Below, in pieces: positions 1-64,000 of a DNA stretch of 64,000 bases (position 1 is its first letter; each line of letters starts with the position of its first letter). The notes under the pieces were generated by a model. It was not told the origin of the DNA, did no database searches, and saw only the letters and a list, made by a program, of their open reading frames with translations. The stretch comes from Thaumarchaeota archaeon CSP1-1 (lineage in GTDB: Archaea; Thermoproteota; Nitrososphaeria; Nitrososphaerales; Nitrosopumilaceae): contig LDXL01000004.1 of the NCBI GenBank assembly GCA_001443365.1, positions 86,001 through 150,000 on the forward strand, in the 5' to 3' direction. Both the position numbers and the translations under genes were made by a program.

Positions 1-60
1 AAAGTAAATGAAATAAATTTCTTGGATAGAATTTAATAAGATTATTCTGTATGACGGAAT

Positions 61-130
61 GGGAATGAGGAGATATTAGCCGCTCCAGTCTGAGCAAATA
101 TGCTTTGAAGAAGCCGCGACGAACTGACCC
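61..130 (+). ncRNA. Candidate C/D box sRNA
   Basis: This GC-richer island in an AT-rich gap has the layout of an archaeal C/D box guide RNA. A C-like box ATGAGGA lies at 65-71, a D' box CTGA at 90-93, a C'-like box TTGAAGA at 105-111 and a D box CTGA at 124-127. The ends GGG (61-63) and CCC (128-130) can form the closing stem next to the kink-turn. Guides would be the roughly 12 bases before each D/D' box (about 78-89 and 112-123). Such RNAs direct 2'-O-methylation by fibrillarin. Both C boxes deviate from the RTGATGA consensus, and I could not match the guides to a rRNA target, so this is a candidate only. Confidence 0.45.
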
Positions 131-187
131 AAAAATTTATTGTGATTTTAGGATTATTTTAAATACAGTTGTTCTAGTTGGGTAGCT

Positions 188-1648
188 ATGAATACAGATT
201 ATGATGTGATCGTAGCTGGAGGAGGACTTGCAGGCACTATTGCGGCACAATCAGTTTCATACTATTCTAAACAGAAATTATCAATTTTAGTAATTGATCG
301 AAGTACACAGTTTACACCAGGTCAAAAAAATATTAGTGGTTGGACTTGCGGTGATGCAGTAAGTAAAGAAACAGTTGACTTTATGACAGAGCGAATCAAG
401 ATTCCCTGGACAGAGCCTGAGATTGAGCATCATGTAAAGGGGGTGATGGCATTTTCTCCCGACAGAGAAACATCCATTCCGTTTGATGGGGATGGCTATA
501 TGCTAAACAGACAAAAACTTCCAGAAGTTCAGAATCAAAGAGCTCAAAAAATGGGAGTCAAGTTTGATTTTGAAATTAATCTAACTGGTCTTTTGTATGA
601 GGGCAATCAAGTCACAGGTGTACAAGGAATTGATAACAAGACTAAACAACCATACAAGAAGACTGGCAAGATTGTAATTGATGCAACTGGAATAACATCG
701 ATGCTACGAAATCAGATTCAAAACACTACAAAAATTGAGAGAAAAATTGACAGACGTGATATAGAATCTACTGGACGTCACATAATGTATTTTGAAAAAG
801 GAGAGCAAGATCCATCTGAATTTGATCCTGATTATTGTATCATACATCTTGATCAAGATATTGCACCAGGTGGGTATGGTTGGGTTTTTCCTAAAGGAGA
901 AAACAAGGTAAACATTGGATTAGGTGTTGAAAAAACAATTTTAGATAAACGAAACAAACGACTAGGAAAAAATGATAATGTTTCTAGTCTTATAGAGGAA
1001 TACCTTCATCGAAATAAAGCAATCAAAAACCCTAGACTATCAACTGATCCAATTGATAAAAACAATGCGACTGGAAACTTTCAGGTATCAGTACGACGAC
1101 AAAATGATTGCTTGGTTGCAAATGGTTACATGTTAGTTGGAGACTCTGCATGGATGCCAAAACCACTTGATGCAGGAGGAATTGGTCCTGCTCTAGTTGC
1201 TGGTACTCTGATTGGGAAAGTTGTTGCAGAAGCTATAGAATCTGGTGATGTAACTGAGAGAGGATTATGGAAATACAATAAGGAATTCATCAATGAATAT
1301 GGATACAAGACTGCTGGTCTTGAGATATTTCGTAGATTGATTCAAACACTAACTAATGATCAAATCAGCTACGGCATGAAACACTTTTTGGGAAATCTTG
1401 ATGTTGAGGCAATCTCAAAAGGGGAGCATCCAGACTTTAGTGCATTAAGCAAAATAGGAATGATGATTCGAGGAGCTCTCAACAAAAAACTTGCTGACGG
1501 ACTTCGATTTACAACCCAAGTAAACAGTTGGTTGACAAAACATTATTATAATTTTCCAGAAACTCCTGATGGATTTGAAAGGTGGCAAAAAGAGCTACAT
1601 GAAAAATTAGATGAATCCAACGTGAAATTGGAAGCGTATTATAATTAA
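188..1648 (+). CDS. Geranylgeranyl reductase family FAD-dependent protein
   Basis: A 486-residue flavoprotein of the geranylgeranyl reductase family, which in archaea saturates the isoprenoid chains of membrane lipids. The N-terminus has a Rossmann dinucleotide fold (VIVAGGGLAG, residues 8-17), followed by the family-type GWTCGDAVSK at 51-60. A second FAD-contact motif, VGDSAWMPKPLDAGGIGPAL, lies near residues 316-335. The ATG at 188 lies about 25 bases after a TATA-like TTTAAATAC, which fits a leaderless transcript. Archaea often carry several family paralogues, so the exact substrate (lipid, menaquinone chain or other) is not settled by sequence alone. Confidence 0.85.
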   Translation: MNTDYDVIVAGGGLAGTIAAQSVSYYSKQKLSILVIDRSTQFTPGQKNISGWTCGDAVSKETVDFMTERIKIPWTEPEIEHHVKGVMAFSPDRETSIPFDGDGYMLNRQKLPEVQNQRAQKMGVKFDFEINLTGLLYEGNQVTGVQGIDNKTKQPYKKTGKIVIDATGITSMLRNQIQNTTKIERKIDRRDIESTGRHIMYFEKGEQDPSEFDPDYCIIHLDQDIAPGGYGWVFPKGENKVNIGLGVEKTILDKRNKRLGKNDNVSSLIEEYLHRNKAIKNPRLSTDPIDKNNATGNFQVSVRRQNDCLVANGYMLVGDSAWMPKPLDAGGIGPALVAGTLIGKVVAEAIESGDVTERGLWKYNKEFINEYGYKTAGLEIFRRLIQTLTNDQISYGMKHFLGNLDVEAISKGEHPDFSALSKIGMMIRGALNKKLADGLRFTTQVNSWLTKHYYNFPETPDGFERWQKELHEKLDESNVKLEAYYN

Positions 1649-1747
1649 CGAGTTTTTTTCAATAAAGTTTAATCAGATTTTTTCAATCAATTTTGTAATA
1701 AAATTCAAACTTAATCCAATATGAATGGCTAAACAGGCACTGCCTGC

Positions 1748-2197
1748 ATGTCGATCTCACTGTGGAATATTCCTAACTGGTTTAATTGGTACTGGTGGGG
1801 CCTCGATGATATAGAAAAAGAAGATCCAAATGAAGTATTTACAATAAAAGAAGAACCTGAACCAAAAAAAGAAAAACCAAAAAGAAAAGCAGCAAGAAAA
1901 AAGGCAGCATCTAAACCAAAAGAAACAATTCAGCTGATCTTGCGACCAACGATACTAGAGGAGCTAGAAAAAGAAGCACAAGGAATTGATTCTACTCTGA
2001 ATCAATTAATTCAAATTATTTTAGAAGCTCATATTGAATCAAAGGACAATCAACCTATAGAATCAGAATCGTGGAAATGCAGTTTTTGTGATCCACAAGA
2101 AGAGTTTTTAGATTATTTCAAGTACTCTGAGCACTTTTTTGCAAAACACATGCAACCGGGACTAGAAAAATTATCTAAAATAAATAGCGATAATTAA
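1748..2197 (+). CDS. Hypothetical DNA-binding protein: RHH-like segment plus C-terminal C2H2 zinc finger
   Basis: 149 residues, not recognised as a named family. Visible parts are a Trp/Asn-rich N-terminus (residues 5-20), a Lys/Ala/Pro-rich basic linker (about 39-59), a segment at 60-97 resembling ribbon-helix-helix or CopG-like proteins (IQLILRPTILEELEKEA followed by a second helix), and a C-terminal zinc-finger-like motif with C111, C114, H129 and H134 (C-X2-C-X14-H-X4-H). The combination suggests nucleic-acid binding, perhaps as a regulator; this is inference. Its last four bases overlap the end of the convergent gene to the right. Confidence 0.6.
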   Translation: MSISLWNIPNWFNWYWWGLDDIEKEDPNEVFTIKEEPEPKKEKPKRKAARKKAASKPKETIQLILRPTILEELEKEAQGIDSTLNQLIQIILEAHIESKDNQPIESESWKCSFCDPQEEFLDYFKYSEHFFAKHMQPGLEKLSKINSDN

Positions 2198-2811
2198 ATC
2201 TGAACTAGTCCTCTTTCTAACATCCACTGAATTCCTATAGAAAATTCGTCATCTGATGCATTTCCTTGAATCCATTTTTGAGAATTAGTTTTAATCCAGA
2301 TTGGAATTTCTGAATTAGCAATTTCTTTTGATTGATTTGAATATGGTACATGAATTATCTTGTTTTCCAAAAGAAACTCCAAAGTTTTGGCATATTCTGT
2401 ATCTGATATTTGATTGTTCACCCAATATCCTGTTGTAAGTTTAAACCAGTTAGGAATTTTTACAATTTCATATCCTACCGTGACTACAAAAGAGGTTCTA
2501 GCCTCATTACCTGAAGAATCAACTGTATAACATCTAACAGTAGTTTTTCCTGTATTGAATACATATCCAACTCCTCGATCACAGTCAACTGAGATTTGCT
2601 TACCTGTATTATCAACTGCGGTTATGGAATAAAAAACGGTAGTAGGAACTTTGGAGATTACATAAATGTCCTCAGGCGTAGTTATTATCGGTTTTACACT
2701 ATCAGATGCAAATGCTTCATTCTCTACAATTGTTTGTAGAATTAAAATTGAAAAAACTGTAAATAAAGATAAGATTGGCCATCTCATTTGTCTGACCAAG
2801 CCTCGAACCAT
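2194..2811 (-). CDS. Exported HYR/Ig-like domain protein with thaumarchaeal C-terminal repeats
   Basis: 205 residues. An N-terminal hydrophobic segment (about residues 10-30, after RQMRW) looks like a signal peptide or anchor. Residues about 39-112 resemble a HYR or Ig-like repeat, including PIITTPEDIYV, a central Cys-Asp-Arg and the ending DSSGNEARTSFVVTV. The C-terminus carries two related units of the type IPxWxKxxxxxWxxxxISDxEfxxxixxLlexxIi (about 118-155 and 168-205), a motif common in secreted thaumarchaeal proteins. It is probably extracytoplasmic and may bind protein or polymer. The upstream region contains one GATGTGCA half-site shared with the divergent gene at 3015. Confidence 0.7.
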   Translation of the reverse strand: MVRGLVRQMRWPILSLFTVFSILILQTIVENEAFASDSVKPIITTPEDIYVISKVPTTVFYSITAVDNTGKQISVDCDRGVGYVFNTGKTTVRCYTVDSSGNEARTSFVVTVGYEIVKIPNWFKLTTGYWVNNQISDTEYAKTLEFLLENKIIHVPYSNQSKEIANSEIPIWIKTNSQKWIQGNASDDEFSIGIQWMLERGLVQI

Positions 2812-2869
2812 GTTAACGTTGTCAACAGATATCTGATGAAGTTAAGGTTTACTATTATATTCCACTAGT

Positions 2870-2979
2870 GATGTGCATTTTGAAATCACAGAAAAAATGT
2901 GTGAGGATTAGTGAGAATTAGAGAACAGAGAAAATGTGAATTTTTTTTACTATATTGTAAGATGTGCAAAATGCACATC
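2870..2979. promoter_or_regulatory. GATGTGCA operator set between divergent exported-protein genes
   Basis: A perfect inverted repeat, GATGTGCA-AAA-TGCACATC, lies at 2961-2979. It sits directly after the TATA-like TATATTGTA (2951-2959) and before the predicted transcription start of the gene at 3015, a position suited to repression. A third copy of the half-site, GATGTGCA, is at 2870-2877, just upstream of the TATA-like box (about 2852-2861) that would serve the minus-strand gene starting at 2811. Three identical 8-base half-sites within 110 bases suggest one regulator acting on both genes. The regulator is unknown. Confidence 0.6.
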
Positions 2980-3014
2980 GGTATCAGTAAATTTCAAGAC
3001 TTTTACGATGATTT

Positions 3015-3431
3015 ATGGGTAAATTCAAGGAAAAAGGCTATTTCATTCAGAGCTTGGCAGCAATTTCAATTGTCATGTTAGGCATTGGAGGAGTACAATC
3101 TGCTTCTGCGGGTCTAGATGATGGACAGATAAATCTAGAGGCTAGATTAAATCAGGATTATGGGGATGGCTCTGGAAAGGCAATGTTTGTGGCTCAAGAT
3201 TATCGAGTTCGCCTTAGCATCGAAATTGAAAACATGTCAATGAATTGCGAAAGTTTCTCAGCTAAAATGAGTGGAGTTGAGGTAGTAGGATATTTTGAAT
3301 ATAACAATGGAGTATGTAATCTAAATTTGGATACTAGGCAAGGAGATACAGTTCCAGCAGTAGCTGCAGGAGACGAGGTGTATGTTTTCGGGAACGGAGT
3401 TACTCTAACAGGAATTTTGCACTTCAAATAG
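3015..3431 (+). CDS. Small secreted protein of unknown function
   Basis: 138 residues with a clear signal peptide: Lys-rich start (MGKFKEKGYF), hydrophobic stretch 12-24 and an Ala-Ser-Ala site near residue 32. The mature part of about 106 residues is acidic and looks like a beta-rich single domain with two cysteines (C79 in NCESF and a second in NGVCNLNL) that could form a disulfide. I recognise no family. The promoter carries a perfect inverted repeat between TATA box and start, so expression is probably switched by a specific regulator. Confidence 0.7.
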   Translation: MGKFKEKGYFIQSLAAISIVMLGIGGVQSASAGLDDGQINLEARLNQDYGDGSGKAMFVAQDYRVRLSIEIENMSMNCESFSAKMSGVEVVGYFEYNNGVCNLNLDTRQGDTVPAVAAGDEVYVFGNGVTLTGILHFK

Positions 3432-3552
3432 TTTCATTTGAATAATTTGTAATACGATAAGAATTTTTTACATCAATACTTGTTGATTAAAGTAGATGTT
3501 TTTGAATTATACAAACAAGTGTCTATCTATGATCTTTGTCTAAAATCTGTAG

Positions 3553-3807
3553 ATGCCGTTTAAATTCATTAATTGGTTTTTAGAGCAGCAAGAGGAACCT
3601 AGTTTGCTTGGAGAAATAGCTAAAAAATGTATGAAGGATCCTAAATTTCCTACACAAGCAAAACATCATGAAGAAGTTTTTGATTATCTAAAAAACAAAA
3701 AAGCCACCAGAAAAGAAATCCAGGCGGTAAGGGAGGCTTGGAACATATATCGAAAACTAGGAAAGGTCAAATCCACATCACTGAGTATACTTAGAGCAAA
3801 GATTTAG
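3553..3807 (+). CDS. YozE-like SAM-domain-family small protein
   Basis: 84 residues. Its pattern FINWFLEQQ...LLGEIAKKCMKDPKFP, then a helix with DYLKNKKAT and ending in REAWNIYRKL, closely resembles the YozE SAM-like family of small helical proteins, in which the D-x-x-FP and EAW-x-x-Y elements are typical. The family assignment is from memory of the pattern. Function is unknown; the fold suggests protein or nucleic-acid binding. The gene stands alone, 45 bases upstream of the MoxR gene on the same strand. Confidence 0.6.
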   Translation: MPFKFINWFLEQQEEPSLLGEIAKKCMKDPKFPTQAKHHEEVFDYLKNKKATRKEIQAVREAWNIYRKLGKVKSTSLSILRAKI

Positions 3808-3851
3808 AAAATCGTTCTAGGTTTTAATACAGTAAAATACAAACTAATCTA

Positions 3852-4645
3852 TTGTTACAAGATTCTAAATATCTAGATTGGAATAATTCATTTGAAAAAA
3901 TTGAAAAAGCCTTTGAAGCTGGACTGTTTGTTATAATAATTGGTCCAAAGGGAACTGGAAAAACTACTCTAGTTCGCGAATTTGCTAAAAGAAAATCTGT
4001 AAACCTGGATTCAATTAACTTTAGTCTTAGAACTCGTGAGAGCCATCTAGTTGGAACTAAAACATTAGAGAATGGTACAGTTGGGTTTATCGAAGGACTG
4101 TTAGTAAAATCAATGAAAGAAGGAAACATGTTGTATTTAGATGAGATAAATTCAGCAGAAGCTGACGTACTATTACGATTAGATGAGGCACTTGATGACA
4201 GACGCCAGATTGTACTCAAAGAATCAACTGGGGAGACGATTCAAGCCAAAGAAGGATGGTTTGTAATAGCTACAATAAATCCATTATCACATGTTGGAAC
4301 TAAAGAGCTTCCACCTCAGATATTATCAAGATTTCCTGTTAGAATTAGACTAGAATATCCTCCTGAAGACATTGAGCATATTGTTAACGACACAGTTTAG
4401 GCTCGCATGATAAGGAATTACAACAAGGAATAAAGCTTGCAAATACTTTACGACAGGCAGCTGCAGTCGAAGAGCTGTTCTATTCACCTAGTCTTCGAGA
4501 GACTATCGCATATGCAAAATTATTGGATCTCAAAGTTCCTGCAAAAGAAGCTGCAGATATTGTATTTGGAAATGTATATGCACAGTGGGGTTCTGTTGAA
4601 TATCAAAAAGTCAGTGACATCATAACCTCAATGTTTGGTAATTAA
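3852..4645 (+). pseudogene. MoxR/CbbQ-type AAA+ ATPase, interrupted by a frameshift
   Basis: The first frame (TTG at 3852, stop at 4398-4400) encodes the AAA+ core: Walker A GPKGTGKTTL at residues 31-40, Walker B MLYLDEIN at 93-100 and a sensor-1 region near IATINP. It stops abruptly after EDIEHIVNDTV. The missing lid domain continues one base back, reading LGSHDKELQQGIKLANT and ending ...DIITSMFGN at stop 4643-4645. Restoring one T in the GTTT run at 4393-4396 would give a 264-residue protein of normal MoxR length. The restored stop overlaps the next ATG by one base (TAATG), as expected for a coupled pair with the VWA gene. It is either a real loss, a sequencing error, or less likely recoding. 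Confidence 0.8.
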
Positions 4646-6210
4646 TGCAATCACTTAGTTTAAGATATGACACATTAATTGAAATTGCAACATTTTTGGT
4701 CAGACGATGGTCTGAAGACGATAAAATCACAGTAGAGTTATCGCCAAGAAAGGAGATTTTAACTAGACTCGGTGACAAACGAGTAATTCTCATTCCTGTT
4801 GAAATGTATCATGGAGATGACTTTGCAAAGTACAGGCAGTTTAGAACATCTGTATGGTATGAGGCAATGCGAATCAAGTTTTGCAAAAAAATACTATCAA
4901 ATGATCACGCCTTTGGATTTATTCTAAATACACTTGAGACTCGCCGAATCGAGATGTTAGGCAGAAAGGTTTGGCAGGGAATGGATGAAGAGATGATATT
5001 TTCGTATACGTATCAGTGGTTGTATAGACCAATATTGAGCTCTATTTACGGCAAAGCTCGAACTGTAGAGGCATTTTACCAGTATTTTATTATGGGTGAC
5101 ATCAAGGGCGAGATTCAGCCCAGTCAGTTTGAAAAGGTAGTAGAGGCGGTAAGGTTTGCAAAAGAAGCAGTAACTGATGCATTAAAGAAAAACCATTCCA
5201 CTGAATGGCTAGAGAAAAAAATTCCAGAGATACTTAAAATTCTAGACATTGATTCTCTAATTACAATACCACTAGTTGTTCCGCTAAAGGGATCTGGCAT
5301 AATGGCAACAGCTCAAGATCTAGTTAAAGCATTGCAGAAAACTGCAAAAAATCGTGAATCTGACTTTGGTAAAGTTGAACCTAAGAATGTGTTCGAAGGA
5401 AAAACTTTACAAGACGAGTTTAGGATTTTAGTCGAAGAAAACAAGAAAAGCGAAACAAAAGGTTTAGCTGTTGAAACTATTGGGATTAGTATTCCATCTG
5501 CAACTAATGTTGATGAAACAAAAATTTATGATCAGGATTTGATTTCTGGTCTTAAAGCAAAGGTCAAAGAATGGCGTACTGGCTGGCATGAGCAACATGT
5601 TAGAACAGGCGATGAATTTGATGAGGAGGCCTATCTTGAAGGACACGAGCCGTTTTTTACTGATATAAAAAAGGTGATAAAGTCTAGAGTTTTGATTTTG
5701 CTTGATCATTCCAGCAGTGTGTCAGACATTCAGCAAGATTACAAAAAGGCTGCATGTGCGTTGTGTGAGGTCTTGTGGTTTTTGAAGGTAAAATTTGCAA
5801 TGTATGCCTTCAATACTGTAGAAAAACAGGTAATGTGCTGGGCAATCAAGCCAGAGGATGTAAAATGGAATAATGTTGCTGCAAAAAGACTAGCACAGAT
5901 TCAAGCTAATGGTGGAACTCCTCTAGCTGAAGTTTATGATAAATTATTGCCTATAGTGAATGCAAAAAAGCCAGATATTTTTTTGACTCTAAGTGATGGT
6001 GAGCCATCAGATCCTGATGCAGTGCGAGCTATGGTAAAGACATTCAAGAGTTTAGGGATAAAGATGGTGGCAATTGGTCTGGGTCCAGATACAACTAGAG
6101 CTACGATAATTGCAAATAACTTGAAGCTCCTTGGATATGAGAGAACTTTGGCAGTTAGTAGATTAAATGACATTCCAAATAAGGTTCTCAATGTTTTAGG
6201 AAGAAATTAG
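4645..6210 (+). CDS. VWA-domain protein, CbbO/NorD-type partner of MoxR
   Basis: 521 residues. The C-terminal third is a von Willebrand factor A domain with an intact MIDAS motif, DHSSS (D354, S356, S358) within LLDHSSSVSD, and a later GGTPL and LSDGEPSD. The N-terminal two thirds are helical and charged, as in the CbbO/NorD/CoxE-like proteins that work with a MoxR-type ATPase to insert metal cofactors or remodel enzyme complexes. Its ATG overlaps the restored stop of the ATPase gene, so the two form a classic MoxR-VWA pair. The target enzyme is not visible nearby. Confidence 0.8.
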   Translation: MQSLSLRYDTLIEIATFLVRRWSEDDKITVELSPRKEILTRLGDKRVILIPVEMYHGDDFAKYRQFRTSVWYEAMRIKFCKKILSNDHAFGFILNTLETRRIEMLGRKVWQGMDEEMIFSYTYQWLYRPILSSIYGKARTVEAFYQYFIMGDIKGEIQPSQFEKVVEAVRFAKEAVTDALKKNHSTEWLEKKIPEILKILDIDSLITIPLVVPLKGSGIMATAQDLVKALQKTAKNRESDFGKVEPKNVFEGKTLQDEFRILVEENKKSETKGLAVETIGISIPSATNVDETKIYDQDLISGLKAKVKEWRTGWHEQHVRTGDEFDEEAYLEGHEPFFTDIKKVIKSRVLILLDHSSSVSDIQQDYKKAACALCEVLWFLKVKFAMYAFNTVEKQVMCWAIKPEDVKWNNVAAKRLAQIQANGGTPLAEVYDKLLPIVNAKKPDIFLTLSDGEPSDPDAVRAMVKTFKSLGIKMVAIGLGPDTTRATIIANNLKLLGYERTLAVSRLNDIPNKVLNVLGRN

Positions 6211-6283
6211 GTCGAAGTCTCAACAAATTTGGATATCAAGACAGAGAAACAATGTTTAAAAAATAAGATTTGTAGTATGCGTT

Positions 6284-6589
6284 ATGAATAGTACAGAATC
6301 AGGAGAATCATGGTCACAATGGCTAGACTTTGATAAATCTAATGTTAGTAGCATACCCGAATGTGCTGGCGTTTTTGGGATGCATGCATCCATGAAGATC
6401 CTCTTTATTGGAAGTACTCAAAACCTCAGAAATTCATTACTTGAATCTCTGTCCACTCCATGTAGAGATAAGGCAAAACGTTTTCGTTACATGATCACAG
6501 AATCACCTGATGAAGTAAAAGCGCAGATCCTCAAGGAGTATATTGAAAAACATGATGGCAAGTTGCCATTATGCATGGAAAGGATTTGA
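6284..6589 (+). CDS. GIY-YIG-like small protein
   Basis: 101 residues. The segment IPECAGVFGMHASMKILFIG followed by STQNLRNSLLE matches the pattern of GIY-YIG nuclease domains (GVYxI...vlYVG...NLrxRL), with GVF at 29-31, FIG at 41-43 and N47-L48-R49. The tyrosines of the GIY and YIG motifs are both replaced by phenylalanine, and no clear catalytic Arg-Glu pair is evident, so nuclease activity is uncertain. It lies just upstream of an ASCH-domain gene on the same strand, spacing nine bases. Confidence 0.55.
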   Translation: MNSTESGESWSQWLDFDKSNVSSIPECAGVFGMHASMKILFIGSTQNLRNSLLESLSTPCRDKAKRFRYMITESPDEVKAQILKEYIEKHDGKLPLCMERI

Positions 6590-6598
6590 TAAACAGAA

Positions 6599-7057
6599 AT
6601 GAAGTGCCTTTCTGTATCACAACCTTTTGCAAATCTTATAGTTCAAGGCAAAAAGACAATTGAGCTCAGGCGTTGGAATACTAACTTTAGAGGAGAATTT
6701 CTAATTCACTCACCACAAAAAATTAGAATAGATGATTGTAAAAGGCTAAAAATTAACCAAAAATCCCTTATCCGAGGCGCAATAATTGGCAAAGCGGATC
6801 TATACGATGTAAAAAAATACAAAACAAAGATAGACCTAAACCAAGATTTAAAAAAACATCTAGCCTCTAAAAAATTTCAAAATAACAAATATGGTTTTTG
6901 CCTAAAAAATGCAAAAGCATTCAGAATACCAATTCCTGCAAAGGGACAATTAGGATTCTTTGAGGTAAAGCTAAAACCAGCAAAAATCAAAAAGTCTCAA
7001 ATCATTACTGATCTAATTGATGAAGAATACAGATACCAGTGGATTGGTCGTCACTAA
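6599..7057 (+). CDS. ASCH-domain protein
   Basis: 152 residues. It starts with MKCLSVSQPFANLIVQGKKT and continues IELRRWNTNFRGEFLIHSPQ, the standard opening of ASCH domains: a short strand, the invariant Gly-Lys-Lys and the Arg-rich segment that shapes a substrate groove. The PUA-like fold binds RNA or modified nucleosides; some members are amidohydrolases of acetylated cytidine. The C-terminal basic tail is an extension. It is probably co-transcribed with the preceding GIY-YIG-like gene. Confidence 0.8.
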   Translation: MKCLSVSQPFANLIVQGKKTIELRRWNTNFRGEFLIHSPQKIRIDDCKRLKINQKSLIRGAIIGKADLYDVKKYKTKIDLNQDLKKHLASKKFQNNKYGFCLKNAKAFRIPIPAKGQLGFFEVKLKPAKIKKSQIITDLIDEEYRYQWIGRH

Positions 7058-7075
7058 TTAAAAAAAATAAAAGGG

Positions 7076-7720
7076 TTATGCATCAGATCTAGGAAGCTTT
7101 CCATTTTTATCAAATGTATCTTGTACTGATTTGTCTGCAAAACCGTGTTGTATGTTAAGATCCTCTACTGCTTGGATTAGCTGCACTCGTTTTGCTGATG
7201 CATGTTCAAAGTAAGCGTCTCGAGCCTCCTTGAGTGATCCTCCATTATCTAGTACCACCTTCATTGCAGCTCTTGCACTGTCAACTTTGCCTTGCATGTA
7301 ATCAAACATTCCCCAAAATACACCCTGAATATAGTCAGGTTTTTTTTCAACAAATTTTGTATAAGCTGCCTTTGGCATCACGTCTTTGTATTTTTCAATA
7401 AAAGCATCCAGTTTTTCATCTAGTCGTTGTTGTGCGATAACTCTTTTTTCTTCTACCTCAACTTGTTGTGCAGTTAGTTTGACTGGTTGTGTCTTTTCTT
7501 GCATTTTTTGTGTGTATCTTAGTTTCTGTTTTTCCATTTCAGCAAGAATTTTCATTGCCAATGGATTTTTTTGGAGTTCTTCAGAAGCCTTTACAACTGG
7601 CTCTGAAGTTGCATCTGGCTCTGCAAAAGCAATTTGTGCTGTGCTTGTCCCAATCATTGCCATCATAACAACAATTGACAAGAATGCTGTTGGAAGGACT
7701 AATTTTTTCCCTTGCGTCAT
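7076..7720 (-). CDS. Exported helical protein of unknown function
   Basis: 214 residues with a signal peptide (Lys-containing start, hydrophobic residues about 10-30, Ala-Phe-Ala near 31-33). The mature protein is Lys/Gln/Glu-rich and strongly helical; residues about 45-110 have coiled-coil character, and no cysteine is present. I do not recognise a family. It may be a periplasmic-space or surface protein. The gene ends 18 bases past the convergent ASCH gene. Confidence 0.65.
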   Translation of the reverse strand: MTQGKKLVLPTAFLSIVVMMAMIGTSTAQIAFAEPDATSEPVVKASEELQKNPLAMKILAEMEKQKLRYTQKMQEKTQPVKLTAQQVEVEEKRVIAQQRLDEKLDAFIEKYKDVMPKAAYTKFVEKKPDYIQGVFWGMFDYMQGKVDSARAAMKVVLDNGGSLKEARDAYFEHASAKRVQLIQAVEDLNIQHGFADKSVQDTFDKNGKLPRSDA

Positions 7721-7987
7721 TACAGATGGAATTTTTAATTTTGAATATATCCATTAAACAGAAATCAGTAGAAATATTCAAATGTTAAAAAAACAATTTA
7801 CAATATATTTGCAAAATTAAAAACATGGATAACTTATCAGTTCTACGTATCCCTTATTTGTAAAACCATTTAGCATACAAAAAAAATCTAAAATCATTAA
7901 TCTAAAAGATGGTTCGATATCTCTAACAATAGCAGGAAACGCCACTAAAGAATTCTTAACTCAGTGAAATAGGGCAAATCTTATATT
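7721..7987. other. Intergenic region without a recognised gene
   Basis: Between the divergent exported-protein gene and the tbp promoter I see no RNA gene, repeat or convincing open frame. Short frames of 12-40 codons exist, but none has both a start codon and a TATA box in the right place. AT-rich stretches near 7775-7815 could supply the promoter of the minus-strand gene. Confidence 0.4.
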
Positions 7988-8021
7988 TAGTATATATAAA
8001 GGGCCTTTATAAGGACGTTAA
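7988..8021 (+). promoter_or_regulatory. tbp promoter with overlapping TATA palindrome
   Basis: A strong TATA box, TATATATAAA (7991-8000), is centred about 26 bases before the ATG at 8022, so the mRNA is probably leaderless. A perfect inverted repeat, TATAAAGG-G-CCTTTATA, covers 7995-8011 and thus creates a second TATA-like element facing the other way between the first box and the start. This arrangement could let TBP or another factor bind and limit its own transcription. The autoregulation idea is inference. Confidence 0.6.
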
Positions 8022-8585
8022 ATGCCACAGACAAAGCCAATTGTGAGTGTTGAAAACGTTGTAGCATCCGCTTCTGTAGATCAGAAAATAGATCTTAACG
8101 AGGTTACAAGAAAATTTCCGGATACTGAATACCATCCAGATCAGTTTCCAGGTCTAGTATTCCGTCTAAAGGTACCAAGAACTGCAACGCTGATTTTCAG
8201 AACAGGAAAAATGGTATGTACTGGTGCAAAATCCGAAGAAATGGCAATCAAAGCAGTAAGAACTGTAGTTCAAAAGCTTCGAAAAGGTGGAATTAAAATC
8301 AAAAAGGACGCTGTAATTGTTGTACAAAATATTGTAGCTGCAATTAACCTTGGTGGAAAGATTCACTTGGAACACGCAGCCCGAGTTCTTCCACGAAGCA
8401 TGTACGAACCAGAACAATTTCCAGGGTTGATACACAGAATGCTTGATCCAAAAACTGTAATTCTGTTATTTGCCTCTGGGAAACTAGTTTGTACTGGTGC
8501 AAAAAAGGAAGCTGACGTTTATCGCTCTGTTCACAATCTACACTCACTACTAGAAGAGAAAAAACTAATGATCTACGACGAGTAG
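8022..8585 (+). CDS. tbp: TATA-box-binding protein
   Basis: 187 residues forming the two direct repeats of the TBP saddle, about 6-95 and 97-185. Both carry the same signature: FPGLVFRL (repeat 1) and FPGLIHRM (repeat 2), followed by a strand ending in GKMVCTGAKSEE and GKLVCTGAKKEA. It is the general transcription factor that recognises archaeal TATA boxes together with TFB. The length is that of archaeal TBPs with no acidic tail. Its own promoter has an unusual symmetric TATA element. Confidence 0.95.
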   Translation: MPQTKPIVSVENVVASASVDQKIDLNEVTRKFPDTEYHPDQFPGLVFRLKVPRTATLIFRTGKMVCTGAKSEEMAIKAVRTVVQKLRKGGIKIKKDAVIVVQNIVAAINLGGKIHLEHAARVLPRSMYEPEQFPGLIHRMLDPKTVILLFASGKLVCTGAKKEADVYRSVHNLHSLLEEKKLMIYDE

Positions 8586-8727
8586 ATTCTATCATTTCTT
8601 TTATATTAAAATCTGTTAAGCTCCTCTTCTAGTTTTTTTGCTTTCCATGTATTGTCTACAGATTCTGCAGGGTTTTCCAAAATATTCAACAAAGTTATTA
8701 AATCATAGGGAATCCATAGAAGATATA

Positions 8728-8877
8728 GTGGATTGCAAGACCTGCGGCGAAAAGATGCTTCCTAGAACCATTGTTTGGAGGGATCCTGACAGACCACCTG
8801 TTCAACACACAAACTTTGTTTGTGAAAAATGTGGGGCTTCTATATACAAGAGATATGTTTTGACTAAAATAACTTAG
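8728..8877 (+). CDS. Small zinc-ribbon protein
   Basis: About 49 residues with two CxxC knuckles: CKTC at the very start and CEKC near residues 32-35, around the conserved-looking segment [12 protein letters not shown]. It probably binds one zinc. I chose the GTG at 8728 because the conserved part begins there and a TATA-like TTATTAAAT is centred about 26-28 bases upstream, which would make a leaderless transcript. An in-frame ATG at 8647 would add 27 residues of unconvincing composition. The last four bases overlap the convergent transaldolase gene. Function unknown. Confidence 0.6.
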
Positions 8878-9539
8878 ATGCTAATGTCTGGGTTTTCTGA
8901 TTTGAGCTTTTCCCAGTCTGCCAGAAAATTCTTCAAACCAATATCTGTTAGTTGATGCTTTAGCATTTGCCCTAGAATAGCTGGTGGCAATGTAACAACA
9001 TCGGCACCAATCTTTGCTGCATCTACAACATGCATTGGATGTCTAACGCTTGCAACAAGAATTTGTGTTTTGAAATTATAATTTGAAAAGATTTGTTTAA
9101 TTTCTCGAATCAGACTCATGCCATCCTTTCCAACATCGTCTAGTCTTCCAATGAAAGGACTGATGTATTTTGCACCAGCCTTTGCAGCTAGTAATGCTTG
9201 GTTTGGTGAAAATACTAGAGTGACATTTACAGGGATTCCTTCTGCGGTAAGTGCTTTACATGCTTTAAGACCTTCAGAAGTCATTGGACATTTTACAACA
9301 ACATTGTTACCATACTTGCGCAGTCTACGACCCTCTTCCATCATACCTTCGTAATCTGTTGCAACAACCTCAAGGGAAACATCACCTTTGATGATTCTAG
9401 TGATTTCCTCCATTGTTTTTTGAGGATCGCCACCTTCCTTTGATAGAAGTGATGGATTAGTTGTGATGCCATCTAGCAATCCCATGTCATTGTACTTCTT
9501 TATGGACTCTAGATTAGCAGTATCAAGAAATATTTTCAT
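8874..9539 (-). CDS. tal: Transaldolase (small archaeal/bacterial type)
   Basis: 221 residues, the size of the TalC/MipB group. The opening [10 protein letters not shown], then GITTNPSL at 24-31, the Schiff-base lysine region VVVKCPMT (K83), NVTLVFS and [10 protein letters not shown] are all characteristic. It transfers dihydroxyacetone units between sugar phosphates in the non-oxidative pentose phosphate pathway; a fructose-6-phosphate aldolase activity is the family alternative. Its start overlaps the end of the transketolase C-subunit gene by four bases, so three genes form one tight operon reading leftward. Confidence 0.9.
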
Positions 9540-10510
9540 GATTTACTCCTGATTTCCTTTACTTTTTTTGCTATATTAAGAGATGTAATTCCATGCTTTT
9601 CAAGCAAAAGTGAAATTTCATTATCTCGGGCAGATTCACCAAACTTGTCCTGCACACCTATCCTTCTTATTGGAACAGGGTAGGTTTCTGAAACTACCTC
9701 AGCTACTGCAGAACCAAATCCTGCCATAATGTTGTGCTCTTCACAAGTAACAATTCCGCCTGTTTCTCTTGCTGCCTTTTCTAAAAGTTCCTCATCAATT
9801 GGTTTTATTGAAAACATGTCAAGCACTTTACAAGAAATTCCTTCTTTTTTTAGGGATTCGGCTGCATCAAGTGCCATTTTTACCGTTATGCCACATGCTG
9901 CAATGGTACAATCAGAACCGTCCCGTAATGTAATTCCCTTTCCAATTTCAAACTCTTGTGACTCTGAATGTATAACAGGTGTTTCAGAACGAGCCATTCT
10001 CATGTAGAATGGGCCATACTGTTGAGAAATAATCCAAGTAAGCTTTGATACTGAAATAGCATCAGCTGGAATTAAGACGCGTACGTTTGGAATTGCACGC
10101 ATAATTGCAATGTCTTCTAATTGTTGGTGTGAGCCACCATCAGCACCAACTGTTAGTCCACCGTGTGAGGTTACCAACTTTACATTGAGTCCCTTATTGT
10201 CATCTCTTGTTGGATAACCTATTTGGTTTCTAATTTGATCAACACATCTACCTGGCAAAAATATTGCATATGTACTTGCAAATGCAATCTTTCCAGCATA
10301 TGCAAGGCCAGCTGCTATAGTTACAAGATTTGCTTCTGCAATTCCAACATTGAAAAATCTTTCAGGAAATTGTTTTCCAAAACCAGCAGTTTTTAGTGAG
10401 TCAGTAGTATCTGCTCCTAAAACAACAATGTTAGGATTTTCTTTTCCAATTTCAATTAGTGTCTTTCCATATTCGGTTCTCATGTCAGCCATCTGATTTG
10501 TCATCGTCAA
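9536..10510 (-). CDS. Transketolase, C-terminal subunit
   Basis: 324 residues, covering the pyrimidine-binding and C-terminal domains of a split transketolase. Visible signs are [26 protein letters not shown] (the catalytic-type glutamate of thiamine-diphosphate enzymes), [15 protein letters not shown], and [15 protein letters not shown] in the C-terminal domain. It needs the N-terminal subunit, encoded immediately upstream with a four-base overlap, to make an active site. The pair moves two-carbon units in ribose phosphate synthesis. Confidence 0.92.
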
Positions 10511-12174
10511 TTGAATCCAAGCTCCTTTGCTATCTGAATAAGTTGGTTCTTTTTCTCACCAATAACATGTAGGCTTATCCAATTGTTAACAAGTTCTGTT
10601 CCACCAAGCTCATTTGCCTTTTGTATTAACAGTCTTCGTCTAGATTTCAAAATGGCATTTCTAAACTCTCGAATAATTCCCCTAACGTCTTTTTGCCCAA
10701 TTATTGCACTTCCACCAACAAAGGCTCGAGCGCCATCAACAAAACATTGACCCACATTATCAAGGGTTACTCCTCCATCAGCCTCAATAGTTCCTTCAAA
10801 TTTGTTATCTTTTAGAATTTTAACGAGATTTTGAGTTTTCTCGTGGCTAGACTCGATGTATTTTTGTCCGGATTTGCCAGGAACTACTGACATTACAATT
10901 AGTTGATCCAAGTCTGCAATGAATTTGTGTGACCACTGTGGAAGATTTGTATCTGGATTAATTGCAAGACCAACTCCAACTTGGTTTTGTTGTAATACGT
11001 CTTTTATTTCACCAAAGCTTGATTCATCACAAACTTCTGTATGTACAGTTACTATATCACATCCTGCATCGACATAATCTCGTACGTGTTTTACAGGTTC
11101 ATTTATCATTAGATGTGCATCAAATGGAATAACGGTAAGTGGTCTTAGCTGTTTTATTTTTGTATGATCAAATGTAGTATTTGGAACAAAGACACCATCC
11201 ATTACATCTAGGTGAATGTAGTCTGCTCTTCCTTCTGCACATCGCTTTACCTCATTTTCTAAATTTGACATGTCTCCTGCAATTATAGATGGTGCGATCA
11301 TAAATTGTGATTCAAGTTCTGCATTGATTATAGGTGCCATTTCAGGTTTTGGTGCCTTTCCGTGCCATTGCGGGTTATCCTCCATATGTTCGACTCCCTT
11401 TCCTTTGATTGTTCTTGCAATAATTATTGAAGGAACGCCTTTTGTCTGGTTTGCCTTTTTTATTGCATGATCAATTTGCTCAATTCGATGACCATCAATG
11501 TCAATTACATTCCATCCAAATGCACGCCATTTGTCACTAAGCTTCCATCTGCTTGCATCCCTCCACATCTCTGAAAGATCGTCTCCTTCAAGAGTTTCAT
11601 CAAGTGGCATAATCTTTTCTGTGTACGAATCTTGTTGAATGAAGTTTCTATCTACAAAGACTGTCATGTTATCAACTTTGAATTTTGCAGCTGCCATTGC
11701 TGCTTCCCAAACCTGTCCCTCATCTGATTCGCCATCGCCTATTATAGTATAGATGCGATGACTTTTACCATCAATTTTTGCAGCAAGTGCATTACCAATT
11801 GAATATGATAGTCCTAGTCCTAAAGAACCTCCACAAAATTCTACTCCAGGACATTTTAGGTCAGGGTGTCCTTGCAATCTGCTTCCAAACTTTCTTAGCG
11901 TTTCAATCTCTGAAGGATCAAAATATCCTGCAACGGCAAGATTAGAAAAAAGACCAGGAGATGCATGTCCCTTTGAAAGAATTAATCTATCTCGGTCTTC
12001 CCAGAGAGGGTTTTTTGGGTCAAATCGAAGATATTTGTTAAAAAGACAGCCCATTATTTCAGCCATTGAAAAGGAGCCCCCGGGATGGCCGGAAGCTGCT
12101 GCTATTGTACCTTTGATTACAAGTTTGCGTGCCTTGAGAACATTCTTTTTAATTTTATAGTAATTTAGGCCCAT
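10507..12174 (-). CDS. Transketolase N-terminal subunit fused to ribulose-phosphate 3-epimerase
   Basis: 555 residues, with two enzymes in one frame. Residues 1-290 are a transketolase N subunit: SGHPGGSFSM (28-37), SKGHASPGL and the thiamine-diphosphate motif GDGESDEGQ (146-154) with N at 177. Residues about 292-510 are a complete (beta/alpha)8 epimerase: IAPSIIAGD, HLDVMDGVFVPNTTF, FDAHLM, VMSVVPGKSGQ, EADGGV and VGGSAI. About 45 basic residues follow. No stop or ribosome site separates the parts. Transketolase N subunits are usually about 270-290 residues and epimerase is usually a separate gene, so this is a true fusion linking xylulose-5-phosphate formation to its use. The operon continues with the C subunit and transaldolase. 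Confidence 0.92.
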   Translation of the reverse strand: MGLNYYKIKKNVLKARKLVIKGTIAAASGHPGGSFSMAEIMGCLFNKYLRFDPKNPLWEDRDRLILSKGHASPGLFSNLAVAGYFDPSEIETLRKFGSRLQGHPDLKCPGVEFCGGSLGLGLSYSIGNALAAKIDGKSHRIYTIIGDGESDEGQVWEAAMAAAKFKVDNMTVFVDRNFIQQDSYTEKIMPLDETLEGDDLSEMWRDASRWKLSDKWRAFGWNVIDIDGHRIEQIDHAIKKANQTKGVPSIIIARTIKGKGVEHMEDNPQWHGKAPKPEMAPIINAELESQFMIAPSIIAGDMSNLENEVKRCAEGRADYIHLDVMDGVFVPNTTFDHTKIKQLRPLTVIPFDAHLMINEPVKHVRDYVDAGCDIVTVHTEVCDESSFGEIKDVLQQNQVGVGLAINPDTNLPQWSHKFIADLDQLIVMSVVPGKSGQKYIESSHEKTQNLVKILKDNKFEGTIEADGGVTLDNVGQCFVDGARAFVGGSAIIGQKDVRGIIREFRNAILKSRRRLLIQKANELGGTELVNNWISLHVIGEKKNQLIQIAKELGFN

Positions 12175-12248
12175 CCTTGTTGTTGCTTTGTAAATGAAAT
12201 ATTAAGCTACTTCCAAAAATTTTAATCCGATCGCAGCCTAACATAATT

Positions 12249-12626
12249 ATGGAATTAGATGACTTCGTACCACTTGTCCTTTATGATAACCAGTGTTATC
12301 TTTGTGTAAAATTTGCAAAATTTGTTAATTTTTTGGCAAGAGGTAGATTACGGATTGTGGGTCATTATACAGATCTTGGAAAAAAGTTACGAGAAGACAT
12401 TTTGGATTCTAGTGCACTTGAAATGTTTTGGTATGTTGATAGAAAAACAGCTTACGGGGGTAGAGCAGGATTACTTCCTTTAATGTCAGCTATAATTAGA
12501 GCAAATGGAAGTACCGGAGATCTAAACATACAAGAGTCATGTGATTTGGATTGTAAAACTACAAAGGCGGTTTTTCTTCGTTCTGCGAGTCTACTAACAA
12601 ATAGTAAAAAAATAAAGATAAAGTAA
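12249..12626 (+). CDS. DCC-family (DUF393) thiol-disulfide-type protein
   Basis: 125 residues. The start VPLVLYDNQCYLCVKFAKFV matches the DUF393 family, named after its Asp-Cys-Cys pattern (DxxCxxC; here D17, C20, C23 approximately). The family has a thioredoxin-like fold and is annotated as putative thiol-disulfide oxidoreductase, but no reaction is established. A Cys-Asp-Leu-Asp-Cys near the C-terminus adds two more cysteines. It lies upstream of leucyl aminopeptidase on the same strand with 34 bases between. Confidence 0.75.
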   Translation: MELDDFVPLVLYDNQCYLCVKFAKFVNFLARGRLRIVGHYTDLGKKLREDILDSSALEMFWYVDRKTAYGGRAGLLPLMSAIIRANGSTGDLNIQESCDLDCKTTKAVFLRSASLLTNSKKIKIK

Positions 12627-12660
12627 TCTATAATACCACTAAACGTACGAGCCAAACATT

Positions 12661-14139
12661 ATGAAGATAAAAGCAGAATCTACTAAACCTTCAAATAAAA
12701 AGACTCCAATTCTTTGTGCTTTTGTTTTAGAAAACTCCAAAGAACCACTTGGATTAGGAAAAATTCATGAAAAAATCAATTCTTCAGTAAAAGAATCAAT
12801 CAAAGAAACCAAAGGTAAAGTTGGAGAGATATCTATTATTCAAACTCTAGGAATTACTCCTGCAAATAAGATCTTAATTGCTGGACTTGGCCCAAAGAAC
12901 AAATTATCTACAGATGTATTGAGGAATGTTACAGGGAAAATTGCGCAAAAGGTACGTAGTTTAGGTTTATCAGAGTTTTCAATAGTTATTCCAATTGGAT
13001 TTCCGATTGATTCAGACTCGTCAATTTCAGCAGTTGTTGAAGGTACTATGCTTTCTCTATATTCATTTGATAAATTCAAGAAAGAAAAAAGTGAAAAATC
13101 ACCTGATCTTTCAATTTTAGTTTCAAATTCACAGAATGCTCAAAAGGTTATTTCACAGGCGCAAATTGTTGCAGAAGGAACATTATTTGCAAGAAATACC
13201 GCAAACCTTCCTCCCAATGAATGTTCACCATCTACTCTTGCAAGCATTGCAAAATCGCTATCATCTAAGAATAAACTCAAATGCAAAATTTTCTCCAAAA
13301 ATGAACTCAAGCAAAAAAAGTTTGGTGGAATCTCAGCAGTTGGTCAAGGAAGTAAAAATGAACCAAAACTCATCATTTTAGAACATAACAAAGGCAGACG
13401 AGATGATAAACCAGTTGTAATTGTAGGAAAAGCTGTAACCTTTGACACAGGTGGAATTTCATTAAAACCAGGTGACAAAATGGATGAGATGAAGTTTGAC
13501 AAGTGTGGTGGATGTACAGTTTTAGGAATAATGAAAGCAGTTTCAGAATTAAAACTACCTATCAATGTTGTAGGAATAATTCCATCTGTTGAAAACATGC
13601 CAGGTGGTGAATCATATAGACCAGGTGACATTATACGACTATACAGTGGTAAAACAGCTGAGATTTTAAACACAGATGCAGAAGGCAGACTAATTCTAGC
13701 TGATGCATTATCTTATGGAATAAAACAATACTCACCAAAATCAATTATTGATTTTGCAACTCTTACTGGTGCATGCATTGTTGCATTAGGAAATAATGTT
13801 GCAGGACTTGTAAGCAATAATCAGGAATTAGCAGAAAAAATAAAAAATTCGTCTGAGAAAACTTCCGAGGAGCTTTGGCAACTACCAATAAATGATGATT
13901 ATATGGATATGATCAAATCAAATGTTGCAGATATGAAAAATGTTGGCATGGGAAGAGCTGCTGGCACCATAACAGCAGCCGCATTTTTGGCAAATGCAGT
14001 AGATAATGCCCCTTGGGCACACATAGACATTGCAGGAACTGCATGGACTCAGGAAGCAACTAAAAAGAAATCCTATAATCCAAAAGGTGCAACTGGATTT
14101 GGAGTACGATTAATTCTAGATTATCTTAGAACATTATAG
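12661..14139 (+). CDS. pepA: Leucyl aminopeptidase (M17 family)
   Basis: 492 residues, normal length for the cytosolic M17 aminopeptidases, which remove N-terminal residues from peptides using two metal ions. The C-terminal catalytic domain contains GKAVTFDTGGISLKP (metal and active-site residues), MKFDKCGG, the hallmark NTDAEGRLILADAL, and ATLTGACIVALG. The N-terminal domain (1-165) is the usual variable macro-like domain. The gene is followed by a region with two small minus-strand frames and the 5S rRNA. Confidence 0.92.
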   Translation: MKIKAESTKPSNKKTPILCAFVLENSKEPLGLGKIHEKINSSVKESIKETKGKVGEISIIQTLGITPANKILIAGLGPKNKLSTDVLRNVTGKIAQKVRSLGLSEFSIVIPIGFPIDSDSSISAVVEGTMLSLYSFDKFKKEKSEKSPDLSILVSNSQNAQKVISQAQIVAEGTLFARNTANLPPNECSPSTLASIAKSLSSKNKLKCKIFSKNELKQKKFGGISAVGQGSKNEPKLIILEHNKGRRDDKPVVIVGKAVTFDTGGISLKPGDKMDEMKFDKCGGCTVLGIMKAVSELKLPINVVGIIPSVENMPGGESYRPGDIIRLYSGKTAEILNTDAEGRLILADALSYGIKQYSPKSIIDFATLTGACIVALGNNVAGLVSNNQELAEKIKNSSEKTSEELWQLPINDDYMDMIKSNVADMKNVGMGRAAGTITAAAFLANAVDNAPWAHIDIAGTAWTQEATKKKSYNPKGATGFGVRLILDYLRTL

Positions 14140-14143
14140 AAGA

Positions 14144-14248
14144 TTATCTTTTACATTCAGGATCAAGGCCTGTTCCTTTTAGGACATAAAGCAATGCTTT
14201 TTGCAAATACTCTTGACATTGATACTTGGTAAGATGCAGTATATGCAT
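14144..14248 (-). CDS. Possible 34-residue microprotein
   Basis: A short frame reads MHILHLTKYQCQEYLQKALL and ends in GLDPECKR, with two cysteines and a helical middle. Its ATG at 14248 is about 25 bases downstream of a TATA-like GTTAAATAC (minus strand, near 14273), exactly the leaderless arrangement used by its neighbours. It ends four bases before the end of the convergent pepA. No family is recognised and there is no further proof of translation. Confidence 0.4.
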   Translation of the reverse strand: MHILHLTKYQCQEYLQKALLYVLKGTGLDPECKR

Positions 14249-14303
14249 AACTTGGGTTTCAAAATTAGTATTTAACTTTTAGAAATAATGTATAAAGCGA
14301 GAT

Positions 14304-14432
14304 TTAGTATCCTCTACTATTTCTATCTGGTTTGTCAACGTTAGGATTTCTAAATCCATGTTTTTCCATCATGTGATTCAAAAAACGAATGTCATCATCA
14401 AATGGTTGACCACAAACAGAACAATTAGGCAT
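14304..14432 (-). CDS. C2H2 zinc-finger microprotein
   Basis: A 42-residue protein beginning MPNCSVCGQPFDDDIRFLNH and continuing MMEKHG. It has one C2H2 finger: C4, C7, H20 and H25 (C-X2-C-X12-H-X4-H), with a hydrophobic core as expected, and a polar tail. A TATA-like CTATAAG (minus strand, near 14457) lies about 25 bases before the ATG at 14432, supporting a leaderless mRNA. Such single-finger proteins are plausible small DNA- or protein-binding regulators; function is unknown. Confidence 0.65.
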   Translation of the reverse strand: MPNCSVCGQPFDDDIRFLNHMMEKHGFRNPNVDKPDRNSRGY

Positions 14433-14477
14433 ACAATTATCGGTTTGAGCTAGCTTATAGTTTTTTCAAAATAAAGA

Positions 14478-14596
14478 TGCCAGCACTACTGCTTCCCAAG
14501 AGCTCTCGCATCTTAGTAACACAGCAGCGACATTGGGTTTGACTTCCAGGTTCGGAATGGGACTGGGTCGCACCCCAACGCTATGGCCGGCTTGTA
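14478..14596 (-). rRNA. rrf: 5S ribosomal RNA
   Basis: On the minus strand the sequence reads GCCGGCCATAGCGTTGGGG, followed by a CCCAGTCCCATTCCGAACCT loop-B/helix-III region, and ends GCAGTAGTGCTGGC. GCCGGC at the 5' side pairs with GCTGGC at the 3' side to close helix I. The length of about 118 bases and the CCATTCCGAACC block are diagnostic for 5S rRNA. No 16S or 23S gene is in the window, so this 5S is unlinked, as known for thaumarchaea. Ends are accurate to a few bases only. Confidence 0.93.
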
Positions 14597-14719
14597 GGTA
14601 TTTTTTTGATGTTATCTATTAAGGTAACTATGAGGTATCTTCAGAACTCAATCAAATTGATTGAAAAACTAACTCGATTTCTCGAAGAGATATAAATTAA
14701 AGAAAAAGCGTGTACACTC

Positions 14720-16507
14720 ATGACTCATCGTGTTGCAGTGCTTGATAAGGAATTATGTCAACCAAAAAAGTGTGGTCTTGAATGTATCAAGTACTGTCCT
14801 GTAAACAAATCAGGTGCTGATTGTATAATATTAAATGAAGAAATAAAAAAAGCTCAAATTGATGAAAACATTTGCAATGGTTGCGGAATTTGTGTAAAGG
14901 TTTGTCCATTTGATGCAATTACAATTATAAATTTAGCATCAGAGCTTGCAACAGATAAAGTTCACCAATATGGAATTAATTCATTCAGATTATACAAACT
15001 TCCTACACCAACAAAGGGAGGAGTAGTTGGATTACTTGGAAGGAATGGAATGGGAAAAAGTACTGTCATAAACATATTATCTGGCAACTTAAAACCAAAT
15101 TTAGGAAATTATAATGAACCGCCAGATTGGGATAATATTTTAAGATATTATAGTGGAACTGAGCTTAAATCACATTTTGAAAAAATTAAGGACGGAAATA
15201 TCAAGGCCTCAATTAAACCTCAACAAGTTTACAACGTTGCTGAAGTTTTTGATGGCACTACCAAAGAGTTACTTGAAAAATTCGATGAGAGAGGAGTTTC
15301 AAAAGAGCTAGTAAAAGAATTAGGGTTGACCAATTCTTTAGAAAACCACCTAAAGGAGCTAAGCGGTGGAGAACTACAGCGATTAGCAGTAGCAGTGACC
15401 ACTTCTAAAGATGCTGATTTTTACTTTTTTGATGAACCATCTTCTTACAACGACGTATATCAAAGAACAAGTGTAGCAAGAGTAATTCATGGATTAGCAA
15501 AAATTGGAAAGAGTGTAATGGTAGTTGAGCATGATCTTACTCTACTAGACTTTCTCAGTGATTACATCGATGTGTTATATGGCGAACCTGCTGTCTATGG
15601 AATTGTATCAAAAGTACTCTCAACAAAGGTTGGAATCAATGTATTTCTAGATGGTTATTTACCAAATGAAAATGTCAGATTCAGAGACAAAAAATTCACA
15701 TTTGATTCGTCTGCTACTACAACAGAGAATTTTCAGGTGGGAAATGAAATTATATCATATCCCTTACTTGAGAAAAAATTTCCATCGTTTTCAGTAACAA
15801 TTGAACCAGGTAAAGTAAGCAAAGGAGAGGTTCTAGGGATTATGGGAGCTAATGCTCTTGGAAAAACTACCTTTATGAAAATGATTGCAGGGGTTGAAAA
15901 ACCAGATTCAGGTGAAATAAACAAAAAAATTAAGATTGCTTACAAACCACAGTATCTAACAAATGACATTGATGTTGAAGTAGTTGATTTGTTAGAGAAA
16001 GCAAATGGAGGTCCGATTCAAGGAAGTACGGAAGAAGAACAAATTATTGATCCACTAAAAATAAAAAAACTCTACAACAAGTCTGTGAAAAATTTATCAG
16101 GGGGAGAACTTCAAAAAGTTGCAGTAGTTTCTTGTTTATTACAAAAAGTAGATGTCTTTGCCCTAGATGAGCCGTCAGCCTTTTTAGATGTTGAAGATAG
16201 AATTGCGATTGCAAAGTTTATTCAAAGATTTGTTCGCTCTTATAAAAAATCAGCAATTATAATTGATCATGATTTACAGTTAATGGATCTTATTTCTGAT
16301 TCAATGGTAATTTTTGAAGGAACTTCTGGGATAGAAGGACATGCTACATCTCCTCTTTCAAAAACGGATGCAATGAATAGATTCCTAAAGTCCTTAGGCA
16401 TAACATTTCGTCGTGATGAGAAATCACTCAGACCCAGAGTAAACAAAAGCGACAGTAGGTTAGATAAAACCCAGAAAGACTCTGGAAATTTCTATTACAA
16501 GAATTGA
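14720..16507 (+). CDS. ABCE1/Rli1 ribosome-recycling ATPase
   Basis: 595 residues. The N-terminus has eight cysteines for two [4Fe-4S] clusters: CQPKKCGLECIKYCP, then CIIL and CNGCGICVKVCPF. Two ABC nucleotide-binding domains follow, with Walker A GRNGMGKST and GANALGKTT, signature motifs LSGGELQRLAVA and LSGGELQKVAVV, and Walker B FFDEPS and ALDEPS. The protein splits post-termination ribosomes and is universal in archaea and eukaryotes. A four-base overlap with the next frame, or a 5-base gap if its ATG is used, suggests co-transcription with trm5. Confidence 0.96.
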   Translation: MTHRVAVLDKELCQPKKCGLECIKYCPVNKSGADCIILNEEIKKAQIDENICNGCGICVKVCPFDAITIINLASELATDKVHQYGINSFRLYKLPTPTKGGVVGLLGRNGMGKSTVINILSGNLKPNLGNYNEPPDWDNILRYYSGTELKSHFEKIKDGNIKASIKPQQVYNVAEVFDGTTKELLEKFDERGVSKELVKELGLTNSLENHLKELSGGELQRLAVAVTTSKDADFYFFDEPSSYNDVYQRTSVARVIHGLAKIGKSVMVVEHDLTLLDFLSDYIDVLYGEPAVYGIVSKVLSTKVGINVFLDGYLPNENVRFRDKKFTFDSSATTTENFQVGNEIISYPLLEKKFPSFSVTIEPGKVSKGEVLGIMGANALGKTTFMKMIAGVEKPDSGEINKKIKIAYKPQYLTNDIDVEVVDLLEKANGGPIQGSTEEEQIIDPLKIKKLYNKSVKNLSGGELQKVAVVSCLLQKVDVFALDEPSAFLDVEDRIAIAKFIQRFVRSYKKSAIIIDHDLQLMDLISDSMVIFEGTSGIEGHATSPLSKTDAMNRFLKSLGITFRRDEKSLRPRVNKSDSRLDKTQKDSGNFYYKN

Positions 16508-16512
16508 CTCGG

Positions 16513-17340
16513 ATGCTAAAAAAAGCACTTGAAAATGTTCTTTCTGAAAAAGAAAGCGAAGATCTCTTCTCAGCATTTGATCAAATTGGAGATATCATAA
16601 TAGTTAGGATTCCAGATTCTTTATTGTCAAAGAAGAAAATTATTGGGGAGACATTACTTGAACAAGTCAAAACTGCAAAATCTGTTTTTTATCAATCATC
16701 GTCAGTTGAAGGTGACTTTAGAACAAGAGATTTAGAAATTCTTGCAGGAGTGGATAAAACTGAGACAGAGTATAAGGAATTTGGTTGTAGATTTATTGTA
16801 GATGTAGAGAAGGCATTTTTTTCTCCCAGGCTTTCTACTGAGCGAGATCGAATAGCAGAGCTAGTCCAAGATGGAGAAATAGTAATCAACATGTTTGGTG
16901 GCGTTGGAATGTTTTCAATAATAGCAGCTAAAAGGAAAAAATGTACAGTGTATAACATTGACATTAATCCTATTGCTGCAAAACTATGTGAGAAAAATAT
17001 AGAATTAAATAAACTTGCTGGGAGAGTTATTTCTATTCATGGTGATGCTGCTCAAATCATTGAAGAGCAATTAAGTGACCAAGGGGACAGAGTTTTGATG
17101 TTATTACCAGAAAGATCAGACGAGTTTCTTAATTCGGCTATATTAGCAACAAAAAGCAATGGAATAATTCACTATTATTCTCATATTCATGCAGATGAAA
17201 AATCACAAGCTGCAAAACTTTCTGAAAAACACTATCTAGATATCACACCAATAAAATCAAAGATCCTTAATTCTAAAATCGTAAGAGCTGTGGGTCCTAG
17301 ATATTATCAAACCGTAGTTGATGTAAGAATTACAAAATAG
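16513..17340 (+). CDS. trm5: tRNA (guanine-37 N1)-methyltransferase Trm5
   Basis: About 275 residues. The Rossmann methyltransferase core shows FGGVGMFSIIAAK for the S-adenosylmethionine loop, VYNIDINPIAAK for motif II, and a LLPERSDEF segment in the place of the Trm5 NLPxx catalytic loop. N-terminal residues contain the D2-type element EVEGDFRTRDLEILAG-like (here VEGDFRTRDLEILAG). It methylates G37 next to the anticodon to prevent frameshifting. A TTG at 16504 would overlap ABCE1's stop by four bases; I prefer the ATG at 16513. Confidence 0.88.
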   Translation: MLKKALENVLSEKESEDLFSAFDQIGDIIIVRIPDSLLSKKKIIGETLLEQVKTAKSVFYQSSSVEGDFRTRDLEILAGVDKTETEYKEFGCRFIVDVEKAFFSPRLSTERDRIAELVQDGEIVINMFGGVGMFSIIAAKRKKCTVYNIDINPIAAKLCEKNIELNKLAGRVISIHGDAAQIIEEQLSDQGDRVLMLLPERSDEFLNSAILATKSNGIIHYYSHIHADEKSQAAKLSEKHYLDITPIKSKILNSKIVRAVGPRYYQTVVDVRITK

Positions 17341-17346
17341 ATATCA

Positions 17347-17568
17347 CTATTCATCATCTGATGTAATTGAAGATGGAGATGAGTTTGTAGTTGCCATAGT
17401 ATAGCCAATCCAAGAAATTACTCCAAGAACTCCGCCAACGACCATAAGCATAGATAACTGCAGAACTATGGGGCTCCACTCAGATAACATGAGAAGATAA
17501 GCATATACAAAAAAACCAACTATACACAAAATAAAGATGGCAATACCAGTAGAGCGGCGTTTTGACAT
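17347..17568 (-). CDS. Small membrane protein, two transmembrane segments
   Basis: 73 residues. Two hydrophobic segments (about residues 8-27 and 34-57) follow a Lys/Arg start, MSKRRSTG, and the tail is Ser/Asp/Glu-rich. No family is recognised. It lies convergent to trm5, six bases away, and downstream of the rimI-like gene on the same strand. Confidence 0.6.
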   Translation of the reverse strand: MSKRRSTGIAIFILCIVGFFVYAYLLMLSEWSPIVLQLSMLMVVGGVLGVISWIGYTMATTNSSPSSITSDDE

Positions 17569-17604
17569 TGCGCTACAAGTTTGGCCTGACTTATTTATTT
17601 GAAT

Positions 17605-18144
17605 CTAGTACTGAAACTCAGTTGCCATCAAAAAGGCATCTTCACCATCACGATAATACGTCTTTAGTCTCTGTTTTATGATAAAGCCAAGTTTTTCGTA
17701 TAATCTGACCCCTTCAGTGTTACTACAACGAACTTCGAGGTATAGCTCATCACATTTTTTGATTTGAACACCATTTATTGCCTCTTCTACAAGAGCTTTA
17801 CCAATTCCTTTTTTGCGATGCTCATCAAGTACAGCAACAGATACTACATGTCCTTTTTTTACAAATCCTAATTTCTTGAAATTTGAGAATCCATATTCTG
17901 TTTTACACATAATATAACCAATTGCCCTTCCTTCAATTTCTGCAACAAGAAATGCCTCAGGTAATTCTGATAGTAGACTTTCATAGAAATAGTCTGAATA
18001 ATGTTCTGGAAGGGTTTTCATATTAATTTCCATAACTGGAATTAGATCAGCTGGATCACATCTCCTAATGGAACAATCTCCTATCTGCTTAAGGATTACT
18101 TGCAATACTAGTGGTAATAGATTCAAATATTTAATTTTGAGCAT
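17605..18144 (-). CDS. rimI: RimI/Ard1-type N-acetyltransferase
   Basis: 179 residues with a GNAT fold. The start of the domain is IRRCDPADLIPVMEINMKTL, the acetyl-CoA loop is VAVLDEHRKKGIGKALVEEA (pattern RxxGIGxxLl), and the end has LYLEVRCSNTEGVRLYEKLGF, all typical of the archaeal Ard1/RimI group that acetylates protein N-termini. The first 20-25 residues before the domain are extra and a later start (for example TTG at 18105) is possible. Confidence 0.85.
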   Translation of the reverse strand: MLKIKYLNLLPLVLQVILKQIGDCSIRRCDPADLIPVMEINMKTLPEHYSDYFYESLLSELPEAFLVAEIEGRAIGYIMCKTEYGFSNFKKLGFVKKGHVVSVAVLDEHRKKGIGKALVEEAINGVQIKKCDELYLEVRCSNTEGVRLYEKLGFIIKQRLKTYYRDGEDAFLMATEFQY

Positions 18145-18205
18145 TTTTGGAATTAGTATATTTTAACCGCAAAAGCATTAATGGACTATCTCTCGAGGTT
18201 AAAGA

Positions 18206-19294
18206 ATGAGTGAGCCAACACAGGAAGAAGTTATTTCAATAGTTTCTTCACAGTTTGAGGTCACCAACGTAGATCTTACTTTGGATACTTTGAAATTCAG
18301 AATAGAAGACAGAGAGTTCAAATCCAAATTTGTGGAATTAGCCCAAAAATTAGAGGCAAGAGATCTAATCTGCAGAATGCAAAAATCATCTGATGGTATG
18401 TATATTCTAGTAAATAGATTTCCTCCACGAAAACAACGAAAATGGTTATCAAGTTCATGGACACCTAGAATTCTTTTTGCAATAGTTATTGGTTTTGTAA
18501 TGATTGATGGATATTACCGAACAATTGGTGCAAATACTGTAATCAACATTGGAGATCCTTTCGATATAGCTGTAATTTACACAATTTCATTGTTAGGGAT
18601 TTTGGGAATCCATGAGTCAGGTCATTTAATTGCAGCTAGATTACACAAGCTAAAAACATCGTGGCCATATTTTATTCCAGGAATACCTATCTATGGAATT
18701 CCCACATTTGGAGCTGTAATAACATCAAGAGGATTAACGGTTAACCGACATATTCTTTATGATGTTGCAATTGCAGGACCTATTGCAGGCTTGGCCATTG
18801 CAATTATTGTCTCAATGTATGGTGCATACACAGCACCAGTAATTACTAACGATCTTGCAGATGATTTGTTTTCAAGATCTGAATTAATTGAAATGAATGA
18901 GCCCATACTGATGAAAGCATCCCTTGCAATCTTTGGAAAAGGTGGAAATGGAGAAGAAGTGATAATGACTCCTGTCTTGTTTGCCGCATGGCTTGGATTT
19001 TTAATTACATTTTTGAATTTGCTACCTGCATGGCAGCTTGATGGAGGACATATGGCTCGTGCACTTTTTGGAGCAAAAGTGCATAGAATTGGAACTTATG
19101 CAAGTATTGGAGTTCTTTTTGTGTTAGGATATTTCATTATGGCGATGTTTATCTTGCTTCTCAGTTCTCGAAATGCTAGTGCAATGCCACTTGATGACAT
19201 CTCACCAGTTCCTAAAAATCGAAAAATTTTATACGCGGTAGTAGTTGTTCTTGCAATATTATGCGCACCTCTTCCTTCCACTATACTACCTTAA
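18206..19294 (+). CDS. Site-2 protease family (M50) membrane metalloprotease
   Basis: 362 residues with about six to seven hydrophobic segments. The zinc motif HESGH (H136-H140, HExxH) lies in a membrane segment, and the second motif LLPAWQLDGGH supplies the third ligand Asp near residue 279. The N-terminal 80 residues are soluble. The family cleaves membrane-embedded regulators or signal-peptide remnants. The substrate is unknown. The 3' end overlaps the convergent gene by nine bases. Confidence 0.88.
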   Translation: MSEPTQEEVISIVSSQFEVTNVDLTLDTLKFRIEDREFKSKFVELAQKLEARDLICRMQKSSDGMYILVNRFPPRKQRKWLSSSWTPRILFAIVIGFVMIDGYYRTIGANTVINIGDPFDIAVIYTISLLGILGIHESGHLIAARLHKLKTSWPYFIPGIPIYGIPTFGAVITSRGLTVNRHILYDVAIAGPIAGLAIAIIVSMYGAYTAPVITNDLADDLFSRSELIEMNEPILMKASLAIFGKGGNGEEVIMTPVLFAAWLGFLITFLNLLPAWQLDGGHMARALFGAKVHRIGTYASIGVLFVLGYFIMAMFILLLSSRNASAMPLDDISPVPKNRKILYAVVVVLAILCAPLPSTILP

Positions 19295-20368
19295 GAGAAT
19301 TCGAGCACCATCAGAAACTACTGCAACTTTTTGTTTGATTCCTTGCACTTTTAGAATATGATCCATTGCTCGTTTAATTCCTCCAAAAGAAATTATGTTC
19401 AATTTTTTTGTATAATATTCAGGTAAAACTGAAACTAATCCTACCTGAAATCTTTTTTGGATTTCTGTTAAGAACAAAAGGTCTTCCATTCCATTGACAT
19501 ATTTTGCAGGTTTTTTGAGTCGGTCTATACTCATTCTACCTTCAATGAATTGTTGAATTGCTTCAGAACCAATTCCATTTTTACATTCTGAAAGAAGTAT
19601 TGCTAGTCCATTATCTTTAATGGCAGTATTACAGTTCCAGAGAGATGCTAAAGATTTACTAAAATTATCATTGCTTGCATCTTTTCCAGTACTAATCATC
19701 ATGGTTCGATGTTTTTCTACCTGTTTAGTAGCTGATTCACCAAAGGATTTTGAGATTGATATTGTTGATGAAGGATGTCCTATAGACAAATCAACTAATC
19801 CATTTTGATTTGCCACAATCTCAATTGCCATAATTTCAAAAGAGTCCGTAAATTTTTTAGCTGTTTGAATATTATCTATTACTTCACCTGGTGCAGGAAG
19901 GTCACCTTTTCGTTGTTCGTATGCTGAGAGCATTTGCTCATTTCCAAATTTTTTAATCAATCTTGTAGCTATAGTTTCAAATCCAAATAATCCATCAAAC
20001 TCCATCTCTCCAACAAAAACAAGATTAGAATTTGAGAGGTCATCGTTACCAAACTCAGATATCGAGCTTCCCTCAGGCAGGTATGACTTAACATAATTCA
20101 GTATTGGTCTATCTGCTAAAATTCGTGGTATTGGGGCTGATTTTTGTTCACATTTTTCAAAAAGGGCTAAAATGGTTTTTTGAATAGATTCTGAGCTATT
20201 TAGAACTACAAGTTCCATTGGTTTGGTAATATCAAGCGTGTCAAGTTTTTCTCCAAGTTCAGAATCATTGAGTGCTTTACCTTGAGAATCTAGTTGTTGG
20301 TCGAGGTTTTCTGCTCTAATGTCTAGTACGATGTTAGTTTTACCATAATTTAACCAGATTTCAGGCAT
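19286..20368 (-). CDS. LarA-like (DUF2088) protein, divergent
   Basis: 360 residues. The opening MPEIWLNYGKTNIVLDIRAE resembles the LarA/DUF2088 family N-terminus (xLxYGKxxVxxxIPxxNL), and GLAILLSECKNGIGSEAI near residue 255 resembles its C-terminal Rossmann signature. LarA is a nickel-pincer lactate racemase. I cannot find the conserved histidines and lysine of the LarA cofactor site with confidence, so the activity may be different. Its ATG is two bases from the first possible ATG of the divergent pyrE. Confidence 0.5.
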   Translation of the reverse strand: MPEIWLNYGKTNIVLDIRAENLDQQLDSQGKALNDSELGEKLDTLDITKPMELVVLNSSESIQKTILALFEKCEQKSAPIPRILADRPILNYVKSYLPEGSSISEFGNDDLSNSNLVFVGEMEFDGLFGFETIATRLIKKFGNEQMLSAYEQRKGDLPAPGEVIDNIQTAKKFTDSFEIMAIEIVANQNGLVDLSIGHPSSTISISKSFGESATKQVEKHRTMMISTGKDASNDNFSKSLASLWNCNTAIKDNGLAILLSECKNGIGSEAIQQFIEGRMSIDRLKKPAKYVNGMEDLLFLTEIQKRFQVGLVSVLPEYYTKKLNIISFGGIKRAMDHILKVQGIKQKVAVVSDGARILLR

Positions 20369-20418
20369 AAATGAACAAAAACATAAACCAAAATAAATCC
20401 AGTTTAGTTAATTTTAGT

Positions 20419-21027
20419 ATGGAATTTGTAAAAGAGTTTGCAACCTTTTTACATCAAAATGGGGCACTAAAGTTTGGAGACTTTACACTATCAAGTGGAA
20501 AAAGCAGCTCATACTATATTGATTTAAGGTTAGTTTCAAGTTTTCCACATCAATTTCGTAAAATGGTAAAAAATCTCCAAGATTTAATTTCAGAAGAAAT
20601 AGGATTTGATAATTTTGATTCCTTAGCATCGGTACCAACTGGTGGATTGGTAATAGCTTCTGCTTTAGCAATGGAAACTGTAAAACCACTAATTTACGTT
20701 AGAACTAAACCAAAGGAATATGGTACCACAAAATCAATTGAAGGTAAGATACACCAAGGAATGAAGGTCTTAATGATAGATGATGTGGCAACTACAGGTG
20801 GTTCTATGGTAAATAGCATCAAGATACTAAAAGAAGCTGGAACTGTAGTAACAGATGCCTATGTTATTCTTAACAGATTAGAAGGTGCAGAAAAGATCTT
20901 AGATTCAGAAGGAGTAAAGATGCATCAATTAACTGACATAATAGAAATAACAGAGTCATTACACGAAGCAAGTTTGGTAAGTAGTGAGATTTTAGAGAAA
21001 ATCCAAATGCAAGTGAACCAAAATTAA
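20419..21027 (+). CDS. pyrE: Orotate phosphoribosyltransferase
   Basis: About 202 residues. The domain begins MEFVKEFATFLHQNGALKFG with LSSGKSSSYYIDLR, and the PRPP-binding motif VLMIDDVATTGGS is intact. It forms orotidine monophosphate in pyrimidine synthesis. An in-frame ATG at 20371 would add 16 Asn/Lys-rich residues, leaving only two bases to the divergent neighbour; the ATG at 20419 leaves about 50 bases for promoters and starts where family members start. Confidence 0.92.
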   Translation: MEFVKEFATFLHQNGALKFGDFTLSSGKSSSYYIDLRLVSSFPHQFRKMVKNLQDLISEEIGFDNFDSLASVPTGGLVIASALAMETVKPLIYVRTKPKEYGTTKSIEGKIHQGMKVLMIDDVATTGGSMVNSIKILKEAGTVVTDAYVILNRLEGAEKILDSEGVKMHQLTDIIEITESLHEASLVSSEILEKIQMQVNQN

Positions 21028-21180
21028 AAAAAATTTAAAAAACTTGGCAGCTCAGACAAATGCCTTCACATCATTTTTCAGATATAACTCTGATTCTTCA
21101 TTGCGGCCATAGTACATAGATTGGTGACTTATTTTAAAACTAAGGTAAATTCCTCCCTGAAAACCGATTTTTGGGAAGAG

Positions 21181-21254
21181 TGGGCCCGAAGGGCTTCGAT
21201 CCCTTGGCTCACCGGTTATGAGCCGGTTACTCTACCAAGCTGAGTTACGGGCCC
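21181..21254 (-). tRNA. tRNA with anticodon CAT (Met or Ile2)
   Basis: 74 bases on the minus strand. The acceptor GGGCCCG pairs with CGGGCCC, the discriminator is A, the D-arm is ACTC/GAGT, and the anticodon stem ACCGG/CCGGT encloses the loop CTCATAA (CAT at 21218-21220). The T-arm AAGGG/CCCTT encloses ATCGAAG, so position 54 is A instead of T. The anticodon stem lacks the three consecutive G-C pairs of initiators. It could be elongator tRNA-Met or tRNA-Ile2 whose C34 is modified. No CCA is encoded. Confidence 0.9.
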
Positions 21255-21296
21255 CACGCAAAAAAGGTTCTATCCTCAGTATAAAATGTTATAGAG

Positions 21297-21932
21297 TTAA
21301 CAGTAAGATTCGTAACAACTATCAAGTAACAGATTTTGTGCAGAAATTGATTTTTCTGCTATTTGGATCAAATCTTCATTTTTAGATGAAGATTGTTCAA
21401 GAGCTTTTCTCCAAGCTGCTGCATGTCTGATATCAGCTTCTGTGTGTAACTTAAAGTACTCTGTGGCCTCTTCGCTAGAAATACCATAGAATTCTGCTAA
21501 TCCTTCAAGTTTTATTTGACTTATTTTTGGAATCTCCTTTTCAAATGCATACATTGCACATGAACCCTCTTCAAATGAATCCATCAATGATGAAAGTTGA
21601 GATATAGCTTTTCTGGTCTTTGGAAGGCCTTGGTATTGCTCTAATTCCTTTTGATCAACACCTAATGCTTCTGCAAATCTCATCCATGGTTTAATGTGTT
21701 CTACTTCTTCTTCTTGGTTTGATGTGAGCTCACTTCTCAGAGAGTCAGGTGCTTGTTTAATTATAGGGGTCATAAATGATGGTACAGATTTTACAAGTTG
21801 GAAATACTCTTTTGAATATCCTGTAAGAGAATCCAATGAAAGCTTTCCATCTGACCACATTTGGTAAAATGGATGTTTAAGTAAACTTCTTTCTTCGATC
21901 ATTTCATCGATTCTTTTAATCAGAGAATTCAT
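21297..21932 (-). CDS. CADD-like di-iron protein (candidate p-aminobenzoate synthase)
   Basis: 211 residues with the helical fold of the TenA/PqqC/haem-oxygenase-like superfamily, closest in pattern to CADD: SLLKHPFYQMW, EEEVEHIKPW, FEKEIPKIS and HTEADIRHAAAW. In known CADD, a carboxylate/His metal site and sacrificial Tyr and Lys make p-aminobenzoate from the protein itself. Here E131, H163, D167 and H170 have the expected spacing, K141 lies at the lysine position, and Y23 is a candidate tyrosine. I start at ATG 21932; a longer frame would run into the upstream tRNA gene. The product could feed tetrahydromethanopterin or folate synthesis (inference). Confidence 0.72.
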   Translation of the reverse strand: MNSLIKRIDEMIEERSLLKHPFYQMWSDGKLSLDSLTGYSKEYFQLVKSVPSFMTPIIKQAPDSLRSELTSNQEEEVEHIKPWMRFAEALGVDQKELEQYQGLPKTRKAISQLSSLMDSFEEGSCAMYAFEKEIPKISQIKLEGLAEFYGISSEEATEYFKLHTEADIRHAAAWRKALEQSSSKNEDLIQIAEKSISAQNLLLDSCYESYC

Positions 21933-22013
21933 GAGTTTAATCGTAGAATGCTGATAAAAAAATCTTTGTAGTTCCCAAAAGATTTTATGGATAAAATAAC
22001 CGGATGCAAACGG

Positions 22014-22107
22014 GCTCCTGTGGTGTAGACCGGTCAAGCATACCGCCCTTTCAAGGCGGTGATCCCGGGTTCAAAATCAAAAAATGATGAAAGTCCCGGC
22101 GGGAGCA
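22014..22107 (+). tRNA. tRNA-Glu (TTC) with an intron in the T-loop
   Basis: The acceptor GCTCCTG pairs with CGGGAGC (22100-22106), the discriminator is A, and CCA follows at 22108-22110. The anticodon stem CCGCC/GGCGG encloses CTTTCAA, giving TTC at 22050-22052. The T-stem CCGGG/CCCGG is intact, but the loop holds 25 bases instead of 7. About 18 bases, roughly 22075-22092, must be an intron; inside it ATCA (22076-22079) pairs with TGAT (22085-22088) around AAAAA. Non-canonical introns cut by splicing endonuclease are known in thaumarchaeal tRNAs. Exact cut sites are ambiguous because of A runs. Confidence 0.9.
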
Positions 22108-22153
22108 CCAACTTTTAATATGCTATCAAAAGTAGGTCTGGCAAGGGCTGTTT

Positions 22154-23020
22154 TTGAGTAGAAAAAACATCGAAGTCAATCCTCTTTTAGGAATCTACGG
22201 TAATTATATTAAAAAAATTGATTCTTCATTGAAATCCGAACTCGAATTATACTCTGAATCTGAGTTTATTGAACCCTTGAAATATGCAATGGAAAGCGGG
22301 AAAAGGATAAGGCCATTAATTTTAATTCTATCTGCTGAAAGCATTGGAAAAGCAGATGATAATGCATATGTTGCATCCTGTGCTGTTGAATTTTTACATA
22401 CAGAATCAGTCATTCATGACGATATTATCGATAATGAAACTATGAGAAGACAGAAAGACCCATTCCACATCAAATATGGTTATAATGCAAGTATACTAAC
22501 AGGAGATTTTGTTTTAGGGTTAATTCTCAATATTTCCTCTAGACTTGACAACCCAAGAATTACAAAAGATCTAGCCACTACAGCAATGCTCATGAGCGAA
22601 GGAGAAATCATAGAAGGGCGTTTAGAAGAAAGTGAAGATGCTACTTTTGATGATTATCTCAAAGTAATTGAATACAAAACTGCCACTGCTTTTGAAACAG
22701 CAGCAAGACTGGGAGCAATTTTGGGTGGTGGTTCAGAAGAAGAAATTGAAGCATTATCAGAGTATGGAAAAAATATTGGTATTGCCTATCAAATTCAAGA
22801 CGATCTTAATGATTGGAAAAATGAGGACAAGCTATTCAATCTTTTAATTAAGAAAAGTTCTGATCCTCGTGACGTCTTTAATAAAATGGAGGATTTGCTA
22901 AAAAGTTATTCTGAAAAGGCTAAGATTGGTTTAAGAAAAATTCATGAAGGTGACGCAAAATCACATTTAGAAAACTTGATTAAATTTACTATGTTTAAGG
23001 CGAAAGTGCCGCCAAGTTAG
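22154..23020 (+). CDS. Geranylgeranyl/polyprenyl diphosphate synthase
   Basis: 288 residues. Both aspartate-rich motifs are present: HDDIIDN near residues 88-94 (first DDxxD) and QDDLNDW near 215-221, together with GKRIRPLI and the lysine segment EYKTATAFETAA. The family joins isopentenyl diphosphate to allylic primers to make the C20 precursor of archaeal membrane lipids. The start is a TTG 44 bases after tRNA-Glu. Its last 26 bases overlap the end of convergent nuoN. Product length is not certain. Confidence 0.9.
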   Translation: MSRKNIEVNPLLGIYGNYIKKIDSSLKSELELYSESEFIEPLKYAMESGKRIRPLILILSAESIGKADDNAYVASCAVEFLHTESVIHDDIIDNETMRRQKDPFHIKYGYNASILTGDFVLGLILNISSRLDNPRITKDLATTAMLMSEGEIIEGRLEESEDATFDDYLKVIEYKTATAFETAARLGAILGGGSEEEIEALSEYGKNIGIAYQIQDDLNDWKNEDKLFNLLIKKSSDPRDVFNKMEDLLKSYSEKAKIGLRKIHEGDAKSHLENLIKFTMFKAKVPPS

Positions 23021-24476
23021 GAACTGCTGTTTCAGTAAATTGAATTATTGGATCTGGGTAAACACCTATTGCGACTATGAATATTATTGAGAAAATCATA
23101 ACTGCGATTATGGATTTTGGTTCCTTGACTCTTTTTTCGTTTTCTCCTTCAAAGTACATCTTTCGTATTATCCAACCATAGTAAGCTAGTGACAGAGCAC
23201 TGTTAAGAACACCGGCTATTGCAAGCCACGGAGCCCATGCTGCTATTGGTCCTGCATCAATTGCTCCACCAAATAACATAAGTTTACTCCAAAATCCACT
23301 TAATGGTGGAACACCAGCAAGTGCAAGAAGTGAAATTACTAGTCCTAAAGAGGTAATTGGCATTTTTCTTGCCAGGCCTTTTAGCTTATCGATATTAGTA
23401 ACTGCAAGAGTAGTAACAATTCCTGCAACGGCAATGAATGCTGCTCCTTTCATTACTGCATGATTAAGGATGTGGAATAAGGAACCTTGAATTCCTATTG
23501 CTGAGAACGGTGCAATGGATAGACCGATTAGTATGTAACCTGCATGTCCTATGCTAGAATAAGCAAGCATTCTTGCCAAGTTCTTCTGCATTACAGCAGC
23601 AATATTTCCTACAGTCATAGTCATTACTGCAATAATGCCAAGTGCAAAGGTCCAGTCAAGGCTAAGAGCTACTGCACCCATTATAATTATTCGAAGTGCA
23701 GCAGCAAACCCTACTTTCTTGGTACCTGCTGCTAAAAGTGCAGCAATAGTTGGCGGAGCTCCTTCATAGGTATCAGGTAACCACATGTGGAAAGGAACAA
23801 GTCCCATCTTGAATCCAAATCCTGCAATAAACATTCCAACTGCCAACAAAGCAAGTGGTGTCATAGTAGGATCAAGTGTTGAAAATCCTTGAATCACTTC
23901 GCCTATGTTAGTTGATCCAGTAATACCGTAAGCGATTGAAATTCCGTAAATTATGATTGCAGATGAAAGTGCACCAAACAAAAAGTATTTGAGTGCAGCC
24001 TCGTTTGATGAAGGATCTTTTTTCATGTAACCTGCTAGGATGTAAGTTGGAATACTCATTAGCTCCCATGCTACAAAGAGCATTACCAAATCTGTAGAGT
24101 ATGCAACGAAGACCATGCCAATGGCAGATAATAAAATTAAGGAAAAGTAAACTGCAGGATGTTTGTGTTTCCGCATATAATTGAATGACGCAACAGTTGT
24201 CATAATTGCAACAATTAACATTGCAATTGCAAACAAACCACCAAATGCATCATCAACTAGAACATCTTCTGAGAAGATTGCAGATTGTGCAACATTACCA
24301 GTTACAAATTGGTAAATAACGTATCCAATAGATGCCAAAAGTGCGCCTAAGGCTATTGCGCCATAAAATAATGATGAGCCTCGATCTTTTCTTGAAATGC
24401 TAATAAGTGGAATAGCAATTGCCACAGTTCCAAGTATTGCCAGAATTATCAATGGAGTTGAAGAAATCTCAATCAT
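22995..24476 (-). CDS. nuoN: Complex I subunit N (NuoN, antiporter-like)
   Basis: 493 residues and about 14 transmembrane helices. Signs are the antiporter-like core FGFKMGLVPFHMWLPDTYEG with GAPPTIAALLAAGTKK, a glutamate in VAWELMSIPTYIL, and AYSSIGHAGYILIG. It is one of three proton-pumping subunits in the membrane arm of complex I. It is the last gene of the operon and ends inside the convergent prenyl synthase gene. Confidence 0.95.
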   Translation of the reverse strand: MIEISSTPLIILAILGTVAIAIPLISISRKDRGSSLFYGAIALGALLASIGYVIYQFVTGNVAQSAIFSEDVLVDDAFGGLFAIAMLIVAIMTTVASFNYMRKHKHPAVYFSLILLSAIGMVFVAYSTDLVMLFVAWELMSIPTYILAGYMKKDPSSNEAALKYFLFGALSSAIIIYGISIAYGITGSTNIGEVIQGFSTLDPTMTPLALLAVGMFIAGFGFKMGLVPFHMWLPDTYEGAPPTIAALLAAGTKKVGFAAALRIIIMGAVALSLDWTFALGIIAVMTMTVGNIAAVMQKNLARMLAYSSIGHAGYILIGLSIAPFSAIGIQGSLFHILNHAVMKGAAFIAVAGIVTTLAVTNIDKLKGLARKMPITSLGLVISLLALAGVPPLSGFWSKLMLFGGAIDAGPIAAWAPWLAIAGVLNSALSLAYYGWIIRKMYFEGENEKRVKEPKSIIAVMIFSIIFIVAIGVYPDPIIQFTETAVPNLAALSP

Positions 24477-24487
24477 CTACAAATCAC

Positions 24488-26545
24488 CTATATCAACAAT
24501 ATCAGGACAACAAAGAGTAGTCCCGCTCCAAATACGTAAAGATAAGATTGTGCAACACCAGTTTGTGTTCCTTGGACAACTTTGGCACTCCAAGCAACTG
24601 CCCGCTCCAAGCCTACATTCATGCCAATATCGATTGCAGTTCTTTCAAAGTAACGCCAAATTCCTCTAGCAAACCAGAGGGGTGCTACTACAAATACCCA
24701 ATAAATCATGGCATTAAGATACCATCTGTTTAGGATTACTTTGTGAAGTGAATAGAAGAATAAATTGGAATTTATGAATTTGACAGGATCTACCCATCTT
24801 CCAATGTAGAATATGTATCCTAGACCAAATCCAACTGCAAATGCAATCAAAGATGATCCAAGTGCAATGGGATTTAATCCAGCAAGGAATCCTGGTAGCA
24901 TTGATTCTTCAACTCCGTGTTCTATTGAATGAATTCCAAAGGATTCAGCAAGATATTCTGTAAATAATTCATGAATTCCTTCTTCGGCAGATAAACCAAT
25001 AATTCCTATACCAATTGTAAGTACAGCAAGAATGCCATATGGAATCCACATTGACTTTGGAGCTTCATGGATATGGTGACCTTCACTCTCCATTTTTTCA
25101 ATGTGTTTGCTATTTTTCCCAAAGAAAACCATTCCAATCATTCTTGTTGTATAAAATGCAGTGATTACTGCAGTTAATACGGCAATTATAAAAATTGGTA
25201 AAGCCCATGTGTTGCCAGATTCATAAACTGCTGCAAAGATTGCGTCTTTACTCCAAAAGCCTGTTGTGATGAAGGGAGCACCCATTAATGCAAGACCTGC
25301 TGCCCACATGAATGCATAAGTTTTTCGCATTTGTTTGCGTAGTCCTCCCATGTCTGTCATAAATCTGGAGCCAACAACATGCAGCAACGAACCTGCTGCC
25401 ATGAACAAGGATGCCTTAAACATTGCGTGAGATATTAAATGGAAAAATCCAGCGGTATAGCCATCAACAAATTGTTCGGATAATCCTGCAATTCCAAGTG
25501 CCATCATCATGTAACCAATTTGTGAACCAGTAGAATACGCAAGCACCTTCTTAATTTCGGTATTAACCATTCCTTGAGTTGCAAGTAATATTGCGGTGAT
25601 AGCACCTACCCAAGCAATGATTTCAAAGAACTGATCTGCTAAAATGCCTGCTGCCCCTAAGGCAAAGAAGAGTGGTCCTAATCTTGCAACCAAGAACACC
25701 CCTGCTTTTACCATCGTTGCTGCGTGAATTAGTGCGGAAACTGCTGTAGGACCAGTCATGGCCTCAAGTAGCCATTCATTTAATGGAAATTGGGCAGATT
25801 TTCCTATAGCCCCTCCAAAAAGCAATACTGCTGCAGGTATCAAAAGTCCTTCTGCTGCCATAGATGTAGCCCAAGTTGTTTCACCAACGAGTTCCTTGAA
25901 TCCAAACGTTCCAGCAAATGCAAAAATCAAAAACATTCCTGCCAACATCATAACATCTCCAACCTTTGTCATGATGAATGCCTTCATACCAGCATGTGTC
26001 GGTGAATAATATTCCATCAATCCAAGTGCAGTATATCCTTCTCTGCCAACATGATGTTGTGCTTTGTCACGATACCAGAAGCCAATCAAAGCATAAGATG
26101 CAAGACCCACTCCTTCCCATCCAAAGAACAACTGAAGTAGATTATCAGAAAGCACGATAAGCTGCATCGATCCAATGAAGAACAGCATCCAGAACCAGAA
26201 TCGTACAATATCCTTGTCACCTTTCATGTATCCAGTACTGTAAACCATAATCAAGAAGGAAATCCATCCAACTACATTTGCCATGATTACTGCAAGTGGA
26301 TCAGCTAAGACACCTGCTTTGAGACCAATTGAAGAAATCCATGATATTTGTTCATGAACTTCATGTGCTTCTAATGCACCAGGTAGAAGAGATGCTGCAA
26401 ACAGTGCACTGGCAAGAGATAATCCAACTGCAACATAACCAGTTGCTTTTTTGGAACCTTTTCCAACAGCAGGAATTATCAGTGCTGCAATGAAAGGCAC
26501 AATCCAAATTAACCATGCATTCAATCCACCAAAGTCCAATCCCAT
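24488..26545 (-). CDS. nuoL: Complex I subunit L (NuoL, antiporter-like)
   Basis: 685 residues, the length expected for the distal pumping subunit with its long C-terminal amphipathic helix and final membrane helix. The core shows WEGVGLASYALIGFWY, KSAQFPLNEWLLEAMTGPTAV with SALIHAATMVKAGVFLVAR, and AYSTGSQIGYMMMALG. The extra His/Glu-rich loop KMESEGHHIHEAPKS lies near residue 480. It lies 17 bases after nuoM and 11 bases before nuoN on the same strand. Confidence 0.95.
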   Translation of the reverse strand: MGLDFGGLNAWLIWIVPFIAALIIPAVGKGSKKATGYVAVGLSLASALFAASLLPGALEAHEVHEQISWISSIGLKAGVLADPLAVIMANVVGWISFLIMVYSTGYMKGDKDIVRFWFWMLFFIGSMQLIVLSDNLLQLFFGWEGVGLASYALIGFWYRDKAQHHVGREGYTALGLMEYYSPTHAGMKAFIMTKVGDVMMLAGMFLIFAFAGTFGFKELVGETTWATSMAAEGLLIPAAVLLFGGAIGKSAQFPLNEWLLEAMTGPTAVSALIHAATMVKAGVFLVARLGPLFFALGAAGILADQFFEIIAWVGAITAILLATQGMVNTEIKKVLAYSTGSQIGYMMMALGIAGLSEQFVDGYTAGFFHLISHAMFKASLFMAAGSLLHVVGSRFMTDMGGLRKQMRKTYAFMWAAGLALMGAPFITTGFWSKDAIFAAVYESGNTWALPIFIIAVLTAVITAFYTTRMIGMVFFGKNSKHIEKMESEGHHIHEAPKSMWIPYGILAVLTIGIGIIGLSAEEGIHELFTEYLAESFGIHSIEHGVEESMLPGFLAGLNPIALGSSLIAFAVGFGLGYIFYIGRWVDPVKFINSNLFFYSLHKVILNRWYLNAMIYWVFVVAPLWFARGIWRYFERTAIDIGMNVGLERAVAWSAKVVQGTQTGVAQSYLYVFGAGLLFVVLILLI

Positions 26546-26562
26546 TGCTCAGTTGCCATATT

Positions 26563-28122
26563 CTATACCCCAATCACTCCGTTCATGTATGGAATAATTT
26601 TGTCAAAGAATATGTCGGGATAAATTCCTAACACAATTGTAAAGCCTGCAAGTACCATCATTGGTGCCAACATGTACCAACTTGCGTCTTTTACATTGGA
26701 TAGATTTTCTGGTAGTTTTCCAAAGAATACTCGTTTTAGCATCCAAAGAATGTAAGACATTGTAAGTACTGTTGCAACCAAACCTAGTCCAAATGTTATT
26801 GCACGTAGAGTAGAGCCCTCTTCTAAAGCAGTTTCAAGTGCTCCGTAAAAGAGAGTCCATTCGCCCATAAATCCACTAGTAGGAGGCACACCCATTATGG
26901 TCAAAGCCCCAATTACCGCACAAACAGCAGTAATTGGCATTTTACCTGCCAAGCCACCTAGTTGTGAAATATTTCTTGTACCTACTTTGACAATTAAAAC
27001 TCCTGCAGTCATGAAGAGAATGCCCTTTCCTAATCCGTGTGTTACATACATCATCTCTGCACCTGCAAGACCTAAAGCTGAGAGCGAACCCAAACCAAAC
27101 AAAAGATACCCCATTTGACTAATACTAGAATATGCAAATAGACGCTTGATGTCGTCTTGCATCAATGCCATTGTACCTCCATAGAACATAGTTACAAGAC
27201 CCCAAATGTGCAACCAAATGGCAAGGTCTGCATATTGCATTGGCAAAAATTCTATAATTAATCTAAAGATCCCGTATGCACCAATTCCGATCATTGCAGG
27301 TGATAAGAGAGCACTAATTGGCGTTGGTGCAGCACCATGTGCATAAGGTAACCAAATATGGAATCAAAAAGCTGCAAGTTTTACACCAAGCCCAATGATA
27401 ATTGCAACTGCAGCTAACTGAACAACATCTGATGGAATTTCTGATTCTTGAATATCAGCAAAATCAAAGCTTCCAACGCTAAAACCAATTGTTAAAAAAC
27501 CTAAAAGTAAAATGACAGCTCCTACATGTGTCCAGAATAAGAACATTAATGCAATTCTTCGTTTGTTTCCATCACCCCAAAATGCAATCATGAAAAATGC
27601 TGGAATTAGCATTACCTCAAAGAAAATGTAAAACTCGATTAGATTTGTTGCAAGAACAGTTCCCAGCATTCCCATTGCAAAGACAAGAAACATTGCAAAG
27701 TAAACACCAGATTGTTTATTCACATAATTAGTAAGACCTGAAGATTCAACGATTGCAGTAGTTTGAACTGCACTTTCTTGGTTTTGTTTATGGTTAAACT
27801 CTGCATAATTTTCCTTGAATTTGTGTACCATGTATGGTTTAGAATACAATGCAAGGATAGTAGACAAGACGTAGATGATAATGGCAAACGGACTTGCTAA
27901 TCCATCTAGTAAGAATCCAAATTCGCCAAATAATTCAGTCCATCTATAATGCTCTTCATATGTTCCACCTAGAGAAGCAAGTATTACCAGAACTGTACAG
28001 TAGAGTAGGACTCCAAAAGTAAACCATGTAGCTGCGTTAGCACCTGATTTTCTGCCTATAACATAGGCAACTGGTGAGAGTAAGAGAGGCAAGAAAACTG
28101 CCTGCAATAATGCATAATCCAT
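26563..28122 (-). pseudogene. nuoM: Complex I subunit M (NuoM) with an in-frame TGA
   Basis: A complete 519-codon frame is broken at codon 253 by TGA (27364-27366). The N-terminal 252 residues end GLGVKLAAF; the same frame continues FHIWLPYAHGAAPT, ISALLSPAMIGIGAYG, and then a normal C-terminal half (26563-27294 if restarted at its first Met). Reading through gives one normal NuoM, including the conserved FHxWLPxAH motif. In relatives the interrupted position is usually proline (PFHxWLP), so CCN to TGA needs more than one change. A sequencing error, a real nonsense mutation or readthrough are possible; the rest of the operon is intact. NuoM is an essential pumping subunit. Confidence 0.85.
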
Positions 28123-28427
28123 TATCCCTTAAGGCTCCGAAAATCAGCAATGTCGATGTTTTGGTACATTCTATAGGCTACAATAATTAAGGAAAGACCA
28201 ACTGCAACTTCAGCTGCTGCAATTGCAATAGAAAATAATGCAAGCGTTTGTCCTCCACTGTGGGGGATAAATCTCGCAAATGCAACTAAATTTAGATTTG
28301 CAGCGTTGATAATTATTTCAACTGCAAAAAGCATTCTAATTGCATTCCGTTTAACAGATAGACCGTAAATTCCAATACCTAAAAGTGCAATTGATACAAT
28401 TACAAAATCAATTAGCTCGTTGCTCAT
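28122..28427 (-). CDS. nuoK: Complex I subunit K (NuoK)
   Basis: About 101 residues with three transmembrane helices. Conserved charged residues sit in helices 2 and 3: MLFAVEIIINAANLNLVAF and FSIAIAAAEVAVGLSLI, giving the two glutamates of the proton path. I prefer the ATG at 28427; another in-frame start is at 28436. The 5' end overlaps nuoJ by about 20 bases and the stop overlaps the nuoM ATG by one base (TAATG), showing translational coupling. Confidence 0.93.
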   Translation of the reverse strand: MSNELIDFVIVSIALLGIGIYGLSVKRNAIRMLFAVEIIINAANLNLVAFARFIPHSGGQTLALFSIAIAAAEVAVGLSLIIVAYRMYQNIDIADFRSLKG

Positions 28428-28920
28428 CTTCAACATCCTCCCGTCTTGCTAAAACAAGTGCCCCAGTGACAGCGCCTGCTAAGATAAGTGCCATCAGAAT
28501 CAATGCAGGCCAATAATATGTTAGAAAGTCCTCACCAATATCTCGAAAGTCAACAGCTGGCTCATTAGTTTGAATTGTTCGAAGACCAGAATCAATAATA
28601 ATAGAACCTAATCCCATCATTAAGATCAGCATAAGACCGATTCCTGCAAACTTGCGTCTAGGATCTTCAATTTTTTTGAATATTAATTCTCTTTTTACAA
28701 GCATAACAGTAAACAAGATTAGAACAGCGATAGAACCAACATATACTGCGATTTGAAACATCGCAATAAACGGCGAGTCAAGCAGTAAGAAGAAACCAGC
28801 AATCCCACCTAGGGTTCCCATTAGTGCCATTGAGCCATATATCATAGAACGAAGTTCAAGTGCAGCTATTGCTGAACCAATTGTAATTACAGATAATGCA
28901 AGAAAAGCTGCATCAACCAT
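28408..28920 (-). CDS. nuoJ: Complex I subunit J (NuoJ)
   Basis: About 170 residues with five hydrophobic helices. The helix IAMFQIAVYVGSIAVLILFTVM, here quoted in part as MFQIAVYVGSIAVLILF, is the conserved TM3 of NuoJ with its pi-bulge. The ATG at 28920 (MVDAAFLALSVI) starts directly with the first helix; a start at 28941 would only add seven residues and overlap nuoI more. Coupled with nuoI and nuoK by overlaps. Confidence 0.92.
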   Translation of the reverse strand: MVDAAFLALSVITIGSAIAALELRSMIYGSMALMGTLGGIAGFFLLLDSPFIAMFQIAVYVGSIAVLILFTVMLVKRELIFKKIEDPRRKFAGIGLMLILMMGLGSIIIDSGLRTIQTNEPAVDFRDIGEDFLTYYWPALILMALILAGAVTGALVLARREDVEDEQRAN

Positions 28921-29410
28921 GTGTTGCACCTCTGTCGTCAATGACGATATCTACGTCTTGTTTAACCTCAGGCTTGACTTGTAGTTGAGATGGTGTGTAG
29001 ATTAATGCTTCTTTAGTAAATGATGAAAGTTCATAATCATTTGTCATGTATAAAGCATAGAAGGGACATGCATCAACACATAGTCCACAAAAAACACATT
29101 TTCCATAATCTATTTGTGGCATGATAGATTTTTTGTTATGTTTCCATTCTTCTGGTACCTTAACCATTGCAATTGCTTCAGCTACCCCTTCACAGGCAAT
29201 AGCACAAAGCTGACATCCTGTACATTTATCATGAAAAAGCATGTGTCGTCCTTTGTAGCCTGCAATCCCAACTCCTGTAGTTGGATCAAATTGGTATCCA
29301 TCGCCTACAAACTTGAGTTTTTCTTCAGGATATCTTAAGGTAAATCGTTTAACAGCAAGATGTTTAATTCCTGAATTTAGGGCCCGAATAATTCCAGTAG
29401 CAGTACCCAT
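28913..29410 (-). CDS. nuoI: Complex I subunit I (NuoI, ferredoxin-like)
   Basis: 165 residues with two [4Fe-4S] motifs: CTGCQLCAIACEG (near residues 61-73) and CVFCGLCVDACPF (near 105-117). It passes electrons to the N2 cluster in NuoB. In this organism type, with no nuoEFG, electrons probably arrive from ferredoxin or another donor, not from an NADH-binding module. It overlaps the end of nuoH by one base. Confidence 0.95.
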   Translation of the reverse strand: MGTATGIIRALNSGIKHLAVKRFTLRYPEEKLKFVGDGYQFDPTTGVGIAGYKGRHMLFHDKCTGCQLCAIACEGVAEAIAMVKVPEEWKHNKKSIMPQIDYGKCVFCGLCVDACPFYALYMTNDYELSSFTKEALIYTPSQLQVKPEVKQDVDIVIDDRGATHG

Positions 29411-30708
29411 TACAATAAACCTCCTGGTCCTAATACTCCAGCATAGAGCAAACCGAGTGCTATAAAGATGTTAATAAAAGCCAAAGCGATAAGCTTGTTC
29501 CAACCTATGCTCAAGAGCATGTCAATTCTAATTCTTGGAAAGACCCCCCTTGGAATCAAAATGAAAAATATCACTGCTACAGTTTTTAGTGTGAACCAAA
29601 GAGTACCATTTAACATTTCCTGGGTTGTTATTGGAAGACCTGGAACTTGTACAGTGATTGGACCAGCTTCTATTCCATGTGTAATAATTTCTGCTGGAAA
29701 TGGTGGTACAATCATAGGACCCTGCCAACCGCCAAGGAACAAAACCACAAACAATGCTGCAAATGCATACAGCTTTAGGTATGATCCAAGTTGAACAAGT
29801 CCATAAATCATACCAGAAAATTCAGTTAACCATCCTGCAACAATTTCACTTTCTGCTTCGGGTAAATCAAATGGAATTCTTTCTAATTCTGCTAGCACTG
29901 AAATAAAAAATACAATTGCGCCAATTGGTAGAAAAACAATAAACCAATAATTTGATTGACTTTCAACTATTTCAGACAAATTCAATGTGCCAGTTAAAAT
30001 TACAACTCCAAGAAGTGACAAAATTAATGGTATTTCAAATGAAACCATCTGATGCAGTGCTCTTATGCCACCGATGAATGGGAACTTGCTGTTTGCAGAC
30101 CATGCAGATAGAATTGTAATTATTGGGAAAAAACCAATTATGGCAAATACTGCAAGCAATCCAACATCCAAGTCTGCTACTACCCATCCAGGAGCAACTG
30201 GAATCAACGAAACAAATGCTGCTGCAGTTGCAACAAACAAAATTGGAGCTGTCCAAAAAATTGGTTTATCAGCCTTGGCTGGAATAATAATTTCTTTAGA
30301 GATTAGCTTTAGTCCATCTGCCATTAATTGTAAGATTCCTTCAAACTTTCCACAGTAAAATGGTCCAACTCTAAGCTGAAGTTTTGCTAGCAATTTTCTT
30401 TCAGCAAAAATTGTACCTGCTGCAAGCAAAGCGGCAAATCCAAAACCAGGAAATGCTGCAATTCTAAAGAAATCAGAATACAGGAGAGATTTTACAACTG
30501 GTACTGCCAGTTCAGGATGAAACATCATCGTAAAAGCAAGGAATGGGGTCAGAAGCGTGCCATCTAGGACTGGTAAATCAATGAAAAACAGAACGATCAT
30601 GATGGCAGGAATTCCAACTAGAGTTAATAGAACTATTATCCAAAAGATATTGTCTGTTAGTGATTTAAGAAAATAACCTAGTCGAAACTTGGGTGCAATT
30701 ACTGACAT
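29410..30708 (-). CDS. nuoH: Complex I subunit H (NuoH)
   Basis: 432 residues, longer than the usual 320-350 because of an N-terminal extension of about 80 residues that holds two extra hydrophobic segments. The core is typical: ERKLLAKLQLRVGPFYCGKF, ADGLKLISKE, ALHQMVSFEIPL, and ELERIPFDLPEAESEIVAGW with FSGMIYGL. NuoH forms the quinone chamber at the junction of both arms. It starts right after nuoD. Confidence 0.95.
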   Translation of the reverse strand: MSVIAPKFRLGYFLKSLTDNIFWIIVLLTLVGIPAIMIVLFFIDLPVLDGTLLTPFLAFTMMFHPELAVPVVKSLLYSDFFRIAAFPGFGFAALLAAGTIFAERKLLAKLQLRVGPFYCGKFEGILQLMADGLKLISKEIIIPAKADKPIFWTAPILFVATAAAFVSLIPVAPGWVVADLDVGLLAVFAIIGFFPIITILSAWSANSKFPFIGGIRALHQMVSFEIPLILSLLGVVILTGTLNLSEIVESQSNYWFIVFLPIGAIVFFISVLAELERIPFDLPEAESEIVAGWLTEFSGMIYGLVQLGSYLKLYAFAALFVVLFLGGWQGPMIVPPFPAEIITHGIEAGPITVQVPGLPITTQEMLNGTLWFTLKTVAVIFFILIPRGVFPRIRIDMLLSIGWNKLIALAFINIFIALGLLYAGVLGPGGLL

Positions 30709-31842
30709 TTATCTATCTGCCTCCACAGGCCAATAGTTTAAGCTCCAGTAAACTGCTGGCATGTTACCTAATTTTTCTCCCTTTAACAGATAGGGCATGC
30801 AAATTAGATTTCTAAATGAACCAACGCTCAATTTTACTCGGTATGGTTCAGGTTTACTTCGAGAAACAATGTATGCACCAAGTGAACCTCTTCCTGATTC
30901 TACTCTTTTGTAAACTTCATCATTTCCACCTTTTGGATTTGGTTTTAATTTTACTCTAACTGAACCAGATTTTGGCATTTTTTCTAGAGCTTGTCTAATG
31001 ATGTTACAGCTTTCTAACATATCAAGCCATGGGGTTTTAGAACGATCATACGAGTCACCATTCTTTAAAACATTAGTGTGAACATCAAGTTCATCATATA
31101 CGTCGTATGGCTCTTTGGTTCTAACATCATAATCTACACCACTTGCACGCAAAACTGTACCAGTTGTACCAAGTCTAATTGCATCTTCTCTAGATAACAC
31201 TCCAGTTTTTTCAGTTCTTGCAATTAAAATTGGATTGTCGTAGAAAATATCGGCATATGCTTTGAGTCGTTTTTCTAAATAATTTATCTGTCTTAGACAT
31301 ACGTCTTCAAAGTTTGCAGGAAGATCGTTTCGTACGCCTCCTGGAACAAAGTATGAATGTGTAACTCGCGCTCCAGTTAACTTTTCTAAAAGATCGATTG
31401 CGAGTTCTCTATCTCCTGCGGGCCACATAAACATGGTAGAGTGACCCAAGAAAATTCCATATATTGCTAACCAATAGAGGGTATAGGTAAATCGGTTTAA
31501 TTCAGATGCAATTACTCTAACGTATTTTGCACGTTCTGATACTTCAAGACCTAAAAGTTCCTCAACACCTAGACAGTACGGATATAATATGTTACATGAA
31601 TCATGAATGACTGGTCTTTCTAGATGAGGAATATTTGTGATATAGTTTCTATATTCAGCCATTTTTTCTTCACCTCGATGAACATAGCCTGGATCAGGAT
31701 CGCATGAAACAATACGATCTCCGTCGACTTGGATAATGAGTCTCATATGGCCTGAGCCTGGGTGTTGTGGGCCAACGTTTAGAGTCATTATTCTGTCATC
31801 GACTTTTTCTAATTGAAGTCCTGGAGGTAATCGTGCAGTCAT
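30709..31842 (-). CDS. nuoD: Complex I subunit D (NuoD, 49 kDa)
   Basis: 377 residues. The opening MTLNVGPQHPGSGHMRLI, then YVHRGEEKMAEYRNY, HSYFVPGGVRNDL and the closing ASLNYWPVEADR-like tail (here YWSLNYWPVEADR) are the marks of the 49-kDa subunit that lines the quinone site. In relatives the end is usually DPVxGExDR, so the tail here is a variant. The gene is adjacent to nuoC (two bases) and nuoH (no gap). Confidence 0.95.
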   Translation of the reverse strand: MTARLPPGLQLEKVDDRIMTLNVGPQHPGSGHMRLIIQVDGDRIVSCDPDPGYVHRGEEKMAEYRNYITNIPHLERPVIHDSCNILYPYCLGVEELLGLEVSERAKYVRVIASELNRFTYTLYWLAIYGIFLGHSTMFMWPAGDRELAIDLLEKLTGARVTHSYFVPGGVRNDLPANFEDVCLRQINYLEKRLKAYADIFYDNPILIARTEKTGVLSREDAIRLGTTGTVLRASGVDYDVRTKEPYDVYDELDVHTNVLKNGDSYDRSKTPWLDMLESCNIIRQALEKMPKSGSVRVKLKPNPKGGNDEVYKRVESGRGSLGAYIVSRSKPEPYRVKLSVGSFRNLICMPYLLKGEKLGNMPAVYWSLNYWPVEADR

Positions 31843-31844
31843 TT

Positions 31845-32405
31845 CTATCTACCTTTTATTGCAAAGTCTTTTCGAAGTGGTGGAAGATCTGCCCAATCTT
31901 CTGGCAATAATAATCGTCTGTTATCTGGATGACCCTCAAAGAAAACTCCTAACATCTCAAAACATTCTCTTTCATGAAATTCTACGCTGTAAAAGATATC
32001 TCTTAGACTTGGGAGTTTAGTGGAATCATTACTGGGATTAGGATTATCTTCACGCGGCGCCCTTGTTGCCAAGGATAAAACTTGTCTGCTTAATTGTGGA
32101 TCTGTGTATGAACCCAGGTGATAAACTACTTCAATTTCTTTGTCTGCAGGAAAATCTACGCCAGTAACGGACTCTGCATGATCATAATTAAGCTCATCTC
32201 GAATGAAAGATGCTACATCAAGTATGTCTTCTTTTTTGACATTAACTCTAATTCGGTCAGGTTTTACAAAAGCAATTTCAGTTTTAGAGCCAAACTTTGC
32301 TGTAATTTTATCTGATTGATCTTTTTCAAATTTTGGAAGTTCTTGTTGGTTTTCTACAACTGGTTTTGTTTCAGTCTCTTGTATACTAGTATCAGAATCA
32401 CTCAT
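31845..32405 (-). CDS. nuoC: Complex I subunit C (NuoC, 30 kDa)
   Basis: 186 residues. The first 40 are a Glu/Gln/Thr-rich extension. The domain shows VTGVDFPADKEIEVVYHLGS, DIFYSVEFHERECFEMLGV (pattern of the 30-kDa subunit, ExxEREayDmfGI) and ends DNRRLLLPEDWADLPPLRKDF, quoted in part as RRLLLPEDWADLPPLRKDF. It binds NuoD in the peripheral arm. Confidence 0.95.
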   Translation of the reverse strand: MSDSDTSIQETETKPVVENQQELPKFEKDQSDKITAKFGSKTEIAFVKPDRIRVNVKKEDILDVASFIRDELNYDHAESVTGVDFPADKEIEVVYHLGSYTDPQLSRQVLSLATRAPREDNPNPSNDSTKLPSLRDIFYSVEFHERECFEMLGVFFEGHPDNRRLLLPEDWADLPPLRKDFAIKGR

Positions 32406-32412
32406 TACTTTC

Positions 32413-32928
32413 CTACCTAGCCTTCATCCTCTTAATTTTCTCCTGAAGGAGAATGCATCCTTGAATAAGAGTTTCAGGTCTAGGGGGACAACCTGGGACA
32501 TACACATCTACTGGAAGTACTCCATCAATTCCTGGAAGAACATTGTATGAATCAAAATACAATCCTCCAGTAATTGCACAGGCACCCATTGCAATGACGT
32601 ATTTTGGTTCTGGCATTTGATCATAAACCAATCGAAGTCTTGGAGCCATTTTTCGGGTGATGGTTCCTTGAACAACTACTAGATCACATTGTCTTAGTGA
32701 TCCAAATGCCTCTATGATTCCAAATCTTTCGACATCGTATCGAGGGCTAGATGCAGCACCGAATTCTACGCTACAGCATGCAGTTTCAATATGTACAGGC
32801 CAAAGGGACCAAAGTCTACCCCAATTAATGGCGTATTCTAATGGTTTGTCGATTGCTTTGACTAAAATATCTCCTAACTTACCTACAAAGGCATTGGCAT
32901 TTTGTGGAGTTATCAGATCTTTTAGCAA
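32413..32928 (-). CDS. nuoB: Complex I subunit B (NuoB, N2 cluster)
   Basis: 171 residues. All four N2 [4Fe-4S] ligands are seen: the tandem Cys pair in ETACCSVEFGA, a cysteine in GACAITGG, and one in VPGCPPRPE; QGTITRKMAPRL is also typical. It transfers electrons to quinone. It lies seven bases before nuoC and 45 bases after nuoA in the same operon. Confidence 0.96.
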   Translation of the reverse strand: MLKDLITPQNANAFVGKLGDILVKAIDKPLEYAINWGRLWSLWPVHIETACCSVEFGAASSPRYDVERFGIIEAFGSLRQCDLVVVQGTITRKMAPRLRLVYDQMPEPKYVIAMGACAITGGLYFDSYNVLPGIDGVLPVDVYVPGCPPRPETLIQGCILLQEKIKRMKAR

Positions 32929-32973
32929 TTTAATCCCTTATCTCCATCTTAGACCAAACTTGTTTAATTAGAA

Positions 32974-33390
32974 TTACCAAATATCACGCCTCTTTGATTG
33001 ATAAAGTGCATATGCCATAGCTCCAAACATAATTCCTAAGAATGCTATTATTGGAAGAGTGGCAGTTTTTTCAAGATTAAGTATAGTGCTTCCCCATGCA
33101 TACAAGAAAATGGCCATTACATCAAAAACAACAAACATCAAAATGAACGCATAATATTGCATCATAAAATGAGTCCTTCCAGCACCAGATGGGACTTGGC
33201 CACATTCCATTGGAAGGAATTTTACTGGATTACTTCTTCGTCTAGGCGAAATCATTCTTGATATAATCAGTGCGGGAGCCGTTGCTATGATTGCAAAACC
33301 AAACATCATCAATACATGACTATAACCTGCTACTGCTTCGCCCACCAAAGTAGCTTTGAGACTCTTCCGAAGATATAAAAAGCTATCCAC
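32974..33390 (-). CDS. nuoA: Complex I subunit A (NuoA)
   Basis: 138 residues with three transmembrane helices. The conserved loop between helices 1 and 2 includes PMECGQVPSGAGRTHFMMQY, matching the NuoA YECGxxP pattern. The start is a GTG at 33388-33390. It is the first gene of an 11-gene operon reading A-B-C-D-H-I-J-K-M-L-N; an AT-rich region of about 76 bases separates it from the divergent peroxiredoxin start. Confidence 0.92.
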   Translation of the reverse strand: MDSFLYLRKSLKATLVGEAVAGYSHVLMMFGFAIIATAPALIISRMISPRRRSNPVKFLPMECGQVPSGAGRTHFMMQYYAFILMFVVFDVMAIFLYAWGSTILNLEKTATLPIIAFLGIMFGAMAYALYQSKRRDIW

Positions 33391-33466
33391 ATTTTTTTTT
33401 CGATCAAAGGCTTTCTAATCTAAATTTTGCAAAATTCTTAATATGACAAGATTTCTAACAATTCTC

Positions 33467-33940
33467 ATGACTTTGAATGTGGGAGATCAAGCTCCAAACT
33501 TTGAATTGGTGGATACTGAGTTGAAAATGAGAACCCTAGATGAATTCAAAGGGAAAAAAATTATTTTATCATTTTTTGTAGCAGCAAGCTCACCTGTCTG
33601 TGAAACTGAGATGTGTACTTTTCGAGATTCATGGGATGAACTATCAAAGCTTGGTGCACAAGTGATAGCGATAAGTAATGATGGACCATTTGCAAATAAG
33701 GCATTTGCAGAAAAAAATAATTTAAAATTTCCAATTCTTGGAGATTACAAAAGTAAAACAATTCGAGATTATGATGTATTAATGCCACATCTATTACATG
33801 TAAAAGATTACGATGCAGCAAAGCGTTCGATTTTCATTGTAGATGAAAATGGAGAGATTGCATACAAGTGGGTCTCAGATAATCCACTAGTTGAACCAAA
33901 TTATCAAGAGATTAAAGATTTTCTCAGCACAAGAAATTAA
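33467..33940 (+). CDS. Peroxiredoxin (AhpC/Bcp family)
   Basis: About 157 residues. The start MTLNVGDQAPNFELVD is typical, and the active site reads SSPVCETEMCTFRDSW, with the peroxidatic Cys in PVC and a second Cys five residues later, the Bcp-like arrangement. The partner motif DENGEIAYKWVSDNP closes the domain. It reduces hydroperoxides. An ATG at 33443 exists in frame, but a TATA-like CTTAATATG about 27 bases before 33467 favours a leaderless start there. Confidence 0.9.
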   Translation: MTLNVGDQAPNFELVDTELKMRTLDEFKGKKIILSFFVAASSPVCETEMCTFRDSWDELSKLGAQVIAISNDGPFANKAFAEKNNLKFPILGDYKSKTIRDYDVLMPHLLHVKDYDAAKRSIFIVDENGEIAYKWVSDNPLVEPNYQEIKDFLSTRN

Positions 33941-33951
33941 TTTTTCTTAAA

Positions 33952-34464
33952 TTATTCGATTTCTGCAATAACATCATTTTTTGCAACTGTACCGCCATCT
34001 TTAATTTTTATTTTTTTAACAACACCATCTTTGTGGGATTTTATGGAAACTTGCATCTTCATTGATTCTAGAACACAAATAACATCACCATTTTTTACTT
34101 CAGAGCCTTCAGATATTGAAATTTTAACAACTTTTCCTGGAATTTGACTATAGAGGTTTAATTGAGAATTACCAACCCCAGATTCTCCAGAGTTTTTGAA
34201 AACAATTTCATTTAGATTATTATGCATGTTTAACGTGATTGGTACACCATCAACTACAATTTTCATTTGAGAAGTTGTATTATCAAGATACTTTACTTTG
34301 TGATATTTTTGATCTAAAATAAATTCTATTCCTCTAGCAGACATGTTAAGAATTTTTAGATTTCTTTCATTGTCATTTATTTTAACTAAATATTCAGAAT
34401 TTCCTAATTGCTTAACAATTTCAGCATTAAACGGATCTTTGATGTCTGCTATTTTGTAATCCAT
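33952..34464 (-). CDS. Biotin carboxyl carrier protein of acetyl/propionyl-CoA carboxylase
   Basis: 170 residues. The C-terminal biotinyl domain (about 95-170) has the biotin site ESMKM with the lysine carrying the cofactor, preceded by VKNGDVICVL. The N-terminal part is a helical/beta linker like that of propionyl-CoA carboxylase. It carries CO2 between the two catalytic subunits encoded upstream. The ATG overlaps the end of the biotin carboxylase gene by one base. Confidence 0.92.
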   Translation of the reverse strand: MDYKIADIKDPFNAEIVKQLGNSEYLVKINDNERNLKILNMSARGIEFILDQKYHKVKYLDNTTSQMKIVVDGVPITLNMHNNLNEIVFKNSGESGVGNSQLNLYSQIPGKVVKISISEGSEVKNGDVICVLESMKMQVSIKSHKDGVVKKIKIKDGGTVAKNDVIAEIE

Positions 34465-35957
34465 TAAGATCTATCCAGTTTACTTTTCCAATACATGTTA
34501 GTTTCCTGTGATGATTTTACTCGACTATTATAACGAACAGAGTGAATTACAGCAGCAGCTATTGCTGCATCTTGTTTTTGAATTGTATCATTTTTGATAT
34601 CTTCTTTTAGTCTTTCAATAATGTTATATCGTTGAAGAAAATCTGTTGATAAGTTACCTTCCATGAATTCTTTTGACTTTAGTATTGTTTTGTATAGCGG
34701 TATAGAAGTTTCAACTCCTTCAATGTAAAAATCATTCAAGGCATTTAACAGCCGTACTCTAGCTTCTTCAAAGTTTTGACCCCATGCATTGAGCTTTGCC
34801 ATCAATGAATCATAAAATGGTGAGACTGTGCAACCAGAGTAAAGATATGTATCACAACGAACTCCAGGTCCAGACGGTATTATTACATCAGGTACTGGTC
34901 CGGTCGAAGGAGCAAAGTCCAAGAAGGTATCTTCTGCATTTATTCTACCTTCTATTGCACATCCATTTACTTTGAGATCTTTTTGTTTGAAAGGAATTTC
35001 TTCGCCATTTGCAATATCTATTTGTAGTTTTACCAAATCTAATCCAGAAACCAATTCAGTTACAGGATGCTCCACTTGAAGGCGTGCGTTAATTTCTATA
35101 AAATAAAATGATCCATCATCTACTCTTAGAAATTCTGCTGTACCAAGGTTAGTATAATCAACAGCTACTGCAGCTTTTACTGCAAGTTGACCAATCTCGT
35201 CTCTAATTTTTTGATCCACTACTGGAGATGGAGACATTTCAATTAATTTTTGATTTCTGCGCTGGATTGAACATTCGCGTTCAAAAATGTGAACTGCATT
35301 GCCATGCGTATCTCGTGCTAATTGAAATTCAATATGCCTTATTTTTTCAAGAAATTTTTCCACAAGTATGGCAGATTTTCCAAAGGCTGCCATCGATTCT
35401 CCAGTAACTGTTTCATAGGCTTCACGAAGCTCTTTGTCATTGTGAACTAATCTAATTCCTCTACCTCCTCCACCATATACTGATTTTAGTAAAACAGGAT
35501 AACCAATATCATTTGCAATAGAAAGTGCTTCATCTGCATCTTTGACCAAGTCAGGACTTCCAGGAACAGTTGGTACCTTTGCCTTTGCCATAACATCTTT
35601 ACATTTCATCTTGTCACCACAAAGTTCCATTGAAGCTCCAGAAGGGCCTAGAAAGTTAATCTTATTTTTTTCACATAAATTTACAAAGTCAGAATTTTCA
35701 GAAAGAAAACCATAACCAGGATGAACGGCATCAGCACCTGATGATAATATTACATCAAGTATTTTTTCTTGATTAAGGTAACTTTTTGCAGGAGCTGCCT
35801 CACCAATATGATAAGATTCTGTAGCCTGTTTTACATGGAGTGAATTGTAATCTTCATCAGAATAGACTGCAACTGTTTTAATACCAAGTGTTTTACACGT
35901 TTTGATAACTCGTAAAGCAATTTCGCCCCTATTTGCGATGAGAACTTTTTCTATCAT
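34464..35957 (-). CDS. accC: Biotin carboxylase subunit of acetyl/propionyl-CoA carboxylase
   Basis: 497 residues, an ATP-grasp enzyme. Signs are the start EKVLIANRGEIALRVI, DAVHPGYGFLSEN, the Gly-rich ATP loop KSVYGGGGRGIRLV, FIEINARLQVEHPVTE and a C-terminal domain of usual length. It carboxylates biotin using bicarbonate. In ammonia-oxidising archaea this enzyme carries out both acetyl-CoA and propionyl-CoA carboxylation of the 3-hydroxypropionate/4-hydroxybutyrate cycle. It is seven bases downstream of the carboxyltransferase gene. Confidence 0.94.
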   Translation of the reverse strand: MIEKVLIANRGEIALRVIKTCKTLGIKTVAVYSDEDYNSLHVKQATESYHIGEAAPAKSYLNQEKILDVILSSGADAVHPGYGFLSENSDFVNLCEKNKINFLGPSGASMELCGDKMKCKDVMAKAKVPTVPGSPDLVKDADEALSIANDIGYPVLLKSVYGGGGRGIRLVHNDKELREAYETVTGESMAAFGKSAILVEKFLEKIRHIEFQLARDTHGNAVHIFERECSIQRRNQKLIEMSPSPVVDQKIRDEIGQLAVKAAVAVDYTNLGTAEFLRVDDGSFYFIEINARLQVEHPVTELVSGLDLVKLQIDIANGEEIPFKQKDLKVNGCAIEGRINAEDTFLDFAPSTGPVPDVIIPSGPGVRCDTYLYSGCTVSPFYDSLMAKLNAWGQNFEEARVRLLNALNDFYIEGVETSIPLYKTILKSKEFMEGNLSTDFLQRYNIIERLKEDIKNDTIQKQDAAIAAAVIHSVRYNSRVKSSQETNMYWKSKLDRS

Positions 35958-35964
35958 AATTTTC

Positions 35965-37512
35965 TCATAGATTGATATTTCCGTGTTTGCGAGGTAGTTG
36001 TTTTTCTCTTTTGTTCAAAAGCATCTCTAATCCTTTAATTAACATTGGTCTTGTTTCGGCAGGATCAATTACAGCATCTACTGTTCCATGAGAAGCGGCT
36101 ACATAGGGATTAGAGAATTTTTCAGTAAATTCATCGACTAATTGTTTCTTTAAAGATTCAGGATCTTTTGCCTGTGCCAAATCTTTTCTATTCATAATTT
36201 TGACGGCTGCTTCTGAACCCATTACTGCAATTTGTGCAGTAGGCCATGCGTAATTAATATCGGTTCTTAGATTTTTGCTTCCCATTGCAATATAGGCTCC
36301 ACCATATGCTTTACCGATAACCAAAGTAATTTTTGGGACTGTCGCTTCACAAAAAGCGTACAAAAGTTTGCTTCCATGTCTAATGATACCATTGTGCTCC
36401 TGATTTGTACCTGGCATGTATCCTGGAGTATCTACTAGAGTAATGATTGGGATATTATAACAATCACAAAATCTAATGAATCTTGAAGCTTTATTTGAAG
36501 AGTCAATGTCAAGTGCACCAGCTAATGAAATTGGTTGGTTTGCGACAATTCCGACTGTTCTACCATTTAATCTTCCATATCCTACGACTATATTTGGTGC
36601 AAATAACTCGTGAATTTCAAAGAATGTATTATTATCTAAAATTGAATGAATGATTTCTTTCATATCATAAGGTTGGAGGGAATTCTCAGGGATTACATTT
36701 ATCAAATTATGATCTAGTCTATTTGGATCATCATCGGTTTGAATTACAGGAGGCTCTTGTGTGTTATTTTGTGGAAGGTAGGATAGAAGATTTTTAATAT
36801 AGTCCATGCAATCGTATTCATTTTTTGCTACAAAATGAGAAACACCGCTTTTTGTTGCATGAGTCATTGCACCACCTAATTCATCAGTTGAGACTTCCTC
36901 AGCAAGAACAGTTTTTACTACATCTGGTCCTGTTACAAACATTGAAGCTGCTTTATCAACCATAATTACAAAATCAGTCATTGCTGGGGAGTATACTGCG
37001 CCACCTGCAGATGGTCCCATACTTGCAGTAATTTGTGGAACGACTCCAGATGCTAGTTCATTGTGATAAAAAATGTCTGCAAAACCATCTAAGCTTAAAA
37101 TACCTTCTTGAATTCTTGCACCACCTGAATCAGCAATTCCAATGATAGGACAACCAACGCGTAAAGCATGATCCATTAGTTTAGTAATTTTTTTTGCGCC
37201 CATTTGACTAAGCGTTCCACCAAGAACGGTAAAATCGTACGCAAAAACAAAGACTTGTCTTCCGTTTATCTTACCATAACCAGTAATAATTGCATCACCA
37301 AAAAATTTCTTTTTTTGCATTTCATATTCATGATAATGATGCGTTGTAAGTTTGTCTAGTTCTACAAAACTGCCTTCATCTAATAAAAGATCAATTCTTT
37401 CTCTTCCAGTTAGTTTTCCTTTCTCATGCTGAGCTAATATTTTGTCTTGTCCACCTGCTTGTTCTGCTATCTTATTTTTTTTTAAAAACTCTTCAATTTT
37501 ATCAGAATGCAT
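35965..37512 (-). CDS. Carboxyltransferase subunit of acetyl/propionyl-CoA carboxylase
   Basis: 515 residues, the full-length PccB-type carboxyltransferase with both crotonase-like halves. Visible are KLTGRERIDLLLDEGSFVE, GGTLSQMGAKKI, SGGARIQEG, the oxyanion loops MGPSAGGAVYSPAMTD and GKAYGGAYIAMGSK, and DTPGYMPGTNQE. It transfers CO2 from biotin to acetyl- or propionyl-CoA. It is the first gene of the three-gene carboxylase operon; a 146-base gap to the divergent oxidoreductase gene holds the promoters. Confidence 0.94.
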   Translation of the reverse strand: MHSDKIEEFLKKNKIAEQAGGQDKILAQHEKGKLTGRERIDLLLDEGSFVELDKLTTHHYHEYEMQKKKFFGDAIITGYGKINGRQVFVFAYDFTVLGGTLSQMGAKKITKLMDHALRVGCPIIGIADSGGARIQEGILSLDGFADIFYHNELASGVVPQITASMGPSAGGAVYSPAMTDFVIMVDKAASMFVTGPDVVKTVLAEEVSTDELGGAMTHATKSGVSHFVAKNEYDCMDYIKNLLSYLPQNNTQEPPVIQTDDDPNRLDHNLINVIPENSLQPYDMKEIIHSILDNNTFFEIHELFAPNIVVGYGRLNGRTVGIVANQPISLAGALDIDSSNKASRFIRFCDCYNIPIITLVDTPGYMPGTNQEHNGIIRHGSKLLYAFCEATVPKITLVIGKAYGGAYIAMGSKNLRTDINYAWPTAQIAVMGSEAAVKIMNRKDLAQAKDPESLKKQLVDEFTEKFSNPYVAASHGTVDAVIDPAETRPMLIKGLEMLLNKREKQLPRKHGNINL

Positions 37513-37658
37513 GCCCAGCGATCTGAAACATGCTTTTACATATATTAAGTTTAGATTTTATACTCGAAGTTAGATTCTTCTTCCTTTTACGGTTCTAATT
37601 TTTTGGAATTTGAACGTAACAGAAATACATTTATCCAAAGTTGCGAAAAAATACTTGG

Positions 37659-38504
37659 ATGGTTCTAGACAATAAAGGAATAGTTACTTACACCCAATTT
37701 CTTAGAGAAGATCTTGTCATCCTCCGATTTGTTCCAGAGAATGGTATTATGCCAGAGTATAGGACAGGTCAATTTCTGACCATTGGTGTACCAATACCTA
37801 CTGAAAATTTTAAGACTGTTCGCAGAGCATATTCAATTGCTTCGCATCCTGAAAACAGAAAGTATTTTGAATTTGTAATTAGATGGGTTCGAAAGCCTTT
37901 ACCTGGTCGTGTTACAACCCAGTTATTCTATGCAAGTGAAGGAGATCAGATATTTTGGGGAAATCCAACAGGAAATGCTTTAGCAATAAGTAATACATTA
38001 TCTAATGGCCAACCAGATAAACGAAGAATAATTTGTGTTGGAGGCGGTACTGGGATTGCTCCCTTTGTTGCTTATGCTCAACATCTACATGCTATAGGTG
38101 ATAAAAGAGAGATCATAATTCTTCATGGTGCAAGTTATGTAGATGAGTTAAGTTACAAAGGACTTTTCACCAAACTAGACGATGAAAGTATTGATAGAGG
38201 AAAAGATAAGTGGAATTTCAAATATAGAGCTGCTATCAGTAGGCCAAAAGAATGGTTTAACAGATCTTGGAAAGGTCAAACAGGAAGAGTCGAGGCATTC
38301 TTTAAATCAAAATCTGGTGGATTATCCCCAATAGAAGAACTAGTTGGAGAAGAACTTACCAAAGATAACACAATTATCTACATTTGCGGATATCAAGGAA
38401 CAATTGATGGAGTAATGGATTTTGTGAAACCAAAAGGCTTTGTCACAGAGCATGATAAACGTGAAGATGGAAGCTTTGAAGTAAAGTACGAATCATACGG
38501 TTAA
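37659..38504 (+). CDS. Ferredoxin-NADP reductase family FAD/NAD oxidoreductase (copy 1)
   Basis: About 281 residues. The FAD domain has RRAYSIASHPENRKYFEFVI (RxYS motif) and the NAD(P) domain begins IICVGGGTGIAPFVAYAQHL, with a C-terminal ICGYQGTIDGVMDF containing the CG motif and an end Gly-Ser-Phe-Glu segment. It probably moves electrons between NAD(P)H and ferredoxin. I begin at ATG 37659 by comparison with the paralogue at 52225-53070, which is about 70% similar along its length by eye. A TTG at 37641 is also in frame. Confidence 0.85.
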   Translation: MVLDNKGIVTYTQFLREDLVILRFVPENGIMPEYRTGQFLTIGVPIPTENFKTVRRAYSIASHPENRKYFEFVIRWVRKPLPGRVTTQLFYASEGDQIFWGNPTGNALAISNTLSNGQPDKRRIICVGGGTGIAPFVAYAQHLHAIGDKREIIILHGASYVDELSYKGLFTKLDDESIDRGKDKWNFKYRAAISRPKEWFNRSWKGQTGRVEAFFKSKSGGLSPIEELVGEELTKDNTIIYICGYQGTIDGVMDFVKPKGFVTEHDKREDGSFEVKYESYG

Positions 38505-38555
38505 TCATTTTTTAAAGAAATAAAATAATTTGCTTGCAGTTTCTAAAGTTATAGG

Positions 38556-39827
38556 TTATTTTTGGTCTGATGCTTTTTTTGGATTATTCACAGGTACAGA
38601 AACAATCTTTTCCACTACAGCCTTTGTTAACTCTTCAATAATTTTGATTTTTTTCTCATCAGTTTCTCCTAACATTTGCAAGGCTTTCTCTAATTCTTTT
38701 TTTCTTAACGAGTCTACGGTGACAGCTACATCTTTAACTAAAGGTTCTGCGTGAAGTCGTTTCATTGTTGCTTCGATAATTGGAACTTCTTTACTAATCA
38801 TTTCTTCTACAGCAGGAACTTTACCCTTTCTAGCTTGCACATCTTCTTCATACATCTCAGAAACTTGATCTCTAAACATCAATTTCATTCCAGGAAATGT
38901 AGAAACTTTCTCATCAACTGCTCTGGGATCTGATATATCTAATATCATTGTACCTTTCTTTTTATTTTGCATAGCCATTTTTAATTTATCATAATTAATC
39001 AAGAAATAATCTGCAGTAGTTGCAACAAAGACTATGTCAAACTTATCAAATCCTGATAAAACATCTTCAAATTGTACTGGTTTGCCACCGAGTATTTTAG
39101 AAAAACCAGTGGCTCGTTCAATAGTCATACTGGTAACATCAAATGTAATATTTTTTTTATTAAGAGATGTAGCAACCATTGCTGCCGTCTCACCTGTGCC
39201 TATAAGTAGGACATGTTTTCCAGATATTCCTGTTTTTTCTTCTACGGTTTTGATAGCGATATCACCAAGGGATATTGTTCCTTTACTAATTCCAGTAGAA
39301 TCCCTAATCCGAGATGCAATTCGTATAGAACTATCAAACAATTTATCCAATACTTTACCAGCTGTTTTAGCTTGTTTAGCATTTGAAATTGATTCTTTTA
39401 TTTCATCAAGGATCTCTTCTCGTCCTACAACTATTGAGTCTAAACCAGTAGCCAGTCTTAAAAGATGAAGGTAAACATCAACGTTCCTATACACTTCAAG
39501 AGTTTGGTCAAAGTGATCCAAGTCATATGCATCTAGTTCTGTTAGTGATTCCCATGTTTTTTTGATTCGATTTATAGTAAGATTTTTTCCTTCACTTCTT
39601 CTTGCATCTGGTACGTCTCCTTTTTCAAGATTAATCACCATAATAACTTCAACCCTGAAAGCATTCTGAATTATTACACACTCTGAAACATCAGAAATTT
39701 TTGTGAAAGTTTCACATGCAGTTGTGAGATCTTTGAATGAAAAGCTTCCTATCTTATGAATAGGAATATTTTTGAAAGTAATTCTTGCATTAATGATATC
39801 AAAATTATTTTCACCCATTCGTATCAC
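38556..39827 (-). CDS. hemA: Glutamyl-tRNA reductase with a non-canonical active-site motif
   Basis: 423 residues. Family signs are LLRLATGLDSIVVGREEIL, GKVLDKLFDSSIRIASRIR, the NADPH fold HVLLIGTGETAAMVATSL, and the C-terminal dimerisation helices. The enzyme makes glutamate semialdehyde, the first step of tetrapyrrole synthesis. The usual catalytic motif TCNR-x-E is replaced by NAFRVE (residues 55-60), so Ala occupies the position of the catalytic Cys; C50 is nearby. It is preceded by an AT-hook protein gene and may start at either Met1 or Met4. Confidence 0.85.
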   Translation of the reverse strand: MIRMGENNFDIINARITFKNIPIHKIGSFSFKDLTTACETFTKISDVSECVIIQNAFRVEVIMVINLEKGDVPDARRSEGKNLTINRIKKTWESLTELDAYDLDHFDQTLEVYRNVDVYLHLLRLATGLDSIVVGREEILDEIKESISNAKQAKTAGKVLDKLFDSSIRIASRIRDSTGISKGTISLGDIAIKTVEEKTGISGKHVLLIGTGETAAMVATSLNKKNITFDVTSMTIERATGFSKILGGKPVQFEDVLSGFDKFDIVFVATTADYFLINYDKLKMAMQNKKKGTMILDISDPRAVDEKVSTFPGMKLMFRDQVSEMYEEDVQARKGKVPAVEEMISKEVPIIEATMKRLHAEPLVKDVAVTVDSLRKKELEKALQMLGETDEKKIKIIEELTKAVVEKIVSVPVNNPKKASDQK

Positions 39828-39830
39828 TAT

Positions 39831-40541
39831 TCATTCCCGAAGTTTGGCTCTTCCACCTTTTGCTGTACGAAAAACATTCATTCCTATATTATAATTCTCA
39901 TATAGATAATCAAGAGTTTTTAGATCTTCTTCTGCTTGATTAATTTCTTGAGCACTTGCATTTGGATCACTTCGTAAGCGTACAAGTCTTTGTTGTATTT
40001 CTTCTTTCTGAGTTTTAATTCCAATTTCGTAGTTTGAAGTTCCATCATATTCTGGACTGAGTATATGTTCTGGCTTGTATGGGGGAATTTGATCTGTTGG
40101 AATCTCTACTAATCTTGAAATTTCTTGTTCTTCATCTTGTGAAAGTATGGTTCTTTTGGGAGCTCGACCAAGTTTATCTAGCCAAAATTCTGGTTCTCCC
40201 ATCTCTCTTCTAAAAATTTGTTCTGCTCCACGGTTATGAGTAAACGAATTACCTGGATCTGCAACTACTACTTGTGCAGCTGCTGCTTCATATTCTTTTT
40301 CTGCTTCTGCTTCTGCTGCTAACCTTGCTGCTGCTAATCTAGCAGCTGCTGCTTTTGCTTGAGCTTCTGCAATAGCTGCTACTTCTGCTGCAGTTAATAC
40401 ACTTTCTGATGCTTCAACTTTTGATTTTTCTTTAGGAGTTTCTATTGTTTGAGTTTCTGCCTTTGGTTTACTCTTAGTACCCTTTGGTCTTCCACGTTTC
40501 TTTTTCGGTTCGTCTCCAACACTACCCTCAGACATTATCAT
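39831..40541 (-). CDS. AT-hook, Ala/Glu-rich protein of unknown function
   Basis: 236 residues. The N-terminus has KKKRGRPKGTKSKPK, an AT-hook-like minor-groove motif. Residues about 45-92 are a long Ala/Glu-rich helix or coiled coil with repeats of RLAAARLAAEAEAEKEYEAA. The C-terminal 120 residues form a polar, conserved-looking domain with GEPEFWLDKLGRAPKR and a final KGGRAKL. It is three bases from hemA on the same strand, so the two are likely co-transcribed. Function is unknown; DNA binding is inferred from the AT-hook alone. Confidence 0.65.
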   Translation of the reverse strand: MIMSEGSVGDEPKKKRGRPKGTKSKPKAETQTIETPKEKSKVEASESVLTAAEVAAIAEAQAKAAAARLAAARLAAEAEAEKEYEAAAAQVVVADPGNSFTHNRGAEQIFRREMGEPEFWLDKLGRAPKRTILSQDEEQEISRLVEIPTDQIPPYKPEHILSPEYDGTSNYEIGIKTQKEEIQQRLVRLRSDPNASAQEINQAEEDLKTLDYLYENYNIGMNVFRTAKGGRAKLRE

Positions 40542-40626
40542 TACCTAAATCATGTTAAATTTTAAGGTTTTAGCATATTTTTTGGGAATGATTGCGATCT
40601 AGAGTATTAGTTATTTTTTGAAAATA

Positions 40627-40746
40627 TTATACTGTTCTTTCTATTTCTCGTGCAGGATGATTTGTGATATCTTTGTGTATGAGAGCATGGGATTCTTGTT
40701 TAAATGTTAAATCACATCTGTAACATTTCCATCCTAATGCACTCAT
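40627..40746 (-). CDS. C2H2 zinc-finger microprotein
   Basis: 39 residues beginning MSALGWKCYRCDLTFKQESH and continuing ALIHKDITNH. One finger is formed by C8, C11 and histidines at 20, 24 and 30 (C-X2-C-X8-H-X3-H core, with a further His). The ATG at 40746 is about 25 bases after a TATA-like GTTATATGC on the minus strand, fitting a leaderless mRNA. The rest of this 324-base gap (40542-40865) holds only promoters. Probably a small regulator or adaptor; function unknown. Confidence 0.65.
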   Translation of the reverse strand: MSALGWKCYRCDLTFKQESHALIHKDITNHPAREIERTV

Positions 40747-40865
40747 GATCTAAATATACAAAATTTGCATATAACATTCACGTAGAAATGATCAGTATGA
40801 TCTAAATACTAAAAAAAGAAATGATTTACAATTGAAACTGTCGTCAAAGACTACCGTTTTTGGCC

Positions 40866-41189
40866 TTAAGTTTCAATTTTAAGATTTAACAGAGGAAATT
40901 TCTTTTTTACAGAAATCTGATAAGAAGCAAAAGGATCTTCAGTCTCATTACATTTTTTACAGATACATAATTGAGAAACTTCCTCAAGATTACAATCTTC
41001 ATTATATTCACATTGGGAACATCCAGCGGATGCCCCACAAACAATACATTTGAGTTCTTTTATCTCAGCGCATTTTTCATGTTTAACTCCTAATCCTTGA
41101 GCCCAAAGTCCAATCTCATTGGCTTCAATTTTCTTGTTGCATACAATGCATGTTCCTGGAAATTTCATTGAGATTTTACGCCAGCTCAT
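40866..41189 (-). CDS. Cysteine-rich zinc-binding protein in the rfcL operon
   Basis: 107 residues with at least ten cysteines in CxxC-like pairs: CIVCNKK, CIVCGAS with CSQCEYNEDC, and CICKKCNE. The first module (FPGTCIVCNKKIEANEIGLW) resembles a small zinc ribbon. It is translated after the RFC large subunit with a four-base overlap, which suggests a role tied to replication or repair. No named family is recognised. Confidence 0.65.
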   Translation of the reverse strand: MSWRKISMKFPGTCIVCNKKIEANEIGLWAQGLGVKHEKCAEIKELKCIVCGASAGCSQCEYNEDCNLEEVSQLCICKKCNETEDPFASYQISVKKKFPLLNLKIET

Positions 41190-42346
41190 GCTAACTTTTC
41201 TATCTCCTTTTCTATAATATCGCTGAAGTTTTCTTCCAAGTCCAAATTCATTTTTTTATTCTTTATACAAAATAGCATGTAGGGAAAATAAAGAGTACCA
41301 AAAGTACTTCTTGATATATGCATGTTTTTAGCAAGAATTGTAGCCAATTCCTTGATACTTTTACCATCCCAACGAAGTCGATTGAGAAGAGGCCATGATA
41401 AATTATATTGTGAATATCTCACTGAGGAATCTTTCTGATACAACCCAATCAAGATTTCATCAAGATATCGTAATAACCTCCATTGTTGCGTTCTCATAAT
41501 CTTACCAAACAACATATCTGCTTGAGAGAGGACTTGTAACATCTTATCCAGCTCACTTTTTGAAATGCTGCTTGTAATAACACTTGAATAAAAAGCGTTA
41601 ATTTTTTCACGAGGGTCAATACGAAGTGAATAAAGAACGCTTCGAGCTTCATCAATTGAATTTGCCTTGAAAAATGCATTGACGCCAGATTCAACATCCA
41701 AACTTTCAAAAGACTTTCCAGTGGCAGGCTCAAATCCTGTTACAATAGCTTGTGCTGAGTTTATCATTGATCTTAGATCACCTCTAGATTCACTGATGAT
41801 TTTAATTAAAGAGCCGGGGCTGAGTTTTGCATTTTCTTTTTTTAGAATTTTTTTTAGAAACAATTGTACTAGTCTAGGAGGTAAAGGACGTAGATGAATT
41901 GTCTTAACTACTTTTTTGATACTTTTCATTTTAGTAGAAAGATCAGAGTTTGCAGCTAAAATTATTGGAACTGTAGGCTCTTTTAGAATTTTAATAAGGG
42001 CCTCAGCTCCTCCGTAATCTGATCTTCCATAAATTCCGTCTACCTCATCTACAAAAATCATTGGACTGCCAAGTATGCTGGCATTACCAAGAATTGGACT
42101 AAGAATTTCTTCAATACGATTTTTATTTCTAACGTCACTTGCGTTAAGACTAATCATATCATAACCAAACTGCTTTGCAGCAAGATTTGCAAGTGTAGTT
42201 TTTCCTATTCCAGGTGGTCCGACAAGTAATAATGGTTTAGTACCTTTTTTCCATTTTCCAAACCATTCCACAAATGAGGCGCGTGCATCCTCATTTCCCA
42301 TCATATCAATTATGCTTTGAGGTCTATATTTTTCTGACCACATCAA
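41186..42346 (-). CDS. rfcL: Replication factor C large subunit
   Basis: 386 residues. The AAA+ core shows MWSEKYRPQSIIDMMGNE, Walker A GPPGIGKTTLANLAAK, Walker B MIFVDEVDGIYG, sensor 1 ILAANSD, and the clamp-loader C-terminal helices. It loads the sliding clamp together with the small subunit. The protein is shorter than many RFC large subunits (about 400-480), mainly at the C-terminus, where no PIP-box is obvious. It sits between two uncharacterised genes with gaps of six bases and an overlap of four. Confidence 0.92.
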   Translation of the reverse strand: MMWSEKYRPQSIIDMMGNEDARASFVEWFGKWKKGTKPLLLVGPPGIGKTTLANLAAKQFGYDMISLNASDVRNKNRIEEILSPILGNASILGSPMIFVDEVDGIYGRSDYGGAEALIKILKEPTVPIILAANSDLSTKMKSIKKVVKTIHLRPLPPRLVQLFLKKILKKENAKLSPGSLIKIISESRGDLRSMINSAQAIVTGFEPATGKSFESLDVESGVNAFFKANSIDEARSVLYSLRIDPREKINAFYSSVITSSISKSELDKMLQVLSQADMLFGKIMRTQQWRLLRYLDEILIGLYQKDSSVRYSQYNLSWPLLNRLRWDGKSIKELATILAKNMHISRSTFGTLYFPYMLFCIKNKKMNLDLEENFSDIIEKEIEKLA

Positions 42347-42352
42347 GATACA

Positions 42353-43468
42353 TCACTTTGGAAGATTCTCATAAAGAGTGGACCAAATATTTGCCTTCTG
42401 TAAACGATTATACCAAAATTGATTATAATGCTCAACAGTAAGAAAGAGAAATTCCAAAAATTCTTTGTGTGAAAATTTATCTGGTAGAAGTTCAAGTGCC
42501 AGACGTGCATCACTAAGATATAGATTACTTTTTTCCATTGTTAACTCAAATCCTTTTTTTACATCATTTGCAAGAAGAGAATAATAAAGAGGCCATGAAG
42601 GAATTTTGACAAATTTATTTTTGATAGTGTCCTCTATTTCGTTTCCACATCCTACACATTCAGCTGCTCTGGCCATCCCTAGATAGAAAATTTCTCCAAG
42701 AGGTCTTTTTGCAAGCGCCATATTCCTTCCAGCAGTTCCCATAACTGCTCGGTATTTTTTATAACATTGATTCATTTCTTCTTCTGTGATAGTAAGAGGT
42801 TTTGTTTTTAGTTTAGTGTCAATATACTGACCTAATCTTGCATCCTTGAAACCATCTTCAAATTCTTTGAGAACCTCTTCGCCTCCTTTTGAAATCTTAT
42901 CTCTAGCAAGTTTCAAAATGTAAGGGTTCATCAACTTATAGTCATCAAGATAGTCCAAGTCTTCATCTTTGTCTACAATTCTATCCATAGGCTCACTTAG
43001 ATCAATTGCGATGATATGACCATCCACCATGTTTTGACGCATTTGAGGATCATTAGTTCCTGAAAATTCTGCAGCTGCATCATAAAGTGCATTAAAAACA
43101 GGGAAGGTCATTTTTACAAAATTTGAGTTTAGTATTCGTAAAACACGATCTTTGAGTACCTCGCGATCCTCAAGTTTAGATTTAATTCCATCAATTTGGG
43201 ATTCTTGCAAAATGATTTCTGTAGAACCTACTTCTTTTGCAAATTTTTGTTGTGTAGTATTTGGTGAAGAATCTGTTTTAATTTCTCTTAGTAAATCGTC
43301 GGTAAACCGTTCTGCAAAATTTGGAAATTCATTTTCAGCTTCTTCTTTGTATTTATTAAAAAGCTTGAAACCTTGTGATTTAAACAATCCTTGTTTAATG
43401 ATTTGTTTTCCCGATTTAGTAGACATTAACGCTTCTTTGCTAACAACAGATTGATCCTTGCCACTCAC
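42353..43468 (-). CDS. Uncharacterised protein upstream of rfcL
   Basis: 371 residues, largely helical, unlike any family I know. Features are a basic N-terminus, an acidic middle (KDEDLDYLDDY), a CVGCGNE knuckle near residue 273 which might bind zinc with other residues, and aromatic-rich C-terminal helices (EHYNQFWYNRLQKANIW). The start is ATG 43468. It leads an operon with rfcL and a cysteine-rich protein, so a role in replication or repair is a reasonable guess, no more. Confidence 0.65.
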   Translation of the reverse strand: MSGKDQSVVSKEALMSTKSGKQIIKQGLFKSQGFKLFNKYKEEAENEFPNFAERFTDDLLREIKTDSSPNTTQQKFAKEVGSTEIILQESQIDGIKSKLEDREVLKDRVLRILNSNFVKMTFPVFNALYDAAAEFSGTNDPQMRQNMVDGHIIAIDLSEPMDRIVDKDEDLDYLDDYKLMNPYILKLARDKISKGGEEVLKEFEDGFKDARLGQYIDTKLKTKPLTITEEEMNQCYKKYRAVMGTAGRNMALAKRPLGEIFYLGMARAAECVGCGNEIEDTIKNKFVKIPSWPLYYSLLANDVKKGFELTMEKSNLYLSDARLALELLPDKFSHKEFLEFLFLTVEHYNQFWYNRLQKANIWSTLYENLPK

Positions 43469-43554
43469 ACACGCTCAACTTCAGCCTAGTTATTTATGCT
43501 TTCAAGTAATTTTTTATTCTTTCACTTAAATTACGAAAAAAATTGAAATGGAAT

Positions 43555-44355
43555 ATGGAAGTTATTGAAATCCTCAAAGAAGCCTCAAAACGAGTATTCG
43601 AAAATGTCAAAGGTTTAGCAGGTACAAGTGCAGCTGCAGGAGATTATGGGAGAGGTGCAGGTGGAGATATTTCAAGAAATATAGATATAGTTGCAGAAAA
43701 AACTGTTTTGGATTATCTTAAGGAAATTTCCTTTGAATGTGTAGTTCTTGGGGAGGAATGTGGACGTGTTGAATTATCAAGTAAGCCCAAAGGATTTGTA
43801 ATCATGGATGCAATTGATGGTTCTGCAAATGCTGTAAGAGGGGTTCCTTTTTTTTGCTGTTCTTTAGCATTTGCCACTAAGGATAAAATTAGCTCCATTA
43901 CTGACGGGGTTGTAACTGATCTTTCTTCTGGAGATATGTATTGGGCATCAAAGGGGAAAGGCTCGTTTTTAAATGAGAAAAAAATTCACGTACAAGAAAA
44001 CGAACCCATTTACAGAATAGTTGGAATTAATCTTTCAGGAGCTACTGCAGAACAAGTAAAAAAATTACATCCTGTTTTGAAAAGTCATAATCACACTAGG
44101 CATTTTGGTGCAAACGCACTTGAAATGGCCCTATTTGCGCGAGGATTAATTGATATTTTTATCGATATTAGAGAAAAAATTAGAGTACAAGATATTGCAG
44201 CAGGTTATTTGTTGATAAAAGAAGCTGGCGGTTTAGTTTTAGATGCAAAATTAGAACCATTAGATGCAGATCTTAGCTATAAGACAAGATTGTCATTTAT
44301 TGCAGCAGCTAATAAAAAAATCCTAGATGACGTTTTCTCAGAGATAAAAATATGA
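43555..44355 (+). CDS. Inositol monophosphatase / fructose-1,6-bisphosphatase family phosphatase
   Basis: About 266 residues. Metal-binding motifs are VVLGEECG (the usual GEE), VIMDAIDGSANAVRG (DxxDG) and the C-terminal VQDIAAGYLLIKEAGGLVLD, which matches the family's WDxAAG..l..EAGG pattern with Q-D in place of W-D. Archaeal members may use inositol-1-phosphate and fructose-1,6-bisphosphate. The preceding in-frame TTG at 43543 is possible; I chose the ATG at 43555. tRNA-Asp follows immediately. Confidence 0.88.
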   Translation: MEVIEILKEASKRVFENVKGLAGTSAAAGDYGRGAGGDISRNIDIVAEKTVLDYLKEISFECVVLGEECGRVELSSKPKGFVIMDAIDGSANAVRGVPFFCCSLAFATKDKISSITDGVVTDLSSGDMYWASKGKGSFLNEKKIHVQENEPIYRIVGINLSGATAEQVKKLHPVLKSHNHTRHFGANALEMALFARGLIDIFIDIREKIRVQDIAAGYLLIKEAGGLVLDAKLEPLDADLSYKTRLSFIAAANKKILDDVFSEIKI

Positions 44356-44358
44356 TGG

Positions 44359-44433
44359 CGCCCTTGGCGGGATTTGAACACGCGTCTCAGCCGTGACAGG
44401 GCCGAATTCTAGACCGGGCTATACTACAAGGGC
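44359..44433 (-). tRNA. tRNA-Asp (GTC)
   Basis: 75 bases on the minus strand, acceptor GCCCTTG/CAAGGGC with discriminator G and an encoded CCA at 44356-44358. The anticodon stem CGGCC/GGCTG encloses CTGTCAC (GTC at 44395-44397). The T-stem GCGTG/CCCGC has one U-C mismatch where relatives have G-C, and the T-loop is TTCAAAT. The D-arm is also weakly paired. It is probably functional, but the mismatch is unusual. Confidence 0.9.
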
Positions 44434-44528
44434 GCAATTAATCAAAATGAATCTACCAGTTTAAAACTTTCCTTCAAAACAAAATGTGCTGTAAAAGACT
44501 AAATTATACGCCTCGGCAAGTTGGCAAG

Positions 44529-44602
44529 GGGTCTGTGGCGCAGCCAGGTAGCGCACCGGACTTTTAATCCGGTTGTCGTGGGTCCAAATCCCACCAGACC
44601 CG
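44529..44602 (+). tRNA. tRNA-Lys (TTT)
   Basis: 74 bases. The acceptor GGGTCTG pairs with CAGACCC, the discriminator is G, the D-stem is GCGC/GCGC, and CCGGA/TCCGG encloses CTTTTAA (TTT at 44563-44565). The T-stem GTGGG/CCCAC encloses TCCAAAT: position 55, normally T (pseudouridine), is C. A TATA-like AAATTATAC is about 30 bases upstream. No CCA is encoded. Confidence 0.93.
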
Positions 44603-44604
44603 CT

Positions 44605-46071
44605 TTATTTTATCAGAAGTTTGACTTTTTTTGAAAGATTTTCAAATGTAGTCTTTACTTGGTTTTCTCGTTTGGTTGTGCCTTCCCTGTACATCTTTAT
44701 CTTTTTCATACGATCTACAATCATTCTTTTTTGTTCTAAAATTCCTGAAGATCCCTGAGAAGTCCTATCCCTAAGAGATGAATCTATTGTTGTGGAATTG
44801 ATTAATTTTAATAGAAATTTAGAATCAACGTTAGTTCCTTTAACTGATGTTTTTACCTCTGAAGGAGTAATTTTTGATAATGGTTTTTTTGAAATGCTTG
44901 CAATTTGAACTAGTTGTCCTATAACCTTGTGAGCGGTTCTAAATGGAATTCCTTTTTGAACTAGTTTTTCTGCCAAATCTAATGCAATTAGATAGCTGCT
45001 TTCTGTAGATTTTTTCATTTTTTCTTTATTGATGGTAATTGTCATGAGCATTAGTTTTATGACTAATAGGGCACTAATGGAAATTTTTGATGTTGACCAA
45101 ATGGACGATTTGATTTGTTGCAAATCTCGATTATATCCTGATGGCAGGCCCTTTATTGTAGATAGAATTGAGGTAAGATGCCCAATTACTTGAGCTGTCT
45201 TACCCCTAGTAAGCTCCAGAATATCTGGATTTTTCTTTTGTGGCATTACGCTTGAAGGAGATGTAAACTCATCTGAAAGCTCAATGAATGAGAATTCTGA
45301 TGTGGACCATATGGCAAAATCTTCAGAAATCCTACTCAGGTTTGTCATAAGAATTGCCACTGCTGCAACATATTCGGCAACAAAATCCCTTGTGCTAGTT
45401 GCATCTATGGAATTTTCAACTATTCCATGAAAACCAAGCATCTTTGCAGTGCTTTGCCTGTCAATAGGAATGCTAGTTCCTCCAATTGGGCCTGCTCCTA
45501 GTGGATTTTCATTGACCCTTCCATAAGTAACGTAAAGTCGGTCTACGTCCCTAAATAGAGCATCAGCGTAAGCTAAGAGATAGTGAGAAAAGACACCTAC
45601 TTGGGCCGGTTGTAAATGAGTATAAAGCGGCATTACAGTTTTTTGATGTGCTTGTGCCAATGAAACAAGTGCTTCAATTGTATCAAGTAAACATTGACAT
45701 AAGGTATTGATGTCATCACGAATTTTCATGCGAATATCAAGTGAGACCTGATCATTTCGTGAACGGGCAGTATGCATCTTTCCTCCACTTACAAGTCCTG
45801 CACTTTTGATCACAAGGGATTCAATAAGTTCGTGAATGTCTTCAAAATCGGATTTTTTTTCAAATTTTTCTTTTTTTAATTTTTCAAGTGCGTGAAGAAT
45901 TTTACTTACTTCGGTTTTTGTTATTATTTTATTTTCGTAAAGCATTATGCTATGCGCTTGGCTACCAACTATATCATAGAAAATAATTTCAGCATCATCA
46001 GAAATTGATGAGACATAACTTAGAGTGATTTCATCTAAGTTTTTACCCATTCGTGAACGATACATCATCAT
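44605..46071 (-). CDS. argH: Argininosuccinate lyase
   Basis: About 488 residues of the fumarase/aspartase superfamily. Signs are YRSRMGKNLDEITLSY, AGLVSGGKMHTARSRNDQV, TPSSVMPQKKNPDILEL-type signature (here SPSSVMPQKKNPDILEL), and GLPSGYNRDLQQ. It releases arginine and fumarate from argininosuccinate. In-frame ATGs at 46071, 46068 and 46065 fit a TATA box centred near 46090 that also serves the divergent gene; an upstream start at 46125 would run through that promoter. Its end is three bases from tRNA-Lys. Confidence 0.93.
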   Translation of the reverse strand: MMMYRSRMGKNLDEITLSYVSSISDDAEIIFYDIVGSQAHSIMLYENKIITKTEVSKILHALEKLKKEKFEKKSDFEDIHELIESLVIKSAGLVSGGKMHTARSRNDQVSLDIRMKIRDDINTLCQCLLDTIEALVSLAQAHQKTVMPLYTHLQPAQVGVFSHYLLAYADALFRDVDRLYVTYGRVNENPLGAGPIGGTSIPIDRQSTAKMLGFHGIVENSIDATSTRDFVAEYVAAVAILMTNLSRISEDFAIWSTSEFSFIELSDEFTSPSSVMPQKKNPDILELTRGKTAQVIGHLTSILSTIKGLPSGYNRDLQQIKSSIWSTSKISISALLVIKLMLMTITINKEKMKKSTESSYLIALDLAEKLVQKGIPFRTAHKVIGQLVQIASISKKPLSKITPSEVKTSVKGTNVDSKFLLKLINSTTIDSSLRDRTSQGSSGILEQKRMIVDRMKKIKMYREGTTKRENQVKTTFENLSKKVKLLIK

Positions 46072-46085
46072 AGGATTTAGAATGG

Positions 46086-46094
46086 TTATATATA
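46086..46094. promoter_or_regulatory. Shared two-way TATA box for argH and the MIP18-family gene
   Basis: TTATATATA is nearly symmetric and lies between divergent starts. Its centre is about 25 bases from the argH ATG at 46065 (19 from 46071) and about 27 bases from the ATG at 46117 on the other side, so one TATA element may direct leaderless transcripts both ways. The intervening region is too short for two separate promoters. Confidence 0.5.
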
Positions 46095-46116
46095 GAATAG
46101 ACGTTTTTTTATGCTC

Positions 46117-46443
46117 ATGGCTCAAGACGTTAAACAGCTGCGAGTAAAAATTTTTGATGAGTTATCAAAAATCGTAGATCCCGAAATTAACACAACAATT
46201 ACTGACCTTGAATTAGTTGATGAAGTCGATATCAATAATTCACATGTTAAAGTTGATTTACATCTTACAAGTCCTTTCTGTCCTGCTGTATTTGGTTTTA
46301 AGATATGCCAAGACGTTCACGATAATCTTTTGAAAATCGATGGTATAGATGATGTAAAAGTAAATGTCTCAAACCACTTTATGGCAGAGCAAATTAATAA
46401 TCAGGTAAATAATAGCCCAAATCCAAAAAAACCTAGCAGCTAG
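46117..46443 (+). CDS. MIP18-family (DUF59) Fe-S assembly protein
   Basis: About 108 residues. The order LSKIVDPEINTTITDLELVD followed by HLTSPFCPAVFGFK and a DVKVNV strand marks the MIP18/PaaD/SufT domain; the cysteine in FCPA corresponds to the conserved reactive Cys. The family assists iron-sulfur cluster delivery. The start is either ATG 46111 or 46117; the second fits the TATA spacing. Its end overlaps the convergent sdhB stop by four bases, next to an Fe-S enzyme operon. Confidence 0.85.
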   Translation: MAQDVKQLRVKIFDELSKIVDPEINTTITDLELVDEVDINNSHVKVDLHLTSPFCPAVFGFKICQDVHDNLLKIDGIDDVKVNVSNHFMAEQINNQVNNSPNPKKPSS

Positions 46444-47210
46444 TCTCGAAAACCTAGTAGATATCCTCGAAGTAATTGAATCCCCATTGCAGGATCAACT
46501 CCTTTTGGGCATACTTGACTACAAGAACCAGCAAAATGGCATCTAAATATTCCGTGTGAATCATCGATGATTTTAAGACGGTCGTCTTTTCCTTTGTCTC
46601 GATTATCGGCAACATATCGATATGCCTGAGCTAAAGCTTGTGGACCAACGAATGAGGAATCTGTAGCCATAGTAGGACATGCTGAATTGCACAAGCCACA
46701 CTTTATGCAGCTTGAAAACTGGATGTATTTTTCTACATCTTCTGGAGTTTGTAAGAATTCTTTAGTTCCAGGATTTATTTCTGATTCTTCATTGATGATG
46801 TATGGTTTTATTTTCTTGTGAGTTGAAAACATTCGTTCAAAACCTACAGCTAAATCCCGAATTATTGGAAAGTTGTTCATTGGTTCAATCGTAATCACGT
46901 CAGAGTTTAGCTCACTTATTTTGGTAAAGCATGCCAATGCAGGTCTACCATTAATTTTCATTCCACAAGAACCACATGAAGCTTGTCTACATGAATAACG
47001 TACAGCAATGGAATGATCCAAATGTTTTTTCACCTCTAATATGGCATCTAAAACTGTAGTCCACCTTTGATATGGAATTTTAAATTCATCAAATTTTGAT
47101 TCGTTATTTATTTTGGGATTATAGCGAAATATTCGAAGTGTAATAGTTTTTGTTGGCGAAACAATTATTCCGGATTCTTCTTTAGAGATTTGTAAACCTT
47201 CAGATGTCAT
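46440..47210 (-). CDS. sdhB: Succinate dehydrogenase iron-sulfur subunit
   Basis: 256 residues. The [2Fe-2S] ligands are in CRQASCGSCGMKINGRPALAC (given here by its first part, CRQASCGSCGM, and the final AC), and the C-terminal clusters in CIKCGLCNSACP and CHFAGSCSQVCPKGVDP. It relays electrons from the flavoprotein to quinone. The order of genes on the minus strand is sdhA-sdhC-sdhD-sdhB with gaps of at most two bases, so this is one operon. The enzyme is also part of the 4-hydroxybutyrate/TCA link. Confidence 0.94.
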   Translation of the reverse strand: MTSEGLQISKEESGIIVSPTKTITLRIFRYNPKINNESKFDEFKIPYQRWTTVLDAILEVKKHLDHSIAVRYSCRQASCGSCGMKINGRPALACFTKISELNSDVITIEPMNNFPIIRDLAVGFERMFSTHKKIKPYIINEESEINPGTKEFLQTPEDVEKYIQFSSCIKCGLCNSACPTMATDSSFVGPQALAQAYRYVADNRDKGKDDRLKIIDDSHGIFRCHFAGSCSQVCPKGVDPAMGIQLLRGYLLGFRD

Positions 47211-47211
47211 C

Positions 47212-47568
47212 TTAGACCATTCCCATACTTGTCATAAATATTGTTCTTGAACCATATAGGATAATTAACGCCATTGCAGCTATACAGCCATAAGACACAG
47301 ATTTTTCAAAAGTAGGTCCTTGTTTTAATTCCAGAAGAATTACTCTTAGACCATTAAAGCCATGAATTGAAAGTAAAATCAAGATTATTTCTAACATTCC
47401 AGCATATGGTAAGAATTCATAGTTTGCAATTACACTTTCGTATTGGAGGGATTCTGCAAACCCTTGAGTAAGTCTAAACAAAATATGGACAGCTACTAGT
47501 GCCACCGAAGCTAGAGCAGTTCCATAATGAATTTTCATAATTACGCTTTCTCTCATTTTATTCACCAA
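47212..47568 (-). CDS. sdhD: Succinate dehydrogenase membrane anchor (second subunit)
   Basis: 118 residues with three hydrophobic helices. A histidine in the first helix (MKIHYGTALASVALVAVHIL) and one in the second (ILLSIHGFNGLRVILLE) are placed like haem or quinone ligands of SdhC/SdhD proteins. HGFNGLR is the typical HxxxGxR motif. Its start overlaps sdhC by 11 bases. The assignment as D instead of C is by gene order. Confidence 0.82.
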   Translation of the reverse strand: MVNKMRESVIMKIHYGTALASVALVAVHILFRLTQGFAESLQYESVIANYEFLPYAGMLEIILILLSIHGFNGLRVILLELKQGPTFEKSVSYGCIAAMALIILYGSRTIFMTSMGMV

Positions 47569-47992
47569 ACATTACTGCAAGACCATACATCATTGCAAGC
47601 GCTGCAAGAACAATTGAAGAGTAAATTGCAATTTTGTGCCTAGCATTTTGAGATTGTGGAGCGTATGGATAGTCTGGTCTTGCTGGTTTTCCAACTCCAA
47701 TACCTCCATGGCCAAGCATTACGCGTATACCATTAACAGTATGAAAAACACTCATTCCAATTACAATTGCTAGAATAATGTGACCCTCTGGGGTTTGTGT
47801 AATTGCTAAAAATTCTTGCCATCCTACTTTTCCTCGTAAGATGTTGCTTGTTTCGTAAATGTGTGCTACAAAATATGCAAGTAGCCCCAGTCCAGTTAAT
47901 CTCATTAACAAATAAGCAAATCTTTCAATTCCATATCTGGTGGGATTTACCATTCCTTTAATGCCTTCTTTGTTTTCATCAACTTTGGCCAT
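47558..47992 (-). CDS. sdhC: Succinate dehydrogenase cytochrome b-type anchor (first subunit)
   Basis: 144 residues with three hydrophobic helices. RYGIERFAYLLMRLTGLGLL has the S/E-R-x-T-G pattern of SdhC, H in FVAHIYETS, and HTVNGIRVMLGH in helix 2 as the HxxxGxR quinone/haem motif. It anchors the enzyme to the membrane. The ATG directly follows the sdhA stop. Confidence 0.85.
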   Translation of the reverse strand: MAKVDENKEGIKGMVNPTRYGIERFAYLLMRLTGLGLLAYFVAHIYETSNILRGKVGWQEFLAITQTPEGHIILAIVIGMSVFHTVNGIRVMLGHGGIGVGKPARPDYPYAPQSQNARHKIAIYSSIVLAALAMMYGLAVMFGE

Positions 47993-49705
47993 CTAGTATT
48001 TCCTCTCCACTGGTTTGTAATTTGTAATTGTAACCGGATGTTTTTTCATAATTGGTTCCTTAGGATCATAATAAGCAAGGGTGTGATGTAAGAAATTAGT
48101 ATCATCTCTTTTTGGATAATCGGTTCTTGCATGACTACCTCGAGATTCTTTTCTATGGATGGCACCAAGAAGGACAACTTCGGCAACCCTAAACATAGAA
48201 TCGAGCTCCATTACATTTGTAAAGTTTGTGTTGTATTCCTTAGCATGATCATCAACATGTTTCCAAGTTTTGCTTTTTAATTCTCGTACTTTCTTTAATC
48301 CAGCCACCATATCAGATTCATTTCTGTAGACATAGGCTTTATCGTTTAATGTATCTGTCAATTCTTGTCTAACTTCGTAAGGATTTACATCGCCATTTCC
48401 TCGAAATATTCCATCATAGATTCTCTTTTCTTCTGCTTCAACGAGATAATATGGAAAAGGTGTCATATGCTGCTTGTTTAAGATATAATCTACTGCAAGC
48501 TCGCCTGTAATTCTTCCCCATACAATGCATTCAGAGGTAGAGTTTGCCCCAAGTCTATTTGCTCCATGTACACTATTACAGGCAGCTTCGCCTGAAGCCC
48601 AGACTCCCTCAAGTTCTGTAGCACCATCGATATTGGTATGAATTCCGCCCATCATATAATGTGCTACTGGCCTCACATCCAAGGGTTCTTGGGCAGGATC
48701 AATACCCGAAAACTTGATTGAAATCTCTCTAATCGCGCCTAATTTTTCTTTGATAAGAGAATCACCTAAATGTCTCAGATCTAATTTCATACACTTTACA
48801 CCAGTTTCGTTATCAAAACCACGACCTTCATTAATCTCAGTCATCATTGCTCTAGAAACAATATCACGAGGGGCCAGCTCCATTTTACCTGCGGCATATT
48901 TTTTCATAAATCTCTCCCCAGTATTATTGAGAAGATAACCGCCTTCACCACGAGCTCCTTCTGTAATTAAAATTCCAGAGGGCAAGATTCCAGTTGGATG
49001 AAATTGTACAAACTCCATATCCTTAAGAGCCATACCTGCTCGATATGCCATATCTATCCCATCAGGAGTTGAGGAAAGAGCATAAGTTGCAAAGCTGTAA
49101 ATTCTTCCAGCACCTCCTGCAGCTATTATCAAAGCCTTTGCTTTGATAGTATAGAATGTTCCACTAGAAAGTTCAATTGCGGTAATACCCAAAAATCGTT
49201 GTCCATCATGAATAATTGACGTAGCAAACCATTCATTTAGAAATTCAATATTATCAAACTTTTGACAGGTATCATATAGTGTTTGCATTTCAAAAAATCC
49301 TACTTTGTCTGAGGCATATGTTGCTCGAGGATAGCTATAACCTCCAAAGTTTCGTTGTCCAAGTCGTCCATCTTCTCTTCTTGACCAAGGCATTCCCCAA
49401 TGTTCGAGCTGATAGATTTCATGAGGTATTTCGCGACAAAGTCTTTCTGCCACATCTTGGTCAGCTAAAAAGTCACTACCTTTTATTGTGTCGTATATAT
49501 GTGACTCGATTGTATCGCCTTCGTCTTCAAATAGAACAGCTGCTGTACCACCTTCTGCGGAAACAGAGTGCGAACGCATGACTTGAACTTTAGAAATTAC
49601 TGCGATCTTAATCTTTGAGCTTTTTTTTGCTGCAGCAATTGCAGCTCTTAGACCAGCAAGTCCAGATCCAACAATAAGCAAGTCATATTCAATAGAATCA
49701 ACCAT
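47993..49705 (-). CDS. sdhA: Succinate dehydrogenase flavoprotein subunit
   Basis: 570 residues. FAD binding is seen at LLIVGSGLAGLRAAIAAAK, the histidine for covalent flavin at MRSHSVSAEGGTAAV, and substrate-site segments QFHPTGILPSGILITEGARG, HYMMGGIHTNIDGATE, and VHGANRLGANS. It oxidises succinate to fumarate. It is the first gene of the operon; a TATA-like ACATATTTAACC (minus strand, near 49740) lies upstream, and the divergent padR promoter is 60 bases further. Confidence 0.95.
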   Translation of the reverse strand: MVDSIEYDLLIVGSGLAGLRAAIAAAKKSSKIKIAVISKVQVMRSHSVSAEGGTAAVLFEDEGDTIESHIYDTIKGSDFLADQDVAERLCREIPHEIYQLEHWGMPWSRREDGRLGQRNFGGYSYPRATYASDKVGFFEMQTLYDTCQKFDNIEFLNEWFATSIIHDGQRFLGITAIELSSGTFYTIKAKALIIAAGGAGRIYSFATYALSSTPDGIDMAYRAGMALKDMEFVQFHPTGILPSGILITEGARGEGGYLLNNTGERFMKKYAAGKMELAPRDIVSRAMMTEINEGRGFDNETGVKCMKLDLRHLGDSLIKEKLGAIREISIKFSGIDPAQEPLDVRPVAHYMMGGIHTNIDGATELEGVWASGEAACNSVHGANRLGANSTSECIVWGRITGELAVDYILNKQHMTPFPYYLVEAEEKRIYDGIFRGNGDVNPYEVRQELTDTLNDKAYVYRNESDMVAGLKKVRELKSKTWKHVDDHAKEYNTNFTNVMELDSMFRVAEVVLLGAIHRKESRGSHARTDYPKRDDTNFLHHTLAYYDPKEPIMKKHPVTITNYKPVERKY

Positions 49706-49791
49706 TTACAGTCAACTAAGCTCTAAAGTTCGGTTAAATATGTATTCTACAAGATCGGCTTCGAATAAAATAATTAGAATTATTAATATAT

Positions 49792-49815
49792 ATCGCTAGT
49801 GATATCACTAGCGAT
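49792..49815. promoter_or_regulatory. Perfect 24-bp palindrome over the padR start codon
   Basis: The half ATCGCTAGTGAT is followed directly by its exact reverse complement, giving 24 bases of perfect symmetry. The palindrome begins right at the end of the TATA-like TTAATATATA (49783-49792) and covers the predicted transcription start and the first two bases of the ATG at 49814. A dimeric PadR protein bound here would block its own transcription, so this is a strong candidate autoregulatory operator. It is also in the divergent region of sdhA, about 90 bases from that start. Confidence 0.75.
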
Positions 49816-50323
49816 GATTTCAGAATGGTTTCAAAGAGTTGGAAGCTCAATTCCAAGAGGTTTTTCGAGATATTTTATTTTAGAACTATTAAAAAAGACA
49901 CCACATACTGGAAAGGAAATAATTGATGCAGGCGTAAAACAAAGTCAAGGAATATGGAAGCCTTCCCCAGGATTGATTTATCCTCTTCTTGGCAGGTTAT
50001 TGGATGAAGGATTGATTGAGGAAACTAAATCTGGAAAATATCAGATTACTCGTAAAGGTAAATCTACTGCAGACGATCTTGATTCGGTAAACGATATTGT
50101 AAAAAAGCAACTAGATGTCCTGTTTAGAATAGGAAACGTTGGACGATTTGTAGCCTTGGATGTTTTAGAAAGAGTATCTTCTATGGGAGCATTGTTGAGC
50201 TCAAATGTATCTAACATGACAAAGGAAGAAACTACAAAATACAAAAAATTCTTAGAATCTGAGCTTCGAAAGATGGAAAAGCAGACAGATAAGAGAAAGG
50301 AAAAAGAGATCAAAATCGATTAA
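49814..50323 (+). CDS. PadR-family transcriptional regulator
   Basis: 169 residues. The N-terminal winged helix shows PRGFSRYFILELLKKTPHTG, the GxKxSPGxxYPxLxRLxxxGLIE pattern (here KPSPGLIYPLLGRLLDEGLI) and KYQITRKGKS for the wing, diagnostic of PadR. The C-terminal half is helical with a Lys/Glu-rich end and probably dimerises. A GTG at 49799 would add five residues but lies inside the palindrome; the ATG at 49814 is about 27 bases after the TATA box. Ligand and other targets are unknown; the divergent sdh operon is a possible target. Confidence 0.9.
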   Translation: MISEWFQRVGSSIPRGFSRYFILELLKKTPHTGKEIIDAGVKQSQGIWKPSPGLIYPLLGRLLDEGLIEETKSGKYQITRKGKSTADDLDSVNDIVKKQLDVLFRIGNVGRFVALDVLERVSSMGALLSSNVSNMTKEETTKYKKFLESELRKMEKQTDKRKEKEIKID

Positions 50324-50356
50324 ATCATAAATAATTCACATAAACTATGTCTTACA

Positions 50357-51235
50357 TTGAATACGCTTAGACAATTGCTGAAAAGCAAAAAACCACTAGT
50401 TATTCCAGGAGTGTTTGATGCAATTGGTGCTAAAATTGCCCAAAAGGCAGGGTTTGAGGCAATGTTTCAAACAGGGTATGGAACATCTGCTACACTTTTT
50501 GGGATGCCAGATTATGGCTTTATTGGTTCTACTGAAACTGTAGAAAATGCTCGTCGAATTTGTCGGGCAGTAAATGTTCCTGTAATAGTTGATGCAGATA
50601 CAGGATATGGTAATGCTCTATCAGTATGGAAATTAGTTAGAGAGTTAGAGGCAGCAGGGGCATCAGGAATGTTTCTAGAAGATCAAAGATGGCCAAAAAG
50701 ATGTGGCCATATGAAAGGAAAAGAAGTGATAAGAAAAGAAGAGTATGCAGAAAAACTACAGGCTGCACTTGACGCAAGGAAAAGTGAGGATTTCATAATA
50801 GTATCAAGAACAGATGCAAGAGCCACAGAAGGTTTAGACAAAGCAATTGAGCGTGGATTATATTACAGAGAAATTGGTGCAGATGTAATTTTTGTAGAAG
50901 CTCCAGAGACAATTGGAGAAATGAAAAAGATTGGTAAATCAATCAAGGCACCACTTGTTGCCAATATGATTGAAGGTGGAGCTACCCCAATTAGTTCAGC
51001 ATCTACGTTACAAAAGATGGGATTTAAAATCATATTATATCCATTGTCAGTTCTCTTTGCAAATACATTTGCGTCACTTCAGATTTTAAAAGAGCTTAAA
51101 AAATCAGGTACAACTACCAAACTCAACAAAAAGCTGGTTAGTTTCGATGAATTCAATGATATTGTTGAATTATCAAAATTTAGAAAATTAGAAAAGAGAT
51201 ATGGTACTTTAAACAAAAAGAAAAAATCCAGGTAA
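50357..51235 (+). CDS. PEP mutase / isocitrate lyase family enzyme
   Basis: 292 residues. Typical segments are VIPGVFDAIGAKIAQKAGF, VIVDADTGYGNA, GMFLEDQRWPKRCGHMKGK (the KRCGH loop with the catalytic cysteine), and SRTDARATEGLDKAIERG. The KRCGH motif favours a lyase such as methylisocitrate lyase or dimethylmalate lyase; oxaloacetate decarboxylase and phosphonopyruvate-related activities are alternatives. The start is a TTG at 50357, since no ATG lies in frame nearby. It follows padR by 33 bases on the same strand, so it may belong to the same transcript. Confidence 0.85.
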   Translation: MNTLRQLLKSKKPLVIPGVFDAIGAKIAQKAGFEAMFQTGYGTSATLFGMPDYGFIGSTETVENARRICRAVNVPVIVDADTGYGNALSVWKLVRELEAAGASGMFLEDQRWPKRCGHMKGKEVIRKEEYAEKLQAALDARKSEDFIIVSRTDARATEGLDKAIERGLYYREIGADVIFVEAPETIGEMKKIGKSIKAPLVANMIEGGATPISSASTLQKMGFKIILYPLSVLFANTFASLQILKELKKSGTTTKLNKKLVSFDEFNDIVELSKFRKLEKRYGTLNKKKKSR

Positions 51236-51240
51236 AGAGT

Positions 51241-51567
51241 TTATTTTCTCTTTACTTCGATTTCAATTGTGGATACGTTTCTTGTTTTACCGTCTTGTGA
51301 CTCTAATGCTTCAGAGCCTAGTTTGATTTCTCCGATTTGATAACCAGCATTTTCTGTCTTTCTGGAAATGATTTGCGAGACATCTACTGCTCGTCCAATG
51401 CTCATTCCTCTTGCCTTAATGCGAACGGCTGGTGAGTTTGCCAACTGAATTAGCGTAGAAGTAACATACGCCATTAGTGGTTTCTTACCAATGAATACTG
51501 TGTCTCTGCTGACAGGAGACTGTTTACTTTCTGTAGTCATGGGAGGCTGTTTGCTTTCTGTAGTCAT
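51241..51567 (-). CDS. albA: Alba chromatin / RNA-binding protein
   Basis: 108 residues. The Alba fold is clear: FIGKKPLMAYVTSTLIQLAN, VRIKARGMSIGRAVDVSQII and a C-terminal strand pair ending EIEVKRK. Alba coats DNA and binds RNA. The first 18 residues are a near-perfect tandem duplication, MTTESKQPP then MTTESKQSP, caused by a 27-base direct repeat. A TATA-like ATTTAAATT about 25 bases before the first ATG (51567) supports that start, so both copies would be translated; a second start at 51540 is possible. Confidence 0.93.
   Translation of the reverse strand: MTTESKQPPMTTESKQSPVSRDTVFIGKKPLMAYVTSTLIQLANSPAVRIKARGMSIGRAVDVSQIISRKTENAGYQIGEIKLGSEALESQDGKTRNVSTIEIEVKRK
51514..51567. repeat. 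27-bp tandem duplication at the alba start
   Basis: Units 51514-51540 and 51541-51567 differ at three of 27 positions. Each ends (plus strand) in CTTTCTGTAGTCAT, so each carries an in-frame ATG for alba on the minus strand. The duplication adds nine residues to a flexible N-terminus outside the folded domain and gives the gene two equivalent start codons. Confidence 0.85.
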
Positions 51568-51672
51568 AGGAAATTGATAAAGTCACGATAATTTAAATCT
51601 AAGATCGATCAAATCGCTCAAAACATGGATTTAGTGAAAATTTTTACTCTCAAGACTCATTATTGATTGAAT

Positions 51673-52221
51673 ATGTCAGATGAGAAAGTTAGTAAGATTT
51701 TTGAATCAGGTACAAAGGAAGAAAAAATTTATGCTTTAGAATCTTTTGTAAATACCAATGATCCTCTAACAATAAACAAGATAATTTCTAAATTAGATGA
51801 CTCTGATATTGAGGTAAGAGGCGAGGCATTTAGCTCCCTTGTTCTTAATGAAAATAACATCTCAAATCTGTTGATTCAAAATCTAAATTCAGAAAGTAAA
51901 AACATCAGGGGGTATGCTGCACTTGTTCTTGCCAATCGTAGAAACTCTGATGCTATTTCAGCAATAACTAATCTTACAAAAGATCAAAGTGGAATGGTAA
52001 GGGCGTGCGCGTTAGGAGCTTTAGGATATCTTAAAGCAAAACAATCCAGCAAAGAGATTCATGAGTGTTTTTTGGATTCAAATTTAGAAGTAAAAAAATG
52101 TGCCTTAAAGGCTGCAATTGACATTGGAGATAAAATATCTAACGAAGAAATCAAAGAGTTGTCAATGGAAAATGATCCTGAAATAGAAAAATTGCTAGGT
52201 CAAGCAAGAGTGAATTCTTAA
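51673..52221 (+). CDS. HEAT-repeat protein
   Basis: About 182 residues made of helical pairs of the HEAT/PBS-lyase type: DDSDIEVRGEAFSSLV, SESKNIRGYAALVLANRR, DQSGMVRACALGALGYLKA and DSNLEVKKCALKAAIDIGD, each about 30 residues. Such proteins act as scaffolds. No catalytic residues are visible. The ATG at 51673 is preferred over an in-frame TTG two codons upstream. It converges with the second flavin oxidoreductase, three bases apart. Confidence 0.75.
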   Translation: MSDEKVSKIFESGTKEEKIYALESFVNTNDPLTINKIISKLDDSDIEVRGEAFSSLVLNENNISNLLIQNLNSESKNIRGYAALVLANRRNSDAISAITNLTKDQSGMVRACALGALGYLKAKQSSKEIHECFLDSNLEVKKCALKAAIDIGDKISNEEIKELSMENDPEIEKLLGQARVNS

Positions 52222-52224
52222 CGT

Positions 52225-53070
52225 TTAACCGTATGATTCGTATTTTACTTCAAAGCTTCCGTTTTCACGCTTATCATGTTGTGTGACAAAGCCGCTTGGT
52301 TTCATAAAGTCCATTACTCCGTCAATTGTTCCTTGCCAACCACATACGTAAAAAATTGTATTGTCCTTGGTAATTTTATCTCCGATTAGTTCCTCTAGTG
52401 GTGAAAAGCCCCCATCTTTAGGTCTCAAAAATGTCTCTACTCTTCCTGTTTGACCTCCCCAAGATCTGTTAAACCATTCTTGTGGACGACTGATAGAAGC
52501 TCTGTATTTAAAATTCCACTTATCTTTTCCTCTATCAAGGCTATCATCTTCTAAATCAGTAAGCAGGTCCTTGTAACTGAGCTCATCTACATAACTTGCG
52601 CCATGGAGAACGATAATTTCTCTTTTATCGCCTACAGCATGTAGGTGTTGAGCAAAGCTAACAAATGGGGCAAGTCCTGTACCACCACCGATACAGACAA
52701 TTCTTCTTTCATCTTTACTTCCATCTGGTAATTTTTCATTTATTGAAAGAGCCGAACCTGTTGGTTTTATCCAACTAATCTCATCACCGACTTTAGCATT
52801 GAATAATTGTGTTGTTAAACGACCAGGAATAGGTTTTCGTACCCATCTAATGACAAGTTCGATATACTTTCTGTTTTCAGGATGAGAAGCAATAGAATAG
52901 GCTCTTCTGACTATCTTGTTGTCTTCAGTTGGATTTGGCAAACCAATTGTAATGAATTGACCTGCTTGGTATTCTGGTACAATGCCATCATTTGGAACTA
53001 GTCTCATTATAACCAAGTCTTCTTTGAGTAATTGAACATAAGTAATGGTAGCTTTGTTATCTACGACCAC
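52225..53070 (-). CDS. Ferredoxin-NADP reductase family FAD/NAD oxidoreductase (copy 2)
   Basis: 281 residues and a close paralogue of 37659-38504, with the same RRAYSIASHPENRKYIELVI, IVCIGGGTGLAPFVSFAQHL and CGWQGTIDGVMDF motifs and the same C-terminal end EVKYESYG. The start is a GTG (53068-53070). A TATA-like GATATTTAACC is centred about 27 bases upstream, and an inverted repeat GTTAAA-TG-TTTAAC lies right behind it, so this copy may be regulated differently from the other. Confidence 0.88.
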   Translation of the reverse strand: MVVDNKATITYVQLLKEDLVIMRLVPNDGIVPEYQAGQFITIGLPNPTEDNKIVRRAYSIASHPENRKYIELVIRWVRKPIPGRLTTQLFNAKVGDEISWIKPTGSALSINEKLPDGSKDERRIVCIGGGTGLAPFVSFAQHLHAVGDKREIIVLHGASYVDELSYKDLLTDLEDDSLDRGKDKWNFKYRASISRPQEWFNRSWGGQTGRVETFLRPKDGGFSPLEELIGDKITKDNTIFYVCGWQGTIDGVMDFMKPSGFVTQHDKRENGSFEVKYESYG

Positions 53071-53106
53071 TCGATAAGTGGAGCCAGTAGTGGTTAAATA
53101 TCTTCT

Positions 53107-53120
53107 GTTAAATGTTTAAC
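53107..53120. promoter_or_regulatory. Inverted repeat upstream of the copy-2 oxidoreductase
   Basis: GTTAAA-TG-TTTAAC is a perfect 6-base inverted repeat just upstream of the TATA-like element (about 53092-53102) of the minus-strand oxidoreductase gene. A similar TTAAA sequence occurs within the TATA box itself and a TAAACGTTAA follows near 53144. It may be a binding site for a regulator; AT-rich chance symmetry is the alternative. Confidence 0.35.
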
Positions 53121-53199
53121 GAATATTTTCAAACATCCGCTAAACGTTAATAGCCATTTGTAAAAGTCTTAAGCGGTCAGAATTTAGTTCTGAAAACTT

Positions 53200-53273
53200 G
53201 GGCCGGTCGTCTAGACTGGTAGGATACGCCCTTGGCATGGGTGAGATCGAGGGTTCAAATCCCTCCCGGTCCA
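53200..53273 (+). tRNA. tRNA-Ala (GGC)
   Basis: 74 bases. The acceptor GGGCCGG pairs with CCGGTCC, giving the G3-U70 pair that identifies alanine tRNAs, and the discriminator is A. The anticodon stem CGCCC/GGGTG encloses TTGGCAT (GGC at 53234-53236), and the T-arm GAGGG/CCCTC encloses TTCAAAT. No intron and no CCA are encoded. Confidence 0.94.
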
Positions 53274-53320
53274 TTTCCTTATTTCTAAAAAAATAATACC
53301 AAACACTTCTGCCATACATT

Positions 53321-53394
53321 GGGGACGTAGGTTAGCTTGGTGGACTGCCAGCCTCGGGTGCTGGATGTCATGGGTTCAAATCCCATCGTCCCCA
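53321..53394 (+). tRNA. tRNA-Pro (CGG)
   Basis: 74 bases. The acceptor GGGGACG pairs with CGTCCCC, the discriminator is A, the anticodon stem CCAGC/GCTGG encloses CTCGGGT (CGG at 53355-53357), and the T-arm ATGGG/CCCAT encloses TTCAAAT. It lies 47 bases after tRNA-Ala on the same strand, perhaps in one transcript. Confidence 0.94.
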
Positions 53395-53443
53395 CATTAA
53401 ATTTGAGTTAATTGAAATAGGACAAATTAATGAGATATTTCAA

Positions 53444-54046
53444 TTGACAGTTTCTATCTATCTTGCACACCTTAATCCAGTTACAAATGCACATGTAGAA
53501 ATTATTGAAGAATTAAAAAAAGAATCTAATGTTATGGTAATGCCTGTAATATTTCTCAAAAATGACATTGAAATTAACAGTGGTAGCTTTCCATTTAGGT
53601 TTGAAATCAGAAAGAAAATGCTTGAAGCTGTATTTGGAAGTTCAATTGAAGTTTCTAAAAATTATACATTCCGAGCACCTTTTTGGAGATATCTTCCACC
53701 ACTATTATCACCAGTATCGTGGGGACTAAGAAAACAAATTCTAGAAGGCGTTCCAAAAGACTATTTTACATATACAGGTGACAAAGCAGAAGGCATTATG
53801 CTCAAAATTTATCGTCTTAATCCAAAAATAGGTGTACGAAAAAGTGTTTCAGCTTCCTCAGTGAAAAATAAATTGTATGATTCAGCTAGAGGAAAAAACA
53901 CAACATGGAAAGATGATATACCATCCAAAGTGGTAGAAATAATAAAACAACATTGGGATGTGGTTGAAAAATATGCAAATGTAGAAGATGAGACTACGAG
54001 AATTGCTGGCATGAAGTTTCCTAAAGATGGTTATTGGTCCAAATAG
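53444..54046 (+). CDS. Nucleotidyltransferase-like protein (NadM/cytidylyltransferase fold)
   Basis: 200 residues starting at a TTG. The opening IYLAHLNPVTNAHVEIIEEL follows the nucleotidyltransferase pattern (GxFxPxHxGHxxxI), but the HxGH motif is TNAH, so the first catalytic His and the Gly are changed. A C-terminal RKSVSASSVKN corresponds to the ISSTxIR loop. Archaeal NMN adenylyltransferases have this layout at similar size. The substrate is unclear and activity may be altered. Confidence 0.6.
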   Translation: MTVSIYLAHLNPVTNAHVEIIEELKKESNVMVMPVIFLKNDIEINSGSFPFRFEIRKKMLEAVFGSSIEVSKNYTFRAPFWRYLPPLLSPVSWGLRKQILEGVPKDYFTYTGDKAEGIMLKIYRLNPKIGVRKSVSASSVKNKLYDSARGKNTTWKDDIPSKVVEIIKQHWDVVEKYANVEDETTRIAGMKFPKDGYWSK

Positions 54047-54119
54047 ATAATTGGTGAACTATTTTTTGATGCTATAATTAGTTGGAAATGATTTTTTAGG
54101 AATGTAAGTGATTAATTAG

Positions 54120-54812
54120 TTAACTAAGTTTTGTTGTTTCGCTTTTTTTATTTTTTATTACCAATTCAATAATCAACCCTGCAACAACAACAAGTAAAAC
54201 GATGACAAGAGACCATAGAATATCAAATGATGGTTCACCTGTAGTAATAGTTGTAGTTCCTGATATTTCCAAAGATTCAGGAGCAGGAACTGCCTTTTGC
54301 ATCATAGATGTTTCTTCCGATCCCGGCATTGCTAATTCTTCTTCCATTGCTATAGGAATCTGTGAATTTTTTTGAATAAACTGAGAAGAAAACCATGCTG
54401 CAACACTAACTGCCCCTAATGTTGCTAATCTATGAATTCTTGAAAATGAATTAAATAATGATTTGCTTGTTTTAGCTGATTTTGACATTTCAGAAGGCAA
54501 AATTACAATTGCAAATTTGTCAACAGTATAAAATTTCATATCGTGAGACTTGGTGTTTTTTCCAACATTTGTAATTTTTATCACGTCAGATTCCTGCATC
54601 TTTTTTAGATGATAAATAACAAGCGGTAGAGACACACCTATTTTTTGTGAGATTTGGTTTGCTGTTAGGGATTGATTGAATAATAATTTCAGAATTTTTC
54701 TGCTAGAATCAGAACTAAGAATCTCACCGACAGCTTTTATTTTTTCATCTTCTGTAGATAAAATTTCTACTTTATCAGATATTGCAAGAGTTTCGTCTTC
54801 ATTTTCACTCAT
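54120..54812 (-). CDS. Membrane-anchored winged-helix regulator
   Basis: 230 residues. Residues 25-105 are an ArsR-like winged helix: AVGEILSSDSSRKILKLLFN, LTANQISQKIGVSLPLVIYH with LKKMQESDVIKI, and a wing around KSHDMKFYTVDK. A short hydrophobic segment follows at about 130-146 and a clear transmembrane helix at about 199-220 (LWSLVIVLLVVVAGLIIELV), then a Lys-rich end. The region between is Met/Pro/Thr-rich and would be outside. The protein could sense an external signal and act on DNA from the membrane. It is divergent from the SIMPL gene, a plausible target. Confidence 0.75.
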   Translation of the reverse strand: MSENEDETLAISDKVEILSTEDEKIKAVGEILSSDSSRKILKLLFNQSLTANQISQKIGVSLPLVIYHLKKMQESDVIKITNVGKNTKSHDMKFYTVDKFAIVILPSEMSKSAKTSKSLFNSFSRIHRLATLGAVSVAAWFSSQFIQKNSQIPIAMEEELAMPGSEETSMMQKAVPAPESLEISGTTTITTGEPSFDILWSLVIVLLVVVAGLIIELVIKNKKSETTKLS

Positions 54813-54899
54813 GAAATATGTCTTTGATCAGATTGTATTATTAAGATTACTGGTTAAATCGTAATTAATCAAACCTTATTTTCAAATCCCGCTATCATC

Positions 54900-55685
54900 A
54901 TGACAATGAAAAGTTCAAAACTATTCATAATTGCTGTACTTGCAGTAATTGCAATTTCAGTAACTGTTGTATCTGTCTTTTCAGAAGCTGAGGCACAAGA
55001 GGTGACTTCACCTTTATCTGAAAATACAATCTCAGTGACTGGTACAGCAACAACAAAAACAGAGCCTGATCTACTTCATATCCAATTTGGAGTAGAAATA
55101 CAAGAAAAGACGGCAAAGGAAGCACTTGAGGCAAATTCACAACTAATGAATTCAATAGTTGAAGCTATCAAGAAAGTAGGAATTGAAGACTCGGAAATCA
55201 ATACGTCCTCTCTGAACATCTATCCCATATACGACCAGTATGAAGATCCACTGACAAAAAAATATACACAAGAGCTAATAGGCTACCGAGTTTCCAACAT
55301 TCTAAGTGTAGAAACCAAAAAACTTGATCTTGCAGCATCAATAATCGATAATGCAGTAGGTGCTGGAGTAAATAGAGTTGACAATGTGTACTTTACACTT
55401 TCTCCAGATACACATCGTAAAATCAAAGATGAACTACTGGCAGATGCAATAAGTAACGCAAAATCAAAGGCAGAAAAAGCACTATTGCCACTTGACCACT
55501 CTATCATAGGCGTAAAAACTGTGTCATTATCAGAGTTTTCAATGCCATACCCAACTCCTGTATTTCGAGCCGAAGCTGCAATGTATGAAGAATCATTTGC
55601 CCTTAAAGCCCAAACACCAATATTTACTTCTGATCAAGATGTAAGCGCTACTGCAAGTGTAGTGTTCATCATTGGAAGTAAATAA
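54900..55685 (+). CDS. SIMPL-domain (DUF541) exported protein
   Basis: 261 residues. A signal peptide (residues 1-32, ending SEAEAQ) precedes a DUF541/SIMPL domain: ISVTGTATTKTEPDLLHIQF, VEIQEKTAKEAL, the segment GIEDSEINTSSLNIYP and ALSAA-like DAISNAKSKAEKAL. The family is found in periplasmic or surface proteins and its role is poorly defined, with reports of oxidative stress or signalling. The 87-base divergent region faces the membrane-anchored HTH gene. Confidence 0.85.
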   Translation: MTMKSSKLFIIAVLAVIAISVTVVSVFSEAEAQEVTSPLSENTISVTGTATTKTEPDLLHIQFGVEIQEKTAKEALEANSQLMNSIVEAIKKVGIEDSEINTSSLNIYPIYDQYEDPLTKKYTQELIGYRVSNILSVETKKLDLAASIIDNAVGAGVNRVDNVYFTLSPDTHRKIKDELLADAISNAKSKAEKALLPLDHSIIGVKTVSLSEFSMPYPTPVFRAEAAMYEESFALKAQTPIFTSDQDVSATASVVFIIGSK

Positions 55686-55715
55686 CTCCCTTTTTATTTT
55701 TAGACACAGATTTAA

Positions 55716-55733
55716 CTATAATCTTAATTATAG
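55716..55733 (+). promoter_or_regulatory. ilvE promoter with symmetric TATA
   Basis: CTATAAT-CTTA-ATTATAG is a perfect inverted repeat with 7-base arms. The right arm is centred about 26 bases from the GTG start of ilvE, so it probably acts as the TATA box of a leaderless transcript. The symmetry may be an operator or chance in AT-rich sequence. Confidence 0.4.
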
Positions 55734-55753
55734 ATGGTTTATCATCATTTTCT

Positions 55754-56671
55754 GTGAAATTTCCTCTTTCAAAGTTTGTTTGGTTTGATGGCAAATATGT
55801 TACATTAGATAAAGCAAAAGTTCCCGTTACAACCCATGCAATTCACTATGGAACGTCGATTTTTGAAGGAATACGGGCTTACTGGAATTCAAAAAATCTC
55901 TTCTTGTTCAGACTAGAAGATCATATGAAGAGGTTCAGAAATTCTGGAAAATTTTACTCTATTTCTTTGAATTTTACAAATAAGCAGATTGAAAATGCGA
56001 TTATCAATTTATGCAAAAAAAATAATATGAAAAAAACCTGCTATATTAGACCATTTTATTTTGTTGGAGATTATGGAATTAATCTTCATGTGACTGAAAA
56101 AGCGCCAACTAATGTTGCAATCTTTATGTTTCCTTTTGGAGATTTATTTAACAAAAAGGGGATAACTGCGGGAGTATCTTCATGGAGAAAATTCAGCGTT
56201 TCGTCAACTCCACCTCAGGCAAAAATGGGCGGAAACTACCTAAATTCAATATTGGCTACACAAGAGGCAAAACGAAATGGATACGATGAAGCAATTCTAT
56301 TAGATAAACTGGGAAATGTAAGTGAAGCACCAGGAGAAAATATTTTCATTGTAAAAGATGATGAGATAATCACTCCACCTCTTAGCTCCTCAGCATTAGC
56401 CGGAATTACAAGAGATTCCATATTCGAATTAGCCAAAGATAGAGGCTATAAGGTAGTGATAAGAGAAATTACAAGAAGTGAATTATACATAGCCGATGAA
56501 GTTTTTCTTTCAGGAACTGCTGCAGAAATAACTCCAATAATTAGAATTGATCAAAATATCATAGGAAATGGAAAGGTAGGAATCATAACAAGTGAGCTAA
56601 CATCAGATTATACAGACGTTGTTATGAACAGAAACAAAAAATATTCAGAATGGTTAACTCCGGTGTATTAG
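55754..56671 (+). CDS. ilvE: Branched-chain amino acid aminotransferase
   Basis: 305 residues, class IV fold with pyridoxal phosphate. Signs are VWFDGKYVTLDKAKVPVTTH, YGTSIFEGIRAYW, KMGGNYLNSILATQEAKRNG with the conserved lysine region before, EAPGENIFIVKDDEIITPPL, and LSGTAAEITPI. It makes valine, leucine and isoleucine from their keto acids. The start is a GTG at 55754, matching a TATA box at the right distance. It lies one base ahead of the Gfo/Idh gene, so the cassette up to 58357 may be one transcript. Confidence 0.92.
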   Translation: MKFPLSKFVWFDGKYVTLDKAKVPVTTHAIHYGTSIFEGIRAYWNSKNLFLFRLEDHMKRFRNSGKFYSISLNFTNKQIENAIINLCKKNNMKKTCYIRPFYFVGDYGINLHVTEKAPTNVAIFMFPFGDLFNKKGITAGVSSWRKFSVSSTPPQAKMGGNYLNSILATQEAKRNGYDEAILLDKLGNVSEAPGENIFIVKDDEIITPPLSSSALAGITRDSIFELAKDRGYKVVIREITRSELYIADEVFLSGTAAEITPIIRIDQNIIGNGKVGIITSELTSDYTDVVMNRNKKYSEWLTPVY

Positions 56672-56672
56672 A

Positions 56673-57608
56673 ATGAAAGTTGCTCAGATAGGAACAGGTG
56701 GCTGGGGTAAAAACCATACGAGAATTCTATCACAGTTAGGAGTACTCAGCGCTGTCTGTGATGCAAACAAAGAAAGGAGTAAAGAATATGCTGAGAAATA
56801 CTCTGTTAGCAGTTATGATTCTGTTGATGCATTATTAGATTCAGAAAAGTTTGATGCAGCGTTTATCTGTACTCCAACTTCCACTCACTCACAAATTGCA
56901 ACTCAACTTATACAAAAAAAGAAAAATGTGTTTATTGAAAAACCTTTAACTTATCATTCTGAAGAAGGTGAAGATCTACTTGAGCTTGCAAAGAAAAACA
57001 ATGTGTTAATGACCTGTGGATATATTGAGAGGTTTAATCCAGCAGTAGGCTTGGTAAAAGATTATGTGAAATCAAAAAAATATGGTGAACTTGTGATGCT
57101 TGAATTTCACCGCGAAAATAGAATGCCACTTCACATTAAAGATGTTGGAATAATTTATGATACATCAGTTCATGATATAGACACTGCAATGTGGCTTTTT
57201 GATGATACACCTCAGGTGGTTTTTGCAAGAGCTGGAAGCATCAAGCACAAATACGAAGATTTTGCAACCATAATGTTAGGCTTTAAGGATAACAAAGTAG
57301 CTATAATTTCCTCAAACTGGATCACACCAACAAGAGTAAGAAACTTTAATGCAGTTTGTACAGAGGGAATAATATCGGCAGATTTTATTTCACAGGGGAT
57401 AAGAATTGAAACTGATAAGGATACTGAAATTCCTAGGAATGAAAAACAAGAGCCTTTACTATTAGAAATACAGAATTTTCTTGGTGCCATAGAAGGGAAA
57501 AATGAGTTAAGAGTAAAACCAGAACAAGCAGTAAATGTTACAAAGATTGCTGAAGCATCACTTTTATCTAGCCAAAAGGGTACACCAATTTATCTCGAGT
57601 TACAATGA
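56673..57608 (+). CDS. Gfo/Idh/MocA-family sugar (nucleotide) oxidoreductase
   Basis: 311 residues. The N-terminal Rossmann fold shows KVAQIGTGGWGKNHTRIL, the family motif IEKPLTYHSEEG (EKP) and YIERFNPAV, with the C-terminal alpha/beta domain to the end. These enzymes oxidise sugars or sugar nucleotides with NAD(P). Given the acyltransferase encoded two genes on, it resembles WlbA-like 3-dehydrogenation of UDP-amino sugars (inference). Its stop overlaps the next ATG by four bases. Confidence 0.85.
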   Translation: MKVAQIGTGGWGKNHTRILSQLGVLSAVCDANKERSKEYAEKYSVSSYDSVDALLDSEKFDAAFICTPTSTHSQIATQLIQKKKNVFIEKPLTYHSEEGEDLLELAKKNNVLMTCGYIERFNPAVGLVKDYVKSKKYGELVMLEFHRENRMPLHIKDVGIIYDTSVHDIDTAMWLFDDTPQVVFARAGSIKHKYEDFATIMLGFKDNKVAIISSNWITPTRVRNFNAVCTEGIISADFISQGIRIETDKDTEIPRNEKQEPLLLEIQNFLGAIEGKNELRVKPEQAVNVTKIAEASLLSSQKGTPIYLELQ

Positions 57609-57874
57609 ATAAAAAAATGATGAATATTCTTGCTTGTCCTATTGACAAACATTTTCCACTTGAAATTTTTGAATCTAAGATGAAAGATGATGTAGTAGTT
57701 GAGGGTGCGTTATATTGTACTGATTGTTCTAGGTTTTATCCAATAATTGAAGAAATTCCAATAATGCTTCCTGATGAATTAAGAGATAAAAAACAAGATA
57801 TAGATTTTCTGAACAACAATCAAGAAAAATTACCTGAAAAAATAATTAAACAAGCTTCTCCATGGCATTTATGA
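57605..57874 (+). CDS. Trm112-like zinc-ribbon protein
   Basis: 89 residues. The first half MNILACPIDKHFPLEIFE and the later YCTDCSRFYPIIEEIPIML fit the Trm112/UPF0434 family: a zinc-binding pair (C11 and the CTDC) and the PI..IP..LP motif. Trm112 activates several methyltransferases in archaea and eukaryotes. Lying inside a sugar-modification cassette it could activate a methyltransferase encoded elsewhere, or have a separate role. The start overlaps the oxidoreductase gene by four bases. Confidence 0.8.
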   Translation: MNKKMMNILACPIDKHFPLEIFESKMKDDVVVEGALYCTDCSRFYPIIEEIPIMLPDELRDKKQDIDFLNNNQEKLPEKIIKQASPWHL

Positions 57875-57880
57875 GACATT

Positions 57881-58357
57881 TTGGTTACTAATTTTATATC
57901 CAATAAAGCAAAGATTGGAAAAAATGTAAAGATATGGCATTTTACATATGTTGGCGATGATACTGAAATTGGAGATAATGTAAAAATTGGTTCGCTTGTT
58001 CATATTGATTACAATGTAAAGATTGGTGATAACTCTATGATAGAAGGAGCAGTTTACATCCCACCACTATCCCGAATAGGTAAAAATGTCTTCATTGGTC
58101 CTGCAGCTGCTCTGACAAATGACCCTTATCCCCCCAGCGGAAAAATGATTGGAGTTACTATTGAGGATGGAGCAATTATTGGATCACGTGCTGTCATAAA
58201 AGCTGGGGTCACTGTAGGCAAAAACAGTGTGGTTGCGATGGGAGCTGTAGTTACAAAAAATGTTCGGGCTAACACAGTTGTAGTAGGTGCTCCAGCTAAA
58301 GAAAAATACTCTAGAGACGAATATGACAAAAAACAAAAACAGTGGATTGCTAGCTAA
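57881..58357 (+). CDS. Left-handed beta-helix acetyltransferase (WlbB-like)
   Basis: 158 residues composed of hexapeptide repeats: IGKNVKIWHFTYVGDDTEIG, VKIGDNSMIEGAVYI, IGKNVFIGPAAALTNDPYPP and VTVGKNSVVAMGAVVTKNVR, ending VVVGAPAKE. LbH acetyltransferases with the ALTNDPYP loop resemble WlbB/WbpD, which N-acetylate UDP-3-amino sugars. It would follow the dehydrogenase encoded upstream and an aminotransferase (not seen here apart from IlvE). The start is a TTG at 57881. Confidence 0.85.
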   Translation: MVTNFISNKAKIGKNVKIWHFTYVGDDTEIGDNVKIGSLVHIDYNVKIGDNSMIEGAVYIPPLSRIGKNVFIGPAAALTNDPYPPSGKMIGVTIEDGAIIGSRAVIKAGVTVGKNSVVAMGAVVTKNVRANTVVVGAPAKEKYSRDEYDKKQKQWIAS

Positions 58358-58587
58358 ACCTTAAGCTGAGAACGGAAGATCCAATTCTTAACCTTTGATA
58401 AAATAAAAATCCATGCCACTACCAATCCAATTGATACTACGGCCTTTATTGCAGAAGAAATTATTAAATCAAATTCACTATATCCAGATATTTCAATAGG
58501 TGCTAGAATGAGTACAGATATTCCTCCACCAATGATAATTAAAATCCACATTGCAAAAATAAATACAAAAATCGATGAACCACTCAA
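58354..58587 (-). CDS. Small membrane protein, two transmembrane segments
   Basis: 77 residues. Two hydrophobic helices at about 6-29 and 42-67, Gly-rich in the first, and a short basic end (KVKNWIFRSQLKV). No family is recognised. The stop overlaps the convergent acetyltransferase by four bases, and its start overlaps the end of the phosphotransferase gene by four bases, so it is translated with the transferase and may assist it. Confidence 0.6.
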   Translation of the reverse strand: MSGSSIFVFIFAMWILIIIGGGISVLILAPIEISGYSEFDLIISSAIKAVVSIGLVVAWIFILSKVKNWIFRSQLKV

Positions 58588-59579
58588 AGTGAAATCTCCA
58601 TCATAAATGCCGTAATTATTGCCAAAATGCCTGAAAAAATTGTGAGCCTAAAAATAACATAGCCTATCTCTTTTTCGGTTAGTGGCCTACCGCCAGCAAG
58701 GATCAATCTTACCAAGGTAACACTTGCATCTTTATCTGAGGTTGCTTTAAGCTTAAAATCTTCAGTTAATGAAACCGGTTTTGCTTTAATTTCTCTGTGT
58801 TCAACGATTCGTTTCATGCTTGAGAGAAATAAGAAAGAGTTGATAATTGCAGGACCAAGTGCAATTGCTGCAACAACTTCTACTTGACCTACTATTGCTA
58901 TGGCACCGTACATTGCACCAAGAGTAAGAGCACCAGAATCTCCTGGAAAAATTTTACTTGGGAATTTATGGTATTTGTAAAAAGCCAATGATGCAAAAAC
59001 TAGCATGAGACTTGCTATGGCGACTTCATAATTCTGTAAAATGATTAATGAAATTGTAAGCGCAGAACCCGCAATTACCATAAAACCACTTGCAACACCA
59101 TTTAAAACATCAATTGAATTGATAGTGTTGCCAGTAATTGATATCATGATGACAACAACTCCAAGGTAAAGAAGAGGAATCTTAACATCTCCAAATAAAG
59201 GAAAGGAAAGATCAGAATCATATACGCCGAGTAAGAGTATTGGGATCGCCGTTGCAGCGAGTGCTAATGGTTTGAACCATCCTCCCATGACTTTTTTGTC
59301 ATCAACAAGTCCTACGAAAAATGCTAATGCAGTAGTGGTTAGAATTGCAATTATTTCCGTCTTAGGAAAAAAAGCATACAGTACAATTCCAGAAATCAAT
59401 ATTCCTACTATAAGGGATGGTCCACCAGGTCTAGCAACCATTGCGCCTCCTTTTCGATGATAATCTTTAACAACACTATTTCGTTTTTCTAGTGCTTTGA
59501 TCAAAAAGGGAGTAATTACAAATACTAAGAAAAATGCAATAGATGAGACAATTATGGCTGCTATGATTTGGTGTTGCAA
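58584..59579 (-). CDS. MraY/WecA-family phospho-N-acetylhexosamine transferase
   Basis: 331 residues with about ten transmembrane helices. Marks of the family are FVGLVDDKKVMGGWFKPL (DD motif), NTINSIDVLNGVASG, IFPGDSGALTLGA and the late cytosolic HREIKAKPVSLTED. It attaches a sugar phosphate from a UDP sugar to dolichol or undecaprenol phosphate, initiating surface glycan or N-glycan synthesis. Together with the sugar-nucleotide cassette on the other strand it suggests local glycan genes. Confidence 0.88.
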   Translation of the reverse strand: MQHQIIAAIIVSSIAFFLVFVITPFLIKALEKRNSVVKDYHRKGGAMVARPGGPSLIVGILISGIVLYAFFPKTEIIAILTTTALAFFVGLVDDKKVMGGWFKPLALAATAIPILLLGVYDSDLSFPLFGDVKIPLLYLGVVVIMISITGNTINSIDVLNGVASGFMVIAGSALTISLIILQNYEVAIASLMLVFASLAFYKYHKFPSKIFPGDSGALTLGAMYGAIAIVGQVEVVAAIALGPAIINSFLFLSSMKRIVEHREIKAKPVSLTEDFKLKATSDKDASVTLVRLILAGGRPLTEKEIGYVIFRLTIFSGILAIITAFMMEISL

Positions 59580-61706
59580 TTATCTACCTTTTCGTAATTG
59601 AGACTTGATGTTATCTGCAAGTGTCGAACCAATTTTATCAATTTCTGCTAATTTTTTAACTGGAATTTTTGAAAGATCTTCAAGGGTTTTAATCTCGTTA
59701 TTATATAATTTTCGGGCACGAATTCTGCCTATTCCTTTGATTTTTACAAGATCTATTAGTTCCTCTCGTATTCCGTAGATTATTCTTTTTCTTAGAATAT
59801 CCAGTTCTTCAAGAAGATCTGCACAATCTGCTTGTTTTGCCAATTCACGGAGGCAGTATGTCAGCCATTCTGCAGTTTGTATCATTCTGTGCATATCCCC
59901 AGATTCAATTTTTAGATTATCGGAAAGTGAAATTTCTGATGATTCTGTAATCCATGATTGTAAAGCCATTAAACTTCGTGAACAGTCATATTCTGAAATT
60001 GGTTTAATTAGTTCGGAGGAATAATTCTCAAGCATAACACCAAGACTTTCATGGTCTTTGATTCGCAACGAAAACTTTGGGAAAAATTCCTCACAATTAG
60101 TAATCAAATGTAAGAATCCGAAGGTATGTTTTCTTCCTTTTGTGACAACATCAAGTGCATCTTTGAAATAAGTTGCAGTTATAGGATCAATGTATAGCTT
60201 GGAAACTTTTTTACCAAAATCTGTTGCGACAAATCTTTCTCCTTTTTTTATGATAAATTTTTCAGTCAAAAGAAATTTTGTTGCAATGTCAATTCCAAAC
60301 TTTATTGTGGACTTGCTTGATTGTAGTCCTCCCAATGTTTTTAAAAAGAAATCTAAGATCTCATCTTTTTTTATTCCGGGGCTAGTAACAATTAGACTCA
60401 GAACATGAATTCTAAGTGACTTGTCATCGGTTATCTTTGATTCAATTGGTTCAGGTTCACCATTAACATAATAATCAATTAATTCTGAACTATTGTAATT
60501 TCCAACAATTATTGCTTCACCATAATCATCGTATTGAGGTCTGCCAGCTCTTCCACAAAGTTGTTTGTATTCTAATACGCTTATTGGTCGGTTAGCTCCG
60601 ACACGCGAGTTATACCTACTTACGCTGGAAATAACAACTCTTCTTGCTGGAAGATTAACACCAGCTGCTAGTGTAGGTGTTGCAGCAAGAAGTTTAATTT
60701 TGCCATTTCTGAATTCGGTTTCTACTGTTTGTCTACAATTTGGATTAAGACCTGCATGATGAAAAGCTACTCCTTTTTTTACTAATGTTGCAAGTGTTTT
60801 TACTAGTTCAGTGTGTTCGTTATGTTCAAGGATTTTTTTTGATATTTTTTCAAGTTCCTCTATTTCTGATTGCTGAAGAGAGTTTAAGATAGCATCTGCT
60901 GCCTTTATGGCAAGGGAAGATGATCTAGTTCTAGTTTCAGCAAAAAGTAATGATTGGCCTCCATCCTTTACTGATTCGACTCCTAAATCAACAGGTTTGC
61001 CTCTAATGCTTGTTTCAACCTCAAATTCTCTGCCATCATTCATTATCACAGAATCTCCATCATAAACTCCTTCATAGAGTGGAACAGGTCTCCATTGACT
61101 TTCTACAGTTTTACAGTCTAGCCATTCCGATAGTTCGTCTACATTTGTTATTGTAGCGCTAAGTGCTAAAATCTGTGGTTTGCTTTCAAGTAGTTTTAAT
61201 TTGGTTAAAACAACTTCCAGAGTTTGACCTCTGTCTTCATCACCAATGAGGTGAATTTCATCTGCAATTACTAGTCCAATATCTTCAATCCATTCAGGAC
61301 CATGACGAATAATTGAGTCCATTTTTTCGTTTGTTAAAATGAGAACATCACTATTTTCTAATCCCTTATCTAGAGATTCAAAATCTCCTGTAGAAATTTG
61401 TACTTTGATCTTTTTCCCAAAATCTAATGATTCAAACTTTTTAAACTCTGAAAATTTTTCAGCGGCCAAAGCTCGAAGGGGACTAAGATAAATTACTTTT
61501 CCATTATTTTTTGAAAGATAGTTTATCATAGCAAGAATTGCAATTAGTGTTTTGCCGCTAGCTGTTGGGGCAGAAACTAGAATATTTTCTCCGTCTAATA
61601 ATCCTGCAGTAATGCTATCTTGCTGTGGTGGATAAAGTTCTGAATAGCCCTCGTTTTTTAGAAAATCAATTGCTGATTTAGAGAGTTTTAATTCAGATAT
61701 CTTCAT
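59580..61706 (-). CDS. hel308: Hel308-type DNA helicase
   Basis: 708 residues, superfamily 2. Motifs include the Q-motif region YPPQQDS, Walker A SAPTASGKT, DEIHLIGDEDRGQ (DExH), and CGRAGRPQYDDYGEA (motif VI). The C-terminal helix-hairpin-helix LVKIKGIGRIRARKLYNNEI acts in DNA binding. It unwinds stalled forks and lagging strands in archaea. Its start overlaps the end of mcm by four bases, forming an operon with replication genes. Confidence 0.93.
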   Translation of the reverse strand: MKISELKLSKSAIDFLKNEGYSELYPPQQDSITAGLLDGENILVSAPTASGKTLIAILAMINYLSKNNGKVIYLSPLRALAAEKFSEFKKFESLDFGKKIKVQISTGDFESLDKGLENSDVLILTNEKMDSIIRHGPEWIEDIGLVIADEIHLIGDEDRGQTLEVVLTKLKLLESKPQILALSATITNVDELSEWLDCKTVESQWRPVPLYEGVYDGDSVIMNDGREFEVETSIRGKPVDLGVESVKDGGQSLLFAETRTRSSSLAIKAADAILNSLQQSEIEELEKISKKILEHNEHTELVKTLATLVKKGVAFHHAGLNPNCRQTVETEFRNGKIKLLAATPTLAAGVNLPARRVVISSVSRYNSRVGANRPISVLEYKQLCGRAGRPQYDDYGEAIIVGNYNSSELIDYYVNGEPEPIESKITDDKSLRIHVLSLIVTSPGIKKDEILDFFLKTLGGLQSSKSTIKFGIDIATKFLLTEKFIIKKGERFVATDFGKKVSKLYIDPITATYFKDALDVVTKGRKHTFGFLHLITNCEEFFPKFSLRIKDHESLGVMLENYSSELIKPISEYDCSRSLMALQSWITESSEISLSDNLKIESGDMHRMIQTAEWLTYCLRELAKQADCADLLEELDILRKRIIYGIREELIDLVKIKGIGRIRARKLYNNEIKTLEDLSKIPVKKLAEIDKIGSTLADNIKSQLRKGR

Positions 61707-63787
61707 ACTCGGTTATAATGACCGGGTTTTGATTCATAAATAGATGCCTCACGAAGCATTCTTCTAAGGTAGTTTCTAGCCTCTTCTTCTGTGAATTTAC
61801 CTGATTTTACGAGTTCTTTAATGAATAATCTCTCTTCTACTGCCATCTTGTTGTCACCCTCTAGGGACTTTAGAACATCCATGAAAAGCTGCATCTTTGA
61901 GACTTCACTGTGAGCTCTTCCTTGAAGTACTCCAAGATCCACTTTGCCTGTATTTACATCAACGCCAGCATCTCGAAGCATACTCTCAATTAAGAATATT
62001 GCCCGTTCTGCGTCTTCTGCTTCTACTTGATCTTTCATCAAAAGACGTGCTCTTGCAGTTGCAAGTCTGATTAGACCTTCCAATTGTCTTGGGGTTACAG
62101 TAATCATTTCTTCAGACTCTACATTTCGCATTTTCATATAGTAGGCTAGGATCTTATCCTCAGCTTCTTTGGTAAGTACTGGATTAATTCTCTTAGAGTA
62201 TGACAAGTATTTTGTAAGAATATCTGAATCAATTAGAGAACGTGTATCGTTTCCACCAGGGGTATACAAATTAATGATATGTTTTGCAATTCTAGAGTCT
62301 TTTTCCTTTGAAGGAATATCTCTTACAACAAAAATTAAATCAAATCTTGTTAAAAGAGGAATTGGAAGATTTACATTTTCTGTAATATTTTTGAAAGGAT
62401 CATACTTTCCATACATTGGGTTTGCTGCAGCAAGAATAGATGTTCTTGCATTAAGTGTAGCAACGATTCCTCCCTTTGCAATGCTAGCTGACTGTTGCTC
62501 CATAACTTCGTGAAGTGCACTTCTATCTTCTGGCTTCATTTTGTCAAATTCGTCAATGCACACTAGGCCTTGGTCACCAAGAACTACAGCTCCTGCTTCT
62601 AGCATCATAATTCCAGATTTATCGCGAACAACTGCTGCAGTAAGACCAGCTGCTGTTGAACCTCTACCAGATGTGTATAATCCTCTTGGTGCTATTCGTG
62701 CACAAAACTTTAGCATCTCACTTTTTGCAGTACCTGGATCTCCTACCAAAAAGATGTTAATGTCGCCTCTAATCTTGGTACCATCTTGGAGTAATCTTTG
62801 TGTCGAGCCAGCTATTAACAACAAAATTGCTTCTTTTATCAGAGCATGACCTTGGATGTGAGGAGCAAATGAATCAACTAGTCTATTGTAAATATCGGGA
62901 TTTCCAGATAGTGACTTGATTATCTTTTCTTCTTCAGGTGAGACTTCTTCTCTTTCGGTTTTCCTTGAAGTTTTAGGTCCTCGTCCTCCAAGAAATTCTA
63001 TATTATTTCCATCAATTCGTAATCTGTAAAGCCCACTTGTGGATCTAGCGCCAACAAAGTATTCCTGCTCAATTCTGACTATACCTGTTAGAATTATTCT
63101 GTCTCCTGGTCTTGCATTATCAACTAGATCTTGTTTTATTGTGACATCTACATAGTGAGGTAATTGTCCTGGAGGTAAATCTTCAGGTAACTCTTGTAAT
63201 CTAGCAATTTGAAAATCGATAAATCTGCTTTTGTCAGGTTGAATTGTAAAGTCTTTACTTGTACATTTGGGATCTATACCACATCTGTATAGAGGAGGTA
63301 CAGTCATTCCTTTTTCTAAAGTAATATGAAATTCATGATCATTGCTACATTTGTAAGTGATTTCTTTTGCCAATGGTTTTACTTCTGATGATCGGACAAC
63401 CATTCCAGAAACACTAGTCATCTTATTGATGATTTCAGCATTAATTTGACGAAGACTTCGCTGAACTGGATAGTTTACTATTCTGGCTCTGATTTCCTCC
63501 TTAATTTTTGTAGCATACTGTGGGAATCTTTCTTGTAAGATTTCTTTGATTGCTCTTGTAAAGGCTGCTAGAATTTCGTCTGGATTTTCATTAAATTTTG
63601 ATTCTATTTGAGGATGTGAAACTAGGTCGTTATAGTCTACTACAATATATCGAGCGCTTTTTGGCATCATCTGGTCGATTTGCTCGACGTAATTGAATGA
63701 GCCTTGCTTATCCTTATGCTGTTTTAGGAATTCTTTTACCTCATCTGATAAAGCTGATTTACTAAATTTGGTTTCTAATGCAGTCAT
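61703..63787 (-). CDS. mcm: MCM replicative helicase
   Basis: 694 residues. The N-terminal OB/zinc domain has a C...H...C..C-like region (YKCSNDHEFHITLEKG and CGIDPKC). The AAA+ core has Walker A GDPGTAKSEML, Walker B CIDEFDKM, and an arginine finger in LLTRFDLIFVV; the C-terminal winged helix follows, ending KPGHYNRV. It is the replicative helicase and forms a hexamer. Its start overlaps by four bases a GINS-like gene to the right. Confidence 0.95.
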   Translation of the reverse strand: MTALETKFSKSALSDEVKEFLKQHKDKQGSFNYVEQIDQMMPKSARYIVVDYNDLVSHPQIESKFNENPDEILAAFTRAIKEILQERFPQYATKIKEEIRARIVNYPVQRSLRQINAEIINKMTSVSGMVVRSSEVKPLAKEITYKCSNDHEFHITLEKGMTVPPLYRCGIDPKCTSKDFTIQPDKSRFIDFQIARLQELPEDLPPGQLPHYVDVTIKQDLVDNARPGDRIILTGIVRIEQEYFVGARSTSGLYRLRIDGNNIEFLGGRGPKTSRKTEREEVSPEEEKIIKSLSGNPDIYNRLVDSFAPHIQGHALIKEAILLLIAGSTQRLLQDGTKIRGDINIFLVGDPGTAKSEMLKFCARIAPRGLYTSGRGSTAAGLTAAVVRDKSGIMMLEAGAVVLGDQGLVCIDEFDKMKPEDRSALHEVMEQQSASIAKGGIVATLNARTSILAAANPMYGKYDPFKNITENVNLPIPLLTRFDLIFVVRDIPSKEKDSRIAKHIINLYTPGGNDTRSLIDSDILTKYLSYSKRINPVLTKEAEDKILAYYMKMRNVESEEMITVTPRQLEGLIRLATARARLLMKDQVEAEDAERAIFLIESMLRDAGVDVNTGKVDLGVLQGRAHSEVSKMQLFMDVLKSLEGDNKMAVEERLFIKELVKSGKFTEEEARNYLRRMLREASIYESKPGHYNRV

Positions 63788-64000
63788 TTTTTATCACCTA
63801 AGATTTGTTTTTTAAAGTCAATTGATGTGTTGTAAATTTTTTCATAGAACGATCGTTCCTCCAAGGTCAGCTTTTGACTCAAGTCTGCAGTTAATTTCGA
63901 AGAGTCAGCTAGGTGGATAATTTTTCCTTGTCTTTTACGAACTAGGGAATTTAGCATACTTTCGACTTTGTCATAATCATCTTTTGGTAGTTTTTTCATG
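63784..64000 (-). CDS. GINS-like protein, C-terminal part at the window edge
   Basis: Only about 71 residues are visible, from MKKLPKDDYDKVESMLNSLV and ending TSIDFKKQILGDKK. LTLEERSFYEKIYN in the middle follows the pattern of the archaeal GINS51-type helix (LTxEERxxYexi). A methionine at the window edge may be internal, so the gene probably continues beyond 64000. GINS binds MCM, and the four-base overlap with mcm fits. Weak evidence from so short a piece. Confidence 0.5.
   Translation of the reverse strand, partial: MKKLPKDDYDKVESMLNSLVRKRQGKIIHLADSSKLTADLSQKLTLEERSFYEKIYNTSIDFKKQILGDKK

Follow-up and report, generated by a model that had tools for sequence, protein, structure and literature searches.

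How does a cell set the level of a protein on which all of its transcripts depend? The TATA-binding protein (TBP) binds TATA boxes and is required for every archaeal transcript, and the setting of its level in archaea is little discussed in the literature searched. This question is raised by the promoter of a tbp gene in the window, which is the whole analyzed stretch of 64,000 nucleotides. The gene, ORF 8022-8585 (+), encodes a TATA-binding protein of 187 aa (Pfam PF00352, E 1.1e-56), and a tbp match is present in 58 of 61 related genomes. The host genome of 1.36 Mb contains three tbp genes and seven TFB-like ORFs, the latter identified by reading. Among the named genomes of the collection, it is most closely related to Nitrosopumilaceae-type MAGs such as Nitrosotenuis, Nitrosopumilus, and Nitrosarchaeum. 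The parts of the promoter are as follows.

7991..8001, plus strand: TATA box 1, TATATATAAAG, spanning −31 to −21 relative to the tbp ATG in leaderless geometry, as read from the sequence
8002..8005, plus strand: spacer GGCC, four G/C bases between both TATA elements, with letters that vary in relatives
8006..8012, plus strand: box 2, TTTATAA, also TATA-like and located −16 to −10 relative to the ATG, the proposed TBP autoregulatory site
7995..8011, no strand: exact 17-bp palindrome TATAAAGG-G-CCTTTATA, with arms of 8 and a central G
8022..8585, plus strand: tbp (Pfam PF00352)

The palindrome at the tbp promoter

An archaeal TATA-box promoter of a leaderless gene has a TATA-like element 25 to 32 bp before the start codon, and box 1 occupies this position; the 12-mer GTATATATAAAG used in the searches below is at 7990-8001 of the window. 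A third TATA-like stretch, TTATATTTA, is located immediately upstream of box 1 at 7981-7989, and a similar T-rich stretch occurs in same-genus loci (L005, L009, L010). Assignment of the site to a divergent promoter of an upstream gene was rejected because the closest ORF on the minus strand begins at 7720, roughly 280 bp off. In several relatives, a codirectional ORF ends shortly upstream of tbp, as judged by eye.

The original prediction described a TATA-containing palindrome near the tbp start that creates a second, reversed TATA element before the start codon. The palindrome is there and exact at 7995-8011, while the range of 7991-8011 assigned to it contains four extra bases, TATATATA, outside of the palindrome. 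The window, with a GC content of 0.35, contains four exact palindromes whose arms measure 8 or more and whose spacer is 0 or 1, and about four are expected from base composition by our own arithmetic, so that the palindrome alone is unremarkable. Comparison with the relatives divided the rest of the prediction: the right arm loses its palindromic form, but the TATA-like character at the same place is kept, and the second TATA-like element is conserved and tbp specific, albeit as part of a direct repeat instead of in reversed form. A conserved inverted repeat, as the palindromic operator of a dimeric regulator, was not found in the relatives, which show the direct repeat. The palindrome as a functional unit was therefore rejected for its missing conservation in relatives and its frequency at chance level. 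The window looks inverted because its box 2 is the TTTATAA variant, and the palindrome is an incidental by-product of this variant.

Elsewhere in the window, a perfect 24-bp palindrome at 49792-49815 is situated at the start of ORF 49799-50323 (+), which is PadR-like by eye and divergent from a flavoprotein gene, 47993-49705 (−), sdhA-like in appearance. This palindrome is likely an operator.

Layout and tbp specificity of the doubled TATA element

Promoters of 108 tbp loci from relatives were compared, and pattern-match loci plus 80 loci from named genomes were added later. The anchored set comprised 75 distinct promoters with TATATATAA near the gene. Their layout was TATATATAAAG, a four-base spacer, and then the TATA-like box 2, and in the family it is a direct repeat, TATATAAAG-n4-TATTTAA(A), with both elements in the same orientation and 13 bp apart (TATATAAAG to TATTTAAAG). 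Measured from start to start, box 2 followed box 1 by about 15 bp. It was TATTTAA in 36, TATATAA in 16, and TTTATAA in 7 of the 75 promoters, with a few others, so the exact letters change while TBP-site character and spacing are kept. The spacer had 75% G+C and 35 different 4-mers. Box 1 was uniform and strong and box 2 more variable, although box 1 had served as the anchor of the comparison and owes its uniformity partly to this selection of rows. When 39 distinct promoters, of 121, were anchored on box 1, a TATA-like 7-mer started at +15 of box 1 in 32 of 38, and none started at +5 to +12 or +18 to +22 in the same promoters.

The 12-mer GTATATATAAAG occurred 38 times in 61 family genomes, 35 times at −31 to −34 of the tbp ATG (16 of these placements were made by coordinates) and 3 times elsewhere. 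Its extension to GTATATATAAAG-N4-TWTWWAW gave 32 matches in 31 of the 61 genomes, all 32 at tbp and all among the 35, compared to 1 match of the reversed-pattern control. A relaxed doublet pattern yielded 44 matches in 121 genomes, of which 36 were at tbp and 8 at other places; one of the 36 (G163) was oppositely oriented. These clade patterns were built from the tbp promoters themselves, so that their restriction to tbp shows a layout not repeated elsewhere but not its improbability, and the statistics are carried by the background comparisons.

For the background, 346 genes of the host genome were used. Their TATA-like 7-mers peaked at −32 to −27 of the start codons, as expected for leaderless genes, and remained without enrichment at a baseline of about 2% at −18 to −10. 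Box 2, at −16 to −10, falls outside of the TATA peak of the genome, and an initially melted or proximal promoter element common to the promoters of the genome was not found among the 346 genes. Of 73 anchored tbp promoters, 66 contained a TATA-like 7-mer at a distance of +14 to +17 from the start of box 1; in the background, 3 of 74 genes bearing a TATA-like element at −34 to −27 had such a 7-mer at −18 to −15. Two or more TpA steps among 7-mers composed only of A/T were counted in 66 of 68 tbp promoters versus 81 of 286 background 7-mers at −20 to −9, which indicates that box 2 is TBP-site-like and not merely AT-rich. A general core-promoter feature was rejected for the host genome on the missing −18 to −10 enrichment and the 3/74 background genes. 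Sharing of the doublet with tfb genes was rejected as well, since the layout was absent from the seven tfb promoters of the host genome that were compared; one of them, L315, contains another TATA-rich sequence.

The promoter thus resembles the archaeal core promoter (TATA box and BRE) of leaderless genes in the usual distance of box 1 to the start codon and differs from it by the additional TATA-like element, which ordinary genes of the host genome lack at −18 to −10. A negative autoregulatory operator would be expected to be a conserved site that overlaps the core promoter and is specific to the regulator's own gene, and the doublet has these features, with 32 of 32 matches at tbp. The doubled TATA box, and not the reversed palindrome, is the conserved and tbp-specific feature.

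Distribution of the doublet and its exceptions

Evaluation of the doublet within one archaeal phylum, to which the comparison was confined, used a simple definition: two A/T-only 7-mers, each with at least 2 TpA steps, at a start spacing of 12 to 17 for the group and paralog counts and 12 to 16 for a count of 36 families, which took one representative per family with a fixed window and left out f15. Start codons were called mechanically, and loci short of upstream sequence were dropped, for instance, L022 from the paralog count. At a spacing of 12 to 17, the closest tbp group carried the doublet in 46 of its 56 distinct promoters and the family as a whole in 80 of 146 tbp promoters; for tbp promoters of other families in the order, the count was 10 of 25, and for those of other classes, 22 of 49. 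In the background, 13 of 452 genes of the host genome and 31 of 371 genes of twelve other genomes had it. In the 36-family count, it was found at tbp in 18 representatives versus 29 of 371 (8%) background genes, and the other 18 representatives failed. The Fisher and binomial P values of this count and of the comparison of the 75 anchored promoters are overstated because related rows were treated as independent.

Two distant families possess tbp-only motifs of their own with the same layout as the family doublet. In f24, ATATTTAAATANRGGTWTWWAAA was found in 9 of 19 genomes, with 9 matches all at tbp, each 27 to 30 bp upstream of the TBP match, and 0 control matches. In f32, presumably a Sulfolobaceae-like family, 10 of 31 genomes had TATTTAAAWRRGGGN(0-1)TTTATAA, always at tbp and, by coordinates, some 68 bp before the first TBP repeat, and control matches for this motif were absent.

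The doublet does not accompany every tbp copy. In the host genome, it is located at one of the three tbp genes and missing from the other two, and at least one tbp promoter passed the test in 28 of 36 family genomes and none in 8 of the 36; some of these passes may be chance products of AT-rich sequence. A second tbp paralog clade (L028, L033 to L041, L045 to L047, and others) has its own conserved single CTTTTATTATAG-type box, and the doublet was present in 2 of 25 loci of the paralog clade with this type of box.

Other arrangements were observed at tbp loci. Just upstream of another tbp paralog in L067 and L068 is a near-perfect palindrome of 27 bp that begins and ends with TATA, and three TATA-like elements split by G or C runs are located just upstream of tbp in f2 (L071, L072, L354). 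Most tbp ORFs of f32 (L178, L330, L335, L336, L341, and others) lack an in-frame ATG, GTG, or TTG in the stretch from the upstream stop to the conserved domain, and in many of the f32 loci a GGTGA motif is followed 6 nt later by an ATT, ATC, or ATA codon. Translation of tbp thus may begin at a conserved non-AUG codon in this family, much as bacterial infC starts with AUU.

Possible readers of box 2

From the observed doublet, its position, its tbp specificity, and its recurrence, we infer both TBP as the reader of box 2 and repression as the effect. The best reading is that TBP, with or without TFB, binds to box 2 when abundant and blocks initiation at its own gene, which may have about an even chance of being correct. 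Box 1 (7991-8001) is the actual TATA box, at the position suited to a leaderless mRNA, and box 2 (8006-8012) lies about 15 bp downstream, where the N-terminal fold of TFB and the RNA polymerase must be accommodated. Abundant TBP, alone or with TFB, would also occupy box 2, and this occupancy would either block productive initiation at box 1 or lead to a useless start inside the gene, so that TBP would limit its own synthesis. The TATA-like character kept despite the letter changes fits self-binding by TBP, and a strong, uniform box 1 next to a variable box 2 suits repression at high TBP levels only. In the available text of a ChIP-exo study, the TFB N-terminal cyclin fold was placed at −12 to −14 in Saccharolobus preinitiation complexes (PMC8448881). 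Box 2 is at this position, and TBP or TBP-TFB bound there should exclude a productive complex on box 1. TBP of S. acidocaldarius did not bend DNA without TFB, according to the available text of another study (PMC4041446), so the blocker may be TBP-TFB and not TBP alone. In some lineages, TBP alone may be unable to hold box 2.

The doublet, or the palindrome, may instead be read by another DNA-binding regulator. Operators are typically palindromes close to promoters, and the spacer is G/C-rich on average over the 75 promoters, but its letters vary, and palindromy is lost while the TATA-like character persists, which makes such a regulator very unlikely. That nothing more than a chance palindrome in an AT-rich promoter is involved would agree with a palindrome frequency at chance level, but it is extremely improbable as an account of the site because the doublet is tbp specific and recurs over families; chance is refuted for the doublet and stands for the palindrome.

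Box 2 could also strengthen the tbp promoter as a readily melting or proximal promoter element and not be read by TBP. Its position adjoins the region that melts, and AT-rich elements near −10 aid open complex formation in archaea. This explanation is unlikely because the other genes are not enriched in TATA-like 7-mers there and because box 2 is TpA-rich and not just A/T. Moreover, in f10 (L090, L092), the boxes are by eye separated by about 11 to 12 bp, and it is the downstream box that sits near the usual TATA distance. The extra box thus appears upstream of the usual one, which fits a doublet of TBP sites better than a melting element. Alternatively, box 2 may capture TBP or serve as a backup box that raises local TBP binding, resulting in positive feedback or in expression that stays robust at low TBP levels. 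Occupancy could rise with two TBP sites side by side, and TBP necessarily activates its own gene, as modeled for eukaryotes in the available text of PMC2928763. A complex assembled on box 2 would, at a TATA-start distance of 25 to 30 bp, begin near codon 4 to 5 and not give a full-length product, which renders a capture function quite unlikely.

Self-limitation by TBP can be compared with systems in which a product controls its own promoter. Archaeal autoregulatory repressors (Lrp-like, Lrs14) cover the TATA/BRE region, and a paper by Bell and Jackson in 2000 is said to deal with autoregulation by an archaeal repressor. As in these cases, a protein would block its own core promoter; the difference is that a general factor, TBP, is proposed for this role and that a further TATA box would serve as the operator. 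The cis-repression signal of cytomegalovirus likewise serves self-repression and is located downstream of the TATA box and upstream of the transcription start. Its reader is a viral regulator instead of TBP, and the two systems are not related by descent. A kinetic model of eukaryotic TBP-gene autoregulation describes, in its available text, positive feedback via the TATA box of the gene (PMC2928763). TBP controls its own gene there, too, whereas the archaeal proposal is negative feedback via a second box. A description of a doubled TATA box or of TBP self-repression at an archaeal tbp promoter was not recognized in the literature search.

An ancient self-limiting switch throughout the phylum, with the extra TATA box as TBP's own operator sensing free TBP, is an extension of self-limitation that is slightly more doubtful than probable. 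The tbp-specific doubled TATA box offers a concrete and testable answer to the question of how the TBP level is set. If the answer is true, this would mean that the cells sense free TBP through the same type of DNA site that is used to start transcription, and a TATA box would then be working as an operator.

Follow-up and report, generated by a model that had tools for sequence, protein, structure and literature searches.

In the genome of Thaumarchaeota archaeon CSP1-1, a Nitrosopumilaceae-like ammonia oxidizer whose nearest named relatives are thaumarchaeal genomes labelled Nitrosopumilus and kin, a 24-bp palindrome covers the start of a gene for a PadR-type regulator, which is divergent from the succinate dehydrogenase gene sdhA and is followed by a gene of the PEP mutase/isocitrate lyase family. 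The question raised by this locus is whether the palindrome serves the regulator's own gene or the metabolic genes on either side. The window analyzed here is a 64,000-nt stretch of contig LDXL01000004.1 (positions 86,001 to 150,000), and all coordinates are given within it. From sequence comparisons, the element is very probably a switch for the regulator's own production, and not a control of the neighboring metabolic genes. The regulatory unit comprises:

49783 to 49791, plus strand: TATA-like element of the padR promoter, identified by sequence and by conserved columns −31 to −23
49792 to 49815, no strand: putative PadR operator, a perfect 24-bp palindrome made of two abutting 12-bp palindromes (sequence, simulations and orthologue conservation)
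49792 to 49803, no strand: upstream 12-bp unit, ATCGCTAGTGAT, the better conserved of the two
49804 to 49815, no strand: downstream 12-bp unit, ATCACTAGCGAT, which includes the A and T of the start codon
49814 to 50323, plus strand: padR gene (P0001), 169 amino acids (aa), Pfam PadR (PF03551)

The sequence at 49792–49815 is exactly ATCGCTAGTGATATCACTAGCGAT, a perfect 24-bp palindrome with the halves ATCGCTAGTGAT|ATCACTAGCGAT, as described in an earlier note on this DNA, and no other perfect palindrome in the window reaches 16 bp. The same note had judged such symmetry very unlikely by chance; in 200 first-order Markov simulations with the dinucleotide make-up of the window, the longest palindrome was 22 bp and none (0/200) reached 24 bp. 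Even with 3 mismatches allowed, the palindrome is found only once in the 1.36-Mb genome. When purines and pyrimidines (R/Y) are pooled, each 12-bp half is a palindrome in its own right; the R/Y-degenerate form is ATCRCTAGYGAT, which occurs exactly twice in the genome, both times within the element. The tandem arrangement creates three possible dyads. What has been conserved is a pair of abutting palindromes of this consensus, 12 bp each, and the exact 24-bp mirror symmetry hinges on the particular R/Y letters present.

The position of the element relative to the promoter also agrees with the earlier description of a site running from the TATA box to the first bases of the ATG. The TATA-like TTAATATAT is centered about 27 nt before the padR ATG at 49814 and adjoins the left end of the palindrome, whose final two bases are the A and T of the start codon. 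An in-frame GTG at 49799 lengthens the mechanical ORF; the ATG is the conserved padR start, with 98% A, 100% T and 97% G among 67 orthologues. Given the spacing from the TATA box, transcription is expected to begin at or beside the ATG, which implies that the padR mRNA would be leaderless or near-leaderless, and the element would thus fill the stretch between the TATA box and the start site.

Conservation was assessed upstream of those 67 orthologues, all below 90% identity. At least 11 of the 12 consensus letters were present in the upstream unit of 63/67, in the downstream unit of 48/67 and in a control stretch of 0/67. Mean information per column was 0.85 bits in the upstream unit and 0.97 bits in the downstream unit (a value that includes the two start-codon bases), and 0.14 bits at −58 to −36. 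Nearly all changes within the element are A/G or C/T exchanges at two positions per unit, and the region between the two promoters is unconserved outside it. In 98 of the 106 loci that were measured, the first base of the element lies 22 nt before the ATG, the same as in the window. Outside the family, many families of the order have the same TATA–element–ATG layout, and so does a single genome from a different order of the class; PadR identity in these more distant element-bearing loci is about 40–60%, down to about 40%. The middle letters are altered in some of the distant loci (ATCGCTAACGAT-ATCGTTAGTGAT and ATCACTAATGAT-ATCATTAGTGAT), and ATC...GATATC...GAT is the most constant part. No recognizable element was found at an orthologue outside the family that is 57% identical (locus L303 of genome G193). 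Taken together, the putative padR operator is unusually well conserved. Two further observations were made at padR loci: L310 and L315 (genomes G225 and G223) carry extra copies of ATCACTAGCGATATC upstream of the padR TATA box, giving at least three units around the promoter, and L190 (G169:C1:870800-873000) has a padR match with one in-frame TGA and an intact upstream unit, representing either a pseudogene or a sequencing error.

According to the earlier note, its reading would fail if close relatives that still have padR had lost the palindrome. The relatives keep it, except that several lineages have dropped the downstream 12-bp unit while retaining the upstream one; Nitrosarchaeum-labelled lineages (L110, L112, L113, L115, L124 and L125), for example, preserve the upstream unit and GATAT. 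Because the upstream unit persists where the downstream unit is gone, the irreducible putative operator is the upstream 12–16-bp palindrome beside the TATA box and not the 24-bp mirror centered on GAT|ATC. It is chiefly on this point that the description of the site in the earlier note has to be corrected.

To what extent the element and padR occur together was examined in 151 genomes of the family, with orthologues called at E ≤ 1e-20 and the 24-bp element at no more than 2 mismatches. The full element was present in 94 of 116 padR-bearing genomes versus 0 of 35 padR-less genomes (Fisher p = 1.4e-19, a value that ignores kinship, the counts not being phylogenetically independent). Within one genus, it was found in 11/11 species with padR versus 0/11 without. 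Among the 22 padR-bearing genomes that lack the full element, nine were inspected (G004, G016, G018, G032, G033, G084, G085, G139 and G148), and all nine keep the upstream unit. In related genomes, 12 loci that belong to other PadR paralogues scored 10/12 at best; of seven orthologue loci scored beside them, six reached 11–12 of 12 and the seventh (G038) reached 10.

A scan for the half-site, as the earlier note had suggested, yielded no clear site in the genome of the window besides the padR promoter; in relatives, it detected the element before padR orthologues and before two other types of gene in three genomes. In the window's own genome, single units at up to 2 mismatches numbered 23 versus 20 for a reversed-pattern control, which is background, and both remaining sites with one mismatch fall within unrelated coding regions or at their start. 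The only clear site in this genome is, as judged from these searches, padR's own promoter. Extra 12-mer sites in relatives are mostly within coding sequence and chance-like. A similar geometry (promoter-like A/T stretch, tandem units and nearby ATG) is present upstream of a nucleotidyltransferase gene (PF01909) in two relatives, at about 1457–1480 of L172 (G020:C13) and about 1586–1609 of L189 (G169:C1); the two proteins are from different genera and are about 54% identical. Nucleotidyltransferase orthologues in G006 and G032 are without the element, and the gene is absent from the window's genome. In a third relative, a tandem element at 1500–1523 of L171 (G012:C5), accompanied by a TATA-like box and adjoining an ATG, precedes a gene for a 125-aa protein that has no Pfam match. 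Apart from padR itself, the regulon thus appears to be small and variable. Separately, noncoding ATC-N6-GAT runs with several 12-bp units in a row were observed in G186:C8 (L224, 972–1049; L225, 1019–1054), close to two similar genes of coiled-coil-like type that lie about 12.5 kb from each other; the runs are unrelated to padR and are possibly a mobile or repeated element.

The product of padR matches PF03551 with 43.6 bits (curated cut-off, 27; E=3.1e-11) and is the sole match to this family in the genome. A PDB sequence search with the single protein gave no match, and a profile search of the PDB returned PadR matches. In the AlphaFold model (mean pLDDT 66), the winged-helix core is well predicted, and three C-terminal helices (80–106, 111–128 and 137–164) are predicted after the wing at low confidence. 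The top Foldseek matches are PadR proteins, including LmrR and Thermoplasma TA0346 (probability 1.00, E 2e-5 to 1e-3). Subfamily 1 is recognized by a length of about 180 aa and a multi-helix C-terminal domain of 80–90 residues; the placement of this protein is mixed, since its 169 aa and three low-confidence helices are accompanied by best structure matches in subfamily 2. The recognition-helix region (WKPSPGLIYPLLGRLLDEGLI) is nearly invariant among orthologues. The signature DNA-contacting tyrosines of Bacillus subtilis PadR (BsPadR) are Y20 and Y42 (PMC6457526). In profile alignments to other PadR chains, the position of the GYxI-motif tyrosine aligns with an invariant K34, and the second signature tyrosine is present as an invariant Y56, the BsPadR numbering being that of PMC6457526 and not of a direct alignment. 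The lysine at this position would be a plausible correlate of the changed operator.

The standard PadR motif, ATGT-N8-10-ACAT (PMC3506622), does not occur in the padR/sdhA intergenic region, and its four matches in the window are not above chance. Comparable action on the own promoter, through other motifs, is known for LmrR, cdPadR1 and haloarchaeal RosR (PMC4534193, PMC5050560, PMC4287449). Clostridioides difficile cdPadR1 (PadR-s2) is alike in that it is reported to bind inverted repeats, of which its own promoter has two sites, and is proposed to autoregulate; its motif, TACT-N11-12-AGTA around an AT-rich core, lies about 25 bp before the ORF and recurs at about 200 other genomic places (PMC5050560), whereas here tandem ATCRCTAGYGAT overlaps the start codon and is essentially single-copy. 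Lactococcus lactis LmrR, which is among the best structural matches of the window's PadR, likewise has a PadR fold and autoregulates at its own promoter, where several dimers bind (PMC4534193, PMC3506622). However, it is a subfamily 2 protein of about 110 aa as against 169 aa here, and its operator is an ATGT/ACAT inverted repeat with an 8–10-nt spacer, its main target being the lmrCD transporter (PMC4534193, PMC3506622). BsPadR (operator complex, PDB 5x11) is a larger PadR of subfamily 1; its C-terminal domain is made of several helices, and a ligand controls its binding to DNA. It is a weak profile match to the window's PadR, with a weak overall structure match (TM about 0.4), and responds to phenolic acids; one family signature tyrosine aligns with a lysine in the window's PadR. 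Halobacterium salinarum RosR (VNG0258H) is, like the window's PadR, an archaeal winged-helix regulator, and its 20-bp motif TCGnCGACGAGnTCGnCGAC is likewise readable as two short tandem palindromes near start codons (PMC4287449, PMC3443676). In the table of RosR-regulated transcription factors, its own gene, annotated as PadR family, is listed as repressed (PMC4287449, PMC3443676). RosR differs in belonging to another protein lineage (marginal profile match), in its GC-rich motif and in its many oxidative-stress regulon targets. A described binding site for any PadR of ammonia-oxidizing archaea was not found in the literature searched, where PadR in Nitrosopumilus or other ammonia-oxidizing archaea received only a comparative-genomics mention of sponge-associated PadR genes. 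The kind of system is known, and the putative operator, whose sequence departs from the textbook PadR motif, is new.

A symmetric site over the TATA box/start region of the regulator's own gene, conserved together with that gene, was thus found. As a whole, conservation, position and co-loss with padR strongly support autoregulation, and we consider it highly likely that the palindrome is the operator through which the adjacent PadR-type winged-helix protein regulates its own gene. Since the sequence is unlike the textbook motif, as expected if specificity has diverged, assignment to this PadR stays indirect. The element-less orthologue in G193, the lysine aligned with the DNA-contacting GYxI tyrosine and the moderate quality of the AlphaFold model also count against this reading. 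A PadR dimer would bind the upstream unit ATATCRCTAGYGATAT, which begins where the TATA box ends and has half-sites about one helical turn apart. Most lineages would have the downstream unit, 12 bp further on, occupied as well, either by another dimer or by the first complex extending over it; this would cover the expected transcription start and the start codon. From archaeal promoter architecture, a protein bound at a site abutting the TATA box is expected to exclude initiation factors, so that bound PadR would block the assembly of TBP, TFB and RNA polymerase. padR would then be negatively autoregulated and induced when a ligand or signal frees the protein. Of the self-repression put forward in the earlier note, the autoregulatory operator is strongly supported. 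The sequence, position, uniqueness and conservation of the site, its co-loss with padR and its independence from sdhA are observed directly, and from them we infer PadR binding, the number of dimers, the repressive sign and ligand control.

The same note had linked the regulator to C4-carbon metabolism through its neighbors, which are context outside the regulatory unit:

47993 to 49705, minus strand: sdhA, succinate dehydrogenase flavoprotein subunit, divergent neighbor
49734 to 49742, minus strand: TATA-like element, read CATATTTAA on this strand, of the divergent sdhA promoter; this TATA type persists in padR-less relatives
50357 to 51235, plus strand: PEP mutase/isocitrate lyase family gene, downstream neighbor (PF13714; below the NCBIfam prpB cut-off)

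That the element is an operator shared by both sides, with the divergent sdhA operon as an additional or even the main target and PadR thereby tied to C4 metabolism, is quite unlikely. sdhA is indeed adjacent and divergent to padR in nearly all family members, and about 50 bp separate the sdhA TATA box from the palindrome upstream of it. However, padR is missing in 11 sampled species of one genus, and in the seven examined sdhA and its TATA region are intact (most promoters read CCTTCACAAGACATATTTATGAAG) with no palindrome remaining near them, whereas padR-bearing sisters have a very similar sdhA promoter with the element further upstream. Conversely, families f2 and f8 hold the element before padR with no sdhA in the sampled flank. 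The sdhA–padR gap varies from 78 to 230 bp across relatives and the distance from padR to the PEP mutase gene from about 530 to 1900 nt (one outlier aside), so there is no fixed phasing, and in the window's genome the PEP mutase/isocitrate lyase gene itself lacks an element of this kind. The element tracks padR rather than sdhA, and the C4 link, including its PEP mutase part, was drawn from gene neighborhood alone and is not supported. Further downstream, on the strand opposite to the PEP mutase gene, an Alba-family DNA/RNA-binding protein gene (PF01918) was observed at 51241–51567.

Binding of the element by a different regulator, either a global winged-helix protein or another factor that controls padR, appears quite unlikely. 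It could be entertained because the PadR assignment is indirect and the element also precedes the nucleotidyltransferase and 125-aa genes. A separate factor should, however, leave sites in padR-less genomes, but co-loss with padR is exact, and near absence elsewhere in the genome with single-gene co-conservation across an archaeal class is the pattern of a cognate self-operator. Still less probable, and in our view very improbable, is a core-promoter or RNA element (an initiator, a cruciform or a 5′ hairpin) in place of a protein operator. Its location between the TATA box and the start codon, and the ability of a perfect palindrome to form a hairpin, would be in line with such a role. Against it, the other promoters of the genome are without the element, and uncompensated R/Y changes on the two arms fit reading by a protein better than strand pairing. 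The TATA position implies a transcript start at or near the ATG that would leave most of the element untranscribed, and an mRNA hairpin was rejected on the ground of this implied leaderless transcript.

Autoregulation of padR is thus the preferred reading, and it replaces the idea of a PadR governing succinate dehydrogenase. It provides a specific candidate protein–site pair whose exact sequence can be tested and which is conserved across the order and also, in one genome, in a neighboring order. The near-unique site raises the question of what role is played by a regulator whose only clear target is itself. One possibility, which we offer tentatively and would not call probable, is a nearly self-only regulator: a lineage-specific PadR that has kept one strong genomic operator, its own promoter, over an archaeal class, with a tandem-palindrome code ATCRCTAGYGAT unlike the known PadR operator. 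Its conserved job may be to adjust its own amount to a signal, with an output that may run through protein partners, weak non-canonical sites or genes that are recruited occasionally, such as the nucleotidyltransferase in two relatives.
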